The notes beneath the pieces were generated by a model. It worked only from the letters and a program-made list of their open reading frames with translations. It was not told the origin of the DNA and did no database searches. Below are positions 1-64,000 of a DNA stretch of 64,000 nt, piece after piece. Numbering within the stretch: the stretch's first letter is position 1; the number at the start of each line of letters is the position of its first letter. The stretch spans positions 930,001-994,000 of the forward strand of contig NZ_AP022619.1 of assembly GCF_010731655.1 (NCBI RefSeq), in the 5' to 3' direction. The position numbers were made by a program, and so were the translations under genes. The stretch comes from Mycobacterium paraseoulense (lineage in GTDB: Bacteria > Actinomycetota > Actinomycetes > Mycobacteriales > Mycobacteriaceae).

Positions 1-618
1 GACCTTGGGCTGGTGGCCACCCTGGTGCCGCCGGCGCTCAAGACCCGCAACCTCGACCACCCGGACCTCGACCCCTTCTACGCCGCCGCGGTAGAGCTGG
101 AGATGCCGCTGGGCATTCACGGCGCCCCCGGCATACACCTGCCGAAGATCGGGGTGGACCGCTTCACCAATTACATTCAGGTGCACTGCATCAGTTTCCC
201 GTTCGACCAGATGACGGCCATGACGGCGCTGGTGTCCGGCGGGGTCTTCGAGCGCCACTCGCGATTGCGGGTCGCCTTCCTCGAGGCGGGCGCAGGCTGG
301 GTCCCGTTCTTCATGGATCGCCTGCACGAGCACTACGAAAAGCGGGGCGATTGGGTCGAACGCGGCTGGCGCCGCGACCCGCACGAGTACCTGGCCGCGG
401 GCAACATCTGGGTGACGTGTGAGCCGGAGGAACCGATCCTGCCGGGCGTGATCGACGTGCTCGGCGCCGACTTCATCATGTTCGCCAGCGACTACCCGCA
501 CTGGGACGGCGAATGGCCGGAAAGCACCAAGCACCTGCGGACCCGCGCGGATATCAGCGAAGAGGCCCGCGAAAAGATCGGCGGGCTGAACGCGCAGCGC
601 TTCTACAACTTGAATTAG
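1..618 (+). CDS. amidohydrolase-family protein, 5'-truncated by window edge
   Basis: C-terminal part of an amidohydrolase-2 type (TIM-barrel, metal-dependent) hydrolase. The frame is open to base 1, so the N-terminus lies outside the window and the GTG at 13 is probably internal. Visible marks are an HGAPG segment carrying a likely barrel His, a strand ending LEAGAGW, and the late motif FASDYPHWD, whose first Asp sits where this family places a metal/catalytic Asp. Relatives include ring-cleavage-acid decarboxylases, common in actinobacterial aromatic and steroid catabolism, but the fragment does not reveal a substrate. TAG stop at 616-618. Family call fairly sure; substrate unknown. Confidence 0.8.
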   Translation, partial: DLGLVATLVPPALKTRNLDHPDLDPFYAAAVELEMPLGIHGAPGIHLPKIGVDRFTNYIQVHCISFPFDQMTAMTALVSGGVFERHSRLRVAFLEAGAGWVPFFMDRLHEHYEKRGDWVERGWRRDPHEYLAAGNIWVTCEPEEPILPGVIDVLGADFIMFASDYPHWDGEWPESTKHLRTRADISEEAREKIGGLNAQRFYNLN

Positions 619-746
619 GCCCGCGCGGCTCACCGACTGGGCAACTCGGCCCTTTTCACCGCACAAACTTCCGCCCCGACGATCCTCCCTGGGGACGACC
701 CGATAGCCTCGTGACACCAGGGCTTTTTGGGAGGCGACGATCTGAC

Positions 747-992
747 ATGACTGATAAATGGTTCTCCGATATCAGCGCGCCGGGACAGTTGACCCTTGCG
801 GACCTGTGCGACCAAATCGAGCAGAAAATCCACGTCAACGCGGACAACCAGAAACCGCCGCAGGAGTTTCCCGATTGGCAGGCGTGTGTAGCGGATCGAG
901 ACGCCACCATCCAGAAGTTGAGCGCGGCTGTTGTCAACCTGTGCCAGATGGTGAAGTACCTGGCAGCACAAGGCCAGCGCGGCGACGCTTAG
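747..992 (+). CDS. small hypothetical protein (81 aa)
   Basis: An 81-residue soluble protein starting at the ATG at 747, with a GGGAGG sequence about 13 bases upstream. The open frame extends further back over the end of the preceding gene, but that part is Arg/Gly/Pro-rich in the manner of an out-of-frame GC-rich read, so the ATG is preferred. The protein is mixed alpha-helical in character, has three Cys residues, and shows no signal peptide or membrane segment. I do not recognise its family. It lies between the amidohydrolase and a membrane-protein gene and appears to be a single-gene unit. Confidence 0.55.
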   Translation: MTDKWFSDISAPGQLTLADLCDQIEQKIHVNADNQKPPQEFPDWQACVADRDATIQKLSAAVVNLCQMVKYLAAQGQRGDA

Positions 993-1053
993 CGACAATC
1001 ATCAACGCGAATGGGCTGCCCTTGGCGGGCGCCCGGTGGCAGGATCTTGGACC

Positions 1054-1446
1054 ATGGGCCCTTTTCTGCTTCGCGCCGCACTGACCGGTTTCGCGCTGTG
1101 GCTGGTCACGAAGTTCGTCCACGGGATCACGTTCGTCGGCGGTGACACGAGGCTTCAGCGGGTCGGCATCATCTTCGTCGTCGCCGTCATCTTCGGTCTG
1201 GTCAACGCTTTCATCAAGCCGGTCGTCCAGCTCTTGTCGATCCCGCTGTACATCCTGACCCTCGGCCTGTTCCACGTCGTCGTCAACGCGCTGATGTTGT
1301 GGATCACCGCGTGGATCACCGAGCACACCACGCACTGGGGTTTGCAGATCGATCATTTCTGGTGGACGGCGATCTGGGCCGCGGTCGTGCTGTCGGTCGT
1401 GAGCTGGCTGCTGTCGCTGATCATTCGCGACGTCAGCCGCCGCTAG
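1054..1446 (+). CDS. four-helix membrane protein of the phage-holin-4 / YvlD-like family
   Basis: A 130-residue, very hydrophobic protein with about four transmembrane segments: residues about 5-20, 34-52, 58-90 (a long stretch that probably forms a hairpin) and 104-124. It ends in a positively charged RDVSRR tail. The pattern, including the NAFIKP motif between helices 2 and 3, fits the chromosomally encoded phage-holin-4 (YvlD-like) family. That family is widespread in actinobacteria and is not evidence of a prophage. I chose the ATG at 1054; an in-frame GTG at 1036 would add six residues. Its stop overlaps by four bases the stop of the converging enoyl-CoA hydratase gene. Role unknown. Confidence 0.7.
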   Translation: MGPFLLRAALTGFALWLVTKFVHGITFVGGDTRLQRVGIIFVVAVIFGLVNAFIKPVVQLLSIPLYILTLGLFHVVVNALMLWITAWITEHTTHWGLQIDHFWWTAIWAAVVLSVVSWLLSLIIRDVSRR

Positions 1447-2225
1447 CGCCCCCGCCAGCGCGGCGGTCGCTTCTCGGCGAAGGCGCGCGGCCCCTCCTTC
1501 GCGTCCTCGGTCTCGAAAATGCGGTCGCTGTGCCGGGTTTCGTTGTCGTACGCCGACTCGAGGTCAAGCGCCAGACCCTCGACGGCGGACTGCTTCGTCG
1601 CGAACACCGCGAGCGGTGCGTTCGCCGCGATGCGCGCGGCGTAGTCGTAGGCGGTGTCCATCAGCCGCTCGGGCGCGACGACGCGATTGATCAGGCCCAT
1701 CGCCAGCGCCCGCTGCGCGTCCACCATGTCGGCGGTCAACAGCAACTCCATCGCCAGCGGGTAGGGCATTTGACGCGGCAGCCGCACGGTGCTCCCGCCG
1801 CCGGCGAATAGGCCGCGCTTGGGCTCCATCACCGCGAATCGCGCGGCCGGCACGGCGAGCCGAATGTCGGTGGAACTCAGCATCTCGAATCCGCCCGCGA
1901 CGCAGGTGCCGTTGACCGCGGCGATGATCGGCTTGTACACGGGGAAGCGGTGCAGGACTGCGTGGATGGCGTCGTCCTTGTTCCAGCCTTCCGGTTGCGG
2001 CAGGTCGCCGGTGAGCTCGGGGATGAACTTCTTGAGGTCGGCGCCGGTGCAAAAGTCTTGCCCCACACCGGTGACCACGGCGACCCGGGCGCCCGGGTCG
2101 TCGCGGAACGACGCCCAGGCGTGGGCCAGGTCGCGGAAGTGTTGCATGTCGAGCGAGTTGCGGGTTTCGGGACGGTTGATGGTGATGGTGACGATGTGGG
2201 CGTCGAGCGCGTAGTCGATGCTCAT
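1443..2225 (-). CDS. enoyl-CoA hydratase/isomerase family protein
   Basis: A 260-residue crotonase-fold protein, the usual length for a monofunctional EchA. Family marks are the N-terminal INRPETRNSL segment, the oxyanion-hole region GQDFCTGADLKKF, and the second signature AAVNGTCVAGGFEML, where the AGG backbone normally stabilises the enolate. It would act on acyl-CoA thioesters in the cytosol. Its ATG overlaps the stop of the upstream D-amino-acid oxidase-like gene (ATGA), so the two are probably translationally coupled. In place of the usual acidic pair it has M-E-P in AVMEPKRG, so the exact reaction (hydration, isomerisation or hydrolysis) is uncertain. Confidence 0.85.
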   Translation of the reverse strand: MSIDYALDAHIVTITINRPETRNSLDMQHFRDLAHAWASFRDDPGARVAVVTGVGQDFCTGADLKKFIPELTGDLPQPEGWNKDDAIHAVLHRFPVYKPIIAAVNGTCVAGGFEMLSSTDIRLAVPAARFAVMEPKRGLFAGGGSTVRLPRQMPYPLAMELLLTADMVDAQRALAMGLINRVVAPERLMDTAYDYAARIAANAPLAVFATKQSAVEGLALDLESAYDNETRHSDRIFETEDAKEGPRAFAEKRPPRWRGR

Positions 2226-3193
2226 CGCGCCTCCGGCTGACCGGCGAGGCGGACCACGTCGCGGGCGCAACCCCACGACAACGTCACGCCGTTGCCGCCG
2301 TGGCCGTAGTTGTGGATGCACAGGGCCGGCCCCAATCGTTCGGCCGCCACCCGCACCGAGGGGCGGTCGGGACGCAGCCCGGTGATGGTCTCTATCACCT
2401 CGGCTTCGGCGAGCCGCGGCTCGATTCGGCGGCACCGGTGCAGGATTCGGTCGGTCACGTCGGGGTCCGCGGTGGTGTCCCAGCGGTCGGGGATGCTGAT
2501 CCCGCCGCACACGACCCGCCGCGGATGGGGGAAGTAGCAGGTCCATTCCGGGCCGCCGTTGATCTCCAGAAACAGTTGCCGCAGACCGGGATTGGTGAGC
2601 ACGACGTGCTGACCGAACAGGGGACGCAGCGTGTCGTCGCCGGTCAGGTGTCCCGCGGCGAGGCCGGTGCAGTTGACCACGATCGGCGCGGCGTCGGCGG
2701 CCTCGGCCAGTGACCGCACCGGATGCTCCTCGATTTCACAGCCGGCCGCGGCCAGCCGCCGGGTCAGGTAGTCGAGATAGTGCGGCATGTCGATCATCGG
2801 CAGCGTGGCGCGAAACCCGTTACCGAAGCCGTCCGGGAGGTCGGTCGGGTCGGCCGGCCGCAGGTCGGGGATCAGCGCGGCGGCCGATGACATCGCCTCG
2901 GCCGCCGTGAGTTCGCCGGCGGCCAGCGCGGGCGCCAGCTGAACGCCCGAGCCGGGATCGGCGGCGAGTTCGCGGAAGACGCGCAGGGAGTGTTCGGTCC
3001 AGCCCAGTGTGTCGCTGGCGCGTTCGGCGGGCCGCGGCGGCAGCCATACCGCGCCCGCCACCTTCGACGTCGTGCGCTGCGGCGGGGCGGCGGTCCAGAC
3101 CCGCACCGCCCAGCCGGCCTCGGCCAGGCACACCGCCGACGTCAGTCCGCTGACTCCGGCACCGACGACGACGATCTGTTGCGCACTGGCCAC
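2222..3193 (-). CDS. FAD-dependent D-amino-acid oxidase-like protein
   Basis: A 323-residue protein of the DAO family. The N-terminal dinucleotide-binding motif VVVGAGVSGLTSA (residues about 8-20) binds FAD. An R-T-T-S-K segment near residue 41 matches the substrate-entry loop region of D-amino-acid oxidases. The C-terminal segment HNYGHGGNGVTLSWG is the DAO signature that packs on the flavin. Members oxidatively deaminate D-amino acids to 2-oxo acids, ammonia and hydrogen peroxide. The position next to a secreted Pro-rich protein matches my memory of M. tuberculosis aao (Rv1905c) beside Rv1906c. It overlaps the downstream hydratase gene by four bases. Confidence 0.85.
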   Translation of the reverse strand: MASAQQIVVVGAGVSGLTSAVCLAEAGWAVRVWTAAPPQRTTSKVAGAVWLPPRPAERASDTLGWTEHSLRVFRELAADPGSGVQLAPALAAGELTAAEAMSSAAALIPDLRPADPTDLPDGFGNGFRATLPMIDMPHYLDYLTRRLAAAGCEIEEHPVRSLAEAADAAPIVVNCTGLAAGHLTGDDTLRPLFGQHVVLTNPGLRQLFLEINGGPEWTCYFPHPRRVVCGGISIPDRWDTTADPDVTDRILHRCRRIEPRLAEAEVIETITGLRPDRPSVRVAAERLGPALCIHNYGHGGNGVTLSWGCARDVVRLAGQPEAR

Positions 3194-3249
3194 GGCGCCA
3201 CCGTAGCGAAAGTGGCCGGGGGTTGCGGCCGGCTCGCGTCAGCGCCTCG

Positions 3250-3822
3250 TCAGTTGTGCGGAGGAGGCGGCGGCTGCTGCCCGCCGCCGAGCAGGCCGTT
3301 GAGGAGGCCGAGCGTGCCCTGCACACTGGCGGGCGGCGCGGTCGGCGGCAGCGCGGCGTCGGGGGTCAGTTGCCAGGGCTGGCAGCCCGACGTCTTGAAC
3401 GCCTTGTCGCTCGGGTCGATCTGCACCACCTGCGGCTTCTTGCTCATGTTGTTGTCGATGATGTTGCCGTCGGGATTGCCCGTCCGCTTCCAGTAGCACG
3501 TGCCGTTGTCGGCGGGTCCGCCCGAGCTGTAGATCCCGGGGACGATGTCGGTGCCGACGTTGTAGATGCCGTCCTTGTCGATGCTCGTCTTCGGTGCGGG
3601 TGCCGGCGAGGCGGCGGGGGACGCCCCCGGAGACGCCGACGGCGAGGCGGACGACGGTGGCGGGCCCGGCGGGGGACCCTGCGACGCTGCCGGCGCCGGT
3701 GACGGCGCCGGTGTCTGGTCCGGGTCGGCCCAAGCGAATCCCGCCGACGCGGTCCAGCCCGCGATCATCAGTCCCGCGACGGCCAACCGTGCTGCGGTAG
3801 GAACACCACCCTCGAACCCCAT
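3250..3822 (-). CDS. secreted proline-rich protein (Rv1906c-like)
   Basis: A 190-residue exported protein. A Sec-type signal peptide is visible: a hydrophobic stretch around residues 12-30 ends at AWA-DPD, a typical mycobacterial signal-peptidase site. Next comes a low-complexity Pro/Ala/Ser linker (about 33-78), a compact globular part (about 79-150) containing two Cys residues that could form a disulfide (in GTCYWKR and SGCQPW), and a Pro-rich tail. The globular part has the look of small mycobacterial secreted domains of unknown function. Placement directly upstream of the aao-like gene resembles Rv1906c. I cannot assign a biochemical role. Confidence 0.75.
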   Translation of the reverse strand: MGFEGGVPTAARLAVAGLMIAGWTASAGFAWADPDQTPAPSPAPAASQGPPPGPPPSSASPSASPGASPAASPAPAPKTSIDKDGIYNVGTDIVPGIYSSGGPADNGTCYWKRTGNPDGNIIDNNMSKKPQVVQIDPSDKAFKTSGCQPWQLTPDAALPPTAPPASVQGTLGLLNGLLGGGQQPPPPPHN

Positions 3823-3925
3823 AGCACGCCAGCGTACCGGGGTGAGCGCCTTAAATCACATGATGCGGCGTACCGCGGTTGCCCACTGCGGACACGTAAC
3901 CCCTGGTCGTCGGCCCTGGCGGACC

Positions 3926-4420
3926 CTAGGTCAGGCGCCGCACGCGGCCGGCATATCCGAGCGCGTGCTCGTACGTTTCGAGGTTGTCGCGAGAAATCCT
4001 CGCGTGCACGGGGCGTTCGAGAAAGAACCGCAGCACCGGGTTGTAGGCGTGGTAGGTCTCGTGGAAGGTCAACACGGTGGTCCCGTCCGGCTGCTCCTCG
4101 AGTCGGTGATAGCCCTCGGCCCGTGACCACAGCGGCGCGCCGACGGCCACGTAGCGCGACAGCTTGTTGGTTTCCGCCTCGGTGACGGTCTCCCACGAGC
4201 GCGCCCTGCCACCCGACAGCAGGTACTTGGGGACCGGGTAGACGCAGGTGCGGACCAGACCCTCACCTGCCTCGTTGCCCTCGTTGAGGATCTCCATGCT
4301 GCCGGAGGGCCATGTGAGGACGCGCGGCCGCGGCGCGTCGGGCGGCGCGGGCGGGTGCAGCACCCGCCACACCTTCGCCGGCGGCGCCTCGACGTGAAAT
4401 CGCACGGTGTAGGACTGCAT
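3926..4420 (-). CDS. SRPBCC-family (START/Bet v1-like) protein
   Basis: A 164-residue protein with the N-terminal strand-helix pattern FHVEAPPAKVWRVL characteristic of the SRPBCC superfamily, which binds hydrophobic ligands in a helix-grip cavity. Later strands (ETVTEAETNKLSRYV, TTVLTFHETYHAYNP) fit the fold. Its ATG overlaps the stop of the nitroreductase gene (ATGA), and the AhpD-like gene lies just upstream, so the three form a leftward operon. Such proteins often act as polyketide cyclase-like or lipid-binding partners; no specific ligand can be inferred. Confidence 0.75.
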   Translation of the reverse strand: MQSYTVRFHVEAPPAKVWRVLHPPAPPDAPRPRVLTWPSGSMEILNEGNEAGEGLVRTCVYPVPKYLLSGGRARSWETVTEAETNKLSRYVAVGAPLWSRAEGYHRLEEQPDGTTVLTFHETYHAYNPVLRFFLERPVHARISRDNLETYEHALGYAGRVRRLT

Positions 4421-5049
4421 CAGCCGTCTCCCCAGCTGTCCCAGAACGTCACGGTTTCGGCGGGCGGCCGCGCGGCCGGCCGGAAGTCGGTGCCGATCGT
4501 GTAGGCCACCGGGAACAACGCGGCCTGCGTGACGGTGTCCGGAATGCCGAGCAACTCGGCCACCTCTTTTTCCTTGGCCAGATGCATCGTCGTCCACACC
4601 GACCCCAAGCCGCGCGACCGCAGGGCGAGCAGGAAGCTCCAGCCGGCCGGGATGATCGACGCCCAGGCCGACGCGGCGGTCAGCAGCGTGGAGTTGTCGA
4701 TGCGGTTCGCCAGGCAGGGGATCACGTGTACGGGAACCCTGGCCAGGGTGTGGGTCAGGGCCAGCGCGCCGGCGTACACGCGTTGGGTCTGCGGATCGGA
4801 CGCCTCCTTGGCCGCGTGCGCGAGGTATTCGGCACCGATGCTGCGATAGATCTCGCCGATCGCGGCGCGCTTGTCGGCATCGGTGATCACCAGCCAGCGC
4901 CAGTCCTGCGCGTTGCTCGCGGTGGGCGCCTGCATCGCGAGCCGGATGCACTCGAGGATCACGTCGCGACCGACCGGCCGGTCCAGGTCGAGGCGCTTGC
5001 GCACCGACCGCGTCGTCGTCAACAGTTCGTCGACGGTCGCCAGGTCCAT
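4420..5049 (-). CDS. nitroreductase-family FMN oxidoreductase
   Basis: A 209-residue protein. The N-terminal segment TTTRSVRKRLDLDRPV is the classic start of nitroreductases, with the Arg pair contacting FMN phosphate. Next come LAMQAPTASNAQDWRWLVI (FMN and substrate contacts) and, near the C-terminus, the GLGSVWTTMHL segment. Family members use NAD(P)H and FMN to reduce nitroaromatics, quinones or enones. The start is the ATG at 5047-5049; the frame continues far upstream but only across the reverse strand of other genes. It is coupled to the SRPBCC gene downstream and follows the AhpD-like gene by 11 bases. Confidence 0.85.
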   Translation of the reverse strand: MDLATVDELLTTTRSVRKRLDLDRPVGRDVILECIRLAMQAPTASNAQDWRWLVITDADKRAAIGEIYRSIGAEYLAHAAKEASDPQTQRVYAGALALTHTLARVPVHVIPCLANRIDNSTLLTAASAWASIIPAGWSFLLALRSRGLGSVWTTMHLAKEKEVAELLGIPDTVTQAALFPVAYTIGTDFRPAARPPAETVTFWDSWGDG

Positions 5050-5060
5050 TCGGTTCCTTA

Positions 5061-5543
5061 CTAGAGATCGATCGCGCACGACTGATCGACGCCCAGCACG
5101 GTCAACGAGCGCCCCAGGCCCAGGAACACCGCGACGCAGAGGGTGAGATCGAGGATCTCGGGGTCGGAGAACGACTCCCGCAGCCGCCCGAAGAAGGTGT
5201 CGTCCAACGACGCATGGTCGGTGGCGAACCGCTCGGCGTATTCGATGGCGAGCCGCTGGCGGGGCGTGTAGCCGGGGTAGCTGGCGTACGCCGCGACGTT
5301 GTCGTAGAGCTCCGGCGCGACGCCGGCGTTCAGCACTGACTGCGCGCGAAAGCCCGCGCAGGCGGCGCAGTCGTTGATCTGGGCGATGCGCATCCTGGCC
5401 AGCTCGCGCTCGTCGGCAGGCAGAACGCTCTGCTGGTATGCGCCGCGAATCATCCGCTCGACCATGTCGCCGAGTTGCGGCCGCAGCGTCCAGATCATGG
5501 CGGCTTCGCCGCCCGGCCCGTCCGGCACGTTGAGACGGGCCAT
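5061..5543 (-). CDS. carboxymuconolactone decarboxylase / AhpD-like protein
   Basis: A 160-residue, mostly helical protein. The segment INDCAACAGFRAQ holds the paired Cys (CxxC) of the AhpD/CMD fold. In AhpD that pair is a redox-active, peroxidase-associated disulfide, and a downstream His completes the relay. The C-terminal part (ILDLTLCVAVFLGLGR) is a typical CMD helix. The start at 5543 is preceded by GCAGGAG at good spacing; an upstream in-frame start would add 13 atypical residues. First gene of the leftward three-gene unit with the nitroreductase and SRPBCC protein, suggesting shared work in redox handling of an organic substrate (inference). Confidence 0.82.
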   Translation of the reverse strand: MARLNVPDGPGGEAAMIWTLRPQLGDMVERMIRGAYQQSVLPADERELARMRIAQINDCAACAGFRAQSVLNAGVAPELYDNVAAYASYPGYTPRQRLAIEYAERFATDHASLDDTFFGRLRESFSDPEILDLTLCVAVFLGLGRSLTVLGVDQSCAIDL

Positions 5544-5721
5544 CGGCGACTCCTGCGGTGAGGTAGTTACTGAGTCGAGCAAACCAGTTCGGACCGCGGC
5601 TGTCCAGGGCGGTCACGTCCGCCCGGACGGTGAACCGCCGATGGACACCGCAGCCGGTCGGGGTTAGCGTCCGTTGGACGAGGGCGCTCAGGGCCGAGCG
5701 CACTCGGTGGGAGGTCTCGGC

Positions 5722-6420
5722 ATGCTGTTCATGCACGAGGTGCACAAAGTGCGCGGGCGCCGTGAGGACGACTTCGAGGCCGCGTTTCGGCAGGGTTGGA
5801 TGCCCACGCTCGCCGCCGGCGATGATGCCCGGCTGCTCTGGTACGCCGACCACGCCCAAGGCAGCGGCCCGTCTTACACCGTCGTGACCGTCACCGCCGT
5901 CCGCGACGGAGCGGCGTGGGAGCGACTCGCGCTGCGGGTGCAACGGGGTGATCTGCAGCCGTGGGCGCGCGAGCTGGACGATTTGCGCTACGACGTCGAG
6001 GCCAAGTTGCTCGCGCCGCTGCCGTGGTCGCCGCTGCAAGAGATCCCGTTGGGGGAGGTGCCGGTCGACGGGCGGGAGCACGAACTCAGTCTCTACATGG
6101 AAGACACCATGTGGCCCTATCCAGACAAGTTCGAGGAATACATCGCTCGCAGCGGCGACGTGTACGCCCAAAGCCTCGCGCGGCCGTCGTCAATGCTGTT
6201 GATTCAGGCGGCGTTTCAGCCCGCCCTGGGCAGCCACCTGCACCGCGAGGTCATCCTGATGCAGCGCATTCAGCAGCCCGAGCAACTGCTCACACTGCTG
6301 CGGACCAGGATTCCCCGTGAATTTCGCGCGCCGGGCACCTGGATGCACGACGCCCTCGAGCTGCGCGACCAGTGGACCAGTCGGCTGCTGCGCACCTCCG
6401 CGTGGTCACCCCTGCACTGA
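5722..6420 (+). CDS. conserved protein of unknown function, paralogue of 7884..8597
   Basis: A 232-residue soluble protein starting MLFMHEVHKV, with GGGAGG upstream of the ATG. It is clearly paralogous to the protein at 7884-8597: the two share the start (MLF-HE-HKV), the segment EGWMP or QGWMP followed by LAAG-DARLLWY, YMEDT or FMEDT in mid-protein, and the ending LRTS-WSPL. No signal peptide, membrane segment or catalytic motif that I recognise. The repeated pattern of small strands and helices could be two ferredoxin-like (dimeric alpha/beta barrel) modules, but that is a guess. First gene of a three-gene rightward operon around an acyl-CoA ligase. Confidence 0.72.
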   Translation: MLFMHEVHKVRGRREDDFEAAFRQGWMPTLAAGDDARLLWYADHAQGSGPSYTVVTVTAVRDGAAWERLALRVQRGDLQPWARELDDLRYDVEAKLLAPLPWSPLQEIPLGEVPVDGREHELSLYMEDTMWPYPDKFEEYIARSGDVYAQSLARPSSMLLIQAAFQPALGSHLHREVILMQRIQQPEQLLTLLRTRIPREFRAPGTWMHDALELRDQWTSRLLRTSAWSPLH

Positions 6421-6428
6421 GCCGGCCC

Positions 6429-7868
6429 ATGAACATCGGAACCATCCTCGAAGCCGCCGCGGCCGACGATCCCGCTCGCGTCGCGCTCATCGTCGACGGG
6501 TGCCCGATCGCTTACGGGGAGCTGGCGGACACCGTGCGCCGGTGCGCCGCGGGCCTGGCCGGCCGTGGCGTGGTGGCCGGCCAACGCGTTGCGGTCGTCG
6601 ACGGGGCAAGCGTGCTGTCGGTCGCGGCCGTGCTGGGAGCGGCTCGCATCGGCGCCGCGGCCGCCTTGATGAATCCCGCGCTGACCCCGTCCGAGCTTCA
6701 CGGACTCTTGACGAACGCCGGCTGTGCCGACGTGGCCGTCGCGGGGGAGCCATCCGCCGACCGGCTCCGCGAGGCCGGCGCGCCGATGGTCGTGACGGGC
6801 GAGGACCTGCTGGAGGGCCTCGGTTCGGCGGCGCCGGCCGCCGACGACGCCGACCACGATGCCCTGGTCCTGTTCACCAGCGGGACAACGGGACTCCCGA
6901 AGGCCGTCGGCATCACCGGCCGGCAGCTGTCACGGCGGATCAAGGGGATGGCGGCACCATTCCGGGCCGACGCCAAACCCTCGGTGGGGATGATGTGCGT
7001 CCCCTTCTTTCACGTGGGAGGCGCACTCGGCACGCTCGGCGGTTTGTACTCGGGCAACACCTCGGTGCTACAGCGGCGGTTTGACGCCGGCGAGTGGCTA
7101 CGCCTGGTGTCCGAGAATCGGGTGACCACGACGTTTCTGGTTCCGACGATGCTGCAGCGCATCCTCGACCATCCCGACTTCGGCGACGCCGACTTGTCGT
7201 CGTTGGTGGCCATCGCGTACGGGGCCGCCGCCGCGCCGGTCAGTTTGGTGCGCAGAGCCATGGCCGCTCTCCCACATGTGGCTTTCGCCAACGTGTTCGG
7301 CCAGACCGAGACCCTCGGCGCCTACACGACGCTGATGCCCGCCGATCACCGCGATCCCGCCCGCGCGGGATCCGTCGGCCGACCGCTGCCGGGCGTCGAC
7401 GTGCGCGTGGTGGACCCCGCGACGGGCGAGGATGTCGAGCCGGGAAGGGTCGGCGAGTTGTGGGTGAACAGCGCCCAGAACGTCACCGCGGGGTGGCTGC
7501 GCACCGGTGACCTCGCCCGCCAGGACTCCGACGGGTACCTCTTCCCGAGCGGGCGGCTCAGCGACACCATCAACCGTGGGGGAGAGAAGTTCGGGCCGAT
7601 CGAAGTGGAGGAAGCGCTTCGTTCCCACCCGGCGGTGCGTGACGTCGCGGTGGCCGGAATCGCCGACGATGAGCTCGGCCAGCGGGTCGGGGCTGCGGTG
7701 GTGGCTTGCGCCCCGGTGACTCTCGACCAGCTGCGATCGCACTGTCGCGGACTGATCGCCTACTTCAAACTGCCCGAGCGGCTGATACTCGTCGACACCA
7801 TCCCGTACAGCTCGACCGGCAAAGTCAACCGCGGCCAGCTCGCGGCGCTGATCGCCAAAGAGTCCTGA
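6429..7868 (+). CDS. acyl-CoA/AMP-dependent synthetase (class I adenylate-forming enzyme)
   Basis: A 479-residue adenylate-forming ligase, somewhat shorter than typical FadD proteins. The P-loop-like motif LFTSGTTGLPKAV lies near residues 148-160, the FGQTET adenine-contact motif near 294, WLRTGDLA near 355, the hinge GRLSDTINRGGEKFGP follows, and the C-terminal catalytic Lys is in YSSTGKVNR. It would activate a carboxylic acid as acyl-AMP and transfer it to CoA. It starts 8 bases after one paralogous unknown gene and ends 15 bases before the other, so all three should be one transcript. Substrate not predictable. Confidence 0.88.
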   Translation: MNIGTILEAAAADDPARVALIVDGCPIAYGELADTVRRCAAGLAGRGVVAGQRVAVVDGASVLSVAAVLGAARIGAAAALMNPALTPSELHGLLTNAGCADVAVAGEPSADRLREAGAPMVVTGEDLLEGLGSAAPAADDADHDALVLFTSGTTGLPKAVGITGRQLSRRIKGMAAPFRADAKPSVGMMCVPFFHVGGALGTLGGLYSGNTSVLQRRFDAGEWLRLVSENRVTTTFLVPTMLQRILDHPDFGDADLSSLVAIAYGAAAAPVSLVRRAMAALPHVAFANVFGQTETLGAYTTLMPADHRDPARAGSVGRPLPGVDVRVVDPATGEDVEPGRVGELWVNSAQNVTAGWLRTGDLARQDSDGYLFPSGRLSDTINRGGEKFGPIEVEEALRSHPAVRDVAVAGIADDELGQRVGAAVVACAPVTLDQLRSHCRGLIAYFKLPERLILVDTIPYSSTGKVNRGQLAALIAKES

Positions 7869-7883
7869 CGGCAAGGAGTTCCG

Positions 7884-8597
7884 ATGCTGTTTCTGCACGA
7901 GACCCACAAAGTGGTCGGCGCACGTCAGGACGAATTCGAGGCCGCATACCGCGAGGGCTGGATGCCCATGCTCGCCGCCGGCGAGGACGCGCGGCTGCTC
8001 TGGTACACGAACCATGCCCATGGGTCCGGGCTGTCCTACAACGTGGTCACCATCACCGGCGTGGCCGACGGCGCGGCGTGGGAACGGCTCGCGCGCCGAG
8101 CACAAAGTGGCGACCTGCGGTCGTGGATGCGTGAATTGGACACCCTGCGCCACGAAGTGACGGGCAAGCTCTTGCTGCCGGTGACCTGGTCACCGCTGCA
8201 GACCGTCGACCTGGCCAGCGTGCCGACCACGGGGCAGACGCACCCGCTGACGATGTTCATGGAGGACACCGGCTGGCCGTCCGCGCCGCTCGACGACTAC
8301 ATCCGCTCGTGGGACGAGATCTACTACCGCCCGCTGTCGCGGGCGCCGGCCAGGATGCGCATCCTCGACATCCAGGCGTGTTTCCAGGTGGCGCATGGGA
8401 GCCACCGGCGACGAGAGGCCATGTTGTGGCAGAAGATTGACGACTCCAACAACTACGCGGCCCTGGTCCACCTGCTGACCAAGGAGATCCCCCCGGAGCA
8501 CCGGGCGCCGGGCAGCTACATGTTCGCCGCCCTGCGGTACCGCGACCAGTGGCAGAGCCGCCTGCTGCGGACGTCGGATTGGTCACCGCTGTACTGA
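7884..8597 (+). CDS. conserved protein of unknown function, paralogue of 5722..6420
   Basis: A 237-residue protein starting MLFLHETHKV, with AAGGAG upstream of the ATG. It is homologous along its length to the product of 5722-6420 (see there for shared blocks), and both contain a conserved PWSPL or TWSPL segment in mid-protein and again WSPL at the C-terminus, hinting at an internal duplication. Soluble, no recognised family. The paralogues bracket an acyl-CoA ligase in one operon, so they may act on its CoA-ester product or form a heteromer. The 3' end overlaps the converging nitronate monooxygenase gene by 15 bases. Confidence 0.72.
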   Translation: MLFLHETHKVVGARQDEFEAAYREGWMPMLAAGEDARLLWYTNHAHGSGLSYNVVTITGVADGAAWERLARRAQSGDLRSWMRELDTLRHEVTGKLLLPVTWSPLQTVDLASVPTTGQTHPLTMFMEDTGWPSAPLDDYIRSWDEIYYRPLSRAPARMRILDIQACFQVAHGSHRRREAMLWQKIDDSNNYAALVHLLTKEIPPEHRAPGSYMFAALRYRDQWQSRLLRTSDWSPLY

Positions 8598-9569
8598 GCT
8601 CGGCCCCGTGGCCCCGCTCAGGATCCGGCCGGCCTGCTCGACCATGTCGGTCACGATGTCGGCCGCGGGCCGGACCTGGCGGACGAGGCCCACACCCTCG
8701 CCGACGAGGATGGCGGCCGTTTCGAAATCCTCGGCGGCGACCGCCTTTTCATACTCGGCGACGACGTCGGGCAGCGACGCCGCTAGCCGGTCCTGGTTGC
8801 CGTGCCAGGTGTCCAGGAACGTGTTGCCCAACGCCCGCGCGTCGTAGCCGGCGGGCCAATCCAGCCGCCGCACAAGGTCATAGGCCCGCGTGCGAAGGGT
8901 GTCGTCGCCGCTGGCCGGTAGCGCCCGCTCGTGTGCCCGCGGCGACACCAACGCCTCGGGGGACGCCCAGAACCTGGTGCCCACGAGGGCGCCGTCGGCG
9001 CCGAGCGCCAGCGCGGCGGCGAGTCCGCGGCCGTCGGTGACCCCGCCGGCGGCCAGCACCAGCGTGCCCGGCGACCGTTCGGCGGCGAGGTCGACGACGT
9101 CGGGCACCAGCGTGAAGGTGGACCGGGCGGTCATGCCGTGCCCACCCGCCTCGCCGCCCTGCGCCACCACGACGTCCGCGCCGGCGTCCAGCGCCCGGCG
9201 CGCGTGGTCCAGCGTTTGCGCCTGCGCGATGAGCGGCACGCCGGCGGCGTGAATGCGGTCGGCGAACGGCTGCAGTTCACCGAACGACAACATGATCGCG
9301 GCCGGCTGTCGCTCCAGGGCCTCGTCGAGCAGCGCGGGTTGGCGGGCGAGGCTCCAGGTGATGAAGCCGCATCCCACCGTCAGGCCGTCGGCCCGGCCGA
9401 ATTCGCGCCGCAGCCATTCGGCGTCTCCGTATCCGCCGCCGATCAGCCCCAGGCCACCGGCCGACGTCACCGCCGCCGCCAGCCGGCCGCCCGAGATCCC
9501 CGCCATCGGGGCGAGCACGACGGGGTGCTCGATGCCGAAGAATCTGGCGATCCGGGTGTCGAGGCTCAT
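8583..9569 (-). CDS. nitronate monooxygenase / 2-nitropropane dioxygenase-family flavoprotein
   Basis: A 328-residue TIM-barrel FMN protein. The N-terminal block IEHPVVLAPMAGISGGRLAAAVTSAG is split across the conserved PM-G and A-V--AG motifs. The central VVAQGGEAGGHG is the family signature, whose His is the catalytic base in class I enzymes. LALGADGALVGTRFWASPEA closes the phosphate-binding region. Enzymes of this family oxidise alkyl nitronates; several actinobacterial members act as NADH:quinone or enoyl reductases. Its ATG overlaps the stop of the upstream tautomerase gene, indicating coupling. Family sure, precise substrate not. Confidence 0.87.
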   Translation of the reverse strand: MSLDTRIARFFGIEHPVVLAPMAGISGGRLAAAVTSAGGLGLIGGGYGDAEWLRREFGRADGLTVGCGFITWSLARQPALLDEALERQPAAIMLSFGELQPFADRIHAAGVPLIAQAQTLDHARRALDAGADVVVAQGGEAGGHGMTARSTFTLVPDVVDLAAERSPGTLVLAAGGVTDGRGLAAALALGADGALVGTRFWASPEALVSPRAHERALPASGDDTLRTRAYDLVRRLDWPAGYDARALGNTFLDTWHGNQDRLAASLPDVVAEYEKAVAAEDFETAAILVGEGVGLVRQVRPAADIVTDMVEQAGRILSGATGPSSVQR

Positions 9570-9958
9570 TGCAGCTCCCCGGTGAGAAACTGTGCCCGCC
9601 CGTGGCCGAAAGACCAGTCCTCGTCACCGTTTTCGGTAACCGAGACGATCAGGTCGGCCGGGTCGAGCCCGCACCGCCCGGCGAGGTTGCCGGCCAGCAG
9701 TTCGTAGAGCTTCTCCTTCATCGCCCGCGCGCGCCGCCGGCTCACCACGTGCACGATCACCTGGTGAGACGAGCGGGTGATGCCGAGGCCGGTGTCCAAA
9801 GCGACGATCTCGTGGACGGGATGGGTCCGCACCACCTGATAGCGGTCACGCGGGGGCACGCCGAACGCTTCGACGACGGACGCGTGAACCGCGTCGAGCA
9901 ACGCGCTGACCTCCGACGGCGTGCGGCCCTCGATGAGGTCGATGTACAGCAGCGGCAT
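9566..9958 (-). CDS. tautomerase-superfamily protein
   Basis: A 130-residue protein whose mature N-terminus would be Pro (M-P-L-L-Y-I), the catalytic base of the 4-oxalocrotonate tautomerase/MSAD superfamily. The strand PLLYIDLIEGRTPSEVSALL and later QVIVHVVSRR fit the beta-alpha-beta repeat of the longer (about 130 aa) tautomerase_2-like members. It overlaps the nitronate monooxygenase gene by four bases in a two-gene leftward operon and is divergent from a LysR gene 93 bases away that probably controls it. It would catalyse keto-enol tautomerisation or a related reaction. Confidence 0.82.
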   Translation of the reverse strand: MPLLYIDLIEGRTPSEVSALLDAVHASVVEAFGVPPRDRYQVVRTHPVHEIVALDTGLGITRSSHQVIVHVVSRRRARAMKEKLYELLAGNLAGRCGLDPADLIVSVTENGDEDWSFGHGRAQFLTGELQ

Positions 9959-9987
9959 TTTGACTCCTCTGATCTATGTCCTGGCTA

Positions 9988-10004
9988 CGACGCTAAGCAC
10001 GTCG
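9988..10004. promoter_or_regulatory. candidate LysR operator in the tautomerase/LysR divergent region
   Basis: An imperfect dyad CGACG-N7-CGTCG lies in the 93-base gap between the divergent tautomerase and LysR genes, the usual place for a LysR-type recognition site. The arms are exact, but the spacing and lack of a clear T-N11-A make it tentative. An 8-base direct repeat GATCTATG also occurs at 9971 and 10034. Nothing else is evident in the gap. Confidence 0.3.
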
Positions 10005-10051
10005 AGACCGGGTGTGAAATGCCCGCTGTCATCGATCTATGCTTCTCAGGC

Positions 10052-10933
10052 ATGGACGCGTTGCGTAGTGGCAGGGTCGAGTTGCGCCACCTGCGCGCGT
10101 TCGAGGCGGTCGCACGGCTGAAGTCGTTCACTCAGGCCGCCGCCGAACTGCGCATCACCCAACCGGCGCTGAGCCGCACCATCCGCCAGCTGGAGGACGC
10201 GCTCGGCGTGACGCTCGTGGATCGCACGTCGCGCCACGTCGGGACGACCCGGGCCGGGCGGACGTTCCTGGATCACGTCGAGCGGGTCCTCGCGGAGCTG
10301 GAGCGCGCGTTCGGCGCCGTACGCCGGCAGGCGAGCATCGGCCTCGGGTTCAGCTGGTTGCTTCCCGATCCGTGGGCACAGGACACCGTCGCCCGTTTCG
10401 AGCGGGCCACCGGCACGACGGTCAAGCTGGTGCGCACCGACGACGCGTTGAGCGCTGTGCAGCAGGGCAGGGTCGACGTCGCCGTCGTGCGTGGGCGGGT
10501 GACGTCAACCGCCGTGCGGGTGGTGCACCTGTTCGACGAGACCCGGGTGGCCGTGTGTTCGGTCCACTCGCCGCTGGCCACCAGGTCCGAGTTGGCCTGG
10601 GCCGAGGTGCCGCGCTGGCCGTTGGTCGTCAACACCGCCAGCGGGACCACCGGGCCGTGGTCGTGGCCGGCGGGCGAGGGGCCGAAAACCATTGTGGAGA
10701 CTGCTAATTTCGATGAGTGGCTGGAATCCGTGGCGGCGGATCGGGGCATCGGTGTGATCCCCGACGTCGCGGTCCGGCGCAACATCCACCCGGGTGTCCG
10801 GTTCGTCGCTCTGCGCGGGGCCCCGCGGAGCCCGGTCTCGCTGGCGTTTCTGCCCCGCGCCCGCAACGCGGTGCTGCGCCGCTTCGTCGAGGCGGCCCTC
10901 GAAAGCGTGCAGGCGTCCGCCGAAACCGTGTGA
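10052..10933 (+). CDS. LysR-type transcriptional regulator
   Basis: A 293-residue LTTR. The winged helix-turn-helix occupies about residues 5-65: ELRHLRAFEAVARLKSFTQAA, then LRITQPALSRTIRQLE as the recognition helix, then GVTLVDRTSR. A periplasmic-binding-like effector domain follows from about residue 95. The start at 10052 gives the standard LTTR N-terminus; the frame continues upstream over the reverse strand of the tautomerase gene. Divergent arrangement suggests control of the tautomerase/nitronate monooxygenase operon, with autoregulation. Effector unknown. Confidence 0.87.
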   Translation: MDALRSGRVELRHLRAFEAVARLKSFTQAAAELRITQPALSRTIRQLEDALGVTLVDRTSRHVGTTRAGRTFLDHVERVLAELERAFGAVRRQASIGLGFSWLLPDPWAQDTVARFERATGTTVKLVRTDDALSAVQQGRVDVAVVRGRVTSTAVRVVHLFDETRVAVCSVHSPLATRSELAWAEVPRWPLVVNTASGTTGPWSWPAGEGPKTIVETANFDEWLESVAADRGIGVIPDVAVRRNIHPGVRFVALRGAPRSPVSLAFLPRARNAVLRRFVEAALESVQASAETV

Positions 10934-11004
10934 GTGTGCGCTCATGGCTTTGCGTGTGCGGCCACGGCGGGGCTCCGCGGCGTGTCGCCGCCCCGGGCGC
11001 ACAC

Positions 11005-11643
11005 TCAGCGCGAAGGGGAGGCCGACGAAGGGGGAGCGGAAGGCGGTGGCGGGAAATCGAAGCCCGAGCGCAGCAGCGCCAGGCTGGACGCCACCAGTTC
11101 ACCGAGATCGCCGGCGCAGCCGTTGCGGCCCCAATTCTCCACCGTCACAACCAGGGCGGCGGCCAGGGCTGAACCGGTGACCTCGGCGAGCAGATCGATG
11201 TTCGGCACGCCCGGGTTGCGGTCCCGGACGAAGTCGGTCAGCACGTGCGCGAAGGACGCTTGCACGACCCGCAGGTGACCGGCGATGCGCTCCGCGCTGA
11301 TCAGCTCGGCGCGGGCCGTCGCCGCCTGGCGGACGACTTCGAGGTCGTGTGGGAAGGCCGCGACGCTCGCGAGCACCGCTTCGAAGATCGGCTCGGCGGC
11401 GGGGCGGGCGGCCAGCGCCTCGGCCAGCCAATCCAGCTGCGTCTCGTAGTCCCGGAAGAGCACCGCCTCCTTGGTGGGGAAGTGGCGGAAGAAGGTCCGT
11501 TCGGTGACGCCGGCCGCACGGGCCAGCTCGGTCACCGTGACATTGGTGAATCCCTTGCGCGCAAAGCTTTTCAATGCCGCTTCGCGCAGCGCCTCGTGCG
11601 TCGATCGTCGGCGTAGCTCATGGCGGTTCGTCGGCGCGCTCAT
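11005..11643 (-). CDS. TetR-family transcriptional regulator
   Basis: A 212-residue TetR protein. The DNA-binding domain is at residues about 10-58, with FARKGFTNVTVTELARAAG and VTERTFFRHFPTKEAVL as the helix-turn-helix, followed by an all-helical ligand domain and a low-complexity Pro/Ser tail. The ATG at 11643 gives a normal N-terminus; an in-frame start at 11691 would add 16 residues and run into the operator, so it is less likely. It diverges from a phytoene-desaturase-like flavoprotein gene, and two palindromes lie between them, so it most likely represses both genes. Confidence 0.87.
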   Translation of the reverse strand: MSAPTNRHELRRRSTHEALREAALKSFARKGFTNVTVTELARAAGVTERTFFRHFPTKEAVLFRDYETQLDWLAEALAARPAAEPIFEAVLASVAAFPHDLEVVRQAATARAELISAERIAGHLRVVQASFAHVLTDFVRDRNPGVPNIDLLAEVTGSALAAALVVTVENWGRNGCAGDLGELVASSLALLRSGFDFPPPPSAPPSSASPSR

Positions 11644-11674
11644 CCCACGGGGATGGTATCCCACCCCGGGGGAA

Positions 11675-11716
11675 TTAGTCAGAACTGACATCTTCCAATT
11701 ATGTCAGTACTGACAT
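11675..11716. promoter_or_regulatory. paired palindromic operators of the divergent TetR regulator
   Basis: Two related dyads lie between the TetR gene and the flavoprotein gene: GTCAG-AA-CTGAC at 11678-11689, and a perfect 16-base palindrome ATGTCAGTACTGACAT at 11701-11716. They share TGTCAG/CTGACA arms and sit 25 bases apart centre to centre, about 2.4 helical turns. This is typical of a TetR operator with two dimer sites controlling divergent promoters. Assignment to the adjacent regulator is inference from position. Confidence 0.75.
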
Positions 11717-11750
11717 ATTCTTGTCACGCGCCGACCCCAGGGAGGAAGCC

Positions 11751-13313
11751 ATGTCGGACTATGACGCGATCGTCGTGGGAGCGGGCCACAACGGCTTGAC
11801 CGCGGCCGCGGTGCTGCAGCGCGGCGGCCTGCGCACGCTGTGCCTGGAAGCCAACACCTATGCGGGGGGCATGGCGGCGACCGTCGAATTGATCGACGGC
11901 TTCCGGTACGAGATCGCCGGTTCCGTCCAGTTCCCGACGGCGAGCCGGATCACCAAGGACCTCGGGCTGGACACGCTGCCCACGGTGGAGCCGGAGGTGA
12001 TGTCCACCAACATCGGCGACCACGGCGAGGAGCCGATGGTCTTCTACCGCGACCCGATGCAGCTGATGACGCACCTGGGCGACAAGCACGGCATCGAAGC
12101 CGTCACTGGCATGGCCGAACTGATCGGGTGGAGCCAGGGGCCGGCAAAGGCCCTGGGCCGCTTCGATGTCCGCACACCGCCCAAGACGCTCGACGAGATG
12201 TATGCCTGCGCGGCCAACGACGCCGAGCGCCGCGCCATCCACGAAATGCTGTTCGGGTCGGCGATGGACGTCATCGACCGCTACCTGCCCGACAAGGACA
12301 AGCACGCGGTCATGCGGGGGATGCTCGCGTTTCTCGCGATCAACTCGACCTACCGCGGCCCCTACACGCCGGGCAGCGCCACGTGCCTGGCGTTCGCCCT
12401 GGCCGTGCCCGACGACAGCACGGCCATGATGACCAAACTCAAGGGCGGCATCGGCGCGCTCACCGAACACCTGCGTGAGCTCTTCGTCGCCCACGGCGGC
12501 GAGATCCGCTTCCGGGCCAAGGTGGACCAGATTCTCGTGGATCACGGCGCGGTGACCGGGGTGCGGCTACGCGACGGGTCGACGATCACCGCGCCGATCG
12601 TGGTGTCCAACCTCGCGCCGGACGTCACGGTCACCGACCTCATCGCACCGGAACACGTTCCGGCCGAGCTGCTTTCGCGGCTTTCCGGCCGCGACCACCG
12701 GGCCAGCTTCGTACAGATCCACTTCGCCCTTGACGGCCTGCCCGAATTCGCCGCGCCGTATGAGTTCTTGAACGAAGAGGGCATGCAGCAGTCGGTCGGA
12801 ATTTTCGGCGCCCCGGAGGAACAACAGCTGCACTGGGAGAATTGCCGGCGGGGCATCGTGCCGGACAACCCGTCGATGGGAATGCAGATCCCGTCCGTGC
12901 ACGATCCGAGCATGGCGCCGCCCGGTAAGCACGCCGCCAGCGCGTACGCGTACGCCTTCCCCGTCGAAGTCGACCGGCACGACCACGGACGACTCAAAAC
13001 CGAAATGGCACAACGCGTTATCGAGAAGATCACCCGGTTGGCCCCCAACTTCGAGGACATCGTGATCCGCCACATCACTTTCGCGCCCTACCACATGAAC
13101 ACGATGTTCGGGGCGCCCGCCGGCGACTTCTGTCACGGCCTGCTGCACCCGGACCTGATGGGACCCAACAGGCCCGGGCCCAAGGGATTCCTCGACTTCC
13201 CGATTCCCATCGACGGCCTCTACCTCGGCGGCGCGGGATGCCACGGCGGCCCGGGTATCACGTTCACGCCCGGCTACAACGCCGGCTATCAGGCCCTCGA
13301 CGATATGGCCTGA
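11751..13313 (+). CDS. phytoene desaturase-like FAD oxidoreductase
   Basis: A 520-residue flavoprotein of the phytoene-desaturase/CrtI-like superfamily. The N-terminal Rossmann motif AIVVGAGHNGLTAAAVLQ lies near residues 5-22, followed by the LEANTYAGGMAAT segment that contacts FAD. The C-terminal block LYLGGAGCHGGPGITFTPGYNA is the second FAD-binding signature. Typical chemistry is FAD-dependent desaturation or isomerisation of hydrophobic polyenes or related lipids; the real substrate is unknown. Start at 11751 after AGGGAGGAAGCC. Expression is probably repressed by the divergent TetR protein through the two palindromes upstream. Confidence 0.85.
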   Translation: MSDYDAIVVGAGHNGLTAAAVLQRGGLRTLCLEANTYAGGMAATVELIDGFRYEIAGSVQFPTASRITKDLGLDTLPTVEPEVMSTNIGDHGEEPMVFYRDPMQLMTHLGDKHGIEAVTGMAELIGWSQGPAKALGRFDVRTPPKTLDEMYACAANDAERRAIHEMLFGSAMDVIDRYLPDKDKHAVMRGMLAFLAINSTYRGPYTPGSATCLAFALAVPDDSTAMMTKLKGGIGALTEHLRELFVAHGGEIRFRAKVDQILVDHGAVTGVRLRDGSTITAPIVVSNLAPDVTVTDLIAPEHVPAELLSRLSGRDHRASFVQIHFALDGLPEFAAPYEFLNEEGMQQSVGIFGAPEEQQLHWENCRRGIVPDNPSMGMQIPSVHDPSMAPPGKHAASAYAYAFPVEVDRHDHGRLKTEMAQRVIEKITRLAPNFEDIVIRHITFAPYHMNTMFGAPAGDFCHGLLHPDLMGPNRPGPKGFLDFPIPIDGLYLGGAGCHGGPGITFTPGYNAGYQALDDMA

Positions 13314-13321
13314 CAGCGCGG

Positions 13322-13930
13322 TCAGCCGCCGAAGGTACCGGTGAGCCGGGCCTGCGCGGTCGCTGCGGCGGCGATCGTTGTCGCCGCCTGGACGCCGGCG
13401 AGGCCGGCGGGCAGCCCGTAGTCGTTGGGGAGCTGGTACAGGGTGAACCGGTAATGATGCGTGCCGGTTCCCGCCGGCGGGCAGGGGCCTTGGTATGCGG
13501 GCTGTCCGGCGGTGTTGGGCAGCGTGGTCGCCCCGGCCGGCGTCTGACCGTCGGTGGTGCTGCCGGGACCCGGCGCGATTCCGGTCACGACCCAGTGCAC
13601 GTAGAGCCCGTTGACGGCGTCGGGGTCGTCGACCACGAGCGCCGCGCCCAGCGGCGCCGACCACGCCAGTGGCGGCGCTATGTTGGCCCCCTTGCAGGTG
13701 TACCGCACGGGGATCGGCGCGCCGTCGGCGAACGCCGGGCTGCCGATGGTCAACGGCGCGCCGGCGGGTGCGGCCGCGACGGTCCGCCCGAGTGTGGTCA
13801 CCTTCGGCGTCGACGGCGCCGTCATGCGGGTGTCGCCGTGCCCACCGCAACCGGCCACGGCCCCGACCATCGCCAGCCCGCCGATGACCGATGCGATCCG
13901 TTGACGGCTGCGCGCGCTTGTCGATTCCAT
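13322..13930 (-). CDS. PEBP (YbhB/YbcL, Raf-kinase-inhibitor-like) lipoprotein
   Basis: A 202-residue exported lipoprotein. The signal peptide ends in a lipobox V-A-G-C with Cys at residue 28. The mature part is a phosphatidylethanolamine-binding-protein domain, with the ligand-site motifs [16 protein letters not shown] and, later, [13 protein letters not shown]. Bacterial PEBP proteins bind anionic or phospho-ligands; function is largely unknown. It resembles the M. tuberculosis Rv1910c/LppC (Rv1911c) pair, and the next genes match fadB5 (Rv1912c), so the position is syntenic from memory. Tail-to-tail with the flavoprotein gene. Confidence 0.83.
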
Positions 13931-13980
13931 AGGGACAGTGTGGACCGCGCGGCGGCTGTCCGGTAAGACCCGGTTTGCCG

Positions 13981-14427
13981 CTACGAGCCGCGCTTCTTCA
14001 ACTCCAGTACCCGTTTCCGCAGGCCCTTGGTGGCGGTGTCCATGAGGCTCTTGGACCCGCGCTTGACCAAGAACCCGGGCACCGGCATCAACAGGTCAAC
14101 GGTGAGATCGAAGCTCACCTTGGTGGAGTCGCCGTCGGGCGTCAGCGTGTAACGGCCATCCTGCGCGCGTTGCTGTTTGGCCTTCACCAGGGTCCAGCTC
14201 ACGCCGTCGTCGTGGACCGTGTATGCCAGCTCCTGCTCGTCGCTGACCCCGACGAGTTTGACCACTTGCTTCGACCGGGTGGGGTGGCCCTGATCGTCCC
14301 GCTCGAGGACCTCCACCTTTTGATGGACCGAGGACCACTCCGGCAGCGACTCGATGTCGAACAGCACATCCAGGATCTCATCCGGTGTCGCTTCGATGAC
14401 GACCTCGCGGGATTCGGTGACAGCCAT
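13981..14427 (-). CDS. SRPBCC-family polyketide cyclase/dehydrase-like protein
   Basis: A 148-residue protein with the N-terminal pattern [26 protein letters not shown] that defines mycobacterial polyketide-cyclase/START-like proteins; the motif is split by strand 1 and the first helices. A central strand pair is followed by a long C-terminal helix rich in Lys. The fold forms a cavity for hydrophobic ligands. It lies between two unrelated genes with no obvious operon partner; its role may be lipid or polyketide binding. The ATG at 14427 is the only sensible start. Confidence 0.78.
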
Positions 14428-14462
14428 GGGGGATAGATAACCACTGCGGCGCCGCTAAAAAC

Positions 14463-15467
14463 TCACGGCACCAGAACCACCTTGCCGACGTTCTCGCGGG
14501 CCGCCAGGATCCGGTGGGCCTCGGGCGCTTCGTCGAATGGCACCACCGCGTGGACGACGGGAGCGATCGTCCCGTCGTCGAGTGCCTTGGCCAGCGGGGT
14601 GATCCACGGCTCGAGAGTGCCGCGGTCGTCCCACAGCCGCAGCATGTTGAGGCCGATCACGGCCTTGGACTCCGACAATTGGTCGATCAGGTTGAACCCG
14701 CGCAGCATCGCCAGCGCGTGCGGAGCCGCGGCCCGCAGCGAGCGCTTCTCCCCGTGCTGCAGGTTCGAAACCCCGTATCCCACAAGCCTTCCGCCAGGCC
14801 GCAGCAGCGCGTAGGACCGCCGTAACGACGTGCCGCCCAGCGCGTCGAGCACCAGGTCGTATGGTTCCAGGCCCTCCCACCAGCCGTCGCGGCGGTAATC
14901 GATCGTTCGGTCCACCCCCAGTTCGGCCAGCTTCCGATGCTTGGCGGGCGACGCGGTGCCGTGCACCTGCGCCCCGGCGGCCTTGGCGAACTGAATGGCC
15001 GCGATGCCGACCCCGCCGGCCGCGGCGTGCACCAGCACCCGTTCGCCGGGGCGCAGCGAACCGTAACCGTGCAGCGCGGCCCACGCGGTCGCGTAGTTGA
15101 CAGGAACGGCGGCGCCCTGTTCGAAGCTCATCCCGGCCGGCAGCGGAACGGAGTCGCCGGCGGCCACGTTGACGATCTCGGCGTAGCCGCCGAACCGGGT
15201 GCCCGCCAGCACCCGGTCGCCGACGCGGCCGGGATCGACACCGGCGCCAACGGCCTCGACCGTCCCCGCTACTTCGTAGCCCACGATCGCGGGGAGTTTC
15301 GGCGCATCGGGGTACATGCCGACGCGGGCGAGGTGATCGGCGAAGTTCACGCCCGCCGCGCGCACCGCAACCCGCAACTGCCCGGGGCCCGGCGGCGGAG
15401 GATCGGGCCGCTGCTGAACCCGCAGCACCGACGGACCGCCGCGCTTGGTGATGACGACTGCGCGCAT
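14463..15467 (-). CDS. fadB5: zinc-independent quinone oxidoreductase (MDR family), FadB5-like
   Basis: A 334-residue medium-chain dehydrogenase/reductase. The N-terminal GroES-like domain contains VRAAGVNFADHLARVGMYP, the quinone-oxidoreductase signature, with no zinc-binding Cys cluster. The nucleotide-binding motif AAAGGVGIAAIQFAKAAGA follows near residues 150-168. The C-terminal segment includes HAVVPFDEAPEAHRIL. Members transfer hydride from NADPH to quinones or enones. Length and neighbours (PEBP protein, metallo-hydrolase, isocitrate lyase) match M. tuberculosis Rv1912c fadB5 as I recall it. The name is by synteny and family; substrate unproven. Confidence 0.8.
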   Translation of the reverse strand: MRAVVITKRGGPSVLRVQQRPDPPPPGPGQLRVAVRAAGVNFADHLARVGMYPDAPKLPAIVGYEVAGTVEAVGAGVDPGRVGDRVLAGTRFGGYAEIVNVAAGDSVPLPAGMSFEQGAAVPVNYATAWAALHGYGSLRPGERVLVHAAAGGVGIAAIQFAKAAGAQVHGTASPAKHRKLAELGVDRTIDYRRDGWWEGLEPYDLVLDALGGTSLRRSYALLRPGGRLVGYGVSNLQHGEKRSLRAAAPHALAMLRGFNLIDQLSESKAVIGLNMLRLWDDRGTLEPWITPLAKALDDGTIAPVVHAVVPFDEAPEAHRILAARENVGKVVLVP

Positions 15468-15488
15468 GGGTGAAATCCTCCCGCTCGC

Positions 15489-15899
15489 TCAGGCCTGGTC
15501 GACGGCGTCGACCAGGCGGGGGAGGACGACGCCGGACCAGCCGGCCCCCATCCGGCGGAAGGCCTCGGCCATCCTCTTGTCGTCGAGGTCAAATCCGCTG
15601 TGCTCCAGGAACACCCGGGTACCGTCGCCCTCTGGTTCAAGGCGCCAGGTGAGCGTCCAGGCGGGGGTGAAGGTATACACGAAGCGGTGCGGGGGCTCGA
15701 CCTCGAGCACCTCACATGGCTGCTTGCCGTAGCCCGGCATGTCGAGGGTGAACTGATGTCCGACCACCGCCGCCACTTCGCCCTCGGCCCACCACAGCCG
15801 CATCAGGGCGGGCTCGGTCAACAATCGCCACACCTTCGCCGGCGGGGCCGCCACGAACTGATCGACCCGGATCGTCGCGGGCATCGATGTCTTCGTCAT
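15489..15899 (-). CDS. AHSA1-type SRPBCC protein
   Basis: A 136-residue protein with the activator-of-Hsp90-homologue pattern VDQFVAAPPAKVWRLLTEPALMRLWWAEG, seen in two parts at residues about 12-40, and the C-terminal helix block SGFDLDDKRMAEAFRRMGAGWSGVV common to this branch. Its ATG overlaps the stop of an ArsR-type regulator gene by four bases. ArsR-AHSA1 gene pairs are widespread in actinobacteria. The function of the AHSA1 partner is not established; a ligand-binding role is assumed. Confidence 0.8.
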   Translation of the reverse strand: MTKTSMPATIRVDQFVAAPPAKVWRLLTEPALMRLWWAEGEVAAVVGHQFTLDMPGYGKQPCEVLEVEPPHRFVYTFTPAWTLTWRLEPEGDGTRVFLEHSGFDLDDKRMAEAFRRMGAGWSGVVLPRLVDAVDQA

Positions 15900-16210
15900 T
15901 CCAACTCCTCTGCCGTCTCGGCGAGTTTGGCCAGTCGCGCCCGCCAGAACTTCTCGAACGGATGCAGCCAGTCACCGAGCTGCGCCAGCGGTTCTGCGGT
16001 CAGGTGGTAGATGCGATGGCGGCCCCGCGGCTCGTCGGCCACCAGCCCGGCGTCGCGCAGCACCTTGAGGTGCTCGGCGACCGCGGGGCGGCTGAGGTCA
16101 AACCGCTCGCAGAGTTTCCCCGCCGACAGTGGCTGGCGGGACAGGATCTCCAGCAGTTCCCGCCGCACCGGGTTGGCCAGCGCGAGAAAGACGCGGTCGG
16201 TGCTCGCCAC
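15896..16210 (-). CDS. ArsR/SmtB-family transcriptional regulator
   Basis: About 104 residues: a winged helix-turn-helix protein with LANPVRRELLEILSRQPLSAG, then the recognition region FDLSRPAVAEHLKVLRDAGLV and the wing RHRIYHLT. No metal-binding Cys cluster (such as ELCVCDL) is present, so it is probably not a classical metal sensor. It belongs to the ArsR group that pairs with AHSA1-type proteins. I placed the start at the GTG at 16210; a TTG at 16219 would add three residues. It is translationally coupled to the AHSA1 gene, and a dyad lies immediately upstream. Confidence 0.82.
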   Translation of the reverse strand: MASTDRVFLALANPVRRELLEILSRQPLSAGKLCERFDLSRPAVAEHLKVLRDAGLVADEPRGRHRIYHLTAEPLAQLGDWLHPFEKFWRARLAKLAETAEELE

Positions 16211-16222
16211 ACCCCGCAATAT

Positions 16223-16258
16223 ATGTCGGGGATTTCCGACATGTCAACGATTTCCGAC
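16223..16258. promoter_or_regulatory. candidate operator for the ArsR regulator
   Basis: A 7+7 base inverted repeat ATGTCGG-N6-CCGACAT spans 16223-16242, just 13 bases upstream of the ArsR start. The arm context GATTTCCGAC is directly repeated at 16231 and 16249. The short gap also contains the start region of the rightward metallo-hydrolase gene, so binding could control both directions. Assignment to ArsR is positional inference. Confidence 0.6.
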
Positions 16259-16299
16259 GAGTGCTCACGACGCGCCCCGGTGACCGCTATCTTCCGGTT

Positions 16300-17022
16300 A
16301 TGCACTTCGCCTGGGAGCGGCTGACGCCCAGCGTGCACCGCTGCCGGCTGGCGTTCTGCGACGTCACCATCGGGCTGGTGCGGGGCCGAACCGGGGCGCT
16401 GCTCGTCGACACCGGCACCACGCTGGTCGAAGCCGATGCGATCGACGCCGACGTCCGCCAGATCGCGGAAGGACCGGTCACTCATGTGGTGTTGACGCAC
16501 AAGCACTTCGACCACGTCCTGGGCTCGTCGGCGTTCGGCGGAGCTGAAATTTTTTGTGCGCCCGACGTTGTCGAGTACTTGTCGTCCGGCGTCGATGACC
16601 TTCGTTCGCATGCCGTGAGTTACGGCGCGGACGCCGCCGAAGTCGACCGCGCGATCGCGGCATTGAAGCCACCACACCGCGGTGTCTACGACGCGGTTAT
16701 CGACCTCGGCGACCGGTGCGTGACCATCGCCCACCTGGGTCGGGGACACACGACCGCAGACCTGGTCGTCATTGCGCCTGGCGTCGACGGCGAAGGCGAC
16801 CCGGTTGTCCTTTTCACCGGTGATCTCGTCGAGGAGTCCGCCGACCCCTATATCGATGCCGATTCCGATGTGGCGGCCTGGCCGTCGACCCTCGATCGGA
16901 TACTCGCGGTCGGCGGCCCCGATGCCATCTACGTGCCGGGCCACGGGAAAGTGGTCGACGCAGGATTCGTCCGCCGCCAGCGGGATTGGTTGGCCCGACG
17001 CGCGGGTGTCGACCCGGGCTGA
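16300..17022 (+). CDS. metallo-beta-lactamase-fold hydrolase
   Basis: A 240-residue MBL-fold protein with a complete zinc-ligand set: H67-K-H69-F-D71-H72 in LTHKHFDHVLG, a second-shell His in HLGRGHTTADLVV, Asp in LFTGDLVEE, and a final His in VPGHGKVVD. Such enzymes are glyoxalase-II-like or lactonase/thioesterase-like cytosolic hydrolases. The ATG at 16300 is used; the frame extends upstream across the ArsR operator and is not credible there. Its place between fadB5 and isocitrate lyase matches what I recall of Rv1913. No signal peptide. Confidence 0.83.
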   Translation: MHFAWERLTPSVHRCRLAFCDVTIGLVRGRTGALLVDTGTTLVEADAIDADVRQIAEGPVTHVVLTHKHFDHVLGSSAFGGAEIFCAPDVVEYLSSGVDDLRSHAVSYGADAAEVDRAIAALKPPHRGVYDAVIDLGDRCVTIAHLGRGHTTADLVVIAPGVDGEGDPVVLFTGDLVEESADPYIDADSDVAAWPSTLDRILAVGGPDAIYVPGHGKVVDAGFVRRQRDWLARRAGVDPG

Positions 17023-17370
17023 ACGCGCGGACCGGTGCAGGCCGCAGTGAGGGCGTCCAAGTCGGTGACACTGACCACAGCTCGCGCGGGGATATCGGTC
17101 GGCCGACGGCTTTCGCGTGCACCGGTGGCGCAATCGTCAACGCCACGAAGGCCTTACCCGATCCACTGACCGGCGGCGTGAAGACCCGGCGATGGCCGCG
17201 CGGTCGATACCGATGGTCTTGTGTGCCCATCGGCCCCAACGGCGCGAACGCGCCGGAGTAGGGCATGAGGCAATAGTTTTGGCATGGGTCTTTTGACCCC
17301 TGATTGAACGGTCATCCCCGGGGATAGACTCACGTCCAAGGGAATCGTGCCGAACAGGGAGCGTAAGGCC
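17023..17370 (+). promoter_or_regulatory. aceA upstream region with candidate promoter
   Basis: No convincing gene in these 348 bases. The distal part is ordinary GC-rich sequence. Nearer aceA there is a small hairpin GGGTC-TTTT-GACCC at 17286-17299. A possible sigma-A-type promoter follows: TTGAAC at 17304-17309 and TAGACT at 17325-17330, with a 15-base spacer that is shorter than ideal. Glyoxylate-shunt genes are commonly regulated by RamB-type and Crp-type proteins in actinobacteria; I see no clear site for either. The ribosome-binding site AGGGAG lies about 10 bases before the start. Confidence 0.4.
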
Positions 17371-19659
17371 ATGGCCATCATTGACTCGGACATCGAGGTC
17401 CGGACTTCGTTTGAAGACGAGCTGGCTGCCACGCAGCGCTACATGGACGGCCCGCGCTTCGCCGGCATCACCCGCCTCTACACCGCGCGCCAGGTAGTGG
17501 AGCAACGCGGCACCATCCCCACCGACTACCCGGTGGCACGCAACGCGGCGGCGGCCTTCTATGACCGGCTGCGCGAACTGTTCGCCGCCAAGAAGAGCAT
17601 CACCACCTTCGGGCCCTACTCGCCGGGCCAAGCCGTCGCCATGAAGCGGATGGGCATCGAGGGCATCTACCTCGGCGGCTGGGCAACCTCGGCCAAGGGC
17701 TCCACCACCGAAGACCCCGGCCCCGACCTCGCGAGCTACCCCCTGAGCCAGGTGCCCGACGACGCCGCGGTACTCGTCCGCGCCCTGCTGACCGCCGACC
17801 GCAACCAGCAGTACCAACGGCTGAACATGAGCGAGGCGCAACGAGCCGGCACACCCGCCTACGACTACCGCCCGTTCATCATCGCCGACGCGGACACCGG
17901 CCACGGCGGTGATCCGCACGTGCGCAACCTGATCCGGCGCTTCGTCGAGGTCGGCGTGGCCGGCTATCACATCGAGGATCAGCGCCCGGGCACCAAGAAG
18001 TGTGGCCACCAGGGCGGCAAGGTGCTCGTGCCCTCCGACGAACAGATCAAGCGGCTCAACGCCGCCCGCTTCCAGCTGGACGTCATGCGCGTGCCGGGCA
18101 TCATCGTCGCCCGCACCGACGCCGAGGCCGCCAACCTGATCGACAGCCGCGCCGACGAGCGCGACCAGCCCTTCCTGCTCGGCGCCACCAACCTCAATAT
18201 CCCTTCCTACAAGTCCTGTTTCCTGGCGATGGTCCGGCGCTTCTACGAGCTGGGCGTCAAGGAGCTCAACGGCCACCTGCTCTATGCGCTGGCCGATTCC
18301 GAGTACGCCGCCGCCACCGCCTGGCTTGAGCGACAGGGCATCCAGGGCTTGATCTCCGACGCGGTGAACGCGCGGCGGGAGGACGGGCACGACTCGATCG
18401 ACGACCTCTTCGACCAGGTCGAGTCGCGGTTCGTGGCGGCCTGGGAAGACGACGCCGGGCTGATGACCTACGGCGAGGCCGTCGCGGAGGTGCTCGCGTT
18501 CGGCGAAAGCGAGGACGAGCCCGTCGACATGAGCCCCGAACAGTGGCGCAGGTTCTCCGAGTCCGCGTCGCTCTACGCCGCGCGGGAAAAGGCGAAGGAG
18601 CTGGGCGCCGACCCGCCGTGGGACTGCGAGCTGGCGAAAACGCCGGAGGGTTACTACCAGATTCGCGGCGGAATTCCTTACGCGATCGCCAAGTCGCTGG
18701 CGGCGGCTCCGTTCGCCGACATCCTCTGGATGGAGACCAAGACCGCCGACCTGGCCGACGCCCGGCAGTTCGCCGAGGCGATCCACGCCAAATTCCCCGA
18801 CCAGATGCTGGCCTACAACCTTTCGCCATCGTTCAACTGGGACACCACCGGCATGACCGACGACGAGATGAAGCGCTTCCCCGAGGAACTCGGGAAGATG
18901 GGCTTCGTCTTCAACTTCATCACCTACGGCGGCCACCAGATCGACGGCGTGGCGGCCGAGGAATTCGCCACCTCGCTCAGGCAGGACGGCATGCTGGCGC
19001 TGGCTCGCCTGCAGCGCAAGATGCGCTTGGTCGAGTCGCCGTACCGCACCCCGCAGACGCTGGTCGGCGGACCCCGCAGCGACGCGGCGCTGCAGGCGTC
19101 CTCCGGGCGCACGGCGACCACCAAAGCGATGGGCAAGGGGTCGACCCAGCATCAGCATCTGGTGCAGACCGAGGTGCCCAAGAAGCTGCTGGAGGAATGG
19201 CTGACGCTGTGGAGCGAGCATTACGAGCTCGGCGAGAAGCTGCGGGTTCAGCTGCGGCCGCGGCGCGCCGGTTCGGACGTGCTCGTCTTGGGCATCTACG
19301 GCAACGGAGACGAGCAGCTGGCCAACGTCGTGTTCGATCCCATCAAGGACCGCCACGGGCGCAGCATCCTCACGGTGCGTGACCAGAACACCTTCGCCGA
19401 GAAGCTGCGGCAGAAGCGGCTGATGACGCTGATCCACTTGTGGCTCGTCCACCGCTTCAAGGCGGACGCTGTCTACTACGTGACGCCGACCGAGGACAAC
19501 CTGTACCAGACCTCAAAGATGAAGTCCCACGGCATCTTCAGCGAGGTCAACCAGGAGGTCGGCGAGATCATCGTCGCGGAGGTGAACCGCCCGCGCATCG
19601 AGGAGCTGTTGAAGCCCGACCGCGTGGCGCTGCGGAAGTTGATCACCAAGGAGGATTAG
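17371..19659 (+). CDS. aceA: isocitrate lyase, long (type 2) form
   Basis: A 762-residue isocitrate lyase of the long ICL2 type. It cleaves isocitrate to glyoxylate and succinate in the glyoxylate shunt (and, in mycobacteria, can act as methylisocitrate lyase), which is needed for growth on fatty acids. The catalytic Cys211 lies in [10 protein letters not shown]. Other marks are the metal-site region [11 protein letters not shown] and the C-terminal catalytic-domain segment [10 protein letters not shown]. The last about 165 residues are the ICL2-specific regulatory (GNAT-like) domain. The frame is continuous; I recall that M. tuberculosis H37Rv has this gene split into aceAa and aceAb. Start chosen at 17371 after AGGGAG. 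Confidence 0.93.
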
Positions 19660-19750
19660 CTGCACTCCGGCCGCTCGTTGAGTCGGGCGAAGCCGTTGGA
19701 CGGCAACGGCATCCGGTCCGGCCGGCTTCCGGGCCGCACGAGCTGTCCAA

Positions 19751-19812
19751 TTTACGAATAAGAAAATTTCTTATCGCCCGGTTCGTAAGTTCCCGCATGA
19801 CAACAATTGTCA
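19751..19812. promoter_or_regulatory. AT-rich nested palindromes downstream of aceA
   Basis: This short AT-rich stretch in GC-rich DNA holds three dyads: TTACGAA (19752-19758) with TTCGTAA (19782-19788); nested inside, ATAAGAAA-A-TTTCTTAT (19758-19774); then TGACAA-CAA-TTGTCA (19798-19812 region). Such clusters usually mark operators. No regulator gene is adjacent, so the protein and the target promoter are unknown. The next gene rightward starts at 20061. Confidence 0.45.
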
Positions 19813-19830
19813 GCGGATACGATTTGGCTC

Positions 19831-19865
19831 ACCGATGGCCCATTAGCCCGAGATGGGCCATCGGT
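19831..19865 (+). repeat. 13-bp-stem hairpin, copy 1
   Basis: A perfect 13-base inverted repeat with arms ACCGATGGCCCAT / ATGGGCCATCGGT and a 9-base loop. Twelve bases of the stem recur in the hairpin at 20275-20305. It lies 170 bases after the aceA stop and has no T-run. It could be a terminator for aceA, an operator, or a mobile repeat. The stretch 19866-20060 beyond it holds only a weak TAGAAT (20002-20007) that might be a -10 element for the small gene at 20061. Confidence 0.6.
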
Positions 19866-20060
19866 CCCCAACGCGTTTGACGCCCTCGCGTTTCTGCTCG
19901 CATCAGCACCTGAACAACCCGGATTGCGGTCGATGCCGCAGGCGCGGGCGCGGCATCGACCGCGCCCACAAAATGTGTCGGTTGCAACAGTTGCACAGGT
20001 GTAGAATCGGTCATGGATGCGCGCCACCCCCTGACGCGCGGTGACAGAAGGGAGCGACCG

Positions 20061-20261
20061 ATGAGGGCGCAGATGAAGACAGCGGTGGCAGTGGTCGGCG
20101 GGATCTCCGCGGTGGCCTTGGCGCTCGGATTCGGTAGCAGCGGTGCCACCCCGGCGGCGACCGCGACGCACTCGTCATCCAGCCCCGCCGCGACGGTCGC
20201 GACCCCCTCAACCACCCATGCGGCCACACTGGTGGGCTGCGTGTCGGGTCTCGACTGCTAG
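20061..20261 (+). CDS. small secreted peptide with C-terminal Cys pair (66 aa)
   Basis: A 66-residue exported peptide. The ATG at 20061 follows AGAAGGGAG. A signal-like N-terminus (MRAQMKTAVAV, then a hydrophobic stretch to about residue 25) is followed by an Ala/Thr/Ser-rich region, and the peptide ends GCVSGLDC, giving a CX5C pair at the extreme C-terminus. A Cys pair there could form a small disulfide loop outside the cytoplasm. No family recognised. The next gene also encodes a secreted protein ending in a Cys pair, and hairpin copy 2 follows this stop by 14 bases. Confidence 0.6.
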   Translation: MRAQMKTAVAVVGGISAVALALGFGSSGATPAATATHSSSSPAATVATPSTTHAATLVGCVSGLDC

Positions 20262-20274
20262 CTCCGCCGATATT

Positions 20275-20305
20275 CCGATGGCCCATCCCGGTGATGGGCC
20301 ATCGG
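20275..20305 (+). terminator. 13-bp-stem hairpin, copy 2 (probable terminator)
   Basis: A perfect inverted repeat CCGATGGCCCATC / GATGGGCCATCGG with a 5-base loop, starting 14 bases after the stop of the 66-residue gene. Position and stability suit an intrinsic terminator of the mycobacterial type (no U-tract). Its stem shares 12 bases with the hairpin at 19831-19865, which is unusual for two unrelated terminators and may mean a duplicated element. Confidence 0.6.
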
Positions 20306-20409
20306 CGTCTTCCAGGGCAGCAGTCCCGCACCGAAACTCGTTTGCCACGACGCCTGCCGGGGTAAGGAGAAGTGGACCACGCGGTGCACGTGGGGATTGG
20401 GGACTGGCG

Positions 20410-20823
20410 ATGAGATCTGCGGCAAGGACCTCGGTCGCGCTCTTCGGCGGCGCGGCCATGCTCGTGCTGGCGGTCGGGTGTGGCGGCGGCAACAAGGGGC
20501 CGAGCAGCACCACCACGCCGACGACGACGCCGTCGTCGAGCGTCGCGCCATCGACACCCGGTGGCGGCGGCGGTGTCCCCGGCGGCCCGACCGGTGGTGG
20601 CGGACCGGGCGGTGGTGGCGGCGGTGTCCCCGGCGGCCCGACCGGCGGTGGCGGACCGGGCGGCGGTGGCGGCGGTGTCCCCGGCGGCCCGACCGGCGGT
20701 GGCGGGCCCGGCGGCGGTGGCGGGCCCGGCGGCGGTGGCGGCAGCATCCCCGGCGTCGGCGGTGGCGGGGGCGGCCCGGGTGGCGGCGGCGGTTGCGTCG
20801 GCAACGTCTGCGGCGGCTACTGA
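20410..20823 (+). CDS. glycine-rich lipoprotein with tandem repeats and C-terminal Cys pair
   Basis: A 137-residue putative lipoprotein. A hydrophobic signal ends in L-A-V-G-C with Cys24 as the lipidation site. A short Thr/Ser-rich linker follows, then a Gly/Pro-rich region with three copies of a 17-residue unit around GVPGGPTGGGGPGGGG, then GCVGNVCGGY, a CX4C pair close to the C-terminus. The Gly-rich body is likely disordered or wall-associated. The frame extends upstream but without another plausible start. No enzyme motif. It shares an exported design and terminal Cys pair with the preceding small gene. Confidence 0.65.
   Translation: MRSAARTSVALFGGAAMLVLAVGCGGGNKGPSSTTTPTTTPSSSVAPSTPGGGGGVPGGPTGGGGPGGGGGGVPGGPTGGGGPGGGGGGVPGGPTGGGGPGGGGGPGGGGGSIPGVGGGGGGPGGGGGCVGNVCGGY
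20572..20724 (+). repeat. three 51-bp in-frame tandem repeats
   Basis: Three near-identical 51-base units begin at 20572, 20623 and 20674, each opening GGTGTCCCCGGCGGCCCGAC. They encode the 17-residue Gly/Pro unit of the lipoprotein. The units differ only at scattered synonymous-type positions, so copy number could vary by slippage between strains while keeping frame. Confidence 0.85.
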
Positions 20824-20876
20824 CATCCGCGCGCTCAGCGCCGTAACGCACGCGCGAAAAGACTTGCTCCCCTAGT

Positions 20877-20906
20877 CGGCGGGGCCGGGATCACCCGGCC
20901 CCGCCG
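20877..20906 (+). terminator. strong GC hairpin terminator after the Gly-rich gene
   Basis: A perfect 13-base stem CGGCGGGGCCGGG / CCCGGCCCCGCCG with a 4-base loop (ATCA), 54 bases beyond the stop of the Gly-rich lipoprotein gene and about 100 bases before the next gene. There is no T-run, as is usual for mycobacterial terminators. Confidence 0.75.
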
Positions 20907-21007
20907 GCTGAAAACGCCACACTCACCGAGCGTTCTGACGTGACGGCCTAGGCCGAACACCGCATTCGAGTTATGGTTCTGCCCAACTCGAATGCAAGGG
21001 GACTTCG

Positions 21008-22195
21008 ATGGCGAAGCTCAGATTTGGATACTTCATCGCCCCGTTCCACCGGGCGGGCACGAACCCGACGCTCGCGCTGCAGCGCGATCTCCAATTCATC
21101 GAGCACCTCGACACGCTCGGCTTCGACGAAGTGTGGTTGGGCGAACACCACTCCGCCGGCAGCGAGATCATCAGCTCGCCCGAGATCTTCATCGCCGCCG
21201 CGGCCGAACGGGCCAAGCGGATTCGCTTTGGCACCGGGGTCATTTCGCTCTCGTATCACAACCCGCTCTGGGTCGCCGATCGCTTGATGCTGCTCGATCA
21301 CCTCACGCATGGCCGCATCATCGGCGGTGTGGGACCGGGTTCGCTGCCCAGCGACTCTTCCATGATCGGACTCACCCCGACGGACACTCGTGAGCTGCTC
21401 GAAACCAATCTGGATATCGTCGTCCGGCTGCTGGCGGGGGAGACGGTGAGCGCCAAGACGGCCACGCATCAGTTGTTCGACGCCAAGCTGCAGCTTGCCC
21501 CGTACTCCGACGGCGGGATCCCCCTATCGGTCGCCGCGGTCGCATCGCCGACTGGTGCGCGGCTGGCGGGCAGGCATGGCATCGGCCTGCTGTCGATCGG
21601 GGCGACGTTGACCGTCGAGGGTTTCAATGCGCTCTCCTATCACTGGGGCATCGTCGAGGAGCGCGCGGCGGCCTTCGGCACGCAGGTCGACCGCAAGAAT
21701 TGGAGCCTGGTCGGCCTGTTCCACCTCGCCGAAACCGAAAAGCAGGCCCGAGAGGAGGTCAAGTTCGGCATCGAGCCATGGTTCCGCTATTTCCAGAAAG
21801 TGGCCGCCTTCCCGCAGATGACGATGCCGGGCGAGCAGCTCGACGAGATGATCGACGTCATCAACGACAACGGGGCGGGCGTGATCGGCACGCCCGAGCG
21901 GGCGCGGGAACAGGTGCAGCGGCTGTGGGATCAATCCGGCGGGTTCGGCTGCATGCTGCAGATGGGCCACGAGTGGGCCAACCCGGCCGCCACCAGACGG
22001 TCCGCCGAATTGTTTGCCGCCGAAGTGATGCCGCATTTCCAGGGTCAGGCGCAGCCGACGCTGGATGCCGCCGCGCGGGCCGGGCAGGCAAGGGAGAGCC
22101 TCGCGCAATCCCAGCTGGACGCCGTGGCGCACATGACGAAGAAGTATCAGGACGAGGTCGCTCAGCTCGACGAGCAGCAGGCCGACAACCCGTAG
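21008..22195 (+). CDS. luciferase-like (LLM class) flavin-dependent oxidoreductase
   Basis: A 395-residue bacterial-luciferase-fold monooxygenase. The TIM-barrel opening KLRFGYFIAPFH, then GFDEVWLGEHHSAG (flavin/substrate-site His pair), IRFGTGVISLSYHNPLWVADRLMLLD split over strand 3, and THGRIIGGVGPGS are all typical of group I LLM enzymes using FMNH2 and oxygen. The C-terminal about 60 residues form an extra helical tail rich in Ala and Gln. A good ribosome site AGGGG precedes the ATG. A reductase supplying FMNH2 is not adjacent. Substrate unknown; it is distinct from the mel2 luciferase-like protein at 41.6 kb. Confidence 0.85.
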   Translation: MAKLRFGYFIAPFHRAGTNPTLALQRDLQFIEHLDTLGFDEVWLGEHHSAGSEIISSPEIFIAAAAERAKRIRFGTGVISLSYHNPLWVADRLMLLDHLTHGRIIGGVGPGSLPSDSSMIGLTPTDTRELLETNLDIVVRLLAGETVSAKTATHQLFDAKLQLAPYSDGGIPLSVAAVASPTGARLAGRHGIGLLSIGATLTVEGFNALSYHWGIVEERAAAFGTQVDRKNWSLVGLFHLAETEKQAREEVKFGIEPWFRYFQKVAAFPQMTMPGEQLDEMIDVINDNGAGVIGTPERAREQVQRLWDQSGGFGCMLQMGHEWANPAATRRSAELFAAEVMPHFQGQAQPTLDAAARAGQARESLAQSQLDAVAHMTKKYQDEVAQLDEQQADNP

Positions 22196-22234
22196 CCTGC
22201 CCGAGGGCGTGGCGGCCGGTTGCGCTGGAAGCAG

Positions 22235-22702
22235 CTAGCGCTGGGCGTTCGATTCGCGCTCGGCCGCTTTCACCAGCCGGCCGGCAAAGAACCGGACCGC
22301 CCCGCCCATGGCCGCGCGCATCACCGGTCCCGTTCCGCGCACGCCCTCGGTGAACGATCCGCTCCAACGGATGTCGGTTCCGCCCGCCGGGTTGGGCGTG
22401 AAGACCACCTCACCCGAGTAATCCTTGGCCGGGGTCGGCGGCCCAACCAGCTTGTAGGCGTGCCGGCGGTCCTGCTCGTACTCGACGGTCTCCTCCTGTA
22501 CCAGCACGGGCCACATCCCCACCTTGCGGACGGCTCCGATCCCACCGGGGGCGGGATCGCCCTGCCGTGCCCAGCTCGAGTGAAAAACGATGGGTTTGGC
22601 CCACTTCGACCAGTTCGCGCCGTCGGTCACCAGCCGGAACAGCGTCGCGGCAGGCGCGGTGCTGGTGCGGTTGATCTCGAAGGAAAACGTCTTGCCTGCC
22701 AT
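22235..22702 (-). CDS. SRPBCC-family protein (Rv1919c-like)
   Basis: A 155-residue Bet v1/START-type protein beginning MAGKTFSFEINRTSTAPAATLF; strand 1 leads into the first helix. Later come VEYEQDRRHAYKLV and GGTDIRWSGSFTEGVRG, then a long C-terminal helix carrying Arg/Lys. The start is the ATG at 22702; a TTG two codons earlier is in frame. By family and position between aceA and a FadD31-like gene it could correspond to M. tuberculosis Rv1919c. Likely binds a hydrophobic ligand. Confidence 0.75.
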   Translation of the reverse strand: MAGKTFSFEINRTSTAPAATLFRLVTDGANWSKWAKPIVFHSSWARQGDPAPGGIGAVRKVGMWPVLVQEETVEYEQDRRHAYKLVGPPTPAKDYSGEVVFTPNPAGGTDIRWSGSFTEGVRGTGPVMRAAMGGAVRFFAGRLVKAAERESNAQR

Positions 22703-22941
22703 GACCAACTCCCCGTGAAATCATCGACGGCCCTGGAGGCCGCTCGCGGGTAGGCTACCGCTCACGCCGCGCGCCCCCCCGGCGGGGTTTTGCCGGCCGC
22801 ACCGCGGGCACCGTGACGAAGATGCGCGAACGCCGAGACCTTCCCGAATTCGGTTCCCATTGAACGTCCTTCACGCGCGCGGTGCCGATCATCACCCTCG
22901 CGGTACGGGGGTTTCCGCAGCGCCGTGCCTACAGTGGGTCC

Positions 22942-24780
22942 ATGGAATCCGGTTCGCGTCCGCACGCCAAAGGTGTCCCGGGCGGCTTGCTCGAGATCGA
23001 GGACTGCCTGGATGCCGAGGGCAACATCATGGTGCCGCCGGACGTCACGCTGATCTCCCTGGTCGACCGCAACATCGCGAACGTCGGTGACGCCGTGGCC
23101 TACCGCTTCCTGGACTACAACCGCTCGGCTGACGGGCTCGTCGAAGAGGTCACCTGGAACCAGTTCGGTGTCCGGCTGGAAGCCATCGGCGCGCGAGTCC
23201 AAGAGGCGGCCGGCCGTGGCGAGCGGGTCGCGGTGCTGGCCCCTCAGAGCCTGGACTATGTCATGGGTTTCTACGCGGCGATCAAGGCCGGAACCATCGC
23301 CGTGCCGCTATTCGCGCCCGAGTTGCCCGGACACGCGGAGCGTCTCGATACGGCCCTGCGCGATTCACAGCCCACGGCCGTATTGACTACCACGCCGGCA
23401 AGCGGCGCGGTCGAGGGTTTTCTGAGCACCCTCCCGCACCGGCATCGGCCGAGGGTCATCGTCATCGACGAGATCCCCGACTCGGCGCGCGATTCATTCG
23501 CTCCCACCGAGCTGCGCCACGACGACATCTCCCACCTGCAGTACACCTCGGGCTCGACCCGGCCCCCGGTCGGCGTCGAGATCACGCACCGAGCGGTGGG
23601 CACCAACCTCGTCCAGATGATCCTTTCGATCGACCTGCTGGACCGCAACGCGCACGGTGTGAGCTGGTTGCCGCTGTACCACGACATGGGGCTGTCGATG
23701 ATCGGCTTCCCGGCGGTGTACGGGGGTCACTCCACGCTGATGTCGCCGGCCGCGTTCGTCCGCCGGCCGCAGCGCTGGATCAAAGCCTTGTCGGCCCAGG
23801 CGGGCCGCGCCATCACCGCCGCACCAAACTTCGCCTACGAATGGGCCGCCCAGCGCGGCCTGCCCGCACCGGACGACGACGTCGACCTGAGCGACGTGGT
23901 GCTGATCATCGGATCGGAACCGGTCAGCATCGAGGCGATCAACGCCTTCAACAAGGCCTTCGCCCCGTACGGCTTACCGCCGACCGCGTTCAAGCCGTCG
24001 TACGGCATCGCGGAGGCCACCCTGTTCATCGCGACCATCGCCCCCGCCGCACAGGCCACCCCCGCCTATTTCGACCGTGAGGAGCTGGGCGCCGGTCGCG
24101 CCGTGCGGGTCGCCGCGGACGCCCCGGAAGCCGTGGCTCAGGTCTCCTGCGGTCAGGTGGGCCGCAGCGAATGGGCCGTCGTCGTCGACCCGGACACCCG
24201 GACCGAACTGCCCGACGGTCACGTCGGCGAGATCTGGGTGCAGGGCAACAACGTCGGCCGCGGCTACTGGGGGCTGCCCGAGGACACCCGCCGGGCGTTC
24301 GGCGCCAGGCTGCAGTCGCGGCTCGCCGAGGGCAGCCACGCCGAGGGCTCCGCCGTCGAACTCCCGTGGCTGCGCACCGGCGACCTGGGCACCCATCTCG
24401 ACGGCGAGCTGTATGTCACGGGCCGGATCGCCGACATGGTCACGGTCGACGGTCGCAACCACTACCCCCAGGACATCGAGGCGACCGTCGCCGAAGCGTC
24501 CCCGATCGTCCGGCGCGGGTATGTGACCGCTTTCGCCGTGCCGGCCGGGCGGACCGACCAGCGACTGGTGGTCATCGCCGAGCGCGCGACGGGTACCAGC
24601 CGCGCCGACCCGCAGCCGGCCATCGAGGCCATCCGGGCGGCGGTCTTGCGCCGCCACGGTGTGCCGGTCACCGACGTGCGGTTCCTGCCCGCCGGCGGCA
24701 TTCCGCGCACCACCAGCGGCAAGTTGGCGCGCCGGGCGTGCCGTGCCCAGTACCTGGGTGACACTCTGGGCAGCCACTGA
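22942..24780 (+). CDS. fadD31: fatty-acyl-AMP ligase, FadD31-like
   Basis: A 612-residue adenylate-forming enzyme of the FAAL branch. The adenylation motif reads YTSGSTRPPVGVEITH rather than SGTTG-PKG, a hallmark of mycobacterial FAALs. The metal/adenine region KPSYGIAEATLF, LRTGDLGTHLDGELYVTGRIADM and the C-terminal TTSGKLARRA (catalytic Lys) follow. FAALs make acyl-adenylates and pass them to acyl carrier domains of polyketide or peptide synthases instead of CoA. ATG at 22942 chosen; a longer start adds 20 atypical residues. Neighbourhood and length suggest M. tuberculosis fadD31 (Rv1925). No polyketide synthase is in the window. Confidence 0.85.
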   Translation: MESGSRPHAKGVPGGLLEIEDCLDAEGNIMVPPDVTLISLVDRNIANVGDAVAYRFLDYNRSADGLVEEVTWNQFGVRLEAIGARVQEAAGRGERVAVLAPQSLDYVMGFYAAIKAGTIAVPLFAPELPGHAERLDTALRDSQPTAVLTTTPASGAVEGFLSTLPHRHRPRVIVIDEIPDSARDSFAPTELRHDDISHLQYTSGSTRPPVGVEITHRAVGTNLVQMILSIDLLDRNAHGVSWLPLYHDMGLSMIGFPAVYGGHSTLMSPAAFVRRPQRWIKALSAQAGRAITAAPNFAYEWAAQRGLPAPDDDVDLSDVVLIIGSEPVSIEAINAFNKAFAPYGLPPTAFKPSYGIAEATLFIATIAPAAQATPAYFDREELGAGRAVRVAADAPEAVAQVSCGQVGRSEWAVVVDPDTRTELPDGHVGEIWVQGNNVGRGYWGLPEDTRRAFGARLQSRLAEGSHAEGSAVELPWLRTGDLGTHLDGELYVTGRIADMVTVDGRNHYPQDIEATVAEASPIVRRGYVTAFAVPAGRTDQRLVVIAERATGTSRADPQPAIEAIRAAVLRRHGVPVTDVRFLPAGGIPRTTSGKLARRACRAQYLGDTLGSH

Positions 24781-24854
24781 CCTCGCTGGCGCGGGAGCAC
24801 CCGAAAACGCCTTCCCCGCGGCGCGGCTGACTTAGTCTCCGTTCGGAGGCGAAC

Positions 24855-26087
24855 ATGGTTCTCAAGATCGCGGTGCCGGCGGATCAGATCCACGGCGATG
24901 TCGACACCGGATACGGAAAAGTCGCCGACGCCTTCCGCGCCAGCTTCCGCGACGGAGCGGAAGTCGGCGCCGCCGTGGCCGTCTACCGCGATGGCGTCAA
25001 GGTCGTCGACCTGTGGGGCGGCTACCGCAACGGGCTGGCGAAAGACCCCTGGCGCCACGACACGATGGTCAACATGTTCTCCACCACCAAGGGGGTCGCC
25101 GCCCTGGTGGTGGCCGCGGCGGTGTCCCGCGGGCTGGTCTCCTATGACGCCAGGGTGGCCGATTACTGGCCGGAATTCGCGCAAGCCGGCAAGGGCGATG
25201 TGACGGTCCGCCAACTCCTCGGCCATCAGGCCGGGCTGTGCGCGCTCAAACCCAAGCCGACGCTGGCCGACGTCGCCGACCCCGCCAGGCTCTCGCCGAT
25301 CCTGGCGGCCCAGGCGCCGGCGTGGCGGCCCGGCACCCGGCACGGCTACCACGCGATCACGCTCGGCTGGTACGAATCCGAGCTGATCCGCCGGACCGAC
25401 CCGGCCGGCCGCACGCTGGGCCGCTTCATGGCCGACGAGATCGCCGGGCCGCTGGGTCTGGACCTGCACATCGGCCTGCCGGATTCGGTCAACCGCGAGC
25501 GGGTCGCACACGTCCACAACTGGGTGCGCGCGGAAACACTCCTGCATCTCAACGTGATGCCGCCCGGGTTCGTCGGTGCATCGCTCAACCCGGTCGGCCT
25601 GACGGCGCGCACCATCGGGGTCCCGCGCGGCGTCAACGCGTTCAACGGCGACTACAACCGCGACGAGGTACGGATGGCCGAGATCCCGTCGGCCAACGGC
25701 ATCGGCACCGCCCGGGCGGTCGCGCGGATGTACGGCAGCGCGGCCACCGGCGGAGCCGAGCTCGGGTTCGGCGGCGACACCCTTGAGGCGCTGGCGGCGG
25801 TGCCGGTCTCCCCGAGCCGGGGCATTCGCGACAAGGTCATGAACGTCGACGTGGCGTATTCCCTCGGCTTCTGTAAACCCGTGCCGCACTTCGCATTCGG
25901 CTCCTCGGGCCGGGCCTTCGGAACTCCCGGCTTCGGCGGCTCGTTCGGCTGCGCGGACCCGGACACCGGCGTCGGCTTCGGCTACGTCATGAACCGGCTG
26001 GGTTTTCACCTGTGGAGCGACCCGCGCGAACTAGCCCTGCGGCAGGCGTTGTTTCGCGATGTGCTCGGGGTGCGTTCCCAGACCTGA
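24855..26087 (+). CDS. lipD: serine beta-lactamase-fold esterase/lipase, LipD-like
   Basis: A 410-residue protein of the class C beta-lactamase/esterase family. The nucleophile motif is S76-T-T-K79 in MFSTTKGVAAL, and a Tyr-containing segment GYHAITLGWYES supplies the second active-site motif. The C-terminal block FGSSGRAFGTPGFGGSFGCAD carries the third loop, common to mycobacterial Lip proteins with this fold. No signal peptide is visible. It probably hydrolyses esters of lipids. AGGCG precedes the ATG. M. tuberculosis lipD (Rv1923) lies in the matching neighbourhood; the symbol is by family and synteny. Confidence 0.8.
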   Translation: MVLKIAVPADQIHGDVDTGYGKVADAFRASFRDGAEVGAAVAVYRDGVKVVDLWGGYRNGLAKDPWRHDTMVNMFSTTKGVAALVVAAAVSRGLVSYDARVADYWPEFAQAGKGDVTVRQLLGHQAGLCALKPKPTLADVADPARLSPILAAQAPAWRPGTRHGYHAITLGWYESELIRRTDPAGRTLGRFMADEIAGPLGLDLHIGLPDSVNRERVAHVHNWVRAETLLHLNVMPPGFVGASLNPVGLTARTIGVPRGVNAFNGDYNRDEVRMAEIPSANGIGTARAVARMYGSAATGGAELGFGGDTLEALAAVPVSPSRGIRDKVMNVDVAYSLGFCKPVPHFAFGSSGRAFGTPGFGGSFGCADPDTGVGFGYVMNRLGFHLWSDPRELALRQALFRDVLGVRSQT

Positions 26088-26179
26088 CGCCGGCGGCCAA
26101 TCGCCGCCTATTACGGTGAATGCGCCGAGTTGCGTGGGGGACGGCCGAGAAATCCGCTGCACCAGCACCAGGAGGCGCG

Positions 26180-28507
26180 ATGGTCAACCAGCCCCCCAAG
26201 GGCGAACGGTTCGACGGGGTCATCAACCCCTCGGCGGCCGATTCCACCCCCGTTAGACCCTCGATCGTCTACCCGCCGGCCGACGCCCCCAACGTGGTCG
26301 TGGTTCTGCTCGACGATGTCGGATTCGGCGCCGCATCAACGTTCGGCGGCCCGGTCCCGACACCGGCGCTGGACCGTGTCGCGGGTGCCGGGTTGCTTTA
26401 CAACCAGTTCCACACGACCGCACTGTGCTCCCCGACGCGCGCCGCCCTGCTGACCGGACGCAACCACCACAGCGCGCACATGGGCACCATCTGTGAGATC
26501 GCCTACGGTTTCCCGGGTTACGACAGCGTCATACCGCAGAGCACCGCGACGGTTGCCGAGGTGCTACGCATGAACGGCTACAGCACGGCACTGTTCGGCA
26601 AGGCGCACTTCACGCCCACGTGGGAGATCGGACCGGCCGGCCCGTTCGACCGCTGGCCGACCGGACTCGGCTTCGAACGCTTCTACGGCTTTTTGGGCGG
26701 CGACACCTCCCAGTACGAACCCGCACTCTACGACCAGACCACACCCATTGAGCCGTACCTCGGCCGCGACGACTACCACCTGACGGAGGACCTCGCCGAC
26801 AGGGCGATCGACTGGATCCGGCTGCAGAAGACGTCGGCGCCGGACAAGCCGTTCTTTCTCTACTTCGCGCCCGGCGCGACCCATAGTCCCCACCACGTGT
26901 GGCCGGAATGGTCGGACCGATTCGCCGGCCGGTTTGACGACGGTTGGGATGCGTTGCGGGAACGCATATATACCCGCCAGCTCGACATGGGCATCATTCC
27001 TTCCGGGGCCCGCCTGACGCCGCGGCCCGAGCAGATACCCGCGTGGGCGGACTACGACGACCGCTACAAGCCCGTGGCGAGCCGGCTGATGGAGGTGTAC
27101 GCGGGCTTCCTGGCCCACACTGACGCCCAGATCGGGCGGGTCATCGACGCCATCGACGAGTTGGGGCATTGGGAGAAGACGCTATTCGTCTACCTGTGCG
27201 GCGACAACGGCGCGTCGGGGGAAGGAACGGTACACGGCGCCTGGAGCTCGCCCGCGTTCCAGAATGGGCTGCCCGAAGATCCCGAATGGCTGCTGACTCA
27301 CGTGGCCGACTTCGGCACGCCACGATGCGAGAACCACTACAACGTCGGCTGGGCGTGGGCGCTCGACGCGCCGTTCCAATGGATGAAACAGGTGGCATCG
27401 CATTTCGGGGGAACCCGTAACGGACTGGCGATCTCATGGCCACAGGGGATCACCGCGGCGGGGGAGCGGCGCAGCCAGTTCCACCACGTCATCGACATCG
27501 TCCCCACCATCCTCGAAGCCGCCGGCATCGAGATGCCCGCGCGTGTCAACGGCGTCGAACAGAAGCCGATCGAGGGTGTCAGCATGCGGTACTCGTTCGA
27601 CGACGCCGAGGCGCCCAGCCGGCGAACCACACAGTATTTCGAGATATTCGGCAATCGCGCTGTCTATCACGACGGTTGGATCGCCTCATGCTTTCACGGC
27701 CGGCTGCCATGGGTCCGCGCCCAGCGCACCACCGCGTTCGGTGACACCGAACGCTGGGAGCTCTATCACCTGGCGGATGACTTCAGCCAGGGAGTCGACC
27801 TCGCCGCCCAGCGCCCCGACAAGCTCGCCGAACTGCAGGCCGTGTTCGACGGCGAGGCGCGCAAATACAATGTGTATCCGCTCAGCGACGCGACGCTGGC
27901 CCGCGCGCTGCCCGCCAACCGCCCAAGCCTGCTGGCCGAGCGCACCTCGGTTACTTACTTTGCCGGGCATGTGCGCATCCCCGAACCGGTGACATTGGGC
28001 TTCACCAGCACTTCCTTCGAGCTGCGGGCACAGGTGACCATCCCGGCGGGCGGCGCGCAGGGGGTGGTCATCAGCATCGGCGGCGCGATGGCCGGGTGGA
28101 GTTTGTACCTGCGCGGCGGCATTCCGCGGTTTGTCTACAACTATCTCGGGCATGAGCGCACCACCGTTGCGGCCACCGAGCCGCTACCGGAAGGCACTGT
28201 GGCGCTGGGGCTTTCGTTCGATTACGACGGTGGGGGACTGGGCAGGGGCGCGTGGGTGTCGCTGCACGTCGACGACGCCGAGGTAGCCCGCGGCCGCGTC
28301 GAGCGGACGGTGCCGTTCCGGTTCTCGATGAGCGGCGAAACCTTGGATGTCGGCACCGATACCGGCTCCCCGGTTGCCCCGTACGGGCACGACTTCCGGT
28401 TCACGGGCCGGATCGACCGGATCGATGCCACCGTGCGCCCGCAGCCCGCCGATCTGGCCGCGGCGATCGCCGACGCGGAGCTGCGCGCGGCGCTGGGAGC
28501 GCAATAG
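26180..28507 (+). CDS. type I sulfatase (arylsulfatase family)
   Basis: A 775-residue alkaline-phosphatase-fold sulfatase. The formylglycine motif C83-S-P-T-R-A-A-L is intact, so activation by a formylglycine-generating enzyme is expected. LLDDVGFGA near residue 50 gives metal-binding Asp residues, and GKAHFTP, HSPHH and CGDNGASGEG supply the remaining metal and sulfate contacts. The catalytic domain ends near residue 550; the remaining about 200 residues are beta-rich and look like a C-terminal lectin-like sandwich. No signal peptide, so probably cytosolic. ATG at 26180 after GGAGG. A GAP-family membrane gene overlaps its stop by one base. Confidence 0.9.
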   Translation: MVNQPPKGERFDGVINPSAADSTPVRPSIVYPPADAPNVVVVLLDDVGFGAASTFGGPVPTPALDRVAGAGLLYNQFHTTALCSPTRAALLTGRNHHSAHMGTICEIAYGFPGYDSVIPQSTATVAEVLRMNGYSTALFGKAHFTPTWEIGPAGPFDRWPTGLGFERFYGFLGGDTSQYEPALYDQTTPIEPYLGRDDYHLTEDLADRAIDWIRLQKTSAPDKPFFLYFAPGATHSPHHVWPEWSDRFAGRFDDGWDALRERIYTRQLDMGIIPSGARLTPRPEQIPAWADYDDRYKPVASRLMEVYAGFLAHTDAQIGRVIDAIDELGHWEKTLFVYLCGDNGASGEGTVHGAWSSPAFQNGLPEDPEWLLTHVADFGTPRCENHYNVGWAWALDAPFQWMKQVASHFGGTRNGLAISWPQGITAAGERRSQFHHVIDIVPTILEAAGIEMPARVNGVEQKPIEGVSMRYSFDDAEAPSRRTTQYFEIFGNRAVYHDGWIASCFHGRLPWVRAQRTTAFGDTERWELYHLADDFSQGVDLAAQRPDKLAELQAVFDGEARKYNVYPLSDATLARALPANRPSLLAERTSVTYFAGHVRIPEPVTLGFTSTSFELRAQVTIPAGGAQGVVISIGGAMAGWSLYLRGGIPRFVYNYLGHERTTVAATEPLPEGTVALGLSFDYDGGGLGRGAWVSLHVDDAEVARGRVERTVPFRFSMSGETLDVGTDTGSPVAPYGHDFRFTGRIDRIDATVRPQPADLAAAIADAELRAALGAQ

Positions 28508-29187
28508 TGCTCGCCATGTGGGGCAGCCTGGTCCCGTTGATCCTTGGCTGCGCACTCGAACCGATCGAGATCGTCATCACGATCATGTTGTTGGGCACCC
28601 CGGCGCGCGTGCGCGCGGCCGGCGCCTGGGTCGCAGGGCACGTCAGCACGCGCCTGCTGCAAGGGCTCATCTTCGGCACGATTCTGCATTGGGGAAAGCG
28701 CGAAGCCGACGCGAATCACCCACACCACTGGGTCGTGTCCACCGTGCTGTTGGTAGTGGCCGTGCTGTTCCTGGTGACCGCGGCGCGGGAGGTGTTCAGC
28801 GACGACGACCCCAACGCCCCACCGCCCAAGTGGATGACCGTGCTGACGTCGGCCACGCCTCCCAAGGCCTTCCTCATCGGCGCCGGCGTCATCACCGTGT
28901 CGGTGAAAGCCTGGGTCTTCACGCTGGCGGCGATCAGCGTGATCGGCGACGCGAACCTGAGCCGGCCCGCCAATATCGGTTCGTACGTTCTCTTCGTCGC
29001 GCTCGCGGCAGGCGTGAATCTGCTCATCGTCGGTGCGGCGGCATTTTTTCCGCGGCGGTCACGCGAACTGCTGGATCGGGTCTTGCGCTGGCTACAGGAC
29101 CACGACCGGCCCATCGTGATCGTCGTGGGAGTGGTTTTCGGGATCTGGTTCGGGCTAAAAGCCCTGCGCGGCCTCGGGGTTCTATAG
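28507..29187 (+). CDS. GAP/Sap-family membrane protein (sulfolipid-addressing-like)
   Basis: A 226-residue membrane protein with about six hydrophobic segments, including LVPLILGCALEPIEIVITIML at the start, WVVSTVLLVVAVLFLV, and the terminal IVIVVGVVFGIWFGL. This pattern fits the mycobacterial GAP family, whose members aid export of glycopeptidolipids or sulfolipid precursors. GTG at 28507 is chosen because GGGAG lies 9 bases upstream; ATG at 28516 is possible. The GTG overlaps the sulfatase stop by one base (TAGTG), so the two are coupled. A link between sulfated-lipid handling and the sulfatase is inference. Confidence 0.72.
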   Translation: MLAMWGSLVPLILGCALEPIEIVITIMLLGTPARVRAAGAWVAGHVSTRLLQGLIFGTILHWGKREADANHPHHWVVSTVLLVVAVLFLVTAAREVFSDDDPNAPPPKWMTVLTSATPPKAFLIGAGVITVSVKAWVFTLAAISVIGDANLSRPANIGSYVLFVALAAGVNLLIVGAAAFFPRRSRELLDRVLRWLQDHDRPIVIVVGVVFGIWFGLKALRGLGVL

Positions 29188-29302
29188 CGTCACCGAGCCG
29201 CCGCGGCGCGAGTGCGGCCCTGCGTGCCGAAACCGTCCTGAATTCGTGCATAGGCCCCACGCTCGGCGGCATGTCGGCCTTCGGCGGTGGCATCCTGGCC
29301 GT

Positions 29303-29959
29303 GTGGGTTTGCTCATCCGGTTGGCGGAACTCTTGATCGTGATCCTGCCTCTGGCGGGTGCGACGGTCGCCGCGGTGCGCGCGTTCGGCGCCAACCGTCG
29401 ACGGCCCCAGCCTCCGCCGGATGCCGAACGGACCGAAACACCGGAGGCCGGCAACAATCACGTCGCCCAGTGGCGGTCGCTGCGCCGCGTCCTCGAGGAG
29501 CACGGCCGCACCGACGCGCGATGGCTCGAGTACGAACTGGACGTCGCCAGGCTGCTCGACTTCCCCCTCATGACCGACATGCGCGATCCACTCACGGTCG
29601 CCTTCCACAAAGCCAAGCTCCGGGCCGACTTCCTGCGCCCCGTCAAAGCCGAAGACCTTCTCGACGACCGGGAAGCGGCGGCGCAATACCGGGGCGCCGT
29701 CGAGGATTACGTGACCGCCTTCAACGCCGCCGAGATGGAAGCGATGCGCAGACGACGCAGCGACTTCTCCCGGGCGGACCAACAGCGAATCGCGCGCGCC
29801 CAGAACCTGCTAAGGGTCGCGTCGGACGCCGCCGCAACACCTCAGGAACGCCGGCGCGCCCACGAGTTGGCGCGTCAGGAACTCGACGGCCTCCTCGTGT
29901 TGCCGGTCACCACCCAAGCCAGCATCGAGCGCGGGATCTCCGGCGAGCTGGAGAAATAG
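29303..29959 (+). CDS. membrane-anchored hypothetical protein
   Basis: A 218-residue protein with one N-terminal transmembrane segment (GLLIRLAELLIVILPLAGAT) followed by a charged, mainly helical cytosolic region. The region has long Glu/Arg/Ala stretches with coiled-coil character in EMEAMRRRRSDFSRADQQRI. Start at GTG 29303, which places the helix at the N-terminus; the upstream frame is Arg-rich noise. I do not recognise a named domain. The layout resembles actinobacterial single-pass proteins of unknown function. Confidence 0.68.
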   Translation: MGLLIRLAELLIVILPLAGATVAAVRAFGANRRRPQPPPDAERTETPEAGNNHVAQWRSLRRVLEEHGRTDARWLEYELDVARLLDFPLMTDMRDPLTVAFHKAKLRADFLRPVKAEDLLDDREAAAQYRGAVEDYVTAFNAAEMEAMRRRRSDFSRADQQRIARAQNLLRVASDAAATPQERRRAHELARQELDGLLVLPVTTQASIERGISGELEK

Positions 29960-30071
29960 GACACTGTGCGTCCGGTCGGTGACTTTGGCCCCTTACGCGC
30001 AAGGCCCGGCGGCCGGCAGGATGGAGTCATCGCCACTTCGGCTCAACGCAGCGATCCGCTTGGAGCACAAC

Positions 30072-30437
30072 ATGATTGAATACGACTTGGACGGCGAAAA
30101 CTCCATCCTGGAGGTGCGGCCAAAATCCGCGCTCGACAAACACGACTTTGAAGAACTCGCCAAGGCCGTTGACCCCGAGATCGAGGCCAAGGGGGAGCTC
30201 GCCGGCCTTATTCTCAATGTCTCGTCCTTCCCGGGATGGGACAGTTTCGGGGCCATGGTCACCCATTTCCGCTTTGTTCGCGACCATCAGAAGCGCGTCA
30301 AGAAGATCGCCGTCGTCACCGACTCTCTCCTCGGGGACGTCGCCGAACACCTGACGTCGCATTTCGTGTCAGCCACGATCGAGCATTTCCCGGCCGGCGA
30401 GATCGAGAAGGCGCGAGAGTGGATCATCAGCGGTTGA
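30072..30437 (+). CDS. STAS/SpoIIAA-like small protein
   Basis: A 121-residue protein with the alternating beta-alpha pattern of the SpoIIAA-like (STAS/CRAL-TRIO-type) family: an N-terminal strand NSILEVRPKSALDKHDFEEL, then LAGLILNVSSFPGWDSFGAM, VKKIAVVTDS, and a closing helix AGEIEKAREWI. Members often bind small lipids or act as partner-binding domains. ATG at 30072 follows GGAG at normal spacing. No obvious operon mates. Function unknown. Confidence 0.72.
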   Translation: MIEYDLDGENSILEVRPKSALDKHDFEELAKAVDPEIEAKGELAGLILNVSSFPGWDSFGAMVTHFRFVRDHQKRVKKIAVVTDSLLGDVAEHLTSHFVSATIEHFPAGEIEKAREWIISG

Positions 30438-30482
30438 CAGTGCGTTGAGCCCAGCGGCCGGTCCGCGTGCCACGATGGTCCG

Positions 30483-31256
30483 ATGACCGCGTCCCCCGGC
30501 CCGCCGGCCGCCGAACCCGGCGACGGCGAGGGCCTCGCGGGTTACCCGGTCACGCCGCCGCCGCTTCGCGGCCCCGTCACCTTCGATCAGCGCTGGCGCG
30601 ATCTGACCTTCATCCATTGGCCGGTGTTGCCCCACACCGTCGAAGGGATGTACCCGCCCGGCAGCCGTCCCGACGTCTTCGCCGACGGGATGACCTACGT
30701 CGGACTGGTCCCGTTCGTCATGGCCAGCACCAAAGTCGGGACGTCACTTCGGCTCCCGTACTTCGGCAGCTTCCCGGAAACCAACGTCCGGCTGTATAGC
30801 GTCGACGGCTCCGGCCGGCACGGCGTGCTGTTCCGGTCGCTGGAAACAGCGCGGCTGGCCGTCGTGCCGGTCGTGCGGGCCGGGCTCGGCGTCCCCTACA
30901 CCTGGGCGAGGATGCGCACGCACCGGCTCGGCGACCGCGTCACCTATGACAGCGTGCGCCGGTGGCCCCGCCATGGGTTGCGCAGCCGGGTCGAGGTCGC
31001 CGTCGGCGCGCCGGTGGAGCCCACCCCGCTGGAAGTCTGGCTCACAGCCCGGTGGGGCGCGCACACCCGCAAGGCCGGCCGGACCTGGTGGATACCGAAC
31101 GAGCACGAGACCTGGCCGTTGCACGCGGCCGACATCGTCGAGCTGGACGACGAGCTGGTAGCGGCCGCCGCGGTGCGCCCCGCGGGCGAGCGGTTGCGTG
31201 CGCTCTTCTCCGCCGGAGTCCGAACCCGTTTCGGCCGACCCGTCCGGGTCACCTGA
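30483..31256 (+). CDS. DUF2071 / YqjF-like protein
   Basis: A 257-residue protein matching the DUF2071 family pattern: DLTFIHWPVLPHTVEGMYPPG near residues 38-60, YVGLVPFVMAST, and LPYFGSFPETNVRLY. The family has an acetoacetate-decarboxylase-like fold but its reaction is unknown. The start region is Pro/Gly-rich, and the ATG at 30483 is the first available. Tail-to-tail with the SDR gene, 1 base between stops. Confidence 0.78.
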   Translation: MTASPGPPAAEPGDGEGLAGYPVTPPPLRGPVTFDQRWRDLTFIHWPVLPHTVEGMYPPGSRPDVFADGMTYVGLVPFVMASTKVGTSLRLPYFGSFPETNVRLYSVDGSGRHGVLFRSLETARLAVVPVVRAGLGVPYTWARMRTHRLGDRVTYDSVRRWPRHGLRSRVEVAVGAPVEPTPLEVWLTARWGAHTRKAGRTWWIPNEHETWPLHAADIVELDDELVAAAAVRPAGERLRALFSAGVRTRFGRPVRVT

Positions 31257-31257
31257 G

Positions 31258-32028
31258 CTACGGGCAGGTATACCCGCCGTCGATGACGATGTCGGAACCG
31301 GTCATGTAACTGGACGCCGCGCTGGCCAGGTAGAGATACAGGCCGGTGAGCTCCTCGGGGCGGCCGATCCGCCCAAGCGGAATCTTCGGCTCCCACAGGC
31401 GGTGGTATTCGGTCAACGGCTCGACGAGTTCGGTGAGGATGTAACCCGGGCTGACGCTGTTGACCCGAATGTTGTGCGGCGCCAACTCGACGGCCATGGC
31501 CTTGGTCAGGTGGATCACCGCCGCTTTGGACGTGCAGTAGTGACCCACCGTCTGCGGGACGTTGATGATGTGGCCCGACATCGAGGCGGTGGTGATGATG
31601 GCGCCGCCCTGACCCTGCCGGACCATCGCCCTGGCGGCCGCTTGCGCGGTGAGGAAAACGCCTGTGACATTGGTACTTTGGATGCGCCCGAACTCTTCTG
31701 GCGACATGTCCAGCATCCCGTTCACGGTGATGATGCCGGCGTTGCAGACCGCGATGTCGACCCCGCCCAGCTCGGCGGTCACCCGCTGGAGCATCTCGGC
31801 CACCTGATCGGGCTGGGTGACGTCACAGCGGATGGTCACGACCCTGCCCTCGCCGTCCGGCGCGATCTCCCGGGCCACCTGTTCCAAACTCTCGGGACGC
31901 CGCGCCGCGATGGCCACGTCGGCCCCGGCTTGCCGATACGCCTGCGCCACCTTCTTGCCGATGCCGCTGGATGCCCCCGTTATCAGCGCCCGCTTGCCGC
32001 GCAGATCGAACAAGTCCAACACGTTCAT
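31258..32028 (-). CDS. short-chain dehydrogenase/reductase
   Basis: A 256-residue classical SDR. Cofactor motif ITGASSGIGKKVA near residues 15-27, NAGI near 90, catalytic Ser region TTASMSGHI, and YxxxK in HYCTSKAAVIHL. The C-terminal SPGYILTELVEP lines the substrate site. It would interconvert an alcohol and a ketone with NAD(P). ATG at 32028 is preferred to an upstream one that would lengthen the N-terminus by 24 residues. Divergent from the NTF2-like gene 58 bases away. Corresponds in place to M. tuberculosis Rv1928c, as I recall it. Confidence 0.87.
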   Translation of the reverse strand: MNVLDLFDLRGKRALITGASSGIGKKVAQAYRQAGADVAIAARRPESLEQVAREIAPDGEGRVVTIRCDVTQPDQVAEMLQRVTAELGGVDIAVCNAGIITVNGMLDMSPEEFGRIQSTNVTGVFLTAQAAARAMVRQGQGGAIITTASMSGHIINVPQTVGHYCTSKAAVIHLTKAMAVELAPHNIRVNSVSPGYILTELVEPLTEYHRLWEPKIPLGRIGRPEELTGLYLYLASAASSYMTGSDIVIDGGYTCP

Positions 32029-32086
32029 GCGATATCCCCATCCATCCGAGCGACCGACAACCGAAACACGTTCTAGTGTGTCCGCC

Positions 32087-32563
32087 ATGGGCAAATTCAC
32101 CAGGGCAGAAATCGAGCAGGCCGTCCAGAACTACACGCGGGTCGTCGAGGGGTGCAGCGCCTCCGGCGACTGGCGGCCGTTCGCCGACCTCTTCACCGAG
32201 GACGTCGTCTACACCGAGCACCACTACGGGGTGTTTCACGGCCGCGAGGCCGTACGCGACTGGATCGTCGCCGTCATGGCGCCGTTCCCGCACATGCGAT
32301 TTCCGTCCGACTGGACCGCCTACGACGAAGACAACGACGCCGTCGTCGTGATGATCAAGAATCTGCTCGACCACCCGACCGACCCCGAGGGCGAACCGTT
32401 CTGGTTTCCGAACTGGACCCGCCTGGTCTATGCCGGCAACGGGTTGTTCTCCAGCGAGGAGGACATCTACAACCCCAACCGCGATGCTCCCGGCGTGGTG
32501 ACCGCCTGGCTGCAGGCCGGCGGCCAGCTCGCGTCCGAGGAGATCCTGCAGCCGGGCGCCTAG
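32087..32563 (+). CDS. NTF2-like/SnoaL-type protein
   Basis: A 158-residue protein with the SnoaL-like cone fold pattern: YTRVVEGCSASGDWRPFADLFTEDVVYTEHHYG split over helix 1 and strand 1, HGREAVRDWIVAVM, and strands such as AVVVMIKNLLDHP. Enzymes of this fold act as cyclases, isomerases or dehydratases. Catalytic residues cannot be assigned. It starts 58 bases from the divergent SDR gene, and its stop overlaps by four bases the stop of the converging DJ-1-like gene. Confidence 0.75.
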   Translation: MGKFTRAEIEQAVQNYTRVVEGCSASGDWRPFADLFTEDVVYTEHHYGVFHGREAVRDWIVAVMAPFPHMRFPSDWTAYDEDNDAVVVMIKNLLDHPTDPEGEPFWFPNWTRLVYAGNGLFSSEEDIYNPNRDAPGVVTAWLQAGGQLASEEILQPGA

Positions 32564-33303
32564 GCGGACGACAGGTCCGGCTGTCGCCCCCGCCGGCGCG
32601 AGCGCACGGCGGCCAACGCCTGCTCCCACGCCAGGATGGCGGCGGCCTTCATGTTGGCGGGCTTCGCACTGTCCCTGGACAGCAGCGCGGTCGCGGCCGC
32701 CTTCGTGGTCGCCGACGCCTTGCAGAGATGGCCGGAGTCGAAGGGCGGCTGGGGGTCGTATTCGATGGCCAGCTGGATCGCCTTGGCGCGGCCTTCGCCG
32801 CCGATCTCGCCGGCCAGCCACAGGGCCAAATCGAGACCGGCCGACACCCCGGCACAGGTGACGACGTTGCCGTCCCGCACGATCCGCTCGTCGCCCACGG
32901 GGATGGCGCCGAACGCCTTCAGCGCCGGAACGGTCAGCCAGTGCGACGTTGCGCGCCGGCCCGCGAGCAGGCCCGCGGCCGCCAGTATCACCGACCCGGA
33001 GCACACCGACGTCGTCCATCGGGCGCTCCGATGGGCTTGGCGCAGCCAGTCCAGCAGCGCCTCGTCGCGGGCGTGCACCGGGGTCGACGGGCCACCCGGC
33101 ACCAGAACCACGTCGGGTGAGGGCGTTTCGGCCAGCGAGTGGGTGGCCCCGATGACCAGCACGCCCGAGTCGGCGGTGATCGGCCCCGGCTGGTGCCAGA
33201 CGAACCGCACCTCGGCGTCGGGAAGGTTGCGCAGCACCTCGTACGGCCCGATCATGTCCAGCGCGGTGAAGCCCGGATAGGTCACGATCGCGATTTGGGT
33301 CAT
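32560..33303 (-). CDS. DJ-1/PfpI-family protein (class I glutamine amidotransferase-like)
   Basis: A 247-residue protein with the DJ-1/PfpI core: IAIVTYPGFTALDMIGPYEVL near the start, PDVVLVPGG, and the nucleophile elbow TSVCSGSVILAAAGLL with Cys near residue 100. The C-terminal about 50 residues are an Arg/Ala-rich tail without a DNA-binding domain. Related proteins are isonitrile hydratase-like or of unknown function. It lies 30 bases after a GlxA-type regulator gene of the same superfamily. The pair matches my memory of Rv1930c and Rv1931c. Confidence 0.82.
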   Translation of the reverse strand: MTQIAIVTYPGFTALDMIGPYEVLRNLPDAEVRFVWHQPGPITADSGVLVIGATHSLAETPSPDVVLVPGGPSTPVHARDEALLDWLRQAHRSARWTTSVCSGSVILAAAGLLAGRRATSHWLTVPALKAFGAIPVGDERIVRDGNVVTCAGVSAGLDLALWLAGEIGGEGRAKAIQLAIEYDPQPPFDSGHLCKASATTKAAATALLSRDSAKPANMKAAAILAWEQALAAVRSRRRGRQPDLSSA

Positions 33304-33333
33304 GATGTCGTCCTCTCGATTTCAGGCGTCTTT

Positions 33334-34284
33334 TCAGGCAAACGCCTTGCGGTATTGGTCGGGCGGGATGCCGACGCGGCGAAGGAAGTTGCGCCGCATG
33401 GTTTCTGCGGTGCCGAAGCCGCACCGGGTGGCGATCGCGACGACGGTGTCGTCGGTCTCCTCGAGCTGCCGGCGCGCGGCCTCCGTGCGGATCCGCTCGA
33501 CGTATTGGCCGGGCGCCTCGCCGACCTCGGCGGTGAACACGCGGGTGAAGTGACGCGGGCTCATCGCCGCCCGGCGGGCCAGCTCGTCGATGCGGTGCTC
33601 ACCGCCCGGATCCGCCTCGATTGCCTCCTGCACCGTGCGGATCGAATTTCGTTTGGCGCGCGGCATCCACACCGGAGCCGCGAACTGCGTCTGCCCACCC
33701 GGGCGGCGCAGGTACAGCACCAGCCAGCGGGCGACGGTTTGCGCCAACTCGGTGCCGTGGTCGTCCTCCACCAGTGAGAGCGCCAGATCGATCCCCGCGG
33801 TGACACCCGCCGCCGTCCATACGCTGTCCGAGCTGCGGATGAAAATCGGATCCGCATCGACGTCGATCGCCGGGAACTCCCGGGCTAACCGCCCGGCGAA
33901 GGCCCAGTGCGTGGTCACCCGCTGCCCGTCCAGCAGCCCCGCCTCGGCAGCCAGGAAGGCGCCCGTGCAGACGGTGACCACGCGGCGGGCGGTGCGGGCC
34001 ACGTCCTTGATCCAGCCGATCAGCGCGGCATCCGACCGCGCCGCATCGACACCTCCGCCACCGGGCAGCACCACCGTGTCGATGGGGCTGTCCGGGTCCG
34101 GCAGCGGTGCGGCGACGAAGGCGAGCCCGGTCAGGGTGGGGACGGCCTGCCCGTCGACGGATGCCAGGACGACGTCGTACCCGCCCTCGGTGAGCAGCGC
34201 CGCACCGGTGAAGACGTCGTGCGGCCCGACCACGTCGAGCGCCTGCACGCCGGGATAGCCGACGATGACCACTCTGCGAGGCAT
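33334..34284 (-). CDS. GlxA-type AraC-family transcriptional regulator with DJ-1/PfpI sensor domain
   Basis: A 316-residue fusion. The N-terminal DJ-1/PfpI domain (VVIVGYPGVQALDVVGPHDVF, then VCTGAFLAAEAGLL with the elbow Cys) spans about residues 1-190. The C-terminal AraC/XylS domain has two helix-turn-helices: RIDELARRAAMSPRHFTRVF and VVAIATRCGFGTAETMRRNF. ATG at 34284 gives the normal start; the upstream extension is Arg/Trp-rich. It precedes a stand-alone DJ-1-like gene in the same operon, and Tpx is divergent. M. tuberculosis Rv1931c is the likely counterpart. Effector unknown. Confidence 0.87.
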   Translation of the reverse strand: MPRRVVIVGYPGVQALDVVGPHDVFTGAALLTEGGYDVVLASVDGQAVPTLTGLAFVAAPLPDPDSPIDTVVLPGGGGVDAARSDAALIGWIKDVARTARRVVTVCTGAFLAAEAGLLDGQRVTTHWAFAGRLAREFPAIDVDADPIFIRSSDSVWTAAGVTAGIDLALSLVEDDHGTELAQTVARWLVLYLRRPGGQTQFAAPVWMPRAKRNSIRTVQEAIEADPGGEHRIDELARRAAMSPRHFTRVFTAEVGEAPGQYVERIRTEAARRQLEETDDTVVAIATRCGFGTAETMRRNFLRRVGIPPDQYRKAFA

Positions 34285-34395
34285 GGATCTCAGTGTTCGG
34301 CACACCCGCCCATGTCGTCTACGCCGGGCAACCCACCAATTAGGACATGGGACCTGGCCCATCGCGGCCGTGGCGGGCTTGGCAGACTGTCCCGC

Positions 34396-34893
34396 ATGGC
34401 ACAGATAACGTTGCGTGGAAACCCGATCAACACCGTCGGCGAGCTGCCTGCCGTCGGATCTCCGGCGCCGGCCTTCAGCCTCACGGGCGGCGACCTGGGG
34501 GAGGTCAGTAGCGGCCAGCTCGGCGGTAAGGCCGTGGTGCTCAACATCTTCCCGTCCGTGGACACGCCGGTGTGCGCGACCAGCGTCCGGACCTTCAACG
34601 AGCGCGCCGCCGCCAGCGGCGCCAGGGTCGTCTGCGTGTCGAAAGATCTGCCGTTCGCGTTCGCCCGGTTCTGCGGCGCCGAGGGCATCGACAACGTCAC
34701 GACGGCGTCGGCGTTCCGCAGCAGCTTCGGCGAGGACTACGGCGTCACCATCGACGACGGACCGATGGCGGGTCTGCTGGCCCGGGCCATCGTGGTGGTC
34801 GGCGCCGACGGCAAGGTCGCCTACACGGAATTGGTCCCCGAGATCGCCCAGGAGCCCAATTACGACGCGGCGCTGGCCGCGGCGGGCGCCTAG
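34396..34893 (+). CDS. tpx: thiol peroxidase (atypical 2-Cys peroxiredoxin)
   Basis: A 165-residue peroxiredoxin. The peroxidatic Cys60 lies in FPSVDTPVCATSV, and the resolving Cys93 in FARFCGAEG; Cys80 is also present as in the M. tuberculosis protein. It reduces hydrogen peroxide and organic hydroperoxides using thioredoxin. The length equals Rv1932 tpx. It lies divergent to the GlxA-type regulator and tail-to-tail with the ligase fusion gene, 16 bases between stops. Confidence 0.95.
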   Translation: MAQITLRGNPINTVGELPAVGSPAPAFSLTGGDLGEVSSGQLGGKAVVLNIFPSVDTPVCATSVRTFNERAAASGARVVCVSKDLPFAFARFCGAEGIDNVTTASAFRSSFGEDYGVTIDDGPMAGLLARAIVVVGADGKVAYTELVPEIAQEPNYDAALAAAGA

Positions 34894-34909
34894 CTTTTCG
34901 CGGCCCGTT

Positions 34910-37900
34910 TCAGAGCCCGAGTAGCCGTATCGTCTCGGCCCGCATATCCACCTTGCGGACCTTTCCCGTGGCGGTCATCGGGAACTCGTCGACGACGCGC
35001 ACGTAGCGCGGAATTTTGTAGTGCGCGAGCTTTCCGGAGCAGAAGGCGCGCAGCGCGTCAGCGTCCAGCGGCCGGCGGTCCGGTCGCATCTTGATCCAGG
35101 CGCACAGTTCCTCGCCGTACGTGTCGTCGGGAACGCCGACCACCTGCACGTCGTCGATGTCGGGATGGGTGTGCAGGAAGTCCTCGACCTCGCGCGGGTA
35201 CAGGTTTTCGCCGCCCCGGATGACGACGTCCTTGAGCCGCCCGACGATCACGCAATACCCGTCGTCTTGCAAGACCGCCAGGTCGCCGGTGTGCATCCAG
35301 CCGTCGTCGTCGATGACCTCGCGCGTCTTGTTCTCATCGCGCCAATAGCCCAGCATCACCGAATAGCCGCGGGTGCAGAGCTCACCGGGCTGACCCCGTT
35401 TGACGATCTCGCCGGTGTCGGGGTCGACGACCTTGACCTCGACGTGTGGATGCGCCCGGCCCACCGTGGCGGTTCTGCGGTGCAGGTCGTCGTCAATCAA
35501 CGTCTGACAGGACACCGGGGCGGTCTCGGTCATGCCGTAGGCGATCGCCACCTCGGACATGTTCAGCTCGTCGACGCAGCGCTTCATGACCTCTACCGGA
35601 CACGACGCGCCTGCCATGATTCCGGTCCGCAGCGACGACACATCGCGGTTGGCGAGGTCGGGGTGGCCCAAGATGCTGATGAACATCGTCGGCACACCGT
35701 AGAGAGCCGTGCACCGCTCCGTCTCGATTGCCTGCAAAGTGGTGGCGGGATCGAAACCCGGTGCCGGAATCACCATTGTCGCGCCGTGGGAAGTGCAACC
35801 TAGGTTGCCCATCACCATGCCGAAGCAATGGTAGAAAGGCACCGGGATGCACAGCCGGTCCCGGGGAGCTAGCCGGATTAGCTCGGTGACGAAGAAGCCG
35901 TTGTTGAGGATATTTCGGTGCGACAGGGTGGCGGCCTTCGGCGTACCCGTTGTGCCCGAAGTGTATTGGATGTTGATCGGGTCACCGGGGCCTAGCGCGC
36001 TCATCCGGTCCCGCAATTGTTCTTCGGACACCGTCTCGGCACGCTGCCTTAGGGCATCCCAATCGCCGGTCCCCAGGAACACGACCTCGTTCAGTTGACG
36101 GGCCAGCTCGGGAACCTCGGACCGTACCTGGTCGACCATGCTTCGATAGTCCGAGGTCTTGAACGCCGTCGCCGATACCAGCAGGCGGGTGCCTGAATGC
36201 CGCAGCACGTAGGACATTTCGTGGGTGCGGTAAGCGGGATTGATGGCGACGAGGATCGCGCCGATCTTTGCCGTCGCGTACTGAAGGATCGTCCATTCCG
36301 GGCAGTTGGGTGACCAGATACCGACCCGATCACCGCGCTGGATGTCACTGGCAATTAAGGCGCGTGCCAGACAGTCGATTTCGGCGTTCAGGTCGGCGTA
36401 TGTCCAGCGCCGGGCGCCGGCCACGTCGACGAGCGCCTCCACGTCGGGGTACGCCAGCGCGGTGCGCTCGAAGTTCACCCCGATTGTCTCGTCCAGCAGG
36501 GGAGTATCGACGGGGCCCGCATCATAGGAATCCACCCCGCTGTACCGTTGACGCAGAATGGTTTTGAGCACCTTGCCATTGGCATTGCGCGGCAACACAT
36601 CAACGATCACGACACGATCAGGACGTTTGTAGTGCGCCAGATGCGCACGGCAGTGCGTCTCGACCTCGGCGTCGGTCGGCGGATCATTCGGATCGCGCGG
36701 CACGATCACCGCCATCGGAGTCTCGCCCCACTTCGGGTGGGGCACTCCGACAATCGCAACCTCGGCGACTTTGGGGTGGGCGGCCAGAACGTTCTCCAGT
36801 TCGGCGCTGTAGATGTTCTCTCCACCCGAGATGATCATGTCCTTCTTCCGGTCGACGACATAAATGTAGCCGTCACCGTCCTGCCTGACGAGATCACCGG
36901 AGTGAAACCAGCCGCCCCGAAAGGCCTCTGCGGTCTCCGCGGGCTTGTCCCAGTATTCCTTCATGATCAGCGGCCCGAGATACACGATCTCGCCGATCTC
37001 GCCCTGGGGGACGTCGTTCATCTCGTCATCAACGATGCGGACGTCGACGTTGAGCATCGGGGTGCCTACCGAACCGATCTTGCGGATGGCGTCTTCACCG
37101 CGAAGCATGCAGGTGATAGGGCTGCACTCGGTCTGCCCGAACGCGGCGATGATCTCGGCCATTGGGAAGGTGTCGATCATGTTGCGCAGCAACGCCGTCG
37201 ATGCCGGCGCCGCGCCCCACCAGACGCGGCGCAGTCCGCTGAGATCCCACGAGCGCAGGTCTGGCATGGCGCAGACCAGTTGCCATTGCGCGGGTGTCAT
37301 CCAGCAGGATGTGACGTGCTGCTCGGTGATCGTGGCCAACGTGGCCGCCGGATCGAAGCCGCCCGATGGGGGAATGACGACCCTCCCTCCGACGAGGAAT
37401 GTCGGTAGCATCCCGGAGACGCCCGCGACGTGGAATAGCGGCGCGAGCGCCAACCAGCAGTCGTCGTCATGTCGATGACCGAGTGTGGCGATCACGCTGA
37501 GTGCGTGCAGGTACAGATTGCGGTGCGTGATCACCGCGCCCTTCGGGAAGCCCGTGGTCCCGGACGTGTACATGATGAACGCGGGCGCCTCGTCCGCGAC
37601 GGTGACGTCGACCGCGCGACCGGCAGCGGCGGTCCGGATTCCATCCAAGTCGCCGCCGATCGTGAGGACCGCTTGCACCGATGGCGCCTTCGTGCGCGCC
37701 TGCACCACAGCGGGCGCACACGCCAGATCCGCGACCACGACGCTCGAACCACTATCTGCCAGCACATACGCAATCTCGTCCGAGACCAGCCGGAAATTGA
37801 CGGGCACCGCGATTGCACCCAGACGCAGCGCGGCGAACCAGACCTCAACGAGGTCAAGGCTGTTCAGTCCGACCACGGCGACCCGATCGCCCATGCCAAT

Positions 37901-38065
37901 TCCCCTCGCGGACAACGCGTTCGCCAGCCGCGTCACCCGATCGTCCAACTCCGCGAAAGTGCACCGCCGATACGGATCGACGAACGCGACGTTGCCGGGC
38001 CGCACCCGGGCGTGCCGAGCCAGAACGTCGCTGAGCGTGATACCCGTACCGGGCGAAGTGCCCAT
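34910..38065 (-). CDS. tandem two-domain acyl-CoA ligase fusion (1051 aa)
   Basis: One continuous frame encodes two complete adenylate-forming ligases. Domain 1 (about 1-510): YTSGTTGFPKG from Tyr166, AAFGQTECS, GRGG-type hinge VDRKKDMIISGGENIY, and catalytic Lys498 in NANGKVLK. Domain 2 (about 525-1051): YTSGTTGTPKA from Tyr701, IAYGMTETAP, GRLKDVVIRGGENLYP, and Lys1035 in TATGKVRK. A short linker joins them with no stop or frameshift. FadD proteins are normally single-domain, about 500-560 residues. It starts 7 bases after fadE18 and is the last gene of the EchA13-FadE17-FadE18 operon, so it probably activates the acid(s) that this set oxidises. ATG at 38065 chosen. Confidence 0.9.
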   Translation of the reverse strand: MGTSPGTGITLSDVLARHARVRPGNVAFVDPYRRCTFAELDDRVTRLANALSARGIGMGDRVAVVGLNSLDLVEVWFAALRLGAIAVPVNFRLVSDEIAYVLADSGSSVVVADLACAPAVVQARTKAPSVQAVLTIGGDLDGIRTAAAGRAVDVTVADEAPAFIMYTSGTTGFPKGAVITHRNLYLHALSVIATLGHRHDDDCWLALAPLFHVAGVSGMLPTFLVGGRVVIPPSGGFDPAATLATITEQHVTSCWMTPAQWQLVCAMPDLRSWDLSGLRRVWWGAAPASTALLRNMIDTFPMAEIIAAFGQTECSPITCMLRGEDAIRKIGSVGTPMLNVDVRIVDDEMNDVPQGEIGEIVYLGPLIMKEYWDKPAETAEAFRGGWFHSGDLVRQDGDGYIYVVDRKKDMIISGGENIYSAELENVLAAHPKVAEVAIVGVPHPKWGETPMAVIVPRDPNDPPTDAEVETHCRAHLAHYKRPDRVVIVDVLPRNANGKVLKTILRQRYSGVDSYDAGPVDTPLLDETIGVNFERTALAYPDVEALVDVAGARRWTYADLNAEIDCLARALIASDIQRGDRVGIWSPNCPEWTILQYATAKIGAILVAINPAYRTHEMSYVLRHSGTRLLVSATAFKTSDYRSMVDQVRSEVPELARQLNEVVFLGTGDWDALRQRAETVSEEQLRDRMSALGPGDPINIQYTSGTTGTPKAATLSHRNILNNGFFVTELIRLAPRDRLCIPVPFYHCFGMVMGNLGCTSHGATMVIPAPGFDPATTLQAIETERCTALYGVPTMFISILGHPDLANRDVSSLRTGIMAGASCPVEVMKRCVDELNMSEVAIAYGMTETAPVSCQTLIDDDLHRRTATVGRAHPHVEVKVVDPDTGEIVKRGQPGELCTRGYSVMLGYWRDENKTREVIDDDGWMHTGDLAVLQDDGYCVIVGRLKDVVIRGGENLYPREVEDFLHTHPDIDDVQVVGVPDDTYGEELCAWIKMRPDRRPLDADALRAFCSGKLAHYKIPRYVRVVDEFPMTATGKVRKVDMRAETIRLLGL

Positions 38066-38072
38066 CGCTGAC

Positions 38073-39170
38073 CTACAGGCCTGCGCGGTCGGCAAGCAGT
38101 GCCCGGTTTTGGGCGCTGCTACCGAACAGCGCCTCGGTGGTCTTGGCCCGGCGGAAATACAAATGCAAGTCGTGTTCCCACGTGAAGGCGATACCGCCGT
38201 GGACCTGGATAGCGGAGCCGGCGCACAGCACGAACGTGTCCGCCGCCTGCGCCTTCACCAAAGGCGCGGTGATGCGCAGGTCATCCCCGTTAGCGGCGCT
38301 CATCGCGGCGAACATCACGGCTGCGAGCGTCGCGTCGATCTCGATCATCATCTCGGCGCAGGCGTGCTTGACCGCCTGGAACGAACCGATCGGTCGATCG
38401 AATTGCCGTCGGGTCCTTGCATATTCGACTGCCAGCGCAAGGCAGGCCTCGGCACCGCCGAGCATCTCGGCCGCGAGCAGCAACCGGGCCACATCGAGTA
38501 GCCGCTCGACCTCGTCGGGCGAACCTGCGGTCAACGGCTCTGCCGGGGCTTGAGACAGCCGCACCTTGGCGACGGGACGGGTGATGTCGAACGAAGGCAG
38601 CCGGACAACCGTCACGCCGGGGGCGTCGGCCGCCACAACGTGGCAGACGACGGTGCCGTCGGCCACCGCAGGGATCACGAACAAGTCAGCGACGTGTCCG
38701 TGCAACACGGGGGTGCACTCCCCGGTGAGGACGACACGGCCGCCACGCCGGTCGGCCCGGACCGGTGTCGTAGCCGGGTCCGCATCGTGAGGGCCGGCGG
38801 CCGCAAACGCTCCGATCCGTTCACCCGAGAGCAGGCCGGTGAGCAGGCCCTTGCGCTGCTCTTCGTCGCCCATGCGCAGGATCGCATCGATCGCAAACAT
38901 GGTCGCCGCGAAGGGAACCGGGGTGAGCGCCCGGCCGAGCTCACCGAATGCAATGGCGGTTTCGACGAGCGTGGCGCCCGCCCCACCGTACTCCGGCGGG
39001 GCGTGTAGCGCGGGGAGCTCGAGTTCGCCGCACAGCCGTTGCCACAGCCGGCGGTCGTGGCCGTCGGCGGCGGCCACCTCACGTACCCGACCGGGCGGCG
39101 CCTGGTCGTGCAGGAAACCGCGCAGCGATGCGCGAAAGGCGTCTTGTTCGATGCTGTATCGGAAATCCAT
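38073..39170 (-). CDS. fadE18: acyl-CoA dehydrogenase, FadE18-like subunit
   Basis: A 365-residue acyl-CoA dehydrogenase-family protein. The N-terminal helical domain, the middle beta-domain (IGAFAAAGPHDADP) and the C-terminal helical bundle (QFDRPIGSFQAVKHACAEMM, then QVHGGIAFTWEHDLHLYFRR with FAD-pyrophosphate contacts) are all present. It is adjacent to the FadE17-like gene with a single base between them. In mycobacteria such pairs form alpha2beta2 heterotetramers acting on steroid-like CoA thioesters; FadE17-FadE18 is one of the predicted pairs. Length matches Rv1933c. The partner carries part of the active site. Confidence 0.87.
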   Translation of the reverse strand: MDFRYSIEQDAFRASLRGFLHDQAPPGRVREVAAADGHDRRLWQRLCGELELPALHAPPEYGGAGATLVETAIAFGELGRALTPVPFAATMFAIDAILRMGDEEQRKGLLTGLLSGERIGAFAAAGPHDADPATTPVRADRRGGRVVLTGECTPVLHGHVADLFVIPAVADGTVVCHVVAADAPGVTVVRLPSFDITRPVAKVRLSQAPAEPLTAGSPDEVERLLDVARLLLAAEMLGGAEACLALAVEYARTRRQFDRPIGSFQAVKHACAEMMIEIDATLAAVMFAAMSAANGDDLRITAPLVKAQAADTFVLCAGSAIQVHGGIAFTWEHDLHLYFRRAKTTEALFGSSAQNRALLADRAGL

Positions 39171-39171
39171 C

Positions 39172-40401
39172 TCAGCCCACCGCCTGGGGTCGCGGCTCCT
39201 TGGGGAGCCCGAGCAATTGCTCGCCGATCACATTGCGCTGGATCTGCGAGCTGCCCGCGTAAATAGTCGCGGCACGCGCATAGAGCAGCTCGTCGGTCCA
39301 GCACGCGGCCGAGTTAGGCGTGCCCGGTTCCGGGACGATCAGCGCTTCACCGTTGCCTGGGCCCTCCGGGCTCAGCACTTCGAGCCCGAGGATCTCGGCG
39401 GCGAGCTCGGTGTATCGCTGGAAGTACTCACTCCAGACGACCTTGCTGATCGCGGCATCGGCGCCGGGCCGCTGCCCGTTGACCAACAAGGTCAGGCCGC
39501 GGTAGCCCTGGTAACGCATGATCTGGACGCGCGAATAACACCACGCCAACGCATCGCGGATGCGGGGGTCGCGCTGCAATCCGCGCTCGCGGGCGAGCTC
39601 GCACAGCCTGTCGAGCTCTCGCCCGAAGTTGATCGCGGCCGTCGTGACCTGTGAGGCGCGCTCGAATCCGAGCAGTGTCATCGCCACCACCCATCCATCA
39701 CCGACCCGACCGACCACATTGGCGGCCGGCGTGCGGGCATCGGTCAGGAACACCTCGCTGAACGAGGCGTGCCCGGCCGCGTTGACGATAGGCCGCACCA
39801 CCAAGCCCGGCTGGTCCATCGGCACCAGCAGCACCGACAGGCTCGCGTGCTTGAGCCCATCCGGGTCGGTGCGCGCCAACACGAAGATCCAGTTCGCGCA
39901 TGCCCCCGCCGACGTCCAGATTTTCTGTCCGTTGAGCACCCACTGGTCGCCATCGAGCACCGCTTTGGTCCGAACGGATGCCAGGTCCGAGCCCGCCTCG
40001 GGCTCGGAGAAACCCTGGCACCAGCGATCCTCACCGGACAGAATGCGGGGCAGGAAATATTTCTTCTGCTCCTCGGAGCCCAGCGCGATCAGCGTGTTGC
40101 CCAGCAGCTGGATGCCCAGCAGGTCGTTCTCCAACCCCTCCGGCGCGCCCGCACGGGCAACCTCCTCGTCAAGCACCACCTGCTCGATCGCGGAGAGACC
40201 GGCGCCGCCGTACTCTTTCGGCCAGGACACCGCTACCAGGCCGCGCTCGGCAAGGGCCTGGCGCCACCGGTGCGCGCTGGCCCGTCGCTCGTCGGGCGGC
40301 AACGCCCCACCGCCGGACCAATCGGGCGGGAGGTACTCGGCGAGAAACGCGCGGATCTGCTCGCGGAACGCCTCCGCTTCCGGCGGGTAGACGACATCCA
40401 C
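39172..40401 (-). CDS. fadE17: acyl-CoA dehydrogenase, FadE17-like subunit
   Basis: A 409-residue acyl-CoA dehydrogenase, the same length as M. tuberculosis Rv1934c. Marks: [18 protein letters not shown], the FAD/substrate block [29 protein letters not shown], and the C-terminal [23 protein letters not shown]. It starts at a GTG preceded by GGAGGGAAATCACC. The gene lies 19 bases after echA13 and 1 base before fadE18. It probably forms a heterotetramer with FadE18 to make an alpha,beta-unsaturated acyl-CoA that EchA13 would hydrate. Confidence 0.9.
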
Positions 40402-40420
40402 GGTGATTTCCCTCCGGAGT

Positions 40421-41317
40421 TCAGGGGCGCTGCTTGGCCGCGGGCAGGATCTCGGGGGCCAGGCGCCAGTCCTCCAGACCGTTGTCGACCGTGCCGTAGG
40501 ACAGCTTTCCTCCGGTCACCTCCGCCCAATGCGCGTGATTGAGCTGGTGGATGGAAAAGCAGGCATCGAGCGCCGCGGACAAGCCCATAGCGTCGACGGA
40601 CTGGTTCACCGACTCCTTGATGAACAGCGCCGTGACCGTCGGCAACTTGGCGATACGGCGGGCGAAATCGATTGTGCAATCTGATAACTCGTCGTTAGGG
40701 AAGACCTTGCTCACCATCCCGATGGCGTGCGCGTTGTGGGCGTCAAGCGAGTCGCCGGTGAGCAAGAGCTCCTTTGCCTTACGCGGACCGAACTCCCATG
40801 GATGACCGAAGTACTCCACCCCGCACATCCCGAGCCGCGTCCCGACGACATCGGCGAAAACGGTGTCCTCGGCCGCAACGATGAGATCGCAACACCAAGC
40901 CAGCATCAGGCCGGCCGACAACACCGTGCCGTGGACCTCGGCAATGGTGATCTTCCGGAGATTGCGCCACCGTTTGGTGTTCTCGAAGAAGTAGTGCCAC
41001 TCCTGCCGATGCCGTGACTCCACCCCGCCGCGCGTTCCGCCGTTGCACCGATATGTGGGGTGCTGGTCCGGGCCCGGTGAGCGCTCGCGGACGTCGTCGG
41101 TCGAGCCGAGGTCGTGCCCCGCGGAGAACGACGGCCCCGCCCCCCGCAGGATCACCACGCGGACCGCATCGTCTACTTCGGCGAGCGCGAAAGCGGAGCC
41201 CAGCTCAACAAGCATCCCGCGGTTCTGCGCATTCCGTTGTTTCGGGCGGTCGAGCGTGATGACGGCGATCCGGCCTTGGTCGACGACCTCGTATTGGATG
41301 TAGTCGAAATCCTGCAC
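40421..41317 (-). CDS. echA13: enoyl-CoA hydratase, EchA13-like
   Basis: A 298-residue crotonase-family protein. The oxyanion-hole block [13 protein letters not shown] and the second signature [18 protein letters not shown] are clear. GTG at 41317, after AAAGGAGCATTCC, is the best start; the frame extends 84 codons upstream, but that stretch crosses the divergent operator and has no ribosome site. It contains an insertion with Cys and Trp residues ([30 protein letters not shown]) seen in this mycobacterial subgroup. First gene of the four-gene leftward operon. Counterpart of Rv1935c; substrate unknown. Confidence 0.87.
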
Positions 41318-41625
41318 GGAATGCTCCTTTCGAGGAGTGGACGGGGCCGCGCGGACATGTCGACGGCAGTGTCCTCGCGCGGTTCGGCCTGTCGTCGCCG
41401 CCCCAACTGCGCGTGGCCGGGCTGACGTCGGTGAGGCTACGCGTCCTAGAACAAAATGTCCATTAGCGATACGCAGACTGGAAACTATGTGAAACGTAAA
41501 TTCCCATGACAAATGCGTCTTGCGCGCAATGATGTATCTTGCTAGTACTGTGTTGTAGGTTGCAATCAAGAGATCGCCGAGTGCCGTCTCGGGCTGGGTT
41601 CGGTCACTACTGAGGAAGGTTGAAG
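41318..41625. promoter_or_regulatory. divergent echA13/mel2 promoter with bipartite putative Mce3R operator
   Basis: A 308-base region with no gene. It carries both halves of a module found three times in the window. The first is a core GTATCTTGCTAGTAC at 41534-41548, continuing with conserved sequence to 41567. Then, 59 bases away on the echA13 side, lies GCGTATCGCTAATGGACAT at 41456-41474 (minus strand). At the mid-offset 34-38 it also has TTTAC, conserved in position in the mce3 copy. For mel2, TTGCGC (41520) and TAGTAC (41543), 17 bases apart, could be a promoter overlapping the core. Predicted to be bound by the tandem-TetR protein Mce3R. Confidence 0.75.
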
Positions 41626-42735
41626 ATGGAGATCGGGATTTTTCTCATGCCGGCGCATCCGCCCGAGCGAAACCTCTACGACGCGACGCAGTGGGACCTC
41701 GAGATCATCGAGCTTGCCGACCAGCTGGGCTACGTGGAGGCCTGGGTCGGGGAGCACTTCACCGTGCCATGGGAGCCGATCTGTGCGCCCGATCTGCTGT
41801 TGGCGCAGGCGCTGCTGCGCACGAAGTCGATCAAGCTGGCTCCCGGAGCGCATCTGCTGCCGTACCACCACCCGGTGGAACTCGCCCACCGAGTGGCCTA
41901 CTTCGACCACCTGGCCCAGGGCCGCTACATGCTGGGCGTCGGTGCCAGTGGTATCCCGGGCGACTGGGCGCTGTTCGATGTCGACGGACAAAACGGCGAG
42001 CACCGCGAGATGACGCGCGAAGCCCTCGAGATCATGCTGCGTGTCTGGACCGAAGACGGCCCCTGGGAACATCGGGGAAAGTACTGGAACGCCAACGGCA
42101 TTGCACCGATGTTCGAGGGTTTGATGAAACGCCACATCAAGCCTTTCCAGAAGCCCCACCCGCCCATCGGCGTCACGGGGTTTTCCGCCGGATCGGAGAC
42201 ACTCAAGCTCGCCGGCGAGCGCGGCTACCTGCCCATGAGCCTGGACCTCAACACCGAGTACGTGGCGACGCACTGGGACGCGGTGCTGGAAGGCGCCGCG
42301 CGCAGCGGGCGCACGCCGGATCGCCGCGACTGGCGACTGGTGCGTGAGGTCGTCGTCGCCGAAACTGACGAGAAGGCATTCCGGTACGCGGTCGACGGCA
42401 TCATCGGACGCAACATGCGCGAGTACGTCCTGCCGACCTTCCGCATGTTCGGCATGACCAAGTTCTACAAACACAGCCCCGCGGTGCCCGACGCAGACGT
42501 GACACCGGAATACCTCGCCGAGAAAACGTTCGTGGTCGGCTCCGTCGAGACGGTGGTCGACAAGCTGGAGGCGACCTATGACCAGGTCGGCGGATTCGGG
42601 CATCTGCTGATCCTCGGGTTCGACTACAGCGACAATCCCGGCCCGTGGAAGGAGTCCATGCGGCTGCTCGCAGAGGAGGTCATGCCCAGGCTCAACGCGC
42701 GCCTCGCGAAGAAACCGGCAATCGCGACCGTCTAG
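41626..42735 (+). CDS. melF: luciferase-like flavin monooxygenase, MelF
   Basis: A 369-residue LLM-class protein, the same length as M. tuberculosis Rv1936. The TIM-barrel marks are MEIGIFLMPAHPPERN, GYVEAWVGEHFTVPWEP, IKLAPGAHLLPYHHPVELAHRVAYFD in two parts, and GRYMLGVGASGIPGDW. It would use reduced flavin and oxygen. First gene of the mel2 operon, which in M. marinum and M. tuberculosis is described as resembling bioluminescence operons and affecting reactive-oxygen resistance. The ATG follows GAGGAAGG. The flavin reductase is encoded three genes downstream. Natural substrate unknown. Confidence 0.9.
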   Translation: MEIGIFLMPAHPPERNLYDATQWDLEIIELADQLGYVEAWVGEHFTVPWEPICAPDLLLAQALLRTKSIKLAPGAHLLPYHHPVELAHRVAYFDHLAQGRYMLGVGASGIPGDWALFDVDGQNGEHREMTREALEIMLRVWTEDGPWEHRGKYWNANGIAPMFEGLMKRHIKPFQKPHPPIGVTGFSAGSETLKLAGERGYLPMSLDLNTEYVATHWDAVLEGAARSGRTPDRRDWRLVREVVVAETDEKAFRYAVDGIIGRNMREYVLPTFRMFGMTKFYKHSPAVPDADVTPEYLAEKTFVVGSVETVVDKLEATYDQVGGFGHLLILGFDYSDNPGPWKESMRLLAEEVMPRLNARLAKKPAIATV

Positions 42736-42764
42736 CCGTCGGCAACCGATCGAAGGGGCACCCC

Positions 42765-45302
42765 ATGGAGGCTCGTCAGGTAGCGGTCCGGTATTCGGAC
42801 GGAACGTCTAAGACGATGCCGGTGCAGCCAGACCAGTCGATCCTGGAGGCCGCCGAGGAACACGGCGTCGCCATCGTCAGCGAATGCCAAAGCGGCATCT
42901 GCGGCACCTGTGTCGCCACCTGCGCGTCCGGAGAGTACGAGATGGGGCGCACCGAGGGTCTGTCCGAGGTCGAGCGCGACGCGCGAAAGATCCTGACGTG
43001 CCAGACGTTCGCGAAATCGGATTGCCTCATCGAGCTTCAATACCCCGCCGACGACAATGCGGCGCGGCTGGTCACCGGGCACGGAGTGGTGACCGCGGTG
43101 GATCGGGTGTCGTCGACCACCGCGATTCTGCGAGTGGATGTTTCGGCCATGTCCGACCCCGTCGTCTACCAGGCCGGACAGTTCGCGCAGTTGCAGGTGC
43201 CCGGTACCGACGCCTGGCGCAACTACTCCTACGCGCATCCCGCCGACGGCCGGGACGAACTGGAGTTCATCATCAGGTTGCTGCCCCGCGGCGTGATGTC
43301 GGACTATCTGCGCGATCTCGCAAAGCCCGGTGACCGCATTGCGTTGCGGTGCAGCAAGGGCGGCTTCTACCTGCGCCCGGTTGTGCGACCGGTGGTCCTG
43401 GTGGCCGGCGGCACCGGTCTGTCGGCGATCTTGGCGATGGCCGAGAGCCTGGAAGCCGATGTCGCACAGCCGGTCCAGCTGCTGTACGGGGTGACCGCCG
43501 TCGATGATCTGTGCAAGCTGGACGAACTCAGGGCGCTGGCACGGCGAGTCCCGAACCTGCGGGTACACCTGATCGTCTCGCGTCCGGACGCGAACTGGGA
43601 CGGGCCGGTCGGACTTGTCACAGATCTGCTGAACGAAGACATGCTCGGCGCCGGCGACGCCGACGTCTATCTGTGCGGTCCGGCCGCGATGGTGGAAGCC
43701 ACCCGCAACTGGCTGGCCCGCAACGGCATTCATCGTATCGGCCTGTACTACGAGAAGTTCGTGCCAAGCGGTACGGTGCGTCGCCGTACGCCGCCGCGAG
43801 TGGAGTACGCGGACCTGGATCTGGCCGGCGTGCGCCGCAGCGGCCGCGGTACGGCCGTGGTCATCGGCGGCAGTATCGCCGGAATCGCCGCGGCCAAGGT
43901 ATGCAGCGAGTCCTTTGAGCGGGTGATCGTGCTGGAGAAGGACAGCCCCCATTCTCGCCGCGAGGGCAGACCGGGCGCGGCGCAGGGCTGGCATCTGCAT
44001 CATCTGCTTACCGCGGGACAGATCGAGCTGGAGCGCATCTTCCCCGGCATCGTAGACGACATGGTGCGCGAGGGGGCGTTCAAGGTCGACATGGCCGCCC
44101 AGTACCGCATCCGCCTAGGCGGCACCTGGAAGAAGCCCGGTACCAGTGACATTCAAATCGTCTGCGCCGGAAGGCCGCTGCTCGAGTGGTGCGTGCGACG
44201 ACGGCTGGACGACGAACCGCGCATCAGCTACCGCTACGAGTCCGAGGTGGCCGACCTCGTCTATGACCGCGACACCAACACCGTTGTGGGCGTCGCCGTA
44301 GACCGTGACGGTCAATTGGAGGCCGTACCCGCCGAATTCGTTGTCGACGCCTCGGGAAAGAACACCCGTGTACCGGAGTTCCTGGAACGCATCGGAATCG
44401 GAGCACCCGAGGTCGAACAGGACATCATCAACTGCTTTTACTCCACCATGCAGCACCGCGTCCCGCCCGAACGGCAGTGGAAGGACAAGGTGATGGTGAT
44501 CTGCTACGCCTACCGGCCGTACGAGGACACCTACGCCGCGCAGTACTACACCGATAACTCGCGCACCATCCTGTCCACCTCCCTGGTCGCCTACAACTGC
44601 TACTCGCCACCGCGTACCGCGCGCGAGTTCCGCGAATTCGCCGATCTCATGCCCTCATCCGTGGTCGGGGAGAACATCGACGGGCTGGAGCCGGCGTCAC
44701 CGATCTACAACTTCCGTTATCCCAACATGCTTCGGCTGCGCTACGAGAAGAAGCGCAACCTCCCACGCGCACTGCTGGCCGTCGGCGACGCGTATACCAG
44801 CGCCGATCCTGTGTCCGGACTGGGGATGAGTTTGGCCCTCAAGGAAGTTCGCGAATTGGGCCTCATGCTGGCGAAGTACGGTCCCGGACATCGCGATCTA
44901 CCGCGCCGCTACTACCGCAAGATCAGCCGCCTGGCCGATACGGCCTGGTTCGTGATCCGTGAGCAAAACTTGCGCTTCGACTGGATCAAGGACGTGGATT
45001 CCAAGCGCCCGTTCTATTTCCGCGCCCTGACCTGGTACATGGACCGCGTCATCGAGTTGGTCCACGACGACCTGGACACCTACCGCGAGTTTCTGGCGGT
45101 CGTCCACCTGGTCAAGCCGCCGTCGGCGCTGATGAGGCCGAAGGTTGCCGGACGGGTGATCGGCAAGTGGGCGCGCACCAGGGTATCTGGGCGCAAGACG
45201 CTCATCGCCCGCAACTACGAGAATCGCGAAGTACCCTCTGCCGACCATCTTGTCCAAACCGAAAAGATTCCGGTCGGTTTGGCGGGAACCCATATCCTCT
45301 AG
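42765..45302 (+). CDS. melG: ferredoxin-reductase-FAD hydroxylase fusion, MelG
   Basis: An 845-residue three-part protein. Residues about 1-90 are a plant-type [2Fe-2S] ferredoxin with C41-x4-C46-x2-C49 and C79. Residues about 100-345 form an FNR-like reductase (AWRNYSYAHP for FAD, VLVAGGTGLSA for NAD(P)H, VYLCGPAAM). From about 365, AVVIGGSIAGIAAAKV opens a large FAD-dependent hydroxylase-like domain, with a second FAD motif in AVGDAYTSADPVSGLGMSLA. The design suggests NAD(P)H electrons passing through flavin and iron-sulfur centres to an oxygenase partner or to its own third domain. Counterpart of Rv1937. Confidence 0.9.
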   Translation: MEARQVAVRYSDGTSKTMPVQPDQSILEAAEEHGVAIVSECQSGICGTCVATCASGEYEMGRTEGLSEVERDARKILTCQTFAKSDCLIELQYPADDNAARLVTGHGVVTAVDRVSSTTAILRVDVSAMSDPVVYQAGQFAQLQVPGTDAWRNYSYAHPADGRDELEFIIRLLPRGVMSDYLRDLAKPGDRIALRCSKGGFYLRPVVRPVVLVAGGTGLSAILAMAESLEADVAQPVQLLYGVTAVDDLCKLDELRALARRVPNLRVHLIVSRPDANWDGPVGLVTDLLNEDMLGAGDADVYLCGPAAMVEATRNWLARNGIHRIGLYYEKFVPSGTVRRRTPPRVEYADLDLAGVRRSGRGTAVVIGGSIAGIAAAKVCSESFERVIVLEKDSPHSRREGRPGAAQGWHLHHLLTAGQIELERIFPGIVDDMVREGAFKVDMAAQYRIRLGGTWKKPGTSDIQIVCAGRPLLEWCVRRRLDDEPRISYRYESEVADLVYDRDTNTVVGVAVDRDGQLEAVPAEFVVDASGKNTRVPEFLERIGIGAPEVEQDIINCFYSTMQHRVPPERQWKDKVMVICYAYRPYEDTYAAQYYTDNSRTILSTSLVAYNCYSPPRTAREFREFADLMPSSVVGENIDGLEPASPIYNFRYPNMLRLRYEKKRNLPRALLAVGDAYTSADPVSGLGMSLALKEVRELGLMLAKYGPGHRDLPRRYYRKISRLADTAWFVIREQNLRFDWIKDVDSKRPFYFRALTWYMDRVIELVHDDLDTYREFLAVVHLVKPPSALMRPKVAGRVIGKWARTRVSGRKTLIARNYENREVPSADHLVQTEKIPVGLAGTHIL

Positions 45303-45315
45303 GAGAGCGGTTGAG

Positions 45316-46371
45316 ATGCCACAGACTCATCGGATGCTGAACTGCCGGGGCACTCGGATCCACGCCGTCGAGGATGGCGAGGGACCGTTGGTGGTGTTGA
45401 TCCACGGGTTTCCGGAGTCCTGGTACTCGTGGCGTCACCAAATTCCCGCGCTGGCCGCCGCCGGCTACCGCGTGGTGGCCATAGACCAGCGCGGCTACGG
45501 GCGGTCGTCCAAGTACCGGGTGCAGTCGGCCTACCGGATCAGGGAAATGGTCGGCGACGTCCTCGGAGTCATCGACGCCTACGGCGAGAAGACGGCCGTC
45601 GTCGTCGGCCACGACTGGGGCGCGCCAGTGGCCTGGACCTTCGCGTGGCTGCACCCGGACAGGTGCGCGGGCGTGGTGGGCGTCAGCGTGCCCTTCGCCG
45701 GCCGCGGTGTGATCGCGCTGCCGGGCAGTCCCTTCGGCGAGCGCCGTCCCAACGACTATCACCGGGAAATCGCCGGCGAAGGCAAGGTTTGGTACCAGGA
45801 TTACTTCGCCGCGCAGGACGAAATCATCGCCGAGATCGAGGAGGACCTGCGCGGCTGGCTGCTGGGTCTGACGTACACGGTTTCCGGGGAAGGCATGATC
45901 GCGGCTACCAACGCGGCCGAGGCGGCGGGTGTCGATCTGGCATCCCTGGACCCGCTCGATGTGATCCGTGCGGGTCCGTTGTGCATGCCCGAGGGAGCAA
46001 GGCTCAAGGACGCTTTCGCCTATCCGGAGACGATGCCGGACTGGTTCACCGAAGCCGATCTCGGTTTCTATACCGGCGAATTCGAGCGCTCTGGCTTCGG
46101 AGGACCGCTGAGCTTCTATCACAACATCGACAATGACTGGCAGGACCTGGCCGACCAGGCCGGCAGGCCGCTCACCCCGCCCGCACTGTTCATCGGCGGA
46201 CAGTACGACGTCGGCACCGCCTGGGGAGCCGAAGCCATCGAGCGCGCGGGCGAAGTGATGCCGAACTACTGTGGCACTCACCTGGTTTCCGATGTCGGTC
46301 ACTGGATCCAGCAGGAAGAACCGAAGGAAACCAACCGGCTGGTGCTCGATTTCTTGCACGGGCTGCGTTAG
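45316..46371 (+). CDS. ephB: epoxide hydrolase EphB/MelH
   Basis: A 351-residue alpha/beta-hydrolase-fold epoxide hydrolase. The oxyanion motif is H30-G-F-P; the nucleophile Asp100 is in VVGHDWGAPVAW; the base is His329 in DVGHWIQ; and cap-domain Tyr residues (WYQDYFA region and later FYHN) would protonate the epoxide. It opens epoxides to vicinal diols. Start ATG 45316 after AGGAGAG. Counterpart of Rv1938 (EphB, also called MelH). It follows MelG by 13 bases in the mel2 operon and has a close paralogue at 48821-49864. Confidence 0.92.
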   Translation: MPQTHRMLNCRGTRIHAVEDGEGPLVVLIHGFPESWYSWRHQIPALAAAGYRVVAIDQRGYGRSSKYRVQSAYRIREMVGDVLGVIDAYGEKTAVVVGHDWGAPVAWTFAWLHPDRCAGVVGVSVPFAGRGVIALPGSPFGERRPNDYHREIAGEGKVWYQDYFAAQDEIIAEIEEDLRGWLLGLTYTVSGEGMIAATNAAEAAGVDLASLDPLDVIRAGPLCMPEGARLKDAFAYPETMPDWFTEADLGFYTGEFERSGFGGPLSFYHNIDNDWQDLADQAGRPLTPPALFIGGQYDVGTAWGAEAIERAGEVMPNYCGTHLVSDVGHWIQQEEPKETNRLVLDFLHGLR

Positions 46372-46390
46372 CGGGTAGGTCGCGAACGGT

Positions 46391-46909
46391 ATGGAACTAG
46401 TCACCTCGCAATGCGTCGACGACACCGAATTGCGCCGGGTGTTCGGCTGTTTCCCGTCCGGGGTCATAGCCGTTTGCGCGATGGTCGACGGCGAACCGGT
46501 CGGGATGGCCGCAAGCTCGTTCACCACGGTCTCGCTCACGCCGCCGCTGGTGTCGATCTGCATCCAGAACAGCTCGGCGACCTGGCCGACGCTGAGGGGC
46601 CGCGCCGCGCTCGGGGTGAGCGTGCTGGCCGAGGACCACACCGGGGCATGCCGGAGTCTCTCGCGCAAGGACGGCGACCGCTTCGCTGGAGTGAGCTGGA
46701 TTCAGCGGTCCAGTGGGAGCGTCTTCGTCCACGGCGCCAGCGCGTGGCTGGATTGCCGCCTGCACGCCGAGGTCCCGGCGGGCGACCACACCATCGTCCT
46801 GTTGGAGATCTGCGCGTTGCGCGCGGACCCCGACACACCGCCACTTGTATTCCACGGCAGTCGGTTCCATCGCCTCGCGGCGGTGGCGGCAACGAAGGAG
46901 CAGACATGA
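46391..46909 (+). CDS. melI: flavin reductase-like protein, MelI
   Basis: A 172-residue split-barrel FMN-binding protein of the flavin-reductase family: LRRVFGCFPSGVIAVCAMVDGEPVGMAASSFTTVSL, in two parts, then PPLVSICIQNSSATWPTL, and FHGSRFHRL at the end. It would use NAD(P)H to supply reduced flavin to MelF, as in two-component monooxygenases. The stop overlaps the next ATG (ATGA). Length matches Rv1939. Confidence 0.87.
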   Translation: MELVTSQCVDDTELRRVFGCFPSGVIAVCAMVDGEPVGMAASSFTTVSLTPPLVSICIQNSSATWPTLRGRAALGVSVLAEDHTGACRSLSRKDGDRFAGVSWIQRSSGSVFVHGASAWLDCRLHAEVPAGDHTIVLLEICALRADPDTPPLVFHGSRFHRLAAVAATKEQT

Positions 46910-47997
46910 AAACCACCGACGTCCGGGTGCGGCGCGCGATCGCGGCGGTGGCGGCAGGCCACCCGGTCGTGCTCACCGACGACACCGCGCCCGACACCGA
47001 CGGCCATCTGGTCTTCGCCGCCGACGGGGCCACCCCGAAGTTGCTCGCGTTCACCATCCGACACACCTCGGGTTATGTCCGTGTCGCGTTGCCGGGCGAC
47101 GAGTGCGAGCGGCTGAACCTACCGCCGATGTGCCACACCAACGGCGCCGAGTTCGGTACCGCCGCGCATCGCGTGTCCGTCGACTACCACGGGCCGGGCA
47201 CGGGGATCTCAGCGACCGACCGCGCCCGGACAATCGCGGCACTCGCGTCGGCGGATTCCGCGGCTTCGGATTTCCTTCGTCCGGGACATGTGGTTCCCGC
47301 GCATGCTCGATCCGGGGGAGTGTTAGAGCGGCAGGGGCCGATCGAGGCGGCGATCGACTTGGTTCGCCTCGCGGGGCGGCGACCTGCGGCGGCACTGTGC
47401 GAGATCGTGTCCCTCGACCGTCCCACCGCAATGGCGCGCCGCCGGGAGTTGTTCGAGTTCGCCGTCGCACACGCGCTGCCCATCGTTTCGATCGGTGAAC
47501 TTGTCGCGTATCGGCGGCGGACCGAGCCCCAGGTAGTCCGTCTTGCAGAGACGATCCTGCCGCTAAGCGGCGGCGATTCCCGGGTGATCGGTTTCCGCGA
47601 CGTACGTGCGGCCGGCCCCGGCGGCGAGCACTTGGCCGTCATCATCGGCACGGTCGGCCCCGGTATGCCCGTGCCCTTGCACGTCCACGTCGAGTGCCTC
47701 ACCGGCGACGTGTTCGGCTCTGCGGCCTGCCGCTGCGGCGGGGAACTCGACAGCGCGCTGAGCACGATGGCGGCGCAGGGCGGTGGCGTGATCGTCTACC
47801 TGCGCCCCGCCGGCTCGCTGCGCGCATGTGGTCTCCCGGAAAGCGACTCCCCGGCAACGGATCTCACCTCGGAGACCGTCGCGTGGATATTGCGTGATCT
47901 GGGCGTGTACACCATCCGGCTGTCAGAGGAAACGCCGGGCTTCGGCATGGTGATGTTCGGGGGGATACGCGAATACGGTCTGCGCGCGGCAGGTTGA
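46906..47997 (+). CDS. ribA1: RibBA-like protein with eroded active sites, MelJ
   Basis: A 363-residue homologue of bifunctional RibBA. The N-terminal half matches DHBP synthase in layout, but the acidic DDEDRENEGD-type motif is replaced by TDDTAPDTDGH, and the metal-binding His of GGHTEA is Pro in RQGPIEAAIDL. The C-terminal half keeps the GTP-cyclohydrolase-II zinc ligands (ECLTGDVFGSAACRC) but replaces the catalytic HRQEGR-IGL stretch with LRPAGSLRACGL and is short. Both classical activities are therefore doubtful. It may bind a flavin precursor or have a new role in the mel2 pathway. Counterpart of Rv1940 (annotated RibA1). Confidence 0.87.
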   Translation: MKTTDVRVRRAIAAVAAGHPVVLTDDTAPDTDGHLVFAADGATPKLLAFTIRHTSGYVRVALPGDECERLNLPPMCHTNGAEFGTAAHRVSVDYHGPGTGISATDRARTIAALASADSAASDFLRPGHVVPAHARSGGVLERQGPIEAAIDLVRLAGRRPAAALCEIVSLDRPTAMARRRELFEFAVAHALPIVSIGELVAYRRRTEPQVVRLAETILPLSGGDSRVIGFRDVRAAGPGGEHLAVIIGTVGPGMPVPLHVHVECLTGDVFGSAACRCGGELDSALSTMAAQGGGVIVYLRPAGSLRACGLPESDSPATDLTSETVAWILRDLGVYTIRLSEETPGFGMVMFGGIREYGLRAAG

Positions 47998-48034
47998 GAA
48001 ATAGCATGACCCAACATGATGGCGAGGTGAGTCG

Positions 48035-48805
48035 ATGACCCATCGAGACCTGGCCGACAAGGCGGCGATCGTGACCGGCGCCGGGGCCGGGATCGGGCTG
48101 GCGATCGCGGAAAGACTCGCCACCGAGGGCTGTCGGGTGCTCTGCGCGGACATTGACGGTGGCGCCGCCGACGCCGCCGCGGCGAAAATCGGTGGCGGCG
48201 CGGTCGGCCACCGGGTCGACGTGGGCGACGAGCAGCAGGTTATCGGCATGGTCGAGGCATGCGTCAACGCATTCGGCGGCGTAGACAAGCTTGTTGCCAA
48301 CGCGGGCATCGTCCATTTCGCCCCGCTCACCGACACCGCGGCATCGGATTTCGACCGCGTGATCGGGGTCAACCTGCGCGGTGCATGGCTGTGCACCAAA
48401 CATGCGGCGCCCAAGATGATCGAGCGGGGTGGGGGAGCCATCGTCAACATGTCATCGTTGGCCGGCCTCGTTGGGGCTGGCGGCACCGCAGCCTATGGAA
48501 TGTCCAAGGCGGGTGTCATCCACCTCAGCCGGGTCACCGCCGCCGAGCTGCGGTCAGCAGGCGTGCGATCCAACGCGGTGTTGCCCGCCTTCGTCGACAC
48601 GCCGATGCAACAGACCGCGATGACGGTGTTCGACCAGGCGCTCGGGGAGGGGGGTGCGAACACCATGATCGATCGACTGCAAGGCCGCATGGCCGGACCG
48701 GCGGAGATCGCGAGCGTGGTGGCATTCCTGCTGTCAGACGACGCCTCGATGGTCAACGGAACCGCGCAGCTCGTCGACGGCGGGACCGTCGCCGCTCTCT
48801 GGTGA
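48035..48805 (+). CDS. melK: short-chain dehydrogenase, MelK
   Basis: A 256-residue SDR, the same length as M. tuberculosis Rv1941. Cofactor motif VTGAGAGIGLAIAERL, NAGIV, catalytic Ser in MSSLAGLVG, and YxxxK in AAYGMSKAGVIHL; the ending NGTAQLVDGGTVAALW is typical. Likely oxidises an alcohol, for example the diol or alcohol produced earlier in the mel2 pathway (inference). It follows melJ by 37 bases and is the last gene of the rightward mel2 operon; the next gene runs the other way, 15 bases between stops. Confidence 0.88.
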   Translation: MTHRDLADKAAIVTGAGAGIGLAIAERLATEGCRVLCADIDGGAADAAAAKIGGGAVGHRVDVGDEQQVIGMVEACVNAFGGVDKLVANAGIVHFAPLTDTAASDFDRVIGVNLRGAWLCTKHAAPKMIERGGGAIVNMSSLAGLVGAGGTAAYGMSKAGVIHLSRVTAAELRSAGVRSNAVLPAFVDTPMQQTAMTVFDQALGEGGANTMIDRLQGRMAGPAEIASVVAFLLSDDASMVNGTAQLVDGGTVAALW

Positions 48806-48820
48806 GCCACTGCGGGCTCG

Positions 48821-49864
48821 TCACCGCAACTGGCCCAGGAAGTCCAGCAGCAGCCGGTTGGTCTCGGCGGGGTTCTCCTGCTGGATCCAGTGGCCCGCAC
48901 CGGGAATGATGTGACTTCCCCGGTAATCAGCCATCTTCTCGTCGGCGCGTGCGATCGCCTCGGCGCCCCAGATCGTCGCCACGTCGTACTCGCCGCCGAT
49001 GAACATCGCCGGCGGCGTCAGCTTCTGATGCTCGACGTCTGCAAGCACCTCCCAGCCGGCATCGACGTTGTGGTAGAACGCCAGACCGCCGGAAAAGCCC
49101 GCGCGTTCGAACTCGTTGACGTAGAAGTCCAGATCGTTTTCGGTGAACCACTCGGGCATGGCATCCGGCCAGACGAATGCATCGTCAAGCCTGGCTCCGT
49201 CCGCCATGCACAACGGCCCAAAGCGCAGTGCCTCGATCGGATCCGTCGGCAGGGGGCCGGCGGCCAGCGCGGCGGCCGCCGCCTGGCCCGACACCGTATA
49301 CGTCAGTCCGAGGAACCACTTTCGAAGGTCTTCTTCGATCTCGTTGATGATCCCGTCCTGTTCGGAGAAGTAATCTTGGTAGAACGTCCTGCCCGGGCCG
49401 GCGAGTTCGATGTGGTAGTCACGCGGACGCATCTCGCCGAAAGGGCAACCGGGCAATCCGATCAGCCCGCGTCCCGCGAACGGAACGCTGAGCCCGACCA
49501 CCCCTCGGCACCGCTGCGGGTGCAGCCAGGCGAATGTCCATCCAACCGGGGCGCCCCAGTCGTGCCCGACCACGACGGCCTGTTCCTCGCCGTACGCATC
49601 GATCAACGCTTCGACGTCGGCAACGACTTCGTCGATGCGGTATGCGCTGTTGACCCTGAACTTCGACGACCTTCCGAATCCCCGCTGGTCGATCGCGACC
49701 GCCTTATAGCCCGCGTTCGCCAGCGCCGGAATCTGATGACGCCAGGAATACCAGGACTCCGGAAACCCGTGCAGGAGAATGACCAATGGTCCCGATCCCT
49801 GCTCGACGACATGGATGCGCGCGCCGCCGCAATCGACGTTCTTGTGAATCATTGTCACGCTCAT
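48821..49864 (-). CDS. second EphB-type epoxide hydrolase
   Basis: A 347-residue alpha/beta-hydrolase epoxide hydrolase strongly similar to EphB at 45316: shared blocks include HGFPESWYSWRHQIPALA, GHDWGAPV-WTFAWLHP, VVG-SVPFAGRG and GHWIQQE-P-ETNRL-LDFL. The nucleophile is Asp102 in VVGHDWGAP, with H32-G-F-P as oxyanion hole. It is a duplication next to the operon but in the opposite orientation. ATG 49864 chosen; the upstream frame adds 36 residues of poor quality. I do not recall a counterpart at this place in M. tuberculosis. Probably a different epoxide size or stereochemistry. Confidence 0.88.
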   Translation of the reverse strand: MSVTMIHKNVDCGGARIHVVEQGSGPLVILLHGFPESWYSWRHQIPALANAGYKAVAIDQRGFGRSSKFRVNSAYRIDEVVADVEALIDAYGEEQAVVVGHDWGAPVGWTFAWLHPQRCRGVVGLSVPFAGRGLIGLPGCPFGEMRPRDYHIELAGPGRTFYQDYFSEQDGIINEIEEDLRKWFLGLTYTVSGQAAAAALAAGPLPTDPIEALRFGPLCMADGARLDDAFVWPDAMPEWFTENDLDFYVNEFERAGFSGGLAFYHNVDAGWEVLADVEHQKLTPPAMFIGGEYDVATIWGAEAIARADEKMADYRGSHIIPGAGHWIQQENPAETNRLLLDFLGQLR

Positions 49865-50011
49865 TTCTCTGAGGCGGGGGATGGATTCGGTATCGGTAAT
49901 CGCAAAGGCGTTGCCGTAGAATGTCTTTGCTGATGTTCCCCGATGCAGCTCGGGGAACTCTTCGGTGGGCAAGGTCGGCCAGAGACCCTTCGGTGGCGCG
50001 CTCCGGCATGG

Positions 50012-50773
50012 CTACTGAGCCACCAGTCCGCCGTCGACGAGCAGCGAATGCCCGGTCACGAAGCTCGACTCGTCCGAGCCCAGCCACAGTGCGGAACGGG
50101 CCACTTCTTCGGATGTCGCAATGCGGCCGAGCGGAGTCTGCCGCCCCAGCGATTCACGGAGCGCCGGGTTTTCGTTGGTGATCGTATCGAGCATCGGTGT
50201 GTCGACCAGGTGCGGGCACAGGGCGTTGACCCTGATGCCATCGGGTGCGACGTTCATGGCGGTCGACTTAACCAGGCCCACGACCGCATGCTTGCTCGCG
50301 ACGTACGCGGGTAGCCCGGCGGGTCCGATCACCCCGGCCGCCGACGCCGTGGCGACGATGACGCCGCGCCGTCGCTCGATCATTCGCGGCAAGACCGCCC
50401 GGATGGTTCTCCAGGTGCCGGTGATGTTGATATCGAGGATCTTGGTGAACTCGTCTTCGGAATAGGTCCACACGTCTCCGAGGGTCCCGAGGACACCGGC
50501 GTTGGCGAACGCGACGTCGATCGCCCCGAGCAAGTCGGATCCGCGATTGACGAGTTTCTCGACCTCGGCAGTGTTCGAGACGTCGCATCGTGCGTGATAG
50601 GCCGCTGCCCCTTCGGACCTCAACTCGGCGGCCGTGTCGGCCAGCCGATCGTGCCGAATGTCGCCGAGGATCAGCCGGGCGCCTTCGCGGGCAGCGGCGC
50701 AGGCGATGGCGCGGCCGATGCCGGAGGCCGCCCCGGTCACCAACACCGTCTTGCCGAGATATCGCTCGTTCAC
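50012..50773 (-). CDS. short-chain dehydrogenase/reductase
   Basis: A 253-residue SDR. Cofactor motif VTGAASGIGRAIACAA, then a loop typical of NAD use (LILGDIRHD), NAGVLG, the catalytic Ser block ATASAAGVIG, and YxxxK in AYVASKHAVVGL. I placed the start at GTG 50773, preceded by CAGGACGG; an ATG at 50854 would add 27 residues and run into a possible operator half-site. It follows the second epoxide hydrolase gene in the opposite-strand block and probably acts on its diol product (inference). Confidence 0.83.
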   Translation of the reverse strand: MNERYLGKTVLVTGAASGIGRAIACAAAREGARLILGDIRHDRLADTAAELRSEGAAAYHARCDVSNTAEVEKLVNRGSDLLGAIDVAFANAGVLGTLGDVWTYSEDEFTKILDINITGTWRTIRAVLPRMIERRRGVIVATASAAGVIGPAGLPAYVASKHAVVGLVKSTAMNVAPDGIRVNALCPHLVDTPMLDTITNENPALRESLGRQTPLGRIATSEEVARSALWLGSDESSFVTGHSLLVDGGLVAQ

Positions 50774-50967
50774 GATCGCCGTCCTGGTCGATAATCTTGA
50801 AACAGCCTCTCTGACAATATCTTTGAGTGGATGTCGGTGTATATGTGATAGCAAGGACGTACAACATCATGCGCAAGTAAATCCCACGCCGGCCGAAGGT
50901 CAGCCTAAGATCGCGAATACCTTGCGATTCCCGGTAAGACCTGGTTCGGCGGATCTACACTCTGTAC
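50774..50967. promoter_or_regulatory. SDR/AraC divergent region with a degenerate Mce3R-like site
   Basis: A 194-base intergenic region. At 50846-50859 the sequence TGATAGCAAGGACG resembles the reverse of the shared core (TACTAGCAAGATAC), and CATCATGCGCAAG at 50865-50877 resembles CATCATTGCGCGCAAG next to the mel2 core. The distal GCGTAT element is not recognisable at the expected distance. It may be a weaker Mce3R site or a relic. Control by the adjacent AraC protein is also likely. Confidence 0.35.
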
Positions 50968-51885
50968 ATGACGGAGCAGTTCGGTGCTGCGGCGGCGCCC
51001 AAGGGACTAAAGAACGTGGATGCCACGGGGGTCGATCGCCGGGTTCCTGCCAAGTGCGTGCTGGCCACCCGCGACGGCGAGCTGCCGGGGGCGGACTTGC
51101 GTGTCTACCAATTTCATTCGCTTCAGACCCAGGTTCCCCCGTTGCGAGATGTCGCGGTCATAGCCTGGCACACCCACGCACAGATCGCGCTGCGATGCGG
51201 CACCATTCGCAGCAGGACACAGATGACCCCCGGGGACTTCTCCATCCTCCGGCCCGGCTATGAGTCGGCCTGGCAATGGAGCAGGTCGTTCCAGGCGACC
51301 GTGCTGTATCTCCACGAGCGCCGGCTGACCGAGTTCGCCGCGGAGGTCTTCGACCACCACGTCGACAGGGTTGCGATTCGCGAAACGTTCCAGGTCCAGG
51401 ACCCGGTCATCCAACACGGAATCGCGACGCTGGCAGCGGAGCTGCGCCAAGACGCCTTCGGAGGTGCGCTCTACAGGGAGGCGCTGCTGACGCAGCTGTG
51501 CGTGCACATGCTCCGATACCACGCCGAAACACGGCTGCGGGCACCCAGATGCCCCGGAGCGTTGAGCGCAGTACAGGCTCGCCAAGTCGCCGAGTATATC
51601 GACGGCAATCTCGCGGCGGACCTGTCCTTGCACTCACTCGCCCGAATCGCGGGAATGAGCGTGTACCACTTCGCACGGCTATTCAAGAAACGCTTCGGTG
51701 TTCCACCGCATGCATACGTTCGGCAGCGGCGCCTCGAGCGGGCGCATCAGCTCATCCTGCACAGTGACATGGCGCTCAAGGAAGTCGTTGGTGCGACCGG
51801 CTTCTGCGACCAGAGCCACATGACCAAGTCGTTGAAGCGCGCATTCGACATGACACCCGCGGAGCTGCGCAACGTTTCCCGCTGA
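50968..51885 (+). CDS. AraC/XylS-family transcriptional regulator
   Basis: A 305-residue regulator. The N-terminal about 190 residues are a ligand-sensing domain with a cupin-like start (AWHTHAQIALRCG). The C-terminal domain has two helix-turn-helices: DLSLHSLARIAGMSVYHFARLFKKRFG split over HTH1, and LKEVVGATGFCDQSHMTKSLKRAFD over HTH2, followed by TPAELR. It is divergent from the SDR gene and 72 bases upstream of a flavin hydroxylase gene, which are its likely targets. Effector unknown. Confidence 0.87.
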   Translation: MTEQFGAAAAPKGLKNVDATGVDRRVPAKCVLATRDGELPGADLRVYQFHSLQTQVPPLRDVAVIAWHTHAQIALRCGTIRSRTQMTPGDFSILRPGYESAWQWSRSFQATVLYLHERRLTEFAAEVFDHHVDRVAIRETFQVQDPVIQHGIATLAAELRQDAFGGALYREALLTQLCVHMLRYHAETRLRAPRCPGALSAVQARQVAEYIDGNLAADLSLHSLARIAGMSVYHFARLFKKRFGVPPHAYVRQRRLERAHQLILHSDMALKEVVGATGFCDQSHMTKSLKRAFDMTPAELRNVSR

Positions 51886-51957
51886 GCGCAAGTCTGTACC
51901 AAGAACGGCGCAAGGTGAGCCAAGACGCCACACCGCCACGGTTCGCACACTTCGATC

Positions 51958-53337
51958 ATGACTGGGAAAGACTTGGTTCGCTACGGCGGCTTTGGCGGAC
52001 GGCGCGCCATAGTCATCGGCGCCAGCACCACCGGCATGGCCGCATCCGCGGTTGCCGCAAGGCATTTCGACTCCGTGATCAGCATCGACCGGGACCGCCT
52101 GCCGAATGAACCGCAATGGCGAAAGGGCGTGCCTCAGTCGCACCACGGCCACATCCTCCTGCGAGGCGGGCAAAACGTTTTCAACCACTATTTCCCGGGA
52201 CTGACCACCGACTTGCTCGCCAAGGGCTCGGTGGAAGTCGATATGGCGAACGATATCTGCTGGTACCACTCCGGGGGATGGAAGAGACGCTTCGACAGCG
52301 GGTTGACGATGCTGTGCCAAACCCGCGGTTTCCTCGAGCATTACATCCGCCGGCGGTTGATGCAGGTGCCTAATGTGACGATGCTGCAGAACACCAAGGT
52401 GCAGGGCTACAGCGTCCATGGCGGTCGCATAACGGGCGTGGAGCTCGCCGACGGGACGCCCTTGGAGGCGGACCTGGTCATCGACGCGAGCGGGCGCAAC
52501 TCCGACACCCCGCGGCACCTGGGCTCCCTCGGATTCGAACCTCCCGAAGTCAGCGAGCTCAAGGTCGATATCGGCTATTCCACCACCCTGTTCACGCCCC
52601 CCGAAGGTCCCCGCGACTGGAAAGCCATGTTGATCCACTCCCGACCGCCTGCCACCCGGACCGCGGCACTGCTGCCTACCGAAGGTAACCGTTGGATCGT
52701 TACCTTGCTCGGCTGGCAGGGCGACTACGCGGGGGCAGACATCGAAAGCTTCCTCGACTGGACGAGAGGCTTGCCCGTCCCCGACCTGTACGAGGTCCTG
52801 CGCGAGGCGACCTGCGTGGAAGAGGTCCATCGCTGGCGATTTCCGGCGAATCTGCGTCGCCACTATGACAAGCTGACGACGGCACCCGAGGGCTTGGTCG
52901 TCGTCGGCGATGCCAACACTTCGCTGAATCCGCTTTATGCGCAGGGCATGTCACACGGCGCCGTCGGAGCGAGCATTCTGGACAGGTGTCTGAGCGACCA
53001 ACGACTAGCTGTCGGCGCCGGCCGAATCGATGGACTGTCCAAGCGATTCCATCGTGCATACAGCCGATTCCTCGACGAGTGCTGGTTTACGTCGACCGTG
53101 GAGGACTATGGTGCGGTTTCCGCCAATGGGGGCGGGCGGCTGGTATCGAAACTTGCCAGCTGGTACCTGGGAAAGGTCACCGAAACCACCTGGCGCGATG
53201 TGGGTGTCGCTCGGGAGTTCATCGACGTGATGCACCTACAGCGCGCGCCGATGACCCTGATGCGACCGTCGGTCATCATGAAAGCGCTGCTATCGAACCC
53301 CTCATCCGCTCACCAATCCCGGCCGGTGCGCGCGTAA
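51958..53337 (+). CDS. FAD-dependent hydroxylase, paralogue of the MelG C-terminal domain
   Basis: A 459-residue flavoprotein. An unusual Rossmann motif AIVIGASTTGMAASAVAARHF begins near residue 16, followed by VISIDRDRLP, a KGVPQSHHGHILL segment, and the second FAD block LVVVGDANTSLNPLYAQGMSHGAVG. The same elements and order (QG-H-H-LL, FVVDASGKN or LVIDASGRN, and VGDA-TS-P--G-GMS) occur in the third domain of MelG. It may be a stand-alone hydroxylase that borrows electrons from elsewhere, or a geranylgeranyl-reductase-like enzyme. Confidence 0.83.
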   Translation: MTGKDLVRYGGFGGRRAIVIGASTTGMAASAVAARHFDSVISIDRDRLPNEPQWRKGVPQSHHGHILLRGGQNVFNHYFPGLTTDLLAKGSVEVDMANDICWYHSGGWKRRFDSGLTMLCQTRGFLEHYIRRRLMQVPNVTMLQNTKVQGYSVHGGRITGVELADGTPLEADLVIDASGRNSDTPRHLGSLGFEPPEVSELKVDIGYSTTLFTPPEGPRDWKAMLIHSRPPATRTAALLPTEGNRWIVTLLGWQGDYAGADIESFLDWTRGLPVPDLYEVLREATCVEEVHRWRFPANLRRHYDKLTTAPEGLVVVGDANTSLNPLYAQGMSHGAVGASILDRCLSDQRLAVGAGRIDGLSKRFHRAYSRFLDECWFTSTVEDYGAVSANGGGRLVSKLASWYLGKVTETTWRDVGVAREFIDVMHLQRAPMTLMRPSVIMKALLSNPSSAHQSRPVRA

Positions 53338-53405
53338 TTGCCGCCCATTGTCGGGTTGCCGTCCCGGATAGTCGCTACAACGGCTGAGCCAGAGGACAAC
53401 TGAAG

Positions 53406-54617
53406 CTAGTCCGCTCCGATCGATTCGGAGCGGCTCGTCAGGATCGAAAGCGCAATGGCGGTGATCTCATCCGCGACGCCCGTGTATCGCGTGAGGTGCC
53501 AGGTGCGGACGACGTCATCCACGAAGCTGTCCACGGCCGCGACGAGCAGCCGGGCCTCTGCGACGGTGGTTTCGGGCACCAACTTGCGCATGAGATCGGT
53601 CCACACGGCCTCGCGGTCGGCCTGGTTTCTCAGGTAGGTCTCGCGGACCTCGCTGGAGGCATGGGACAGCTCGGTCACCGAAACAGCAACGAGATCGGGA
53701 CCGTCCAGGCTGATTCGGACGCGGCCTTCGACAAGCCCGTGTAAACGCTCGGCCGCAGTCTGTTTCGTGCGAAGTGCGCGGATGCATTCGAGGCTTCGCC
53801 ACTCGTCGAGACGCCGAATGAGCGCATCGAGAATGGCCTGTTTCGAGGAGAACGAGCGGTACAGACCCGGGCCGGCGATTCCCACTCCCTTGCCGATTTC
53901 GCTGGTGCTGACCGCCGGATACCCTTTCGCACGGAACAAGCGTGCGCCCGCGGCAAGCAGGGTCTCATACCGGGAGAATCTTGCAGCCTCGTCGTCCAGC
54001 GGCTCGTCAAGTGGTTCCAAGGTGCGAGTGGGAGGTGTCCGTGCCGCGGCCATGCACGCTCGGTACAAAAGATCTTTCAGTTCATCGCCCGGCAGGCTCA
54101 GATTGTGTCTGCCCAGGCTGGTCAGAGTGCTGGATACCGCCCAGGCCCGCAGCTCCGAGTGCTGCGGGCTCAGGCCAGGCGCCTCCAGGAGGACGCTGTC
54201 GCGGATGCCGGCGACGATCGCGTTGATGCGGCGCCGAACCTCCGCTCGGTCGCCATCATTGAGGTAACGGGCCTCGCGCTGCCACAACACCGTCAAGGCC
54301 CGAGATGCGACGGCCGCGGCGATCAGGTCCGGCAGATCGACGCTCAGCTGCCGAGGTGTCGGCTCCGCCTCTCCATCGGTGAGACGACGAGCGCTTTGGT
54401 ACTGCTCCTGGCCGGTTCGGATCGCTTCGGCCAGCAACGCCTGCTTGTTGTCGTAGTGACGATACAAGGCACGCGCGGTGACTCCTGCCGCCTCGGCGAT
54501 GTCCTCCAACTTGACCGAATGGAAGCCACGGTCGATGAAGAGCCCAACGGCCTGCTCCAGGATCTGCTTCTTTCGGTCCTTTGGCCGGCGCTTAACGGGC
54601 GTGACGACGGGCTCCAT
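53406..54617 (-). CDS. mce3R: tandem TetR-type repressor Mce3R
   Basis: A 403-residue regulator with two TetR DNA-binding domains in one chain. The first (residues about 12-58) contains [21 protein letters not shown]; the second (about 208-255) contains [21 protein letters not shown]. Each is followed by a helical ligand-type domain. Single-chain double TetR proteins are rare, and Mce3R (Rv1963c, about 406 residues) is the known mycobacterial case; it represses mce3 and also genes of the fadE17-18/mel2 region. The start at 54617 gives the expected length. It is divergent in effect from mce3 with the LEH-type gene between. The three shared modules are its likely targets. Confidence 0.92.
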
Positions 54618-54672
54618 CGACTCCAACCCCCTTCTCGCGCATCGGATCCACAAATCCTGCCAGAAGCATTGC

Positions 54673-55065
54673 CTACAGCTCTATCCCGCTCTGGCGCTCG
54701 AAGTCCGCAAGGTCGAAGTAGTCGCTGAAACGCGTGATCTTGCCATTCTTGACCTCAAACACGCCGGTCACCGGCAGCGCGACTTTGCGACCGTCGTTCA
54801 TCGTGAAGTAGTCGACGCGCTCGACGAGCACCCGGGCGGGCTCGGCAACCAGTGTGACGATATCGAGCCGGACATCCGAGAACGCGTCCAGAAACGCCCG
54901 GAACATCGCGCGGATGCCGGAAATGCCCGTGATCGGGTCGACGGGCACGTTGTGGTAGACCGCGTCGTCGGCAAAGGCGCTGCAGATGGTTTCGAGGCTG
55001 CGCCCCCGCCAGGAGCCGAGAAAGCCGCGGACGAGCTTCTCGCTGGCTTCCTTGGTATCGATCAT
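54673..55065 (-). CDS. limonene-1,2-epoxide hydrolase-type protein
   Basis: A 130-residue NTF2-fold enzyme of the limonene-epoxide hydrolase (LEH) family. Residues matching the LEH active site are visible: Tyr37-x-Asn39 (AVYHNVP) to hold water, Arg83-x-Asp85 in VERVDYF, and Asp115 in FSDYFDL. Spacing from Tyr37 to Arg83 equals that in the Rhodococcus enzyme. It opens epoxides in one push-pull step, unlike the alpha/beta-hydrolase Eph proteins. ATG 55065 after GGAGGAG; upstream codons run into the operator. It shares its promoter region with the operator module and lies between mce3R and mce3. Confidence 0.82.
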
Positions 55066-55159
55066 GCGAATGGCTCCTCCGGTGTCACTGCGCGGATGTG
55101 GTCGCATGTGACACATCGGGGTACCCCGCCGCACGCCACCCACAGCCATCCATATCATC

Positions 55160-55253
55160 GTACTAGCAAGATACATTAGTTTGCTTATGCGGGACATTAC
55201 ATCGTTATTTGCTGAGTTGATCCCCCTCGCCTAGGCGTATCGTTCATAGACAT
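55160..55253. promoter_or_regulatory. bipartite putative Mce3R operator, LEH-side copy
   Basis: The core GTACTAGCAAGATACAT (55160-55176) is the exact reverse complement of 17 bases of the mel2 core. After a 60-base spacer follows GCGTATCGTTCATAGACAT (55235-55253), matching the second element of the other two copies at 14 or more of 19 positions. A TTTGC motif lies at the same mid-offset as TTTAC in the other copies. The core is 94 bases from the LEH-type start, the same relative orientation as the core to melF. Confidence 0.75.
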
Positions 55254-55513
55254 ATGGCCCTCCGGGCTGCCCAATCGCAGAAGCGCATGCGCCCAAACCT
55301 GTCCGGAATCTGGGTCGCCCCGATGAAGGTCCGACGTGGGTCATGGTCGGCCGCGAAATCTGCGTCGCGTCCGGTATTGCGTGATGACACCGGCGCATTG
55401 TTCGCCCGGGACGCCTAAGGCATCGGCTGCCGCTCGCCTCCGATGAGGTGCCCGGCCGGCGAAGTGCGCAGGGCGCGAGATGCGGTCAAGCCGCGCGCCG
55501 GAGTCAGCACTCA
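55254..55513. other. intergenic stretch between the two operator copies
   Basis: About 260 bases without a convincing gene. A 54-codon frame (55254-55418) begins exactly at the end of the LEH-side operator element but has no ribosome-binding site and a composition like random GC-rich sequence, so I do not call it. The remainder shows nothing recognisable. The spacing places the two operator modules 372-373 bases apart in the same orientation. Confidence 0.4.
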
Positions 55514-55625
55514 GATTGCGACTTGCAACACAGTACTATCAAGATACTTCAGTAGCCACAAGTGGCTGTTTGCTTCGTATTTTACGAATACGTCAGTAGA
55601 TGATGTGCGTATTGTCTATGGACAT
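55514..55625. promoter_or_regulatory. bipartite putative Mce3R operator upstream of mce3
   Basis: The segment 55514-55547, read in reverse complement, matches 30 of 34 positions of the mel2 site, including AGTACTGTGTTG and GCAATC. After 59 bases comes GCGTATTGTCTATGGACAT (55607-55625). The spacer has two hairpins: AGCCAC-AA-GTGGCT (55554-55567) and CGTATT-N5-AATACG (55576-55592). TTTACG (offset 34-39) coincides in position with the echA13/mel2 copy. This should be the main repressor site for the mce3 operon. Regulator identity is inferred. Confidence 0.78.
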
Positions 55626-55925
55626 CTGGCCGCTGGGCCGCGTACGCTCGCGGTATCACTCGTCCACTTCGACCTGTCCTGGGGGGTCAGCGTGAGCAAC
55701 TCCACCCAACGACACGTCATCGATTCCACGTGGTGCGCGGCGCAGTCGTTTTCGGTGGGCGGGTGTCTTTCCGACGGCAGCACGGTTAAAGAAGCCGTGC
55801 TCGATCATGCGGCCGACCGGCCGTACCCATCTGCGAGTGCGGGCGAGTCGGGGCATCCTCGCCGCGGCGCCGCGCCCAGGCATACCGGGGTGCGCCGACC
55901 TGGCGAGCGGGCTTTGGGGGCAGAC

Positions 55926-56699
55926 ATGCTGATGCTGGCGTATCCGGCCACCATGCCGGTGCGCGCGATTGGCGGCTTCTTCGCGATGACACTGGACACC
56001 TTTGTGTCCATGTTCCGGCCGCCTTTCGCCTGGCGCGAATACCTTTTTCAGTGCTGGTTCGTGGCGCGGGTGTCGACGCTGCCCGGGGTTTTGATGACGA
56101 TCCCCTGGGCGGTTATTTCGGGGTTCCTGTTCAACGTCTTGCTGACCGATATCGGTGCCGCGGATTTTTCCGGAACGGGTTGCGCGATCTTCACCGTGGA
56201 TCAGAGCGCCCCGATAGTCACGGTCTTGGTGGTCGCGGGCGCGGGCGCCACCGCCATGTGTGCCGACCTGGGTGCGCGCACCATCCGCGAGGAACTCGAC
56301 GCGCTGCGGGTAATGGGCATCAATCCGATCCAAGCGCTGGCGGTTCCTCGCGTGTTGGCGGCCACTACGGTGTCGCTGGCATTGAGTTCGGTGGTGATCG
56401 CGACAGGTCTTGTCGGAGCGTTCTTCTGCTCCGTATTTCTCATGCATGTCTCGGCGGGTGCGTGGGTGACGGGTCTCACCACGCTGACCCACGTGGTCGA
56501 CGTCATCATCGCGATGATCAAGGCGACTTTATTCGGGCTGATGGCAGGACTCATTGCCTGCTACAAGGGCATGTCGGTAGGCGGCGGCCCGGCCGGCGTC
56601 GGCAGGGCGGTTAACGAAACCGTGGTGTTCGCGTTCGTCGTGTTGTTCCTGATCAACATCATCGTCACCGCCGTCGGTGTCCCGTTCATGGTGTCATGA
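55926..56699 (+). CDS. yrbE3A: YrbE3A, mce-associated integral membrane permease
   Basis: A 257-residue permease of the MlaE/YrbE family, the channel component of Mce lipid importers. Core marks are FAWREYLFQCWFVARV, VLVVAGAGATAMCADLGARTIREELDALRVMGI, whose EELDALRVMGI is the family signature for contact with the ATPase, and a GGGPAGVGRAVNETVV end. About five membrane helices. The ATG at 55926 matches the usual length; in-frame GTGs at 55692 (after GGGGGGTCAGC) and 55890 would add 78 or 12 residues. First gene of mce3, following the operator at 55514-55625. Confidence 0.87.
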   Translation: MLMLAYPATMPVRAIGGFFAMTLDTFVSMFRPPFAWREYLFQCWFVARVSTLPGVLMTIPWAVISGFLFNVLLTDIGAADFSGTGCAIFTVDQSAPIVTVLVVAGAGATAMCADLGARTIREELDALRVMGINPIQALAVPRVLAATTVSLALSSVVIATGLVGAFFCSVFLMHVSAGAWVTGLTTLTHVVDVIIAMIKATLFGLMAGLIACYKGMSVGGGPAGVGRAVNETVVFAFVVLFLINIIVTAVGVPFMVS

Positions 56700-56709
56700 G
56701 GTGAACCCC

Positions 56710-57564
56710 ATGACGGTTAGCATTGCGAGCAAACCCCATCCGCGGATGCAGCGAATGACGAAACGTTTTGCGGGCGAATGGAATCGGATGGGATCGCAGA
56801 TGCGGTTCTATGTCACCACGGTAACTGGGATTCCCGACGCAGTCATGCGCTACCGCGGCGAATTGCTGCGGGTGATCGCGCAAATGGGGTTGGGGGCCGG
56901 GACTCTCGCGGTCATCGGCGGAACGGTCGTGATCGTCGGGTTCTTGGCGATGACCACCGGCGCAATCGTGGCGGTACAGGGCTACAACCAGTTCGCTTCT
57001 GTGGGAGTAGAGGCATTAACGGGCTTCGCGTCGGCCTTCTTCAACACTCGGGAAATTCAGCCAGGAACGGTAATGGTGGCGCTGGCGGCCACCATTGGGG
57101 CCGGCGCCACAGCTCAGCTGGGCGCGATGCGGATCAACGAAGAGATCGACGCTCTCGAGGTGATCGGAATTCGGAGTGTGAGCTACCTGGCGAGCACCCG
57201 AGTGCTGGCCGGGGTGGTGGTGGCCATCCCGCTGTTCTGTGTCGGGCTCATGACGGCTTATCTGGCCGCTCGCGCCGGCACCACCGCGGTCTATGGCCAG
57301 GGGGCCGGCGTCTACGACCATTACTTCAACACGTTCCTGCGTCCGACCGATGTGCTGTGGTCTTCGCTTGAAGTGGTGGTGGTCGCGCTCATGATCATGC
57401 TGGTGTGCACCTATTACGGGTACACCGCGCACGGCGGGCCGGCCGGGGTGGGTGAGGCTGTAGGACGCGCCGTGCGCGCCTCGATGGTGGTCGCGTCGAT
57501 CGCGATCGTCATCATGACACTGGCGATCTATGGCCAGTCCCCGAACTTTCACCTGGCGAGCTAG
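56710..57564 (+). CDS. yrbE3B: YrbE3B, mce-associated integral membrane permease
   Basis: A 284-residue second permease subunit of the Mce3 importer. It has an N-terminal cytosolic region (about 60 residues), then several membrane helices. VALAATIGAGATAQLGAMRINEEIDALEVIGI carries the same EEIDALEVIGI motif as YrbE3A, and GGPAGVGEAVGRAVR follows near the end. It starts 10 bases after YrbE3A's stop; a GTG at 56701 would add 3 residues. Expected to pair with YrbE3A and a MceG ATPase encoded elsewhere. Confidence 0.88.
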   Translation: MTVSIASKPHPRMQRMTKRFAGEWNRMGSQMRFYVTTVTGIPDAVMRYRGELLRVIAQMGLGAGTLAVIGGTVVIVGFLAMTTGAIVAVQGYNQFASVGVEALTGFASAFFNTREIQPGTVMVALAATIGAGATAQLGAMRINEEIDALEVIGIRSVSYLASTRVLAGVVVAIPLFCVGLMTAYLAARAGTTAVYGQGAGVYDHYFNTFLRPTDVLWSSLEVVVVALMIMLVCTYYGYTAHGGPAGVGEAVGRAVRASMVVASIAIVIMTLAIYGQSPNFHLAS

Positions 57565-57568
57565 CGAC

Positions 57569-58954
57569 ATGAAGCAGGGGCCACAGGGACACCGGCTCCA
57601 CGATGCATGGTGGACGTTGATCCTGTTCGCGGCGATCGGTGTGTCTGTCCTCGTGACGGCGGTGTCCTTCAATGGCACCCTTCACTCCTATGTGCCGGTG
57701 ACACTGACTTCCGACCGCTCCGGGCTAGTGATGGACACCGGCGCCAAGGTCATGCTGCGCGGTGTGCCGGTTGGCCGGGTCAGCCAGATCGGCAACGACA
57801 AGAGTGGGGCCCGCCTCAAACTGGAGCTCGAACCCGATCAGATCCGTTATATCCCGGCCAATGTGGAGGCACAGATCAGTGCCACTACCGCGTTCGGAGC
57901 CAAGTTCGTCGACCTGGTAATGCCGCAGAACCCCAGCCGCGCTCGGCTGGCCGCTGGGGCGGTATTGCGTTCGAAGAATGTCAGCACGGAGATCAACACG
58001 GTTTTCCAAAACGTCGTCGACCTGCTCGACAAGATCGATCCGGTGAAGCTCAACGCGGTGCTGACGGCGGTGGCCGAGGGCGTGCGCGGAAAAGGTGAAC
58101 AGATCGGCAAGGCGACCACCGACCTCAACCAGGTGTTGGAGGCACTGAACTCACGTAGCGACACCATCCGCCAGGATTGGCGTTCCCTGAAGAACTTCAG
58201 CGACACCTATGACGGGGCCGCCCAGGACATCGTGACCATCCTGAATGCCGCCAGCACCACCAGTACTACCGTCGTCAATCATTCAAAAGAGTTGGATGCC
58301 TTGCTGCTCAACGTAATCGGCTTGTCAAACGCGGGAACCAACCTGCTCGGACACAGCAGAGACGATCTCGTCGCATCGGTCAACATCCTGGAGCCGACCA
58401 CCAATCTGCTACTGAGGTACAGCCCCGAATACACCTGTTTTTTGCAGGGCGCCAAATGGTATCTCGACCACGGGGGCTATTCGGCGTGGGGCGGCGCGGA
58501 TGGCCGGACATTGCAGCTCGACGTGGCGCTGTTGTTGGGCAACGACCCCTATGTCTATCCCGACAACCTGCCGATCGTCGCGGCCAAGGGCGGCCCCGGC
58601 GGAAAGCCTGGGTGTGGGTCACTACCGGATGCCACAAAGAACTTCCCGGTGCGGGAGCTCGTCACCGACACCGGATGGGGAACCGGCCTCGACATCCGGC
58701 CCAACCCCGGCATCGGCCACCCCTGCTGGGCTGACTACTTCCCGGTGACCCGCGCCGTGCCCCGACCACCGTCGGTGCGTCAGTGCATCCCCGGGCCGGC
58801 GATCGGGCCCAGCCCCGGGGGACCGCCGTACGGGGCGGCACTGTACGGGCCCGGGGGAGTGCCGTTGTGGCCGGGAGTACCGCCGGCCACACCCGCGCCA
58901 GCACCACCGGAACCCGTTCCGCCCCAAGCGGAAACGGGTCCACCACCGCCGTGA
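57569..58954 (+). CDS. mce3A: Mce3A, MCE-domain importer protein
   Basis: A 461-residue MCE-family protein. One N-terminal membrane helix (WTLILFAAIGVSVLVTAV) anchors the chain. The MlaD/MCE domain spans about 48-125 (VPVTLTSDRSGLVMDTGAKVMLRGVPVGRV over strands 1-3), followed by a long helical region (NAVLTAVAEGVRGKGEQIG onward) that builds the hexameric tunnel with the other Mce subunits. The C-terminal about 60 residues are Pro/Gly-rich. Four bases separate it from the YrbE3B stop. Slightly longer than the M. tuberculosis protein because of that tail. Confidence 0.9.
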   Translation: MKQGPQGHRLHDAWWTLILFAAIGVSVLVTAVSFNGTLHSYVPVTLTSDRSGLVMDTGAKVMLRGVPVGRVSQIGNDKSGARLKLELEPDQIRYIPANVEAQISATTAFGAKFVDLVMPQNPSRARLAAGAVLRSKNVSTEINTVFQNVVDLLDKIDPVKLNAVLTAVAEGVRGKGEQIGKATTDLNQVLEALNSRSDTIRQDWRSLKNFSDTYDGAAQDIVTILNAASTTSTTVVNHSKELDALLLNVIGLSNAGTNLLGHSRDDLVASVNILEPTTNLLLRYSPEYTCFLQGAKWYLDHGGYSAWGGADGRTLQLDVALLLGNDPYVYPDNLPIVAAKGGPGGKPGCGSLPDATKNFPVRELVTDTGWGTGLDIRPNPGIGHPCWADYFPVTRAVPRPPSVRQCIPGPAIGPSPGGPPYGAALYGPGGVPLWPGVPPATPAPAPPEPVPPQAETGPPPP

Positions 58955-58985
58955 CGGCCGAAGATCCACACAAGGAGGCGAAGCT

Positions 58986-60014
58986 ATGAGGGCGAACCTG
59001 CGAGGCGTCGTAGTGCGCCTCGGCATCTTCCTGACGGTTTGCCTGCTGACCGCGCTCCTGCTGGTTGCTGTCTTCGGTCAACTCCGGTTCGAGGACGGCA
59101 AGAGCTACTACGCCGAGTTCACCAACGTGTCGAATCTCAGGGAGGGCAAGTTGGTCCGTATCGCCGGGGTCGAGGTCGGCAAGGTCAAGTCCATCGCCAT
59201 CAACCCGGACGCGACGGTGCGGGTGGAGTTCACCGCCGACAATTCGGTCACCCTCACGGAGGGCACCCGGGCGGTCATTCGCTACGACAACCTGTTCGGC
59301 GACCGCTACCTGGCGCTCGAAGAAGGACCCGGCGGGCTCACGATACTGCATCCCGGCCAAACGATTCCGGTGGCCCGCACCAAACCGGCACTGGATCTGG
59401 ACTCGCTGATCGGCGGCTTTAAGCCGCTGTTCCGCGCCCTGAACCCCGACCAAGTCAATGCGCTGAGTGAACAGTTGCTGCAGGCGTTTCAGGGACAGGG
59501 CCCGACCATCGGGTCGTTCCTGGATCAGGCTGCCGCGGTGACCAATACGCTGGCCGACCGGGATCAGCTCATCGGGCAGGTGGTCACCAACCTCAACGTG
59601 GTGCTGGGTTCGCTGGGTGGCCAAAGCGACCGGTTGGACAAGGCGGTGATGTCGCTATCGCAGTTGATTCACGGGCTCGCGCAACGCAAGACCGACATCT
59701 CCAACGCGGTGGCCTACACCAACGCCGCTGCCGGCTCGATCGCCGACCTGCTGTCACAGGCCCGCACGCCGTTTAGCAAGGTGGTTCACGAGACCGACCG
59801 GGTCGCGGCCATCGCGGCGGCCGACCACGACTACCTTGACAATCTCCTCAACACGCTGCCGGACAAATATCAGGCCCTGGTCCGCCAGGGGATGTACGGC
59901 GACTTCTTCGCCTTCTACCTGTGCGATGTGGTGCTCAAGGTCAACGGCAAAGGTGGACAACCGGTGTATGTCAAGGTGGCCGGCCAGGCCACGGGACGGT
60001 GCGCGCCGAAATGA
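58986..60014 (+). CDS. mce3B: Mce3B, MCE-domain importer protein
   Basis: A 342-residue MCE protein, the same length as M. tuberculosis Mce3B. N-terminal membrane helix GIFLTVCLLTALLLVAVFG, MCE domain with SNLREGKLVRIAGVEVGKV near residues 48-66 and the beta-barrel end RYDNLFGDRYLALEEG, then a helical tunnel region. C-terminal segment YLCDVVLKVNG-GGQPVYVKV and a final Cys (GRCAPK) are typical of the B subunit. Ribosome site AAGGAGG; its stop overlaps mce3C. Confidence 0.92.
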   Translation: MRANLRGVVVRLGIFLTVCLLTALLLVAVFGQLRFEDGKSYYAEFTNVSNLREGKLVRIAGVEVGKVKSIAINPDATVRVEFTADNSVTLTEGTRAVIRYDNLFGDRYLALEEGPGGLTILHPGQTIPVARTKPALDLDSLIGGFKPLFRALNPDQVNALSEQLLQAFQGQGPTIGSFLDQAAAVTNTLADRDQLIGQVVTNLNVVLGSLGGQSDRLDKAVMSLSQLIHGLAQRKTDISNAVAYTNAAAGSIADLLSQARTPFSKVVHETDRVAAIAAADHDYLDNLLNTLPDKYQALVRQGMYGDFFAFYLCDVVLKVNGKGGQPVYVKVAGQATGRCAPK

Positions 60015-61327
60015 AATCCTTCTCCGAACGCAACCTGCTGGCCATCGGCACCGTCGGCATCGTGACGGTCGCCGGGATGGTGGTTGCCGCCCTGCAGTAC
60101 CAGAATCTGCCCTTTTTCAGCCACGGCAAGGGCGTCTCGGCCTACTTCGCCGACGTGGGCGGGCTGCGGACCGGCAACGCCGTTGAGGTTTCTGGTTATC
60201 CGGCGGGAAAGGTCTCCAGCATCGCGCTCGACGGGTCGGGTGTGCTTGTCACGTTCACGGTCGACACCAACGTTCGGCTCGGAAACCGCACCGAGGCCGC
60301 GATCAAAACCAAGGGTTTGTTAGGCAGCAAGTTCCTCGACGTCACACCCCGCGGGGAAGGCCACCTCGAAGGCCCCATCCCGATGGAGCGGACGACGTCG
60401 CCCTACCAGCTACCCGACGCACTGGGTGACCTGGCGACCACGATCAGCGGATTGAACACCAACCAGCTATCTGATTCGCTGGCCACCCTGGCGCAAACCT
60501 TTGCCGATACCCCTGCCAATTTCAGGAAGGCGATAACCGGTGTGGCCCGGCTCGCCCAGACCCTCGATCAGCGCGACGCCCAACTGCGTAGCCTGCTCGA
60601 CAACGCCGCCAAAGCCACGGGGGTACTGGCCAAGCGCACCGACCAGATCGTCGGCCTGGTACGCGACACCAATGCGCTGTTGGCGCAGCTGCGCACCCAA
60701 AGCGCCGCGCTGGATCAGATCTGGGCCAATATCTCGGCGGTCTCGAAACAATTGCAGGGCTTTATCACCGAGAACGGCCAGCAGCTGCGGCCGGCGCTCG
60801 ACAAGCTCAACGAGGTGCTGGCCATTGTCGAAAGTCGCAAGGACCGCATACAGAAGGCCCTGCCGCTGATCAACACGTATGTCATGTCGCTGGGTGAGTC
60901 GCTGTCTTCCGGACCCTTCTTCAAGGCCTACGTGGTCAACCTGCTGCCCGGTCAGTTCGTGCAGCCGTTCATCAGTGCCGCGTTCTCCGACCTAGGACTC
61001 GACCCGGCCACCTTGCTGCCCTCGCAGCTGACCGACCCACCCATCGGCCAACCCGGTACCCCGCCGTTGCCGATGCCGTACCCGCGCACGGGTCAGGGCG
61101 GCGAGCCGCGGTCGACGCTGCCCGACGCGATCACAGGCAGTCCCGGCGACCCACGCTATCCCTACCGGCCGGAACCGCCGGCTCCGCCGCCCGGCGGCCC
61201 ACCGCCCGGACCGCCCGCGTCGCCGCCACCCAGGCTGCAATCCACGCCCGAGCCGACCCCTTCGCCCGTGTATGTGCCGGCACCGGGCGAGGCGCCACCC
61301 ACACAGCAGCCCGGAGGCCGCCCGTGA
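60011..61327 (+). CDS. mce3C: Mce3C, MCE-domain importer protein
   Basis: A 438-residue MCE protein. Membrane helix about residues 9-28 (LLAIGTVGIVTVAGMVVAAL). MCE domain: VGGLRTGNAVEVSGYPAGKV, then TKGLLGSKFLDVTPRG. A helical region with repeated Gln/Leu patterns follows (TTISGLNTNQLSDSLATLAQ). The last about 110 residues are Pro/Gly-rich, as in other Mce C subunits, and probably extend through the cell wall. ATG overlaps the mce3B stop (ATGA), and the end overlaps mce3D. Confidence 0.92.
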   Translation: MKSFSERNLLAIGTVGIVTVAGMVVAALQYQNLPFFSHGKGVSAYFADVGGLRTGNAVEVSGYPAGKVSSIALDGSGVLVTFTVDTNVRLGNRTEAAIKTKGLLGSKFLDVTPRGEGHLEGPIPMERTTSPYQLPDALGDLATTISGLNTNQLSDSLATLAQTFADTPANFRKAITGVARLAQTLDQRDAQLRSLLDNAAKATGVLAKRTDQIVGLVRDTNALLAQLRTQSAALDQIWANISAVSKQLQGFITENGQQLRPALDKLNEVLAIVESRKDRIQKALPLINTYVMSLGESLSSGPFFKAYVVNLLPGQFVQPFISAAFSDLGLDPATLLPSQLTDPPIGQPGTPPLPMPYPRTGQGGEPRSTLPDAITGSPGDPRYPYRPEPPAPPPGGPPPGPPASPPPRLQSTPEPTPSPVYVPAPGEAPPTQQPGGRP

Positions 61328-62616
61328 TGGCCAAGTTGCGACGTGCCCGCTCGGTGTTGGCAACCGTACTTGCCTTGATGCTCGTCGCGGGCGTAATCGT
61401 CGCCATGCGAACAGCGGACGGCGGCGCTCGGACCGTCGTGGTCGCCTACTTCGACAACAGCAACGGCGTGTTCGCCGGGGATGACGTCCTCATCCGGGGC
61501 GTCCCGGTGGGCAAGATCCTCAAGATCGAGCCCCAGCCCCTGAGATCCAAGATTTCGTTCTGGTTCGATCGCAAGTACAAGGTCCCCGCCGACGCCAACG
61601 CGGCGATCCTGTCGCCGCAACTGGTGACGGGCCGAGCGATCCAGCTCACTCCGCCCTACACCGGCGGGCCCGCAATGGGCGATGGCGTGGTCATCCCCCA
61701 AGAGCGCACCGCGGTGCCCGTCGAGTGGGATGACTTGCGGGCGCAACTTCAGCGGCTTACCGACTTGCTCAAGCCCACGCGGCCCGGCGGTGTGAACACG
61801 CTGGGTGCACTGATCAATACCGCCGCCGACAACCTGCGCGGGCAAGGCCCCACCATCCGCGACGCGATTATCAAGCTGTCGCAGACGGTGTCGGCGCTCA
61901 GCGACCACCGAGATGACATCTTTTCCACCTTGAAAAATCTGTCCACCCTGGTGACCGCGCTGCACGACAGTACAGATCTGCTCGAGCAACTCAACCACAA
62001 TCTGGCCACGGTGTCGGCGTTGCTGGCCGACGACCCGAACAAGGTTGGTCAGGCGGCCGAGGACCTCAACGCGGTCGTGGCCCACGTGAAAAGCTTCGCT
62101 GCCGACAACCGCGACGCGATCGGCACTGCATCGGACAAGCTCACCTCGATCACCAATGCGTTGGTCGAAAGCCTCAACGACATCAAGCAAACACTGCACA
62201 TAGGCCCGACGGTATTGCAGAACTTCAACAACATCTTCGAACCGGCCAACGGTGCGTTAACAGGCGCGCTGGCGGGCGTCAACATGGCCAACCCGATCGC
62301 GTTCCTCTGCGGGGCGATCCAGGCCGCGTCCCGGTTGGGAGGCGAACAGGCGGCGAAACTGTGCGCGCAGTACATTGCGCCGATTGTTAAGAACCGCCAG
62401 TACAACTTCCCCCCACTAGGGGAGAACCTCTTCGTCGGCACACAGGCCAGGCCCAACGAGGTCACCTACAGCGAGGACTGGATGCGGCCTGATTACGTTC
62501 CGCCAGAACAGAATTCACCTCCGCCAGCTCCGGCTGCGCCGGCCGCTGAGACGGTGGCCTCCGACCCCGCGGCCGGGCTGCGCGGCATGATGCTGCCGCC
62601 GGGAGGTGGTTCGTGA
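61327..62616 (+). CDS. mce3D: Mce3D, MCE-domain importer protein
   Basis: A 429-residue MCE protein. N-terminal helix SVLATVLALMLVAGVIVAM; MCE domain NGVFAGDDVLIRGVPVGKILKIE, then the SPQLVTGRAIQLTPPYTGGP barrel edge; long helices with Asn/Asp-rich turns; and a C-terminal segment ending in Pro/Ala/Gly (PAAGLRGMMLPPGGGS). The ATG at 61327 overlaps the mce3C stop by one base (TGATG); a GTG one codon earlier (61324) is also possible. Its own stop overlaps mce3E in the same manner. Confidence 0.92.
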   Translation: MAKLRRARSVLATVLALMLVAGVIVAMRTADGGARTVVVAYFDNSNGVFAGDDVLIRGVPVGKILKIEPQPLRSKISFWFDRKYKVPADANAAILSPQLVTGRAIQLTPPYTGGPAMGDGVVIPQERTAVPVEWDDLRAQLQRLTDLLKPTRPGGVNTLGALINTAADNLRGQGPTIRDAIIKLSQTVSALSDHRDDIFSTLKNLSTLVTALHDSTDLLEQLNHNLATVSALLADDPNKVGQAAEDLNAVVAHVKSFAADNRDAIGTASDKLTSITNALVESLNDIKQTLHIGPTVLQNFNNIFEPANGALTGALAGVNMANPIAFLCGAIQAASRLGGEQAAKLCAQYIAPIVKNRQYNFPPLGENLFVGTQARPNEVTYSEDWMRPDYVPPEQNSPPPAPAAPAAETVASDPAAGLRGMMLPPGGGS

Positions 62617-63770
62617 TGACCCGCCGATGGCGCCGTCCAGCGGCGAGCCTGGTGATGGCCGTCGTCGTGGTCGGGATATCCGGTTGCGGCTGGCACGGAC
62701 TGAATTCGCTGCCGCTACCCGGGACGCAGGGCAACGGCCCAGACTCGTTTGCGATTCGGGCGCAGATGCCCGATGTCAACAACATCCAACCAAACTCGCG
62801 GGTGCGCGTCGCCGACGTCACTGTCGGCCACGTGACCAAAATCGAGCGGCAGGGCTGGCATGCGTTGGTGACCATGCAGCTCAACGGCGACGTCGACCTG
62901 CCCGCCAACGCAACGGCCAAGATCGGCACGACCAGCCTGCTGGGTTCCTACCACATCGAGCTGGGGCTGCCCAAAGACCAACCGCCGCAAGGCAAGCTGC
63001 GCGACGGCTCGCTCATTCCGCTGTCACACGGCGGGGCCTACCCGAGCACCGAACAGACGCTGGCGGCGCTGTCGCTGGTTCTCAACGGCGGCGGGCTGGG
63101 CCAGGTACAGGACATCACCGAGGCGTTGAGCATCGCGTTTCGGGACCGCGAGCACGATCTGCACAGCCTGATCCGGCAGCTGGACATATTCACCGCTCAC
63201 CTCAACGACCAATCCGGTGACATCATCTCGGCCAGCGAGAGTCTGAACCGCCTGATCGCAAAGTTCGCCGACCAGCAACCCGTCCTCGACCGCGCTTTGG
63301 CGACCATCCCCGATGCGCTCGCGGTACTCAACGACGAGCGGGACAAGCTCGTTGAGGCTGCCGGTCAGCTCAGTGGATTCAGCGCCCTGACGGTCGACTC
63401 GGTCAATAAAACCAAAGCCAACCTGATTCAGGAATTACGGCAGCTCGGACCGGTGCTGGAGTCGCTGGCCAACGCCGGTCCCGCCCTGACCCGATCGCTG
63501 TCGCTGCTGGCCACCTTTCCCTTCCCGAACGAGACATTCGAGAATTTCCAGCGCGGCGACTACGCCAACCTCACAGCGATCGTCGACCTCACGCTCAGCC
63601 GAATCGACCAGGGACTATTAACGGGCACCCGGTGGGAGTGTCATCTCACCCAGCTCGAGCTGCAGTGGGGTCGCACCATCGGCCAGTTCCCCAGCCCGTG
63701 CACCGCGGGCTACCGGGGTACTCCTGGCAATCCGCTGACCACGCCCTATCGCTGGGACCAGGGGCCCTAG
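62616..63770 (+). CDS. mce3E: Mce3E lipoprotein (LprM-like)
   Basis: A 384-residue MCE lipoprotein, the E subunit. Signal peptide with lipobox I-S-G-C (Cys24) in VVVVGISGCGW. MCE domain: VNNIQPNSRVRVADVTVGHVTKIE split over strands, then TTSLLGSYHIELG. Helical region IRQLDIFTAHLNDQSGDI onward, with a Cys-containing end (WECHLTQLEL and SPCTAGY). ATG at 62616; a GTG at 62613 is in frame and overlaps the mce3D stop. Counterpart of LprM (Rv1970). Confidence 0.92.
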   Translation: MTRRWRRPAASLVMAVVVVGISGCGWHGLNSLPLPGTQGNGPDSFAIRAQMPDVNNIQPNSRVRVADVTVGHVTKIERQGWHALVTMQLNGDVDLPANATAKIGTTSLLGSYHIELGLPKDQPPQGKLRDGSLIPLSHGGAYPSTEQTLAALSLVLNGGGLGQVQDITEALSIAFRDREHDLHSLIRQLDIFTAHLNDQSGDIISASESLNRLIAKFADQQPVLDRALATIPDALAVLNDERDKLVEAAGQLSGFSALTVDSVNKTKANLIQELRQLGPVLESLANAGPALTRSLSLLATFPFPNETFENFQRGDYANLTAIVDLTLSRIDQGLLTGTRWECHLTQLELQWGRTIGQFPSPCTAGYRGTPGNPLTTPYRWDQGP

Positions 63771-64000
63771 ATGCTGCACCTCCCGCGACGGATCATTTTT
63801 CAGCTGGCCGCTTTTACCGTGATTGCACTGGCCGTGCTGGCGGTCACCTTCCTGCATTTCGTCAAGCTGCCGGCCATGCTGTTCGGGGTCGGCCGCTACA
63901 CCGTGACGGTGGAGCTGCCGCAAGCCGGCGGGCTGTATCGCACCGGCAATGTCACCTATCGCGGCTTCGAGGTGGGCCGGGTGGAATCGGTGCAGCTGAC
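63771..64000 (+). CDS. mce3F: Mce3F, 3'-truncated by window edge
   Basis: The first 76 codons of the F subunit. It starts with ATG directly after the mce3E TAG. An N-terminal membrane helix (IIFQLAAFTVIALAVLAVTFL) is followed by LPAMLFGVGRYTVTVELP, then AGGLYRTGNVTYRGFEVGRV, the MCE-domain opening. The reading frame is open at base 64000. Completes the yrbE3A-mce3F order expected for the operon. Confidence 0.93.
   Translation, partial: MLHLPRRIIFQLAAFTVIALAVLAVTFLHFVKLPAMLFGVGRYTVTVELPQAGGLYRTGNVTYRGFEVGRVESVQL

What the first reader, a model, noticed from the sequence alone, without database searches (positions are those of the whole stretch)
41456..55625. Three-copy bipartite DNA module marks a contiguous putative Mce3R regulon
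Seen directly: three intergenic sites share a core (17 exact bases between the melF and LEH-side copies; 30 of 34 between the melF and mce3 copies) followed at 59, 60 and 59 bases by GCGTATYGYYNATRGACAT (41456-41474, 55235-55253, 55607-55625). The reverse complement of the second element (TAGCGATACGC in the melF copy) resembles the core (TAGCAAGATAC), so the two parts look like inverted half-operators about seven helical turns apart. TTTRC also recurs at the same offset between them. The genes served are echA13/mel2, the LEH-type enzyme and mce3, with the double-TetR gene mce3R among them. Known: Mce3R represses mce3 and acts on the fadE17-18/mel2 region. Inferred: a two-DBD repressor may bind both halves of one module and bend or loop the DNA.
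Basis: partly seen in the sequence, partly recalled or inferred. Interest (0 to 1): 0.82.

Follow-up and report, generated by a model that had tools for sequence, protein, structure and literature searches.

The report
Paired direct-repeat Mce3R repressor sites
Three matching control sites in this Mycobacterium genome each look like a pair of same-direction binding sites for the repressor Mce3R, held about 76 bases apart; the kind of switch is known, but relatives show that the pair and its spacing are kept even beside a single promoter.

Summary
The three modules are real and at the stated places. In this 6.09-Mb genome element 1 has exactly three sites within 3 mismatches, all in the modules. 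Modules track mce3R: a strict pattern occurs in 49 of 69 sampled genus genomes with mce3R and 0 of 327 without it, within 13.6 kb of the gene. The link to Mce3R is well supported and, for the M. tuberculosis mce3 promoter, already published (PMC11667970). The elements are direct repeats, not inverted halves (p=0.0004 direct, 0.41 inverted). In the published structure both DNA-binding domains of one chain sit inside one element. New here: in 86 of 86 modules (42 named loci plus window) the gap is 58-61 bp with 20-130 allowed, although 22-23 bp of it are unconserved. Element 2 contains a -35-like box followed by a -10 in 69 of 69 modules facing echA13, yrbE3A or a LuxR gene and in 0 of 16 others. 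Both elements persist in modules with one promoter. The LEH-side module is best read as the autoregulatory operator of a LEH-mce3R operon.

The parts
41532..41548 (-). mel module, element 1 (GTACTAGCAAGATACAT)
   Evidence: profile score 43.2
41456..41472 (-). mel module, element 2 (GTATCGCTAATGGACAT), gap 59
41457..41462 (-). predicted -35 TGGACA of the echA13-side promoter, inside element 2
41434..41439 (-). predicted -10 TAGCCT (TANNNT), spacer 17
41546..41551 (+). -10-like TACTGT toward melF, overlapping element 1; 31 of 31 mel modules have TANNNT here
55160..55176 (+). LEH-mce3R module, element 1 (GTACTAGCAAGATACAT)
55237..55253 (+). LEH-mce3R module, element 2 (GTATCGTTCATAGACAT), gap 60; no -10 follows
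55533..55549 (+). mce3 module, element 1 (GTACTATCAAGATACTT)
55609..55625 (+). mce3 module, element 2 (GTATTGTCTATGGACAT), gap 59
55619..55624 (+). predicted -35 TGGACA of the mce3 promoter, inside element 2
55643..55648 (+). predicted -10 TACGCT (TANNNT), spacer 18
53406..54617 (-). mce3R, double-TetR repressor (403 aa from the ATG; longest ORF 53406-54653)
   Evidence: two TetR_N stretches; best PDB sequence match is Mce3R 9b7y, E=1.6e-206; start and stop codons read
54673..55065 (-). LEH/SnoaL-like gene just upstream of mce3R, same strand, likely same operon
   Evidence: PF07858/PF12680; synteny
40421..41317 (-). echA13-like enoyl-CoA hydratase (GTG start, approximate)
   Evidence: PF00378
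41626..42735 (+). melF-like luciferase-family monooxygenase, head of the mel2 genes
   Evidence: PF00296
55692..56699 (+). yrbE3A, first gene of mce3 (start uncertain, 55692 or about 55902)
   Evidence: PF02405; reading

Best explanation
Each module is a complete Mce3R operator made of two directly repeated, nonpalindromic 17-bp sites (shared pattern about GTAY-N3-C-N-A-N3-ACAT) whose starts lie 76-77 bp apart (75-78 across species). Each site takes one Mce3R chain with both of its helix-turn-helices, and the two sites bind cooperatively. Element 2 covers the -35 box of the promoter reading away from it (echA13, yrbE3A); element 1 overlaps a -10-like box of the promoter reading the other way (melF and, in some species, mce3R). 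Bound Mce3R shuts these promoters and its own operon (LEH-mce3R). Shown by computation here: sites, spacing, orientation, promoter-box overlap, co-occurrence. Shown by others for M. tuberculosis mce3: binding, loss of affinity when site 1 is scrambled, both domains in one site, a C2 dimer holding two DNAs. Inferred: that the same holds in this species, and that the fixed spacing exists because one Mce3R homodimer (or a rigid pair) contacts both sites, most simply with the DNA between them in a tight hairpin bend; direct repeats run antiparallel in such a bend, as a C2 dimer with its axis across the DNA needs.
For: Co-occurrence 49 of 69 mce3R+ and 0 of 327 mce3R- genus genomes; reversed-pattern control 0 in every genome. 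Gap 58-61 in 86 of 86 modules with 20-130 allowed, while the 22-23 bp before element 2 are 0.26-0.33 identical, near random. Direct-repeat similarity p=0.0004, also in the 50 modules not caught by the seed pattern. In L107 the left halves of the two elements look exchanged, at exactly 76 bp. TRGACA-17/18-TANNNT in 31/31 mel, 16/16 mce3 and 10/10 shared modules and in the 12 of 13 mce3R-direct modules that face a LuxR gene; 0/15 in the LEH/mce3R-side class. Of 20 DNA-near Mce3R residues named in PMC11667970, 19 are invariant in 13 orthologues (names read). Kd 2.4 nM intact versus 59 nM with region 1 scrambled (PMC11667970, passages).
Against: No binding or expression was measured in this species. 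Modules were found by searching for pairs with profiles built from strict pairs, so unpaired sites are under-sampled; a separate scan gave 5 lone hits in 4 mce3R loci, 3 of these loci with a degenerate partner at 76 bp and one (L072) with an element-1 copy at 73 bp. Fewer than 30% of the 15 LEH/mce3R-side modules have TANNNT at the element-1 offset used by mel, so the promoter of that class is unknown. Three of those 15 (L077, L081, L083) have an outward open frame starting right after element 2 but no box. On the LEH/mce3R side, L094 and L096 gave no module above threshold. 76 bp is 7.24 helical turns, not an integer. PMC11667970 calls its probes too short to loop. One named contact residue, R9, is K in the window. 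The middle conserved region is not shown to be a third copy (p=0.10).
Confidence: 0.78

Rival explanations
1. Two independent operators, each guarding its own promoter (element 1 for the left gene, element 2 for the right gene), with no functional link between them.
For: Element 2 overlaps the right -35 and element 1 often overlaps a left -10-like box.
Against: All 16 mce3-side modules found keep element 1 (gap 59), and all 15 LEH/mce3R-side modules found keep element 2 without a -10 after it (gap 59-61); the published affinity drops about 25-fold when region 1 is scrambled (PMC11667970). Caveat: modules were selected as pairs, and 3 of the 15 may have an outward gene after all.
Confidence: 0.12
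2. Inverted half-operators bound by the two DBDs of one Mce3R chain.
For: A gapped resemblance of TAGCGATACGC to TAGCAAGATAC in the melF copy.
Against: Inverted profile similarity is at chance, p=0.41; cryo-EM puts both HTHs of one chain in one 27-bp site, about 32 A apart (PMC11667970), whereas the elements are 76 bp (about 250 A of straight DNA) apart.
Confidence: 0.03
3. The spacing is a relic: all modules descend from one ancestral operator by duplication and indels have simply not occurred.
For: mel and mce3 copies share 30 of 34 bases in this window (by eye).
Against: The 22-23 bp before element 2 are 0.26-0.33 identical (saturated), yet the gap varies by at most 3 bp, while the distance from mce3 and shared modules to the yrbE3A match varies from 53 to 364 bp.
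Confidence: 0.07

Closest known systems
Mce3R operator of the M. tuberculosis yrbE3A (mce3) promoter (PMC11667970)
   Same: Two asymmetric sites plus a conserved middle region upstream of yrbE3A; published as two 25-bp sites separated by 53 bp, matching 76 bp start to start within site-boundary uncertainty; the window's Mce3R is a full-length close homologue of 9b7y.
   Different: The paper's text does not use 'invert', 'tandem' or 'direct repeat', and it states that it focuses on the mce3 site. Here two further modules (mel and LEH-mce3R), direct-repeat orientation, near-fixed spacing across species and promoter-box overlap are described. The M. tuberculosis sequence itself was not examined here.
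Mce3R autoregulation and regulon in M. tuberculosis (PMC2277422; the 2009 regulon paper is not held)
   Same: mce3 and mce3R repressed by Mce3R (passages); predicted motifs in the Rv1935c-Rv1936 intergenic region are reported second-hand in PMC11667970.
   Different: The PMC2277422 passages seen give no sites; here an mce3R operator is located, with a LEH gene between it and mce3R.
Classical TetR-family palindromic operators (recalled; described in PMC11667970)
   Same: Major-groove binding by paired helix-turn-helices.
   Different: The site is nonpalindromic, one chain supplies both helix-turn-helices (published), and two direct copies are kept.
Short repression loops such as lac or gal (recalled)
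   Same: Two operators on one DNA held at a set distance.
   Different: Looping is not shown here, and 76 bp is short for a loop.

Membership tests
Mce3R operator | Two conserved asymmetric sites at fixed spacing upstream of yrbE3A | tested here: met
   compared with the description in PMC11667970
Mce3R operator | Presence of an Mce3R orthologue in the genome | tested here: met
   window 53406-54617; co-occurrence
Mce3R operator | DNA-contact residues conserved in the regulator | tested here: met
   19 of 20 residues named in PMC11667970 invariant in 13 sequences (M2 numbers shifted by 3, from the alignment); the exception is R9, K in the window
Mce3R operator | Sites restricted to the Mce3R regulon | tested here: met
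   no other strong site in the genome
Mce3R operator | Physical binding by Mce3R | not testable with these tools
   needs EMSA or footprinting
Inverted-repeat (palindromic) TetR operator | Elements related by inversion | tested here: not met
DNA-looping repressor system | One protein complex holding both sites on one DNA | not testable with these tools
   only indirect: near-fixed spacing and the published C2 dimer with two duplexes

The most novel reading that the evidence does not exclude
Mce3R works as a ruler-like repressor: one C2 homodimer clamps two directly repeated nonpalindromic sites 76-77 bp apart on one DNA, forcing a tight hairpin bend; the bent pair is the unit of selection, kept even where only one of the two embedded promoters survives.
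Probability: 0.35. Interest if true: 0.65.

Novelty: new member of a known kind. Interest (0 to 1): 0.45.

Why it matters
Mce3R controls cholesterol- and stress-related genes in mycobacteria (PMC11667970 abstract), and why its operator has two sites of unequal strength was left open in that paper. Orientation, exact spacing, promoter overlap and the retention of both sites beside a single promoter turn that into a testable model, and give a motif usable across species to predict the regulon.

Tried and rejected
Inverted-repeat relation of the two elements: my own first idea too (an outer GT and ATAC match, written in note); rejected by profile comparison.

Middle region as a third copy of the site: best register is direct, 26 bp after element 1, but p=0.10 over all 85 classed modules (0.02 in mel alone, at a different register); left inconclusive.

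A classical -35 for the element-1-side promoter: only a TTG-type hexamer 20 bp away in mel was seen by eye; not claimed.

Distant double-TetR genes (14 loci at 28-35% identity): a paired search with gap 57-62 gave no module in any of the 14; an alignment of 6 of their intergenic regions showed a different conserved block; not pursued.

Published transcription-start data for these promoters: a three-term search listed only PMC11667970; one search listed 7 papers, of which only PMC11667970 and PMC2277422 were opened. PMC10843139 was searched for six words only and gave nothing on sites. The 2009 regulon paper is not held.

Full report
What is there. The window lies in a 6.09-Mb Mycobacterium genome, too large for the M. 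tuberculosis complex (recalled, about 4.4 Mb). It carries fadE18-fadE17-echA13 on the minus strand, the divergent mel2 genes, and further on a LEH-type gene, mce3R and the mce3 operon (gene names by recall from the M. tuberculosis order and the finding). Element 1 within 3 mismatches occurs three times in the genome, element 2 within 2 mismatches three times, and these are the same three modules. The 'matrix hits many unrelated promoters' refutation therefore fails.

Link to Mce3R. The window protein at 53406-54617 has two TetR_N stretches and its best PDB sequence match is M. tuberculosis Mce3R, 9b7y, E=1.6e-206. Of 396 genus genomes sampled, 69 have an mce3R at E<=1e-60. The strict pattern ATACATN{45,75}GTAYNNNYNATRGACAT gave 70 modules in 49 genomes, all among those 69; 0 of the other 327 had one, and the reversed control had none. 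All 70 lie within 13.6 kb of mce3R. The pattern is strict: it misses one of the window's own three modules, so the 20 mce3R genomes without a hit are not evidence of absence.

Spacing. One search gave 56 named loci; 42 have mce3R at 69% identity or more and were used, with up to 10-kb flanks; 14 at 28-35% were set aside. A profile scan, with profiles from 43 non-redundant strict modules and the gap free between 20 and 130, found 86 modules, at least one in each of the 42 loci and three in the window, with gaps of 59 (45), 60 (37), 61 (3) and 58 (1); shuffled sequence of 20 loci gave no positive score. The 22-23 bp just before element 2 are only 0.30-0.33 identical within classes and 0.26 between classes, against 0.73-0.97 for the elements within classes, so length is held while sequence drifts. 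Distances from mce3 and shared modules to the yrbE3A match vary from 53 to 364 bp. A scan for unpaired elements over the 56 loci and the window gave 7 hits: 5 in four mce3R loci and 2 weak ones in distant loci. Of those four loci, L107, L079 and L082 have a degenerate partner at exactly 76 bp; L072 has an element-1 copy 73 bp on, so three copies run in tandem there.

Orientation. Comparing profiles with a column-permutation null, the elements match in direct orientation (p=0.0004) and not inverted (p=0.41). The result repeats in the 50 modules not caught by the seed pattern (direct p=0.0004, inverted 0.46) and, for direct, in each of five classes (p 0.001-0.018). In L107 element 1 carries the GCGTATCG typical of element 2 and element 2 carries the GTACTAGC typical of element 1, as expected of interchangeable copies. 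The middle conserved region, anchored to element 1, is not demonstrably a third copy (p=0.10).

Promoters. The ATRGACAT end of element 2 supplies a -35-like TRGACA followed after 17 or 18 bp by TANNNT in 31 of 31 mel, 16 of 16 mce3, 10 of 10 shared and 12 of 13 mce3R-direct modules, and in 0 of 15 LEH/mce3R-side modules (spacers 10-30 were scanned, with one further hit, at 30). The 12 mce3R-direct modules with the box are the 12 in which a LuxR-family gene reads away from element 2; the thirteenth, L124, has neither beside the module (that the two sets of 12 coincide is my reading of the L124 flank). So the box is present in 69 of 69 modules facing echA13, yrbE3A or that LuxR gene and in 0 of 16 others. 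The rule is not absolute: L077, L081 and L083, among the 15, have an outward open frame starting right after element 2 without the box. On the element-1 side TANNNT sits over the GTA of element 1 in 31 of 31 mel, 11 of 13 mce3R-direct and 7 of 10 shared modules, against 5 of 16 mce3-only modules. In the 15 LEH/mce3R-side modules it is below 30%, which does not fit and is unexplained. The module is AT-rich (GC 0.37-0.45 in its four 25-bp bins, 0.56-0.69 around it, 84 modules).

Which genes. In 12 of 13 mce3R-direct loci without LEH the module stands 67-71 bp from the mce3R match (44 bp in L124); in L085, L088, L089 and L102, also without a detected LEH, it is 85-238 bp. Eleven loci (L069, L070, L071, L074, L075, L076, L078, L080, L085, L097, L117) and the window have one module on the LEH/mce3R side and another at mce3, the two gene ends being about 0.45 to 5.7 kb apart. 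L079 and L082 have an mce3 module and a degenerate pair on the LEH/mce3R side; L094 and L096 gave only the mce3 module there. In nine loci a single module serves a shared divergent region of about 0.26-0.67 kb, and L072 has one module plus an extra element 1. The LuxR gene (GerE domain in the one protein scanned, L098; homologues adjacent in 12 of 13 loci) is a predicted extra target.

Mechanism. The 2024 study (abstract, passages and named sections read) showed for M. tuberculosis mce3 two asymmetric 25-bp sites separated by 53 bp, Kd 2.4 nM for both against 59 nM with region 1 scrambled, both helix-turn-helices of one chain in one 27-bp site, and a C2 homodimer holding two DNA duplexes; it suggested looping between operators. 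Of 20 DNA-near residues named there, 19 are invariant in 13 orthologues here, R9 being K in the window (M2 numbers shifted by 3). Adding the present results, the operator unit is a pair of direct repeats at a near-fixed 76-77 bp, and the pair is kept where only one promoter remains. Independent single-site repression does not easily explain that; a complex in which both sites are held together does. A hairpin bend closed by one C2 dimer fits direct repeats geometrically (my reasoning, no model built), but 7.24 turns and the cost of bending leave it unproven; I put it at about 0.35.

Known or new. The kind of operator is known, so the finding is a new member with a sharper architecture. Whether direct-repeat orientation or the buried -35 has been noted elsewhere I can only say for what I saw: the words 'invert', 'tandem' and 'direct repeat' do not occur in PMC11667970; one search listed 7 papers and one, whose titles and abstract openings, apart from PMC11667970, do not announce work on this operator's architecture, and only PMC11667970 and PMC2277422 of them were opened. 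The 2009 regulon paper is not held.

Noticed in passing
window 55692-55902: The yrbE3A frame is open about 210 bp upstream of the 265-aa form; a GTG at 55692 with a G-rich stretch before it lies about where relatives' yrbE3A begins, so the window's protein may carry an N-terminal insertion of about 70 residues.
   Followed up: no
L098:8850-9833 (-): A GAF/LuxR-family regulator is divergent from mce3R in the M. rhodesiae-like group (12 of 13 mce3R-direct loci), with a TANNNT box 7 bp before a GTG in L098, suggesting a leaderless transcript and a predicted extra Mce3R target.
   Followed up: partly
L077, L081, L083, element-2 side: An outward open frame begins close to element 2 but has no TRGACA/TANNNT promoter there; gene not identified.
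   Followed up: partly
L124:402-498 (-): M. austroafricanum has a weaker module (gap 59) beside another yrbE3A-like gene (60% identity) and a distant double-TetR paralogue, about 9.5 kb from its mce3R.
   Followed up: no
L110, L111, L112, L114, L115, L118: A distant double-TetR gene (28-31% identity) sits beside another mce-type yrbE pair in Mycolicibacterium; the intergenic region has a different conserved block (GTTAATGAA...CTTGACG).
   Followed up: partly
L117: In M. genavense the LEH, melG and fadE17 matches are split or truncated, suggesting decay of this region; three modules are still present.
   Followed up: no
G125:C1 both contig ends: The same modules occur near both ends of the contig (5683/14737 and 5929479/5938615), with a second, partial mce3R match at one end, probably overlapping ends of a circular assembly.
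   Followed up: no
window 45250-46371 (+) and 48821-49972 (-): Two alpha/beta-hydrolase (epoxide-hydrolase-like) genes, alike by eye, lie about 2.5 kb apart on opposite strands between the mel2 head and mce3R.
   Followed up: no
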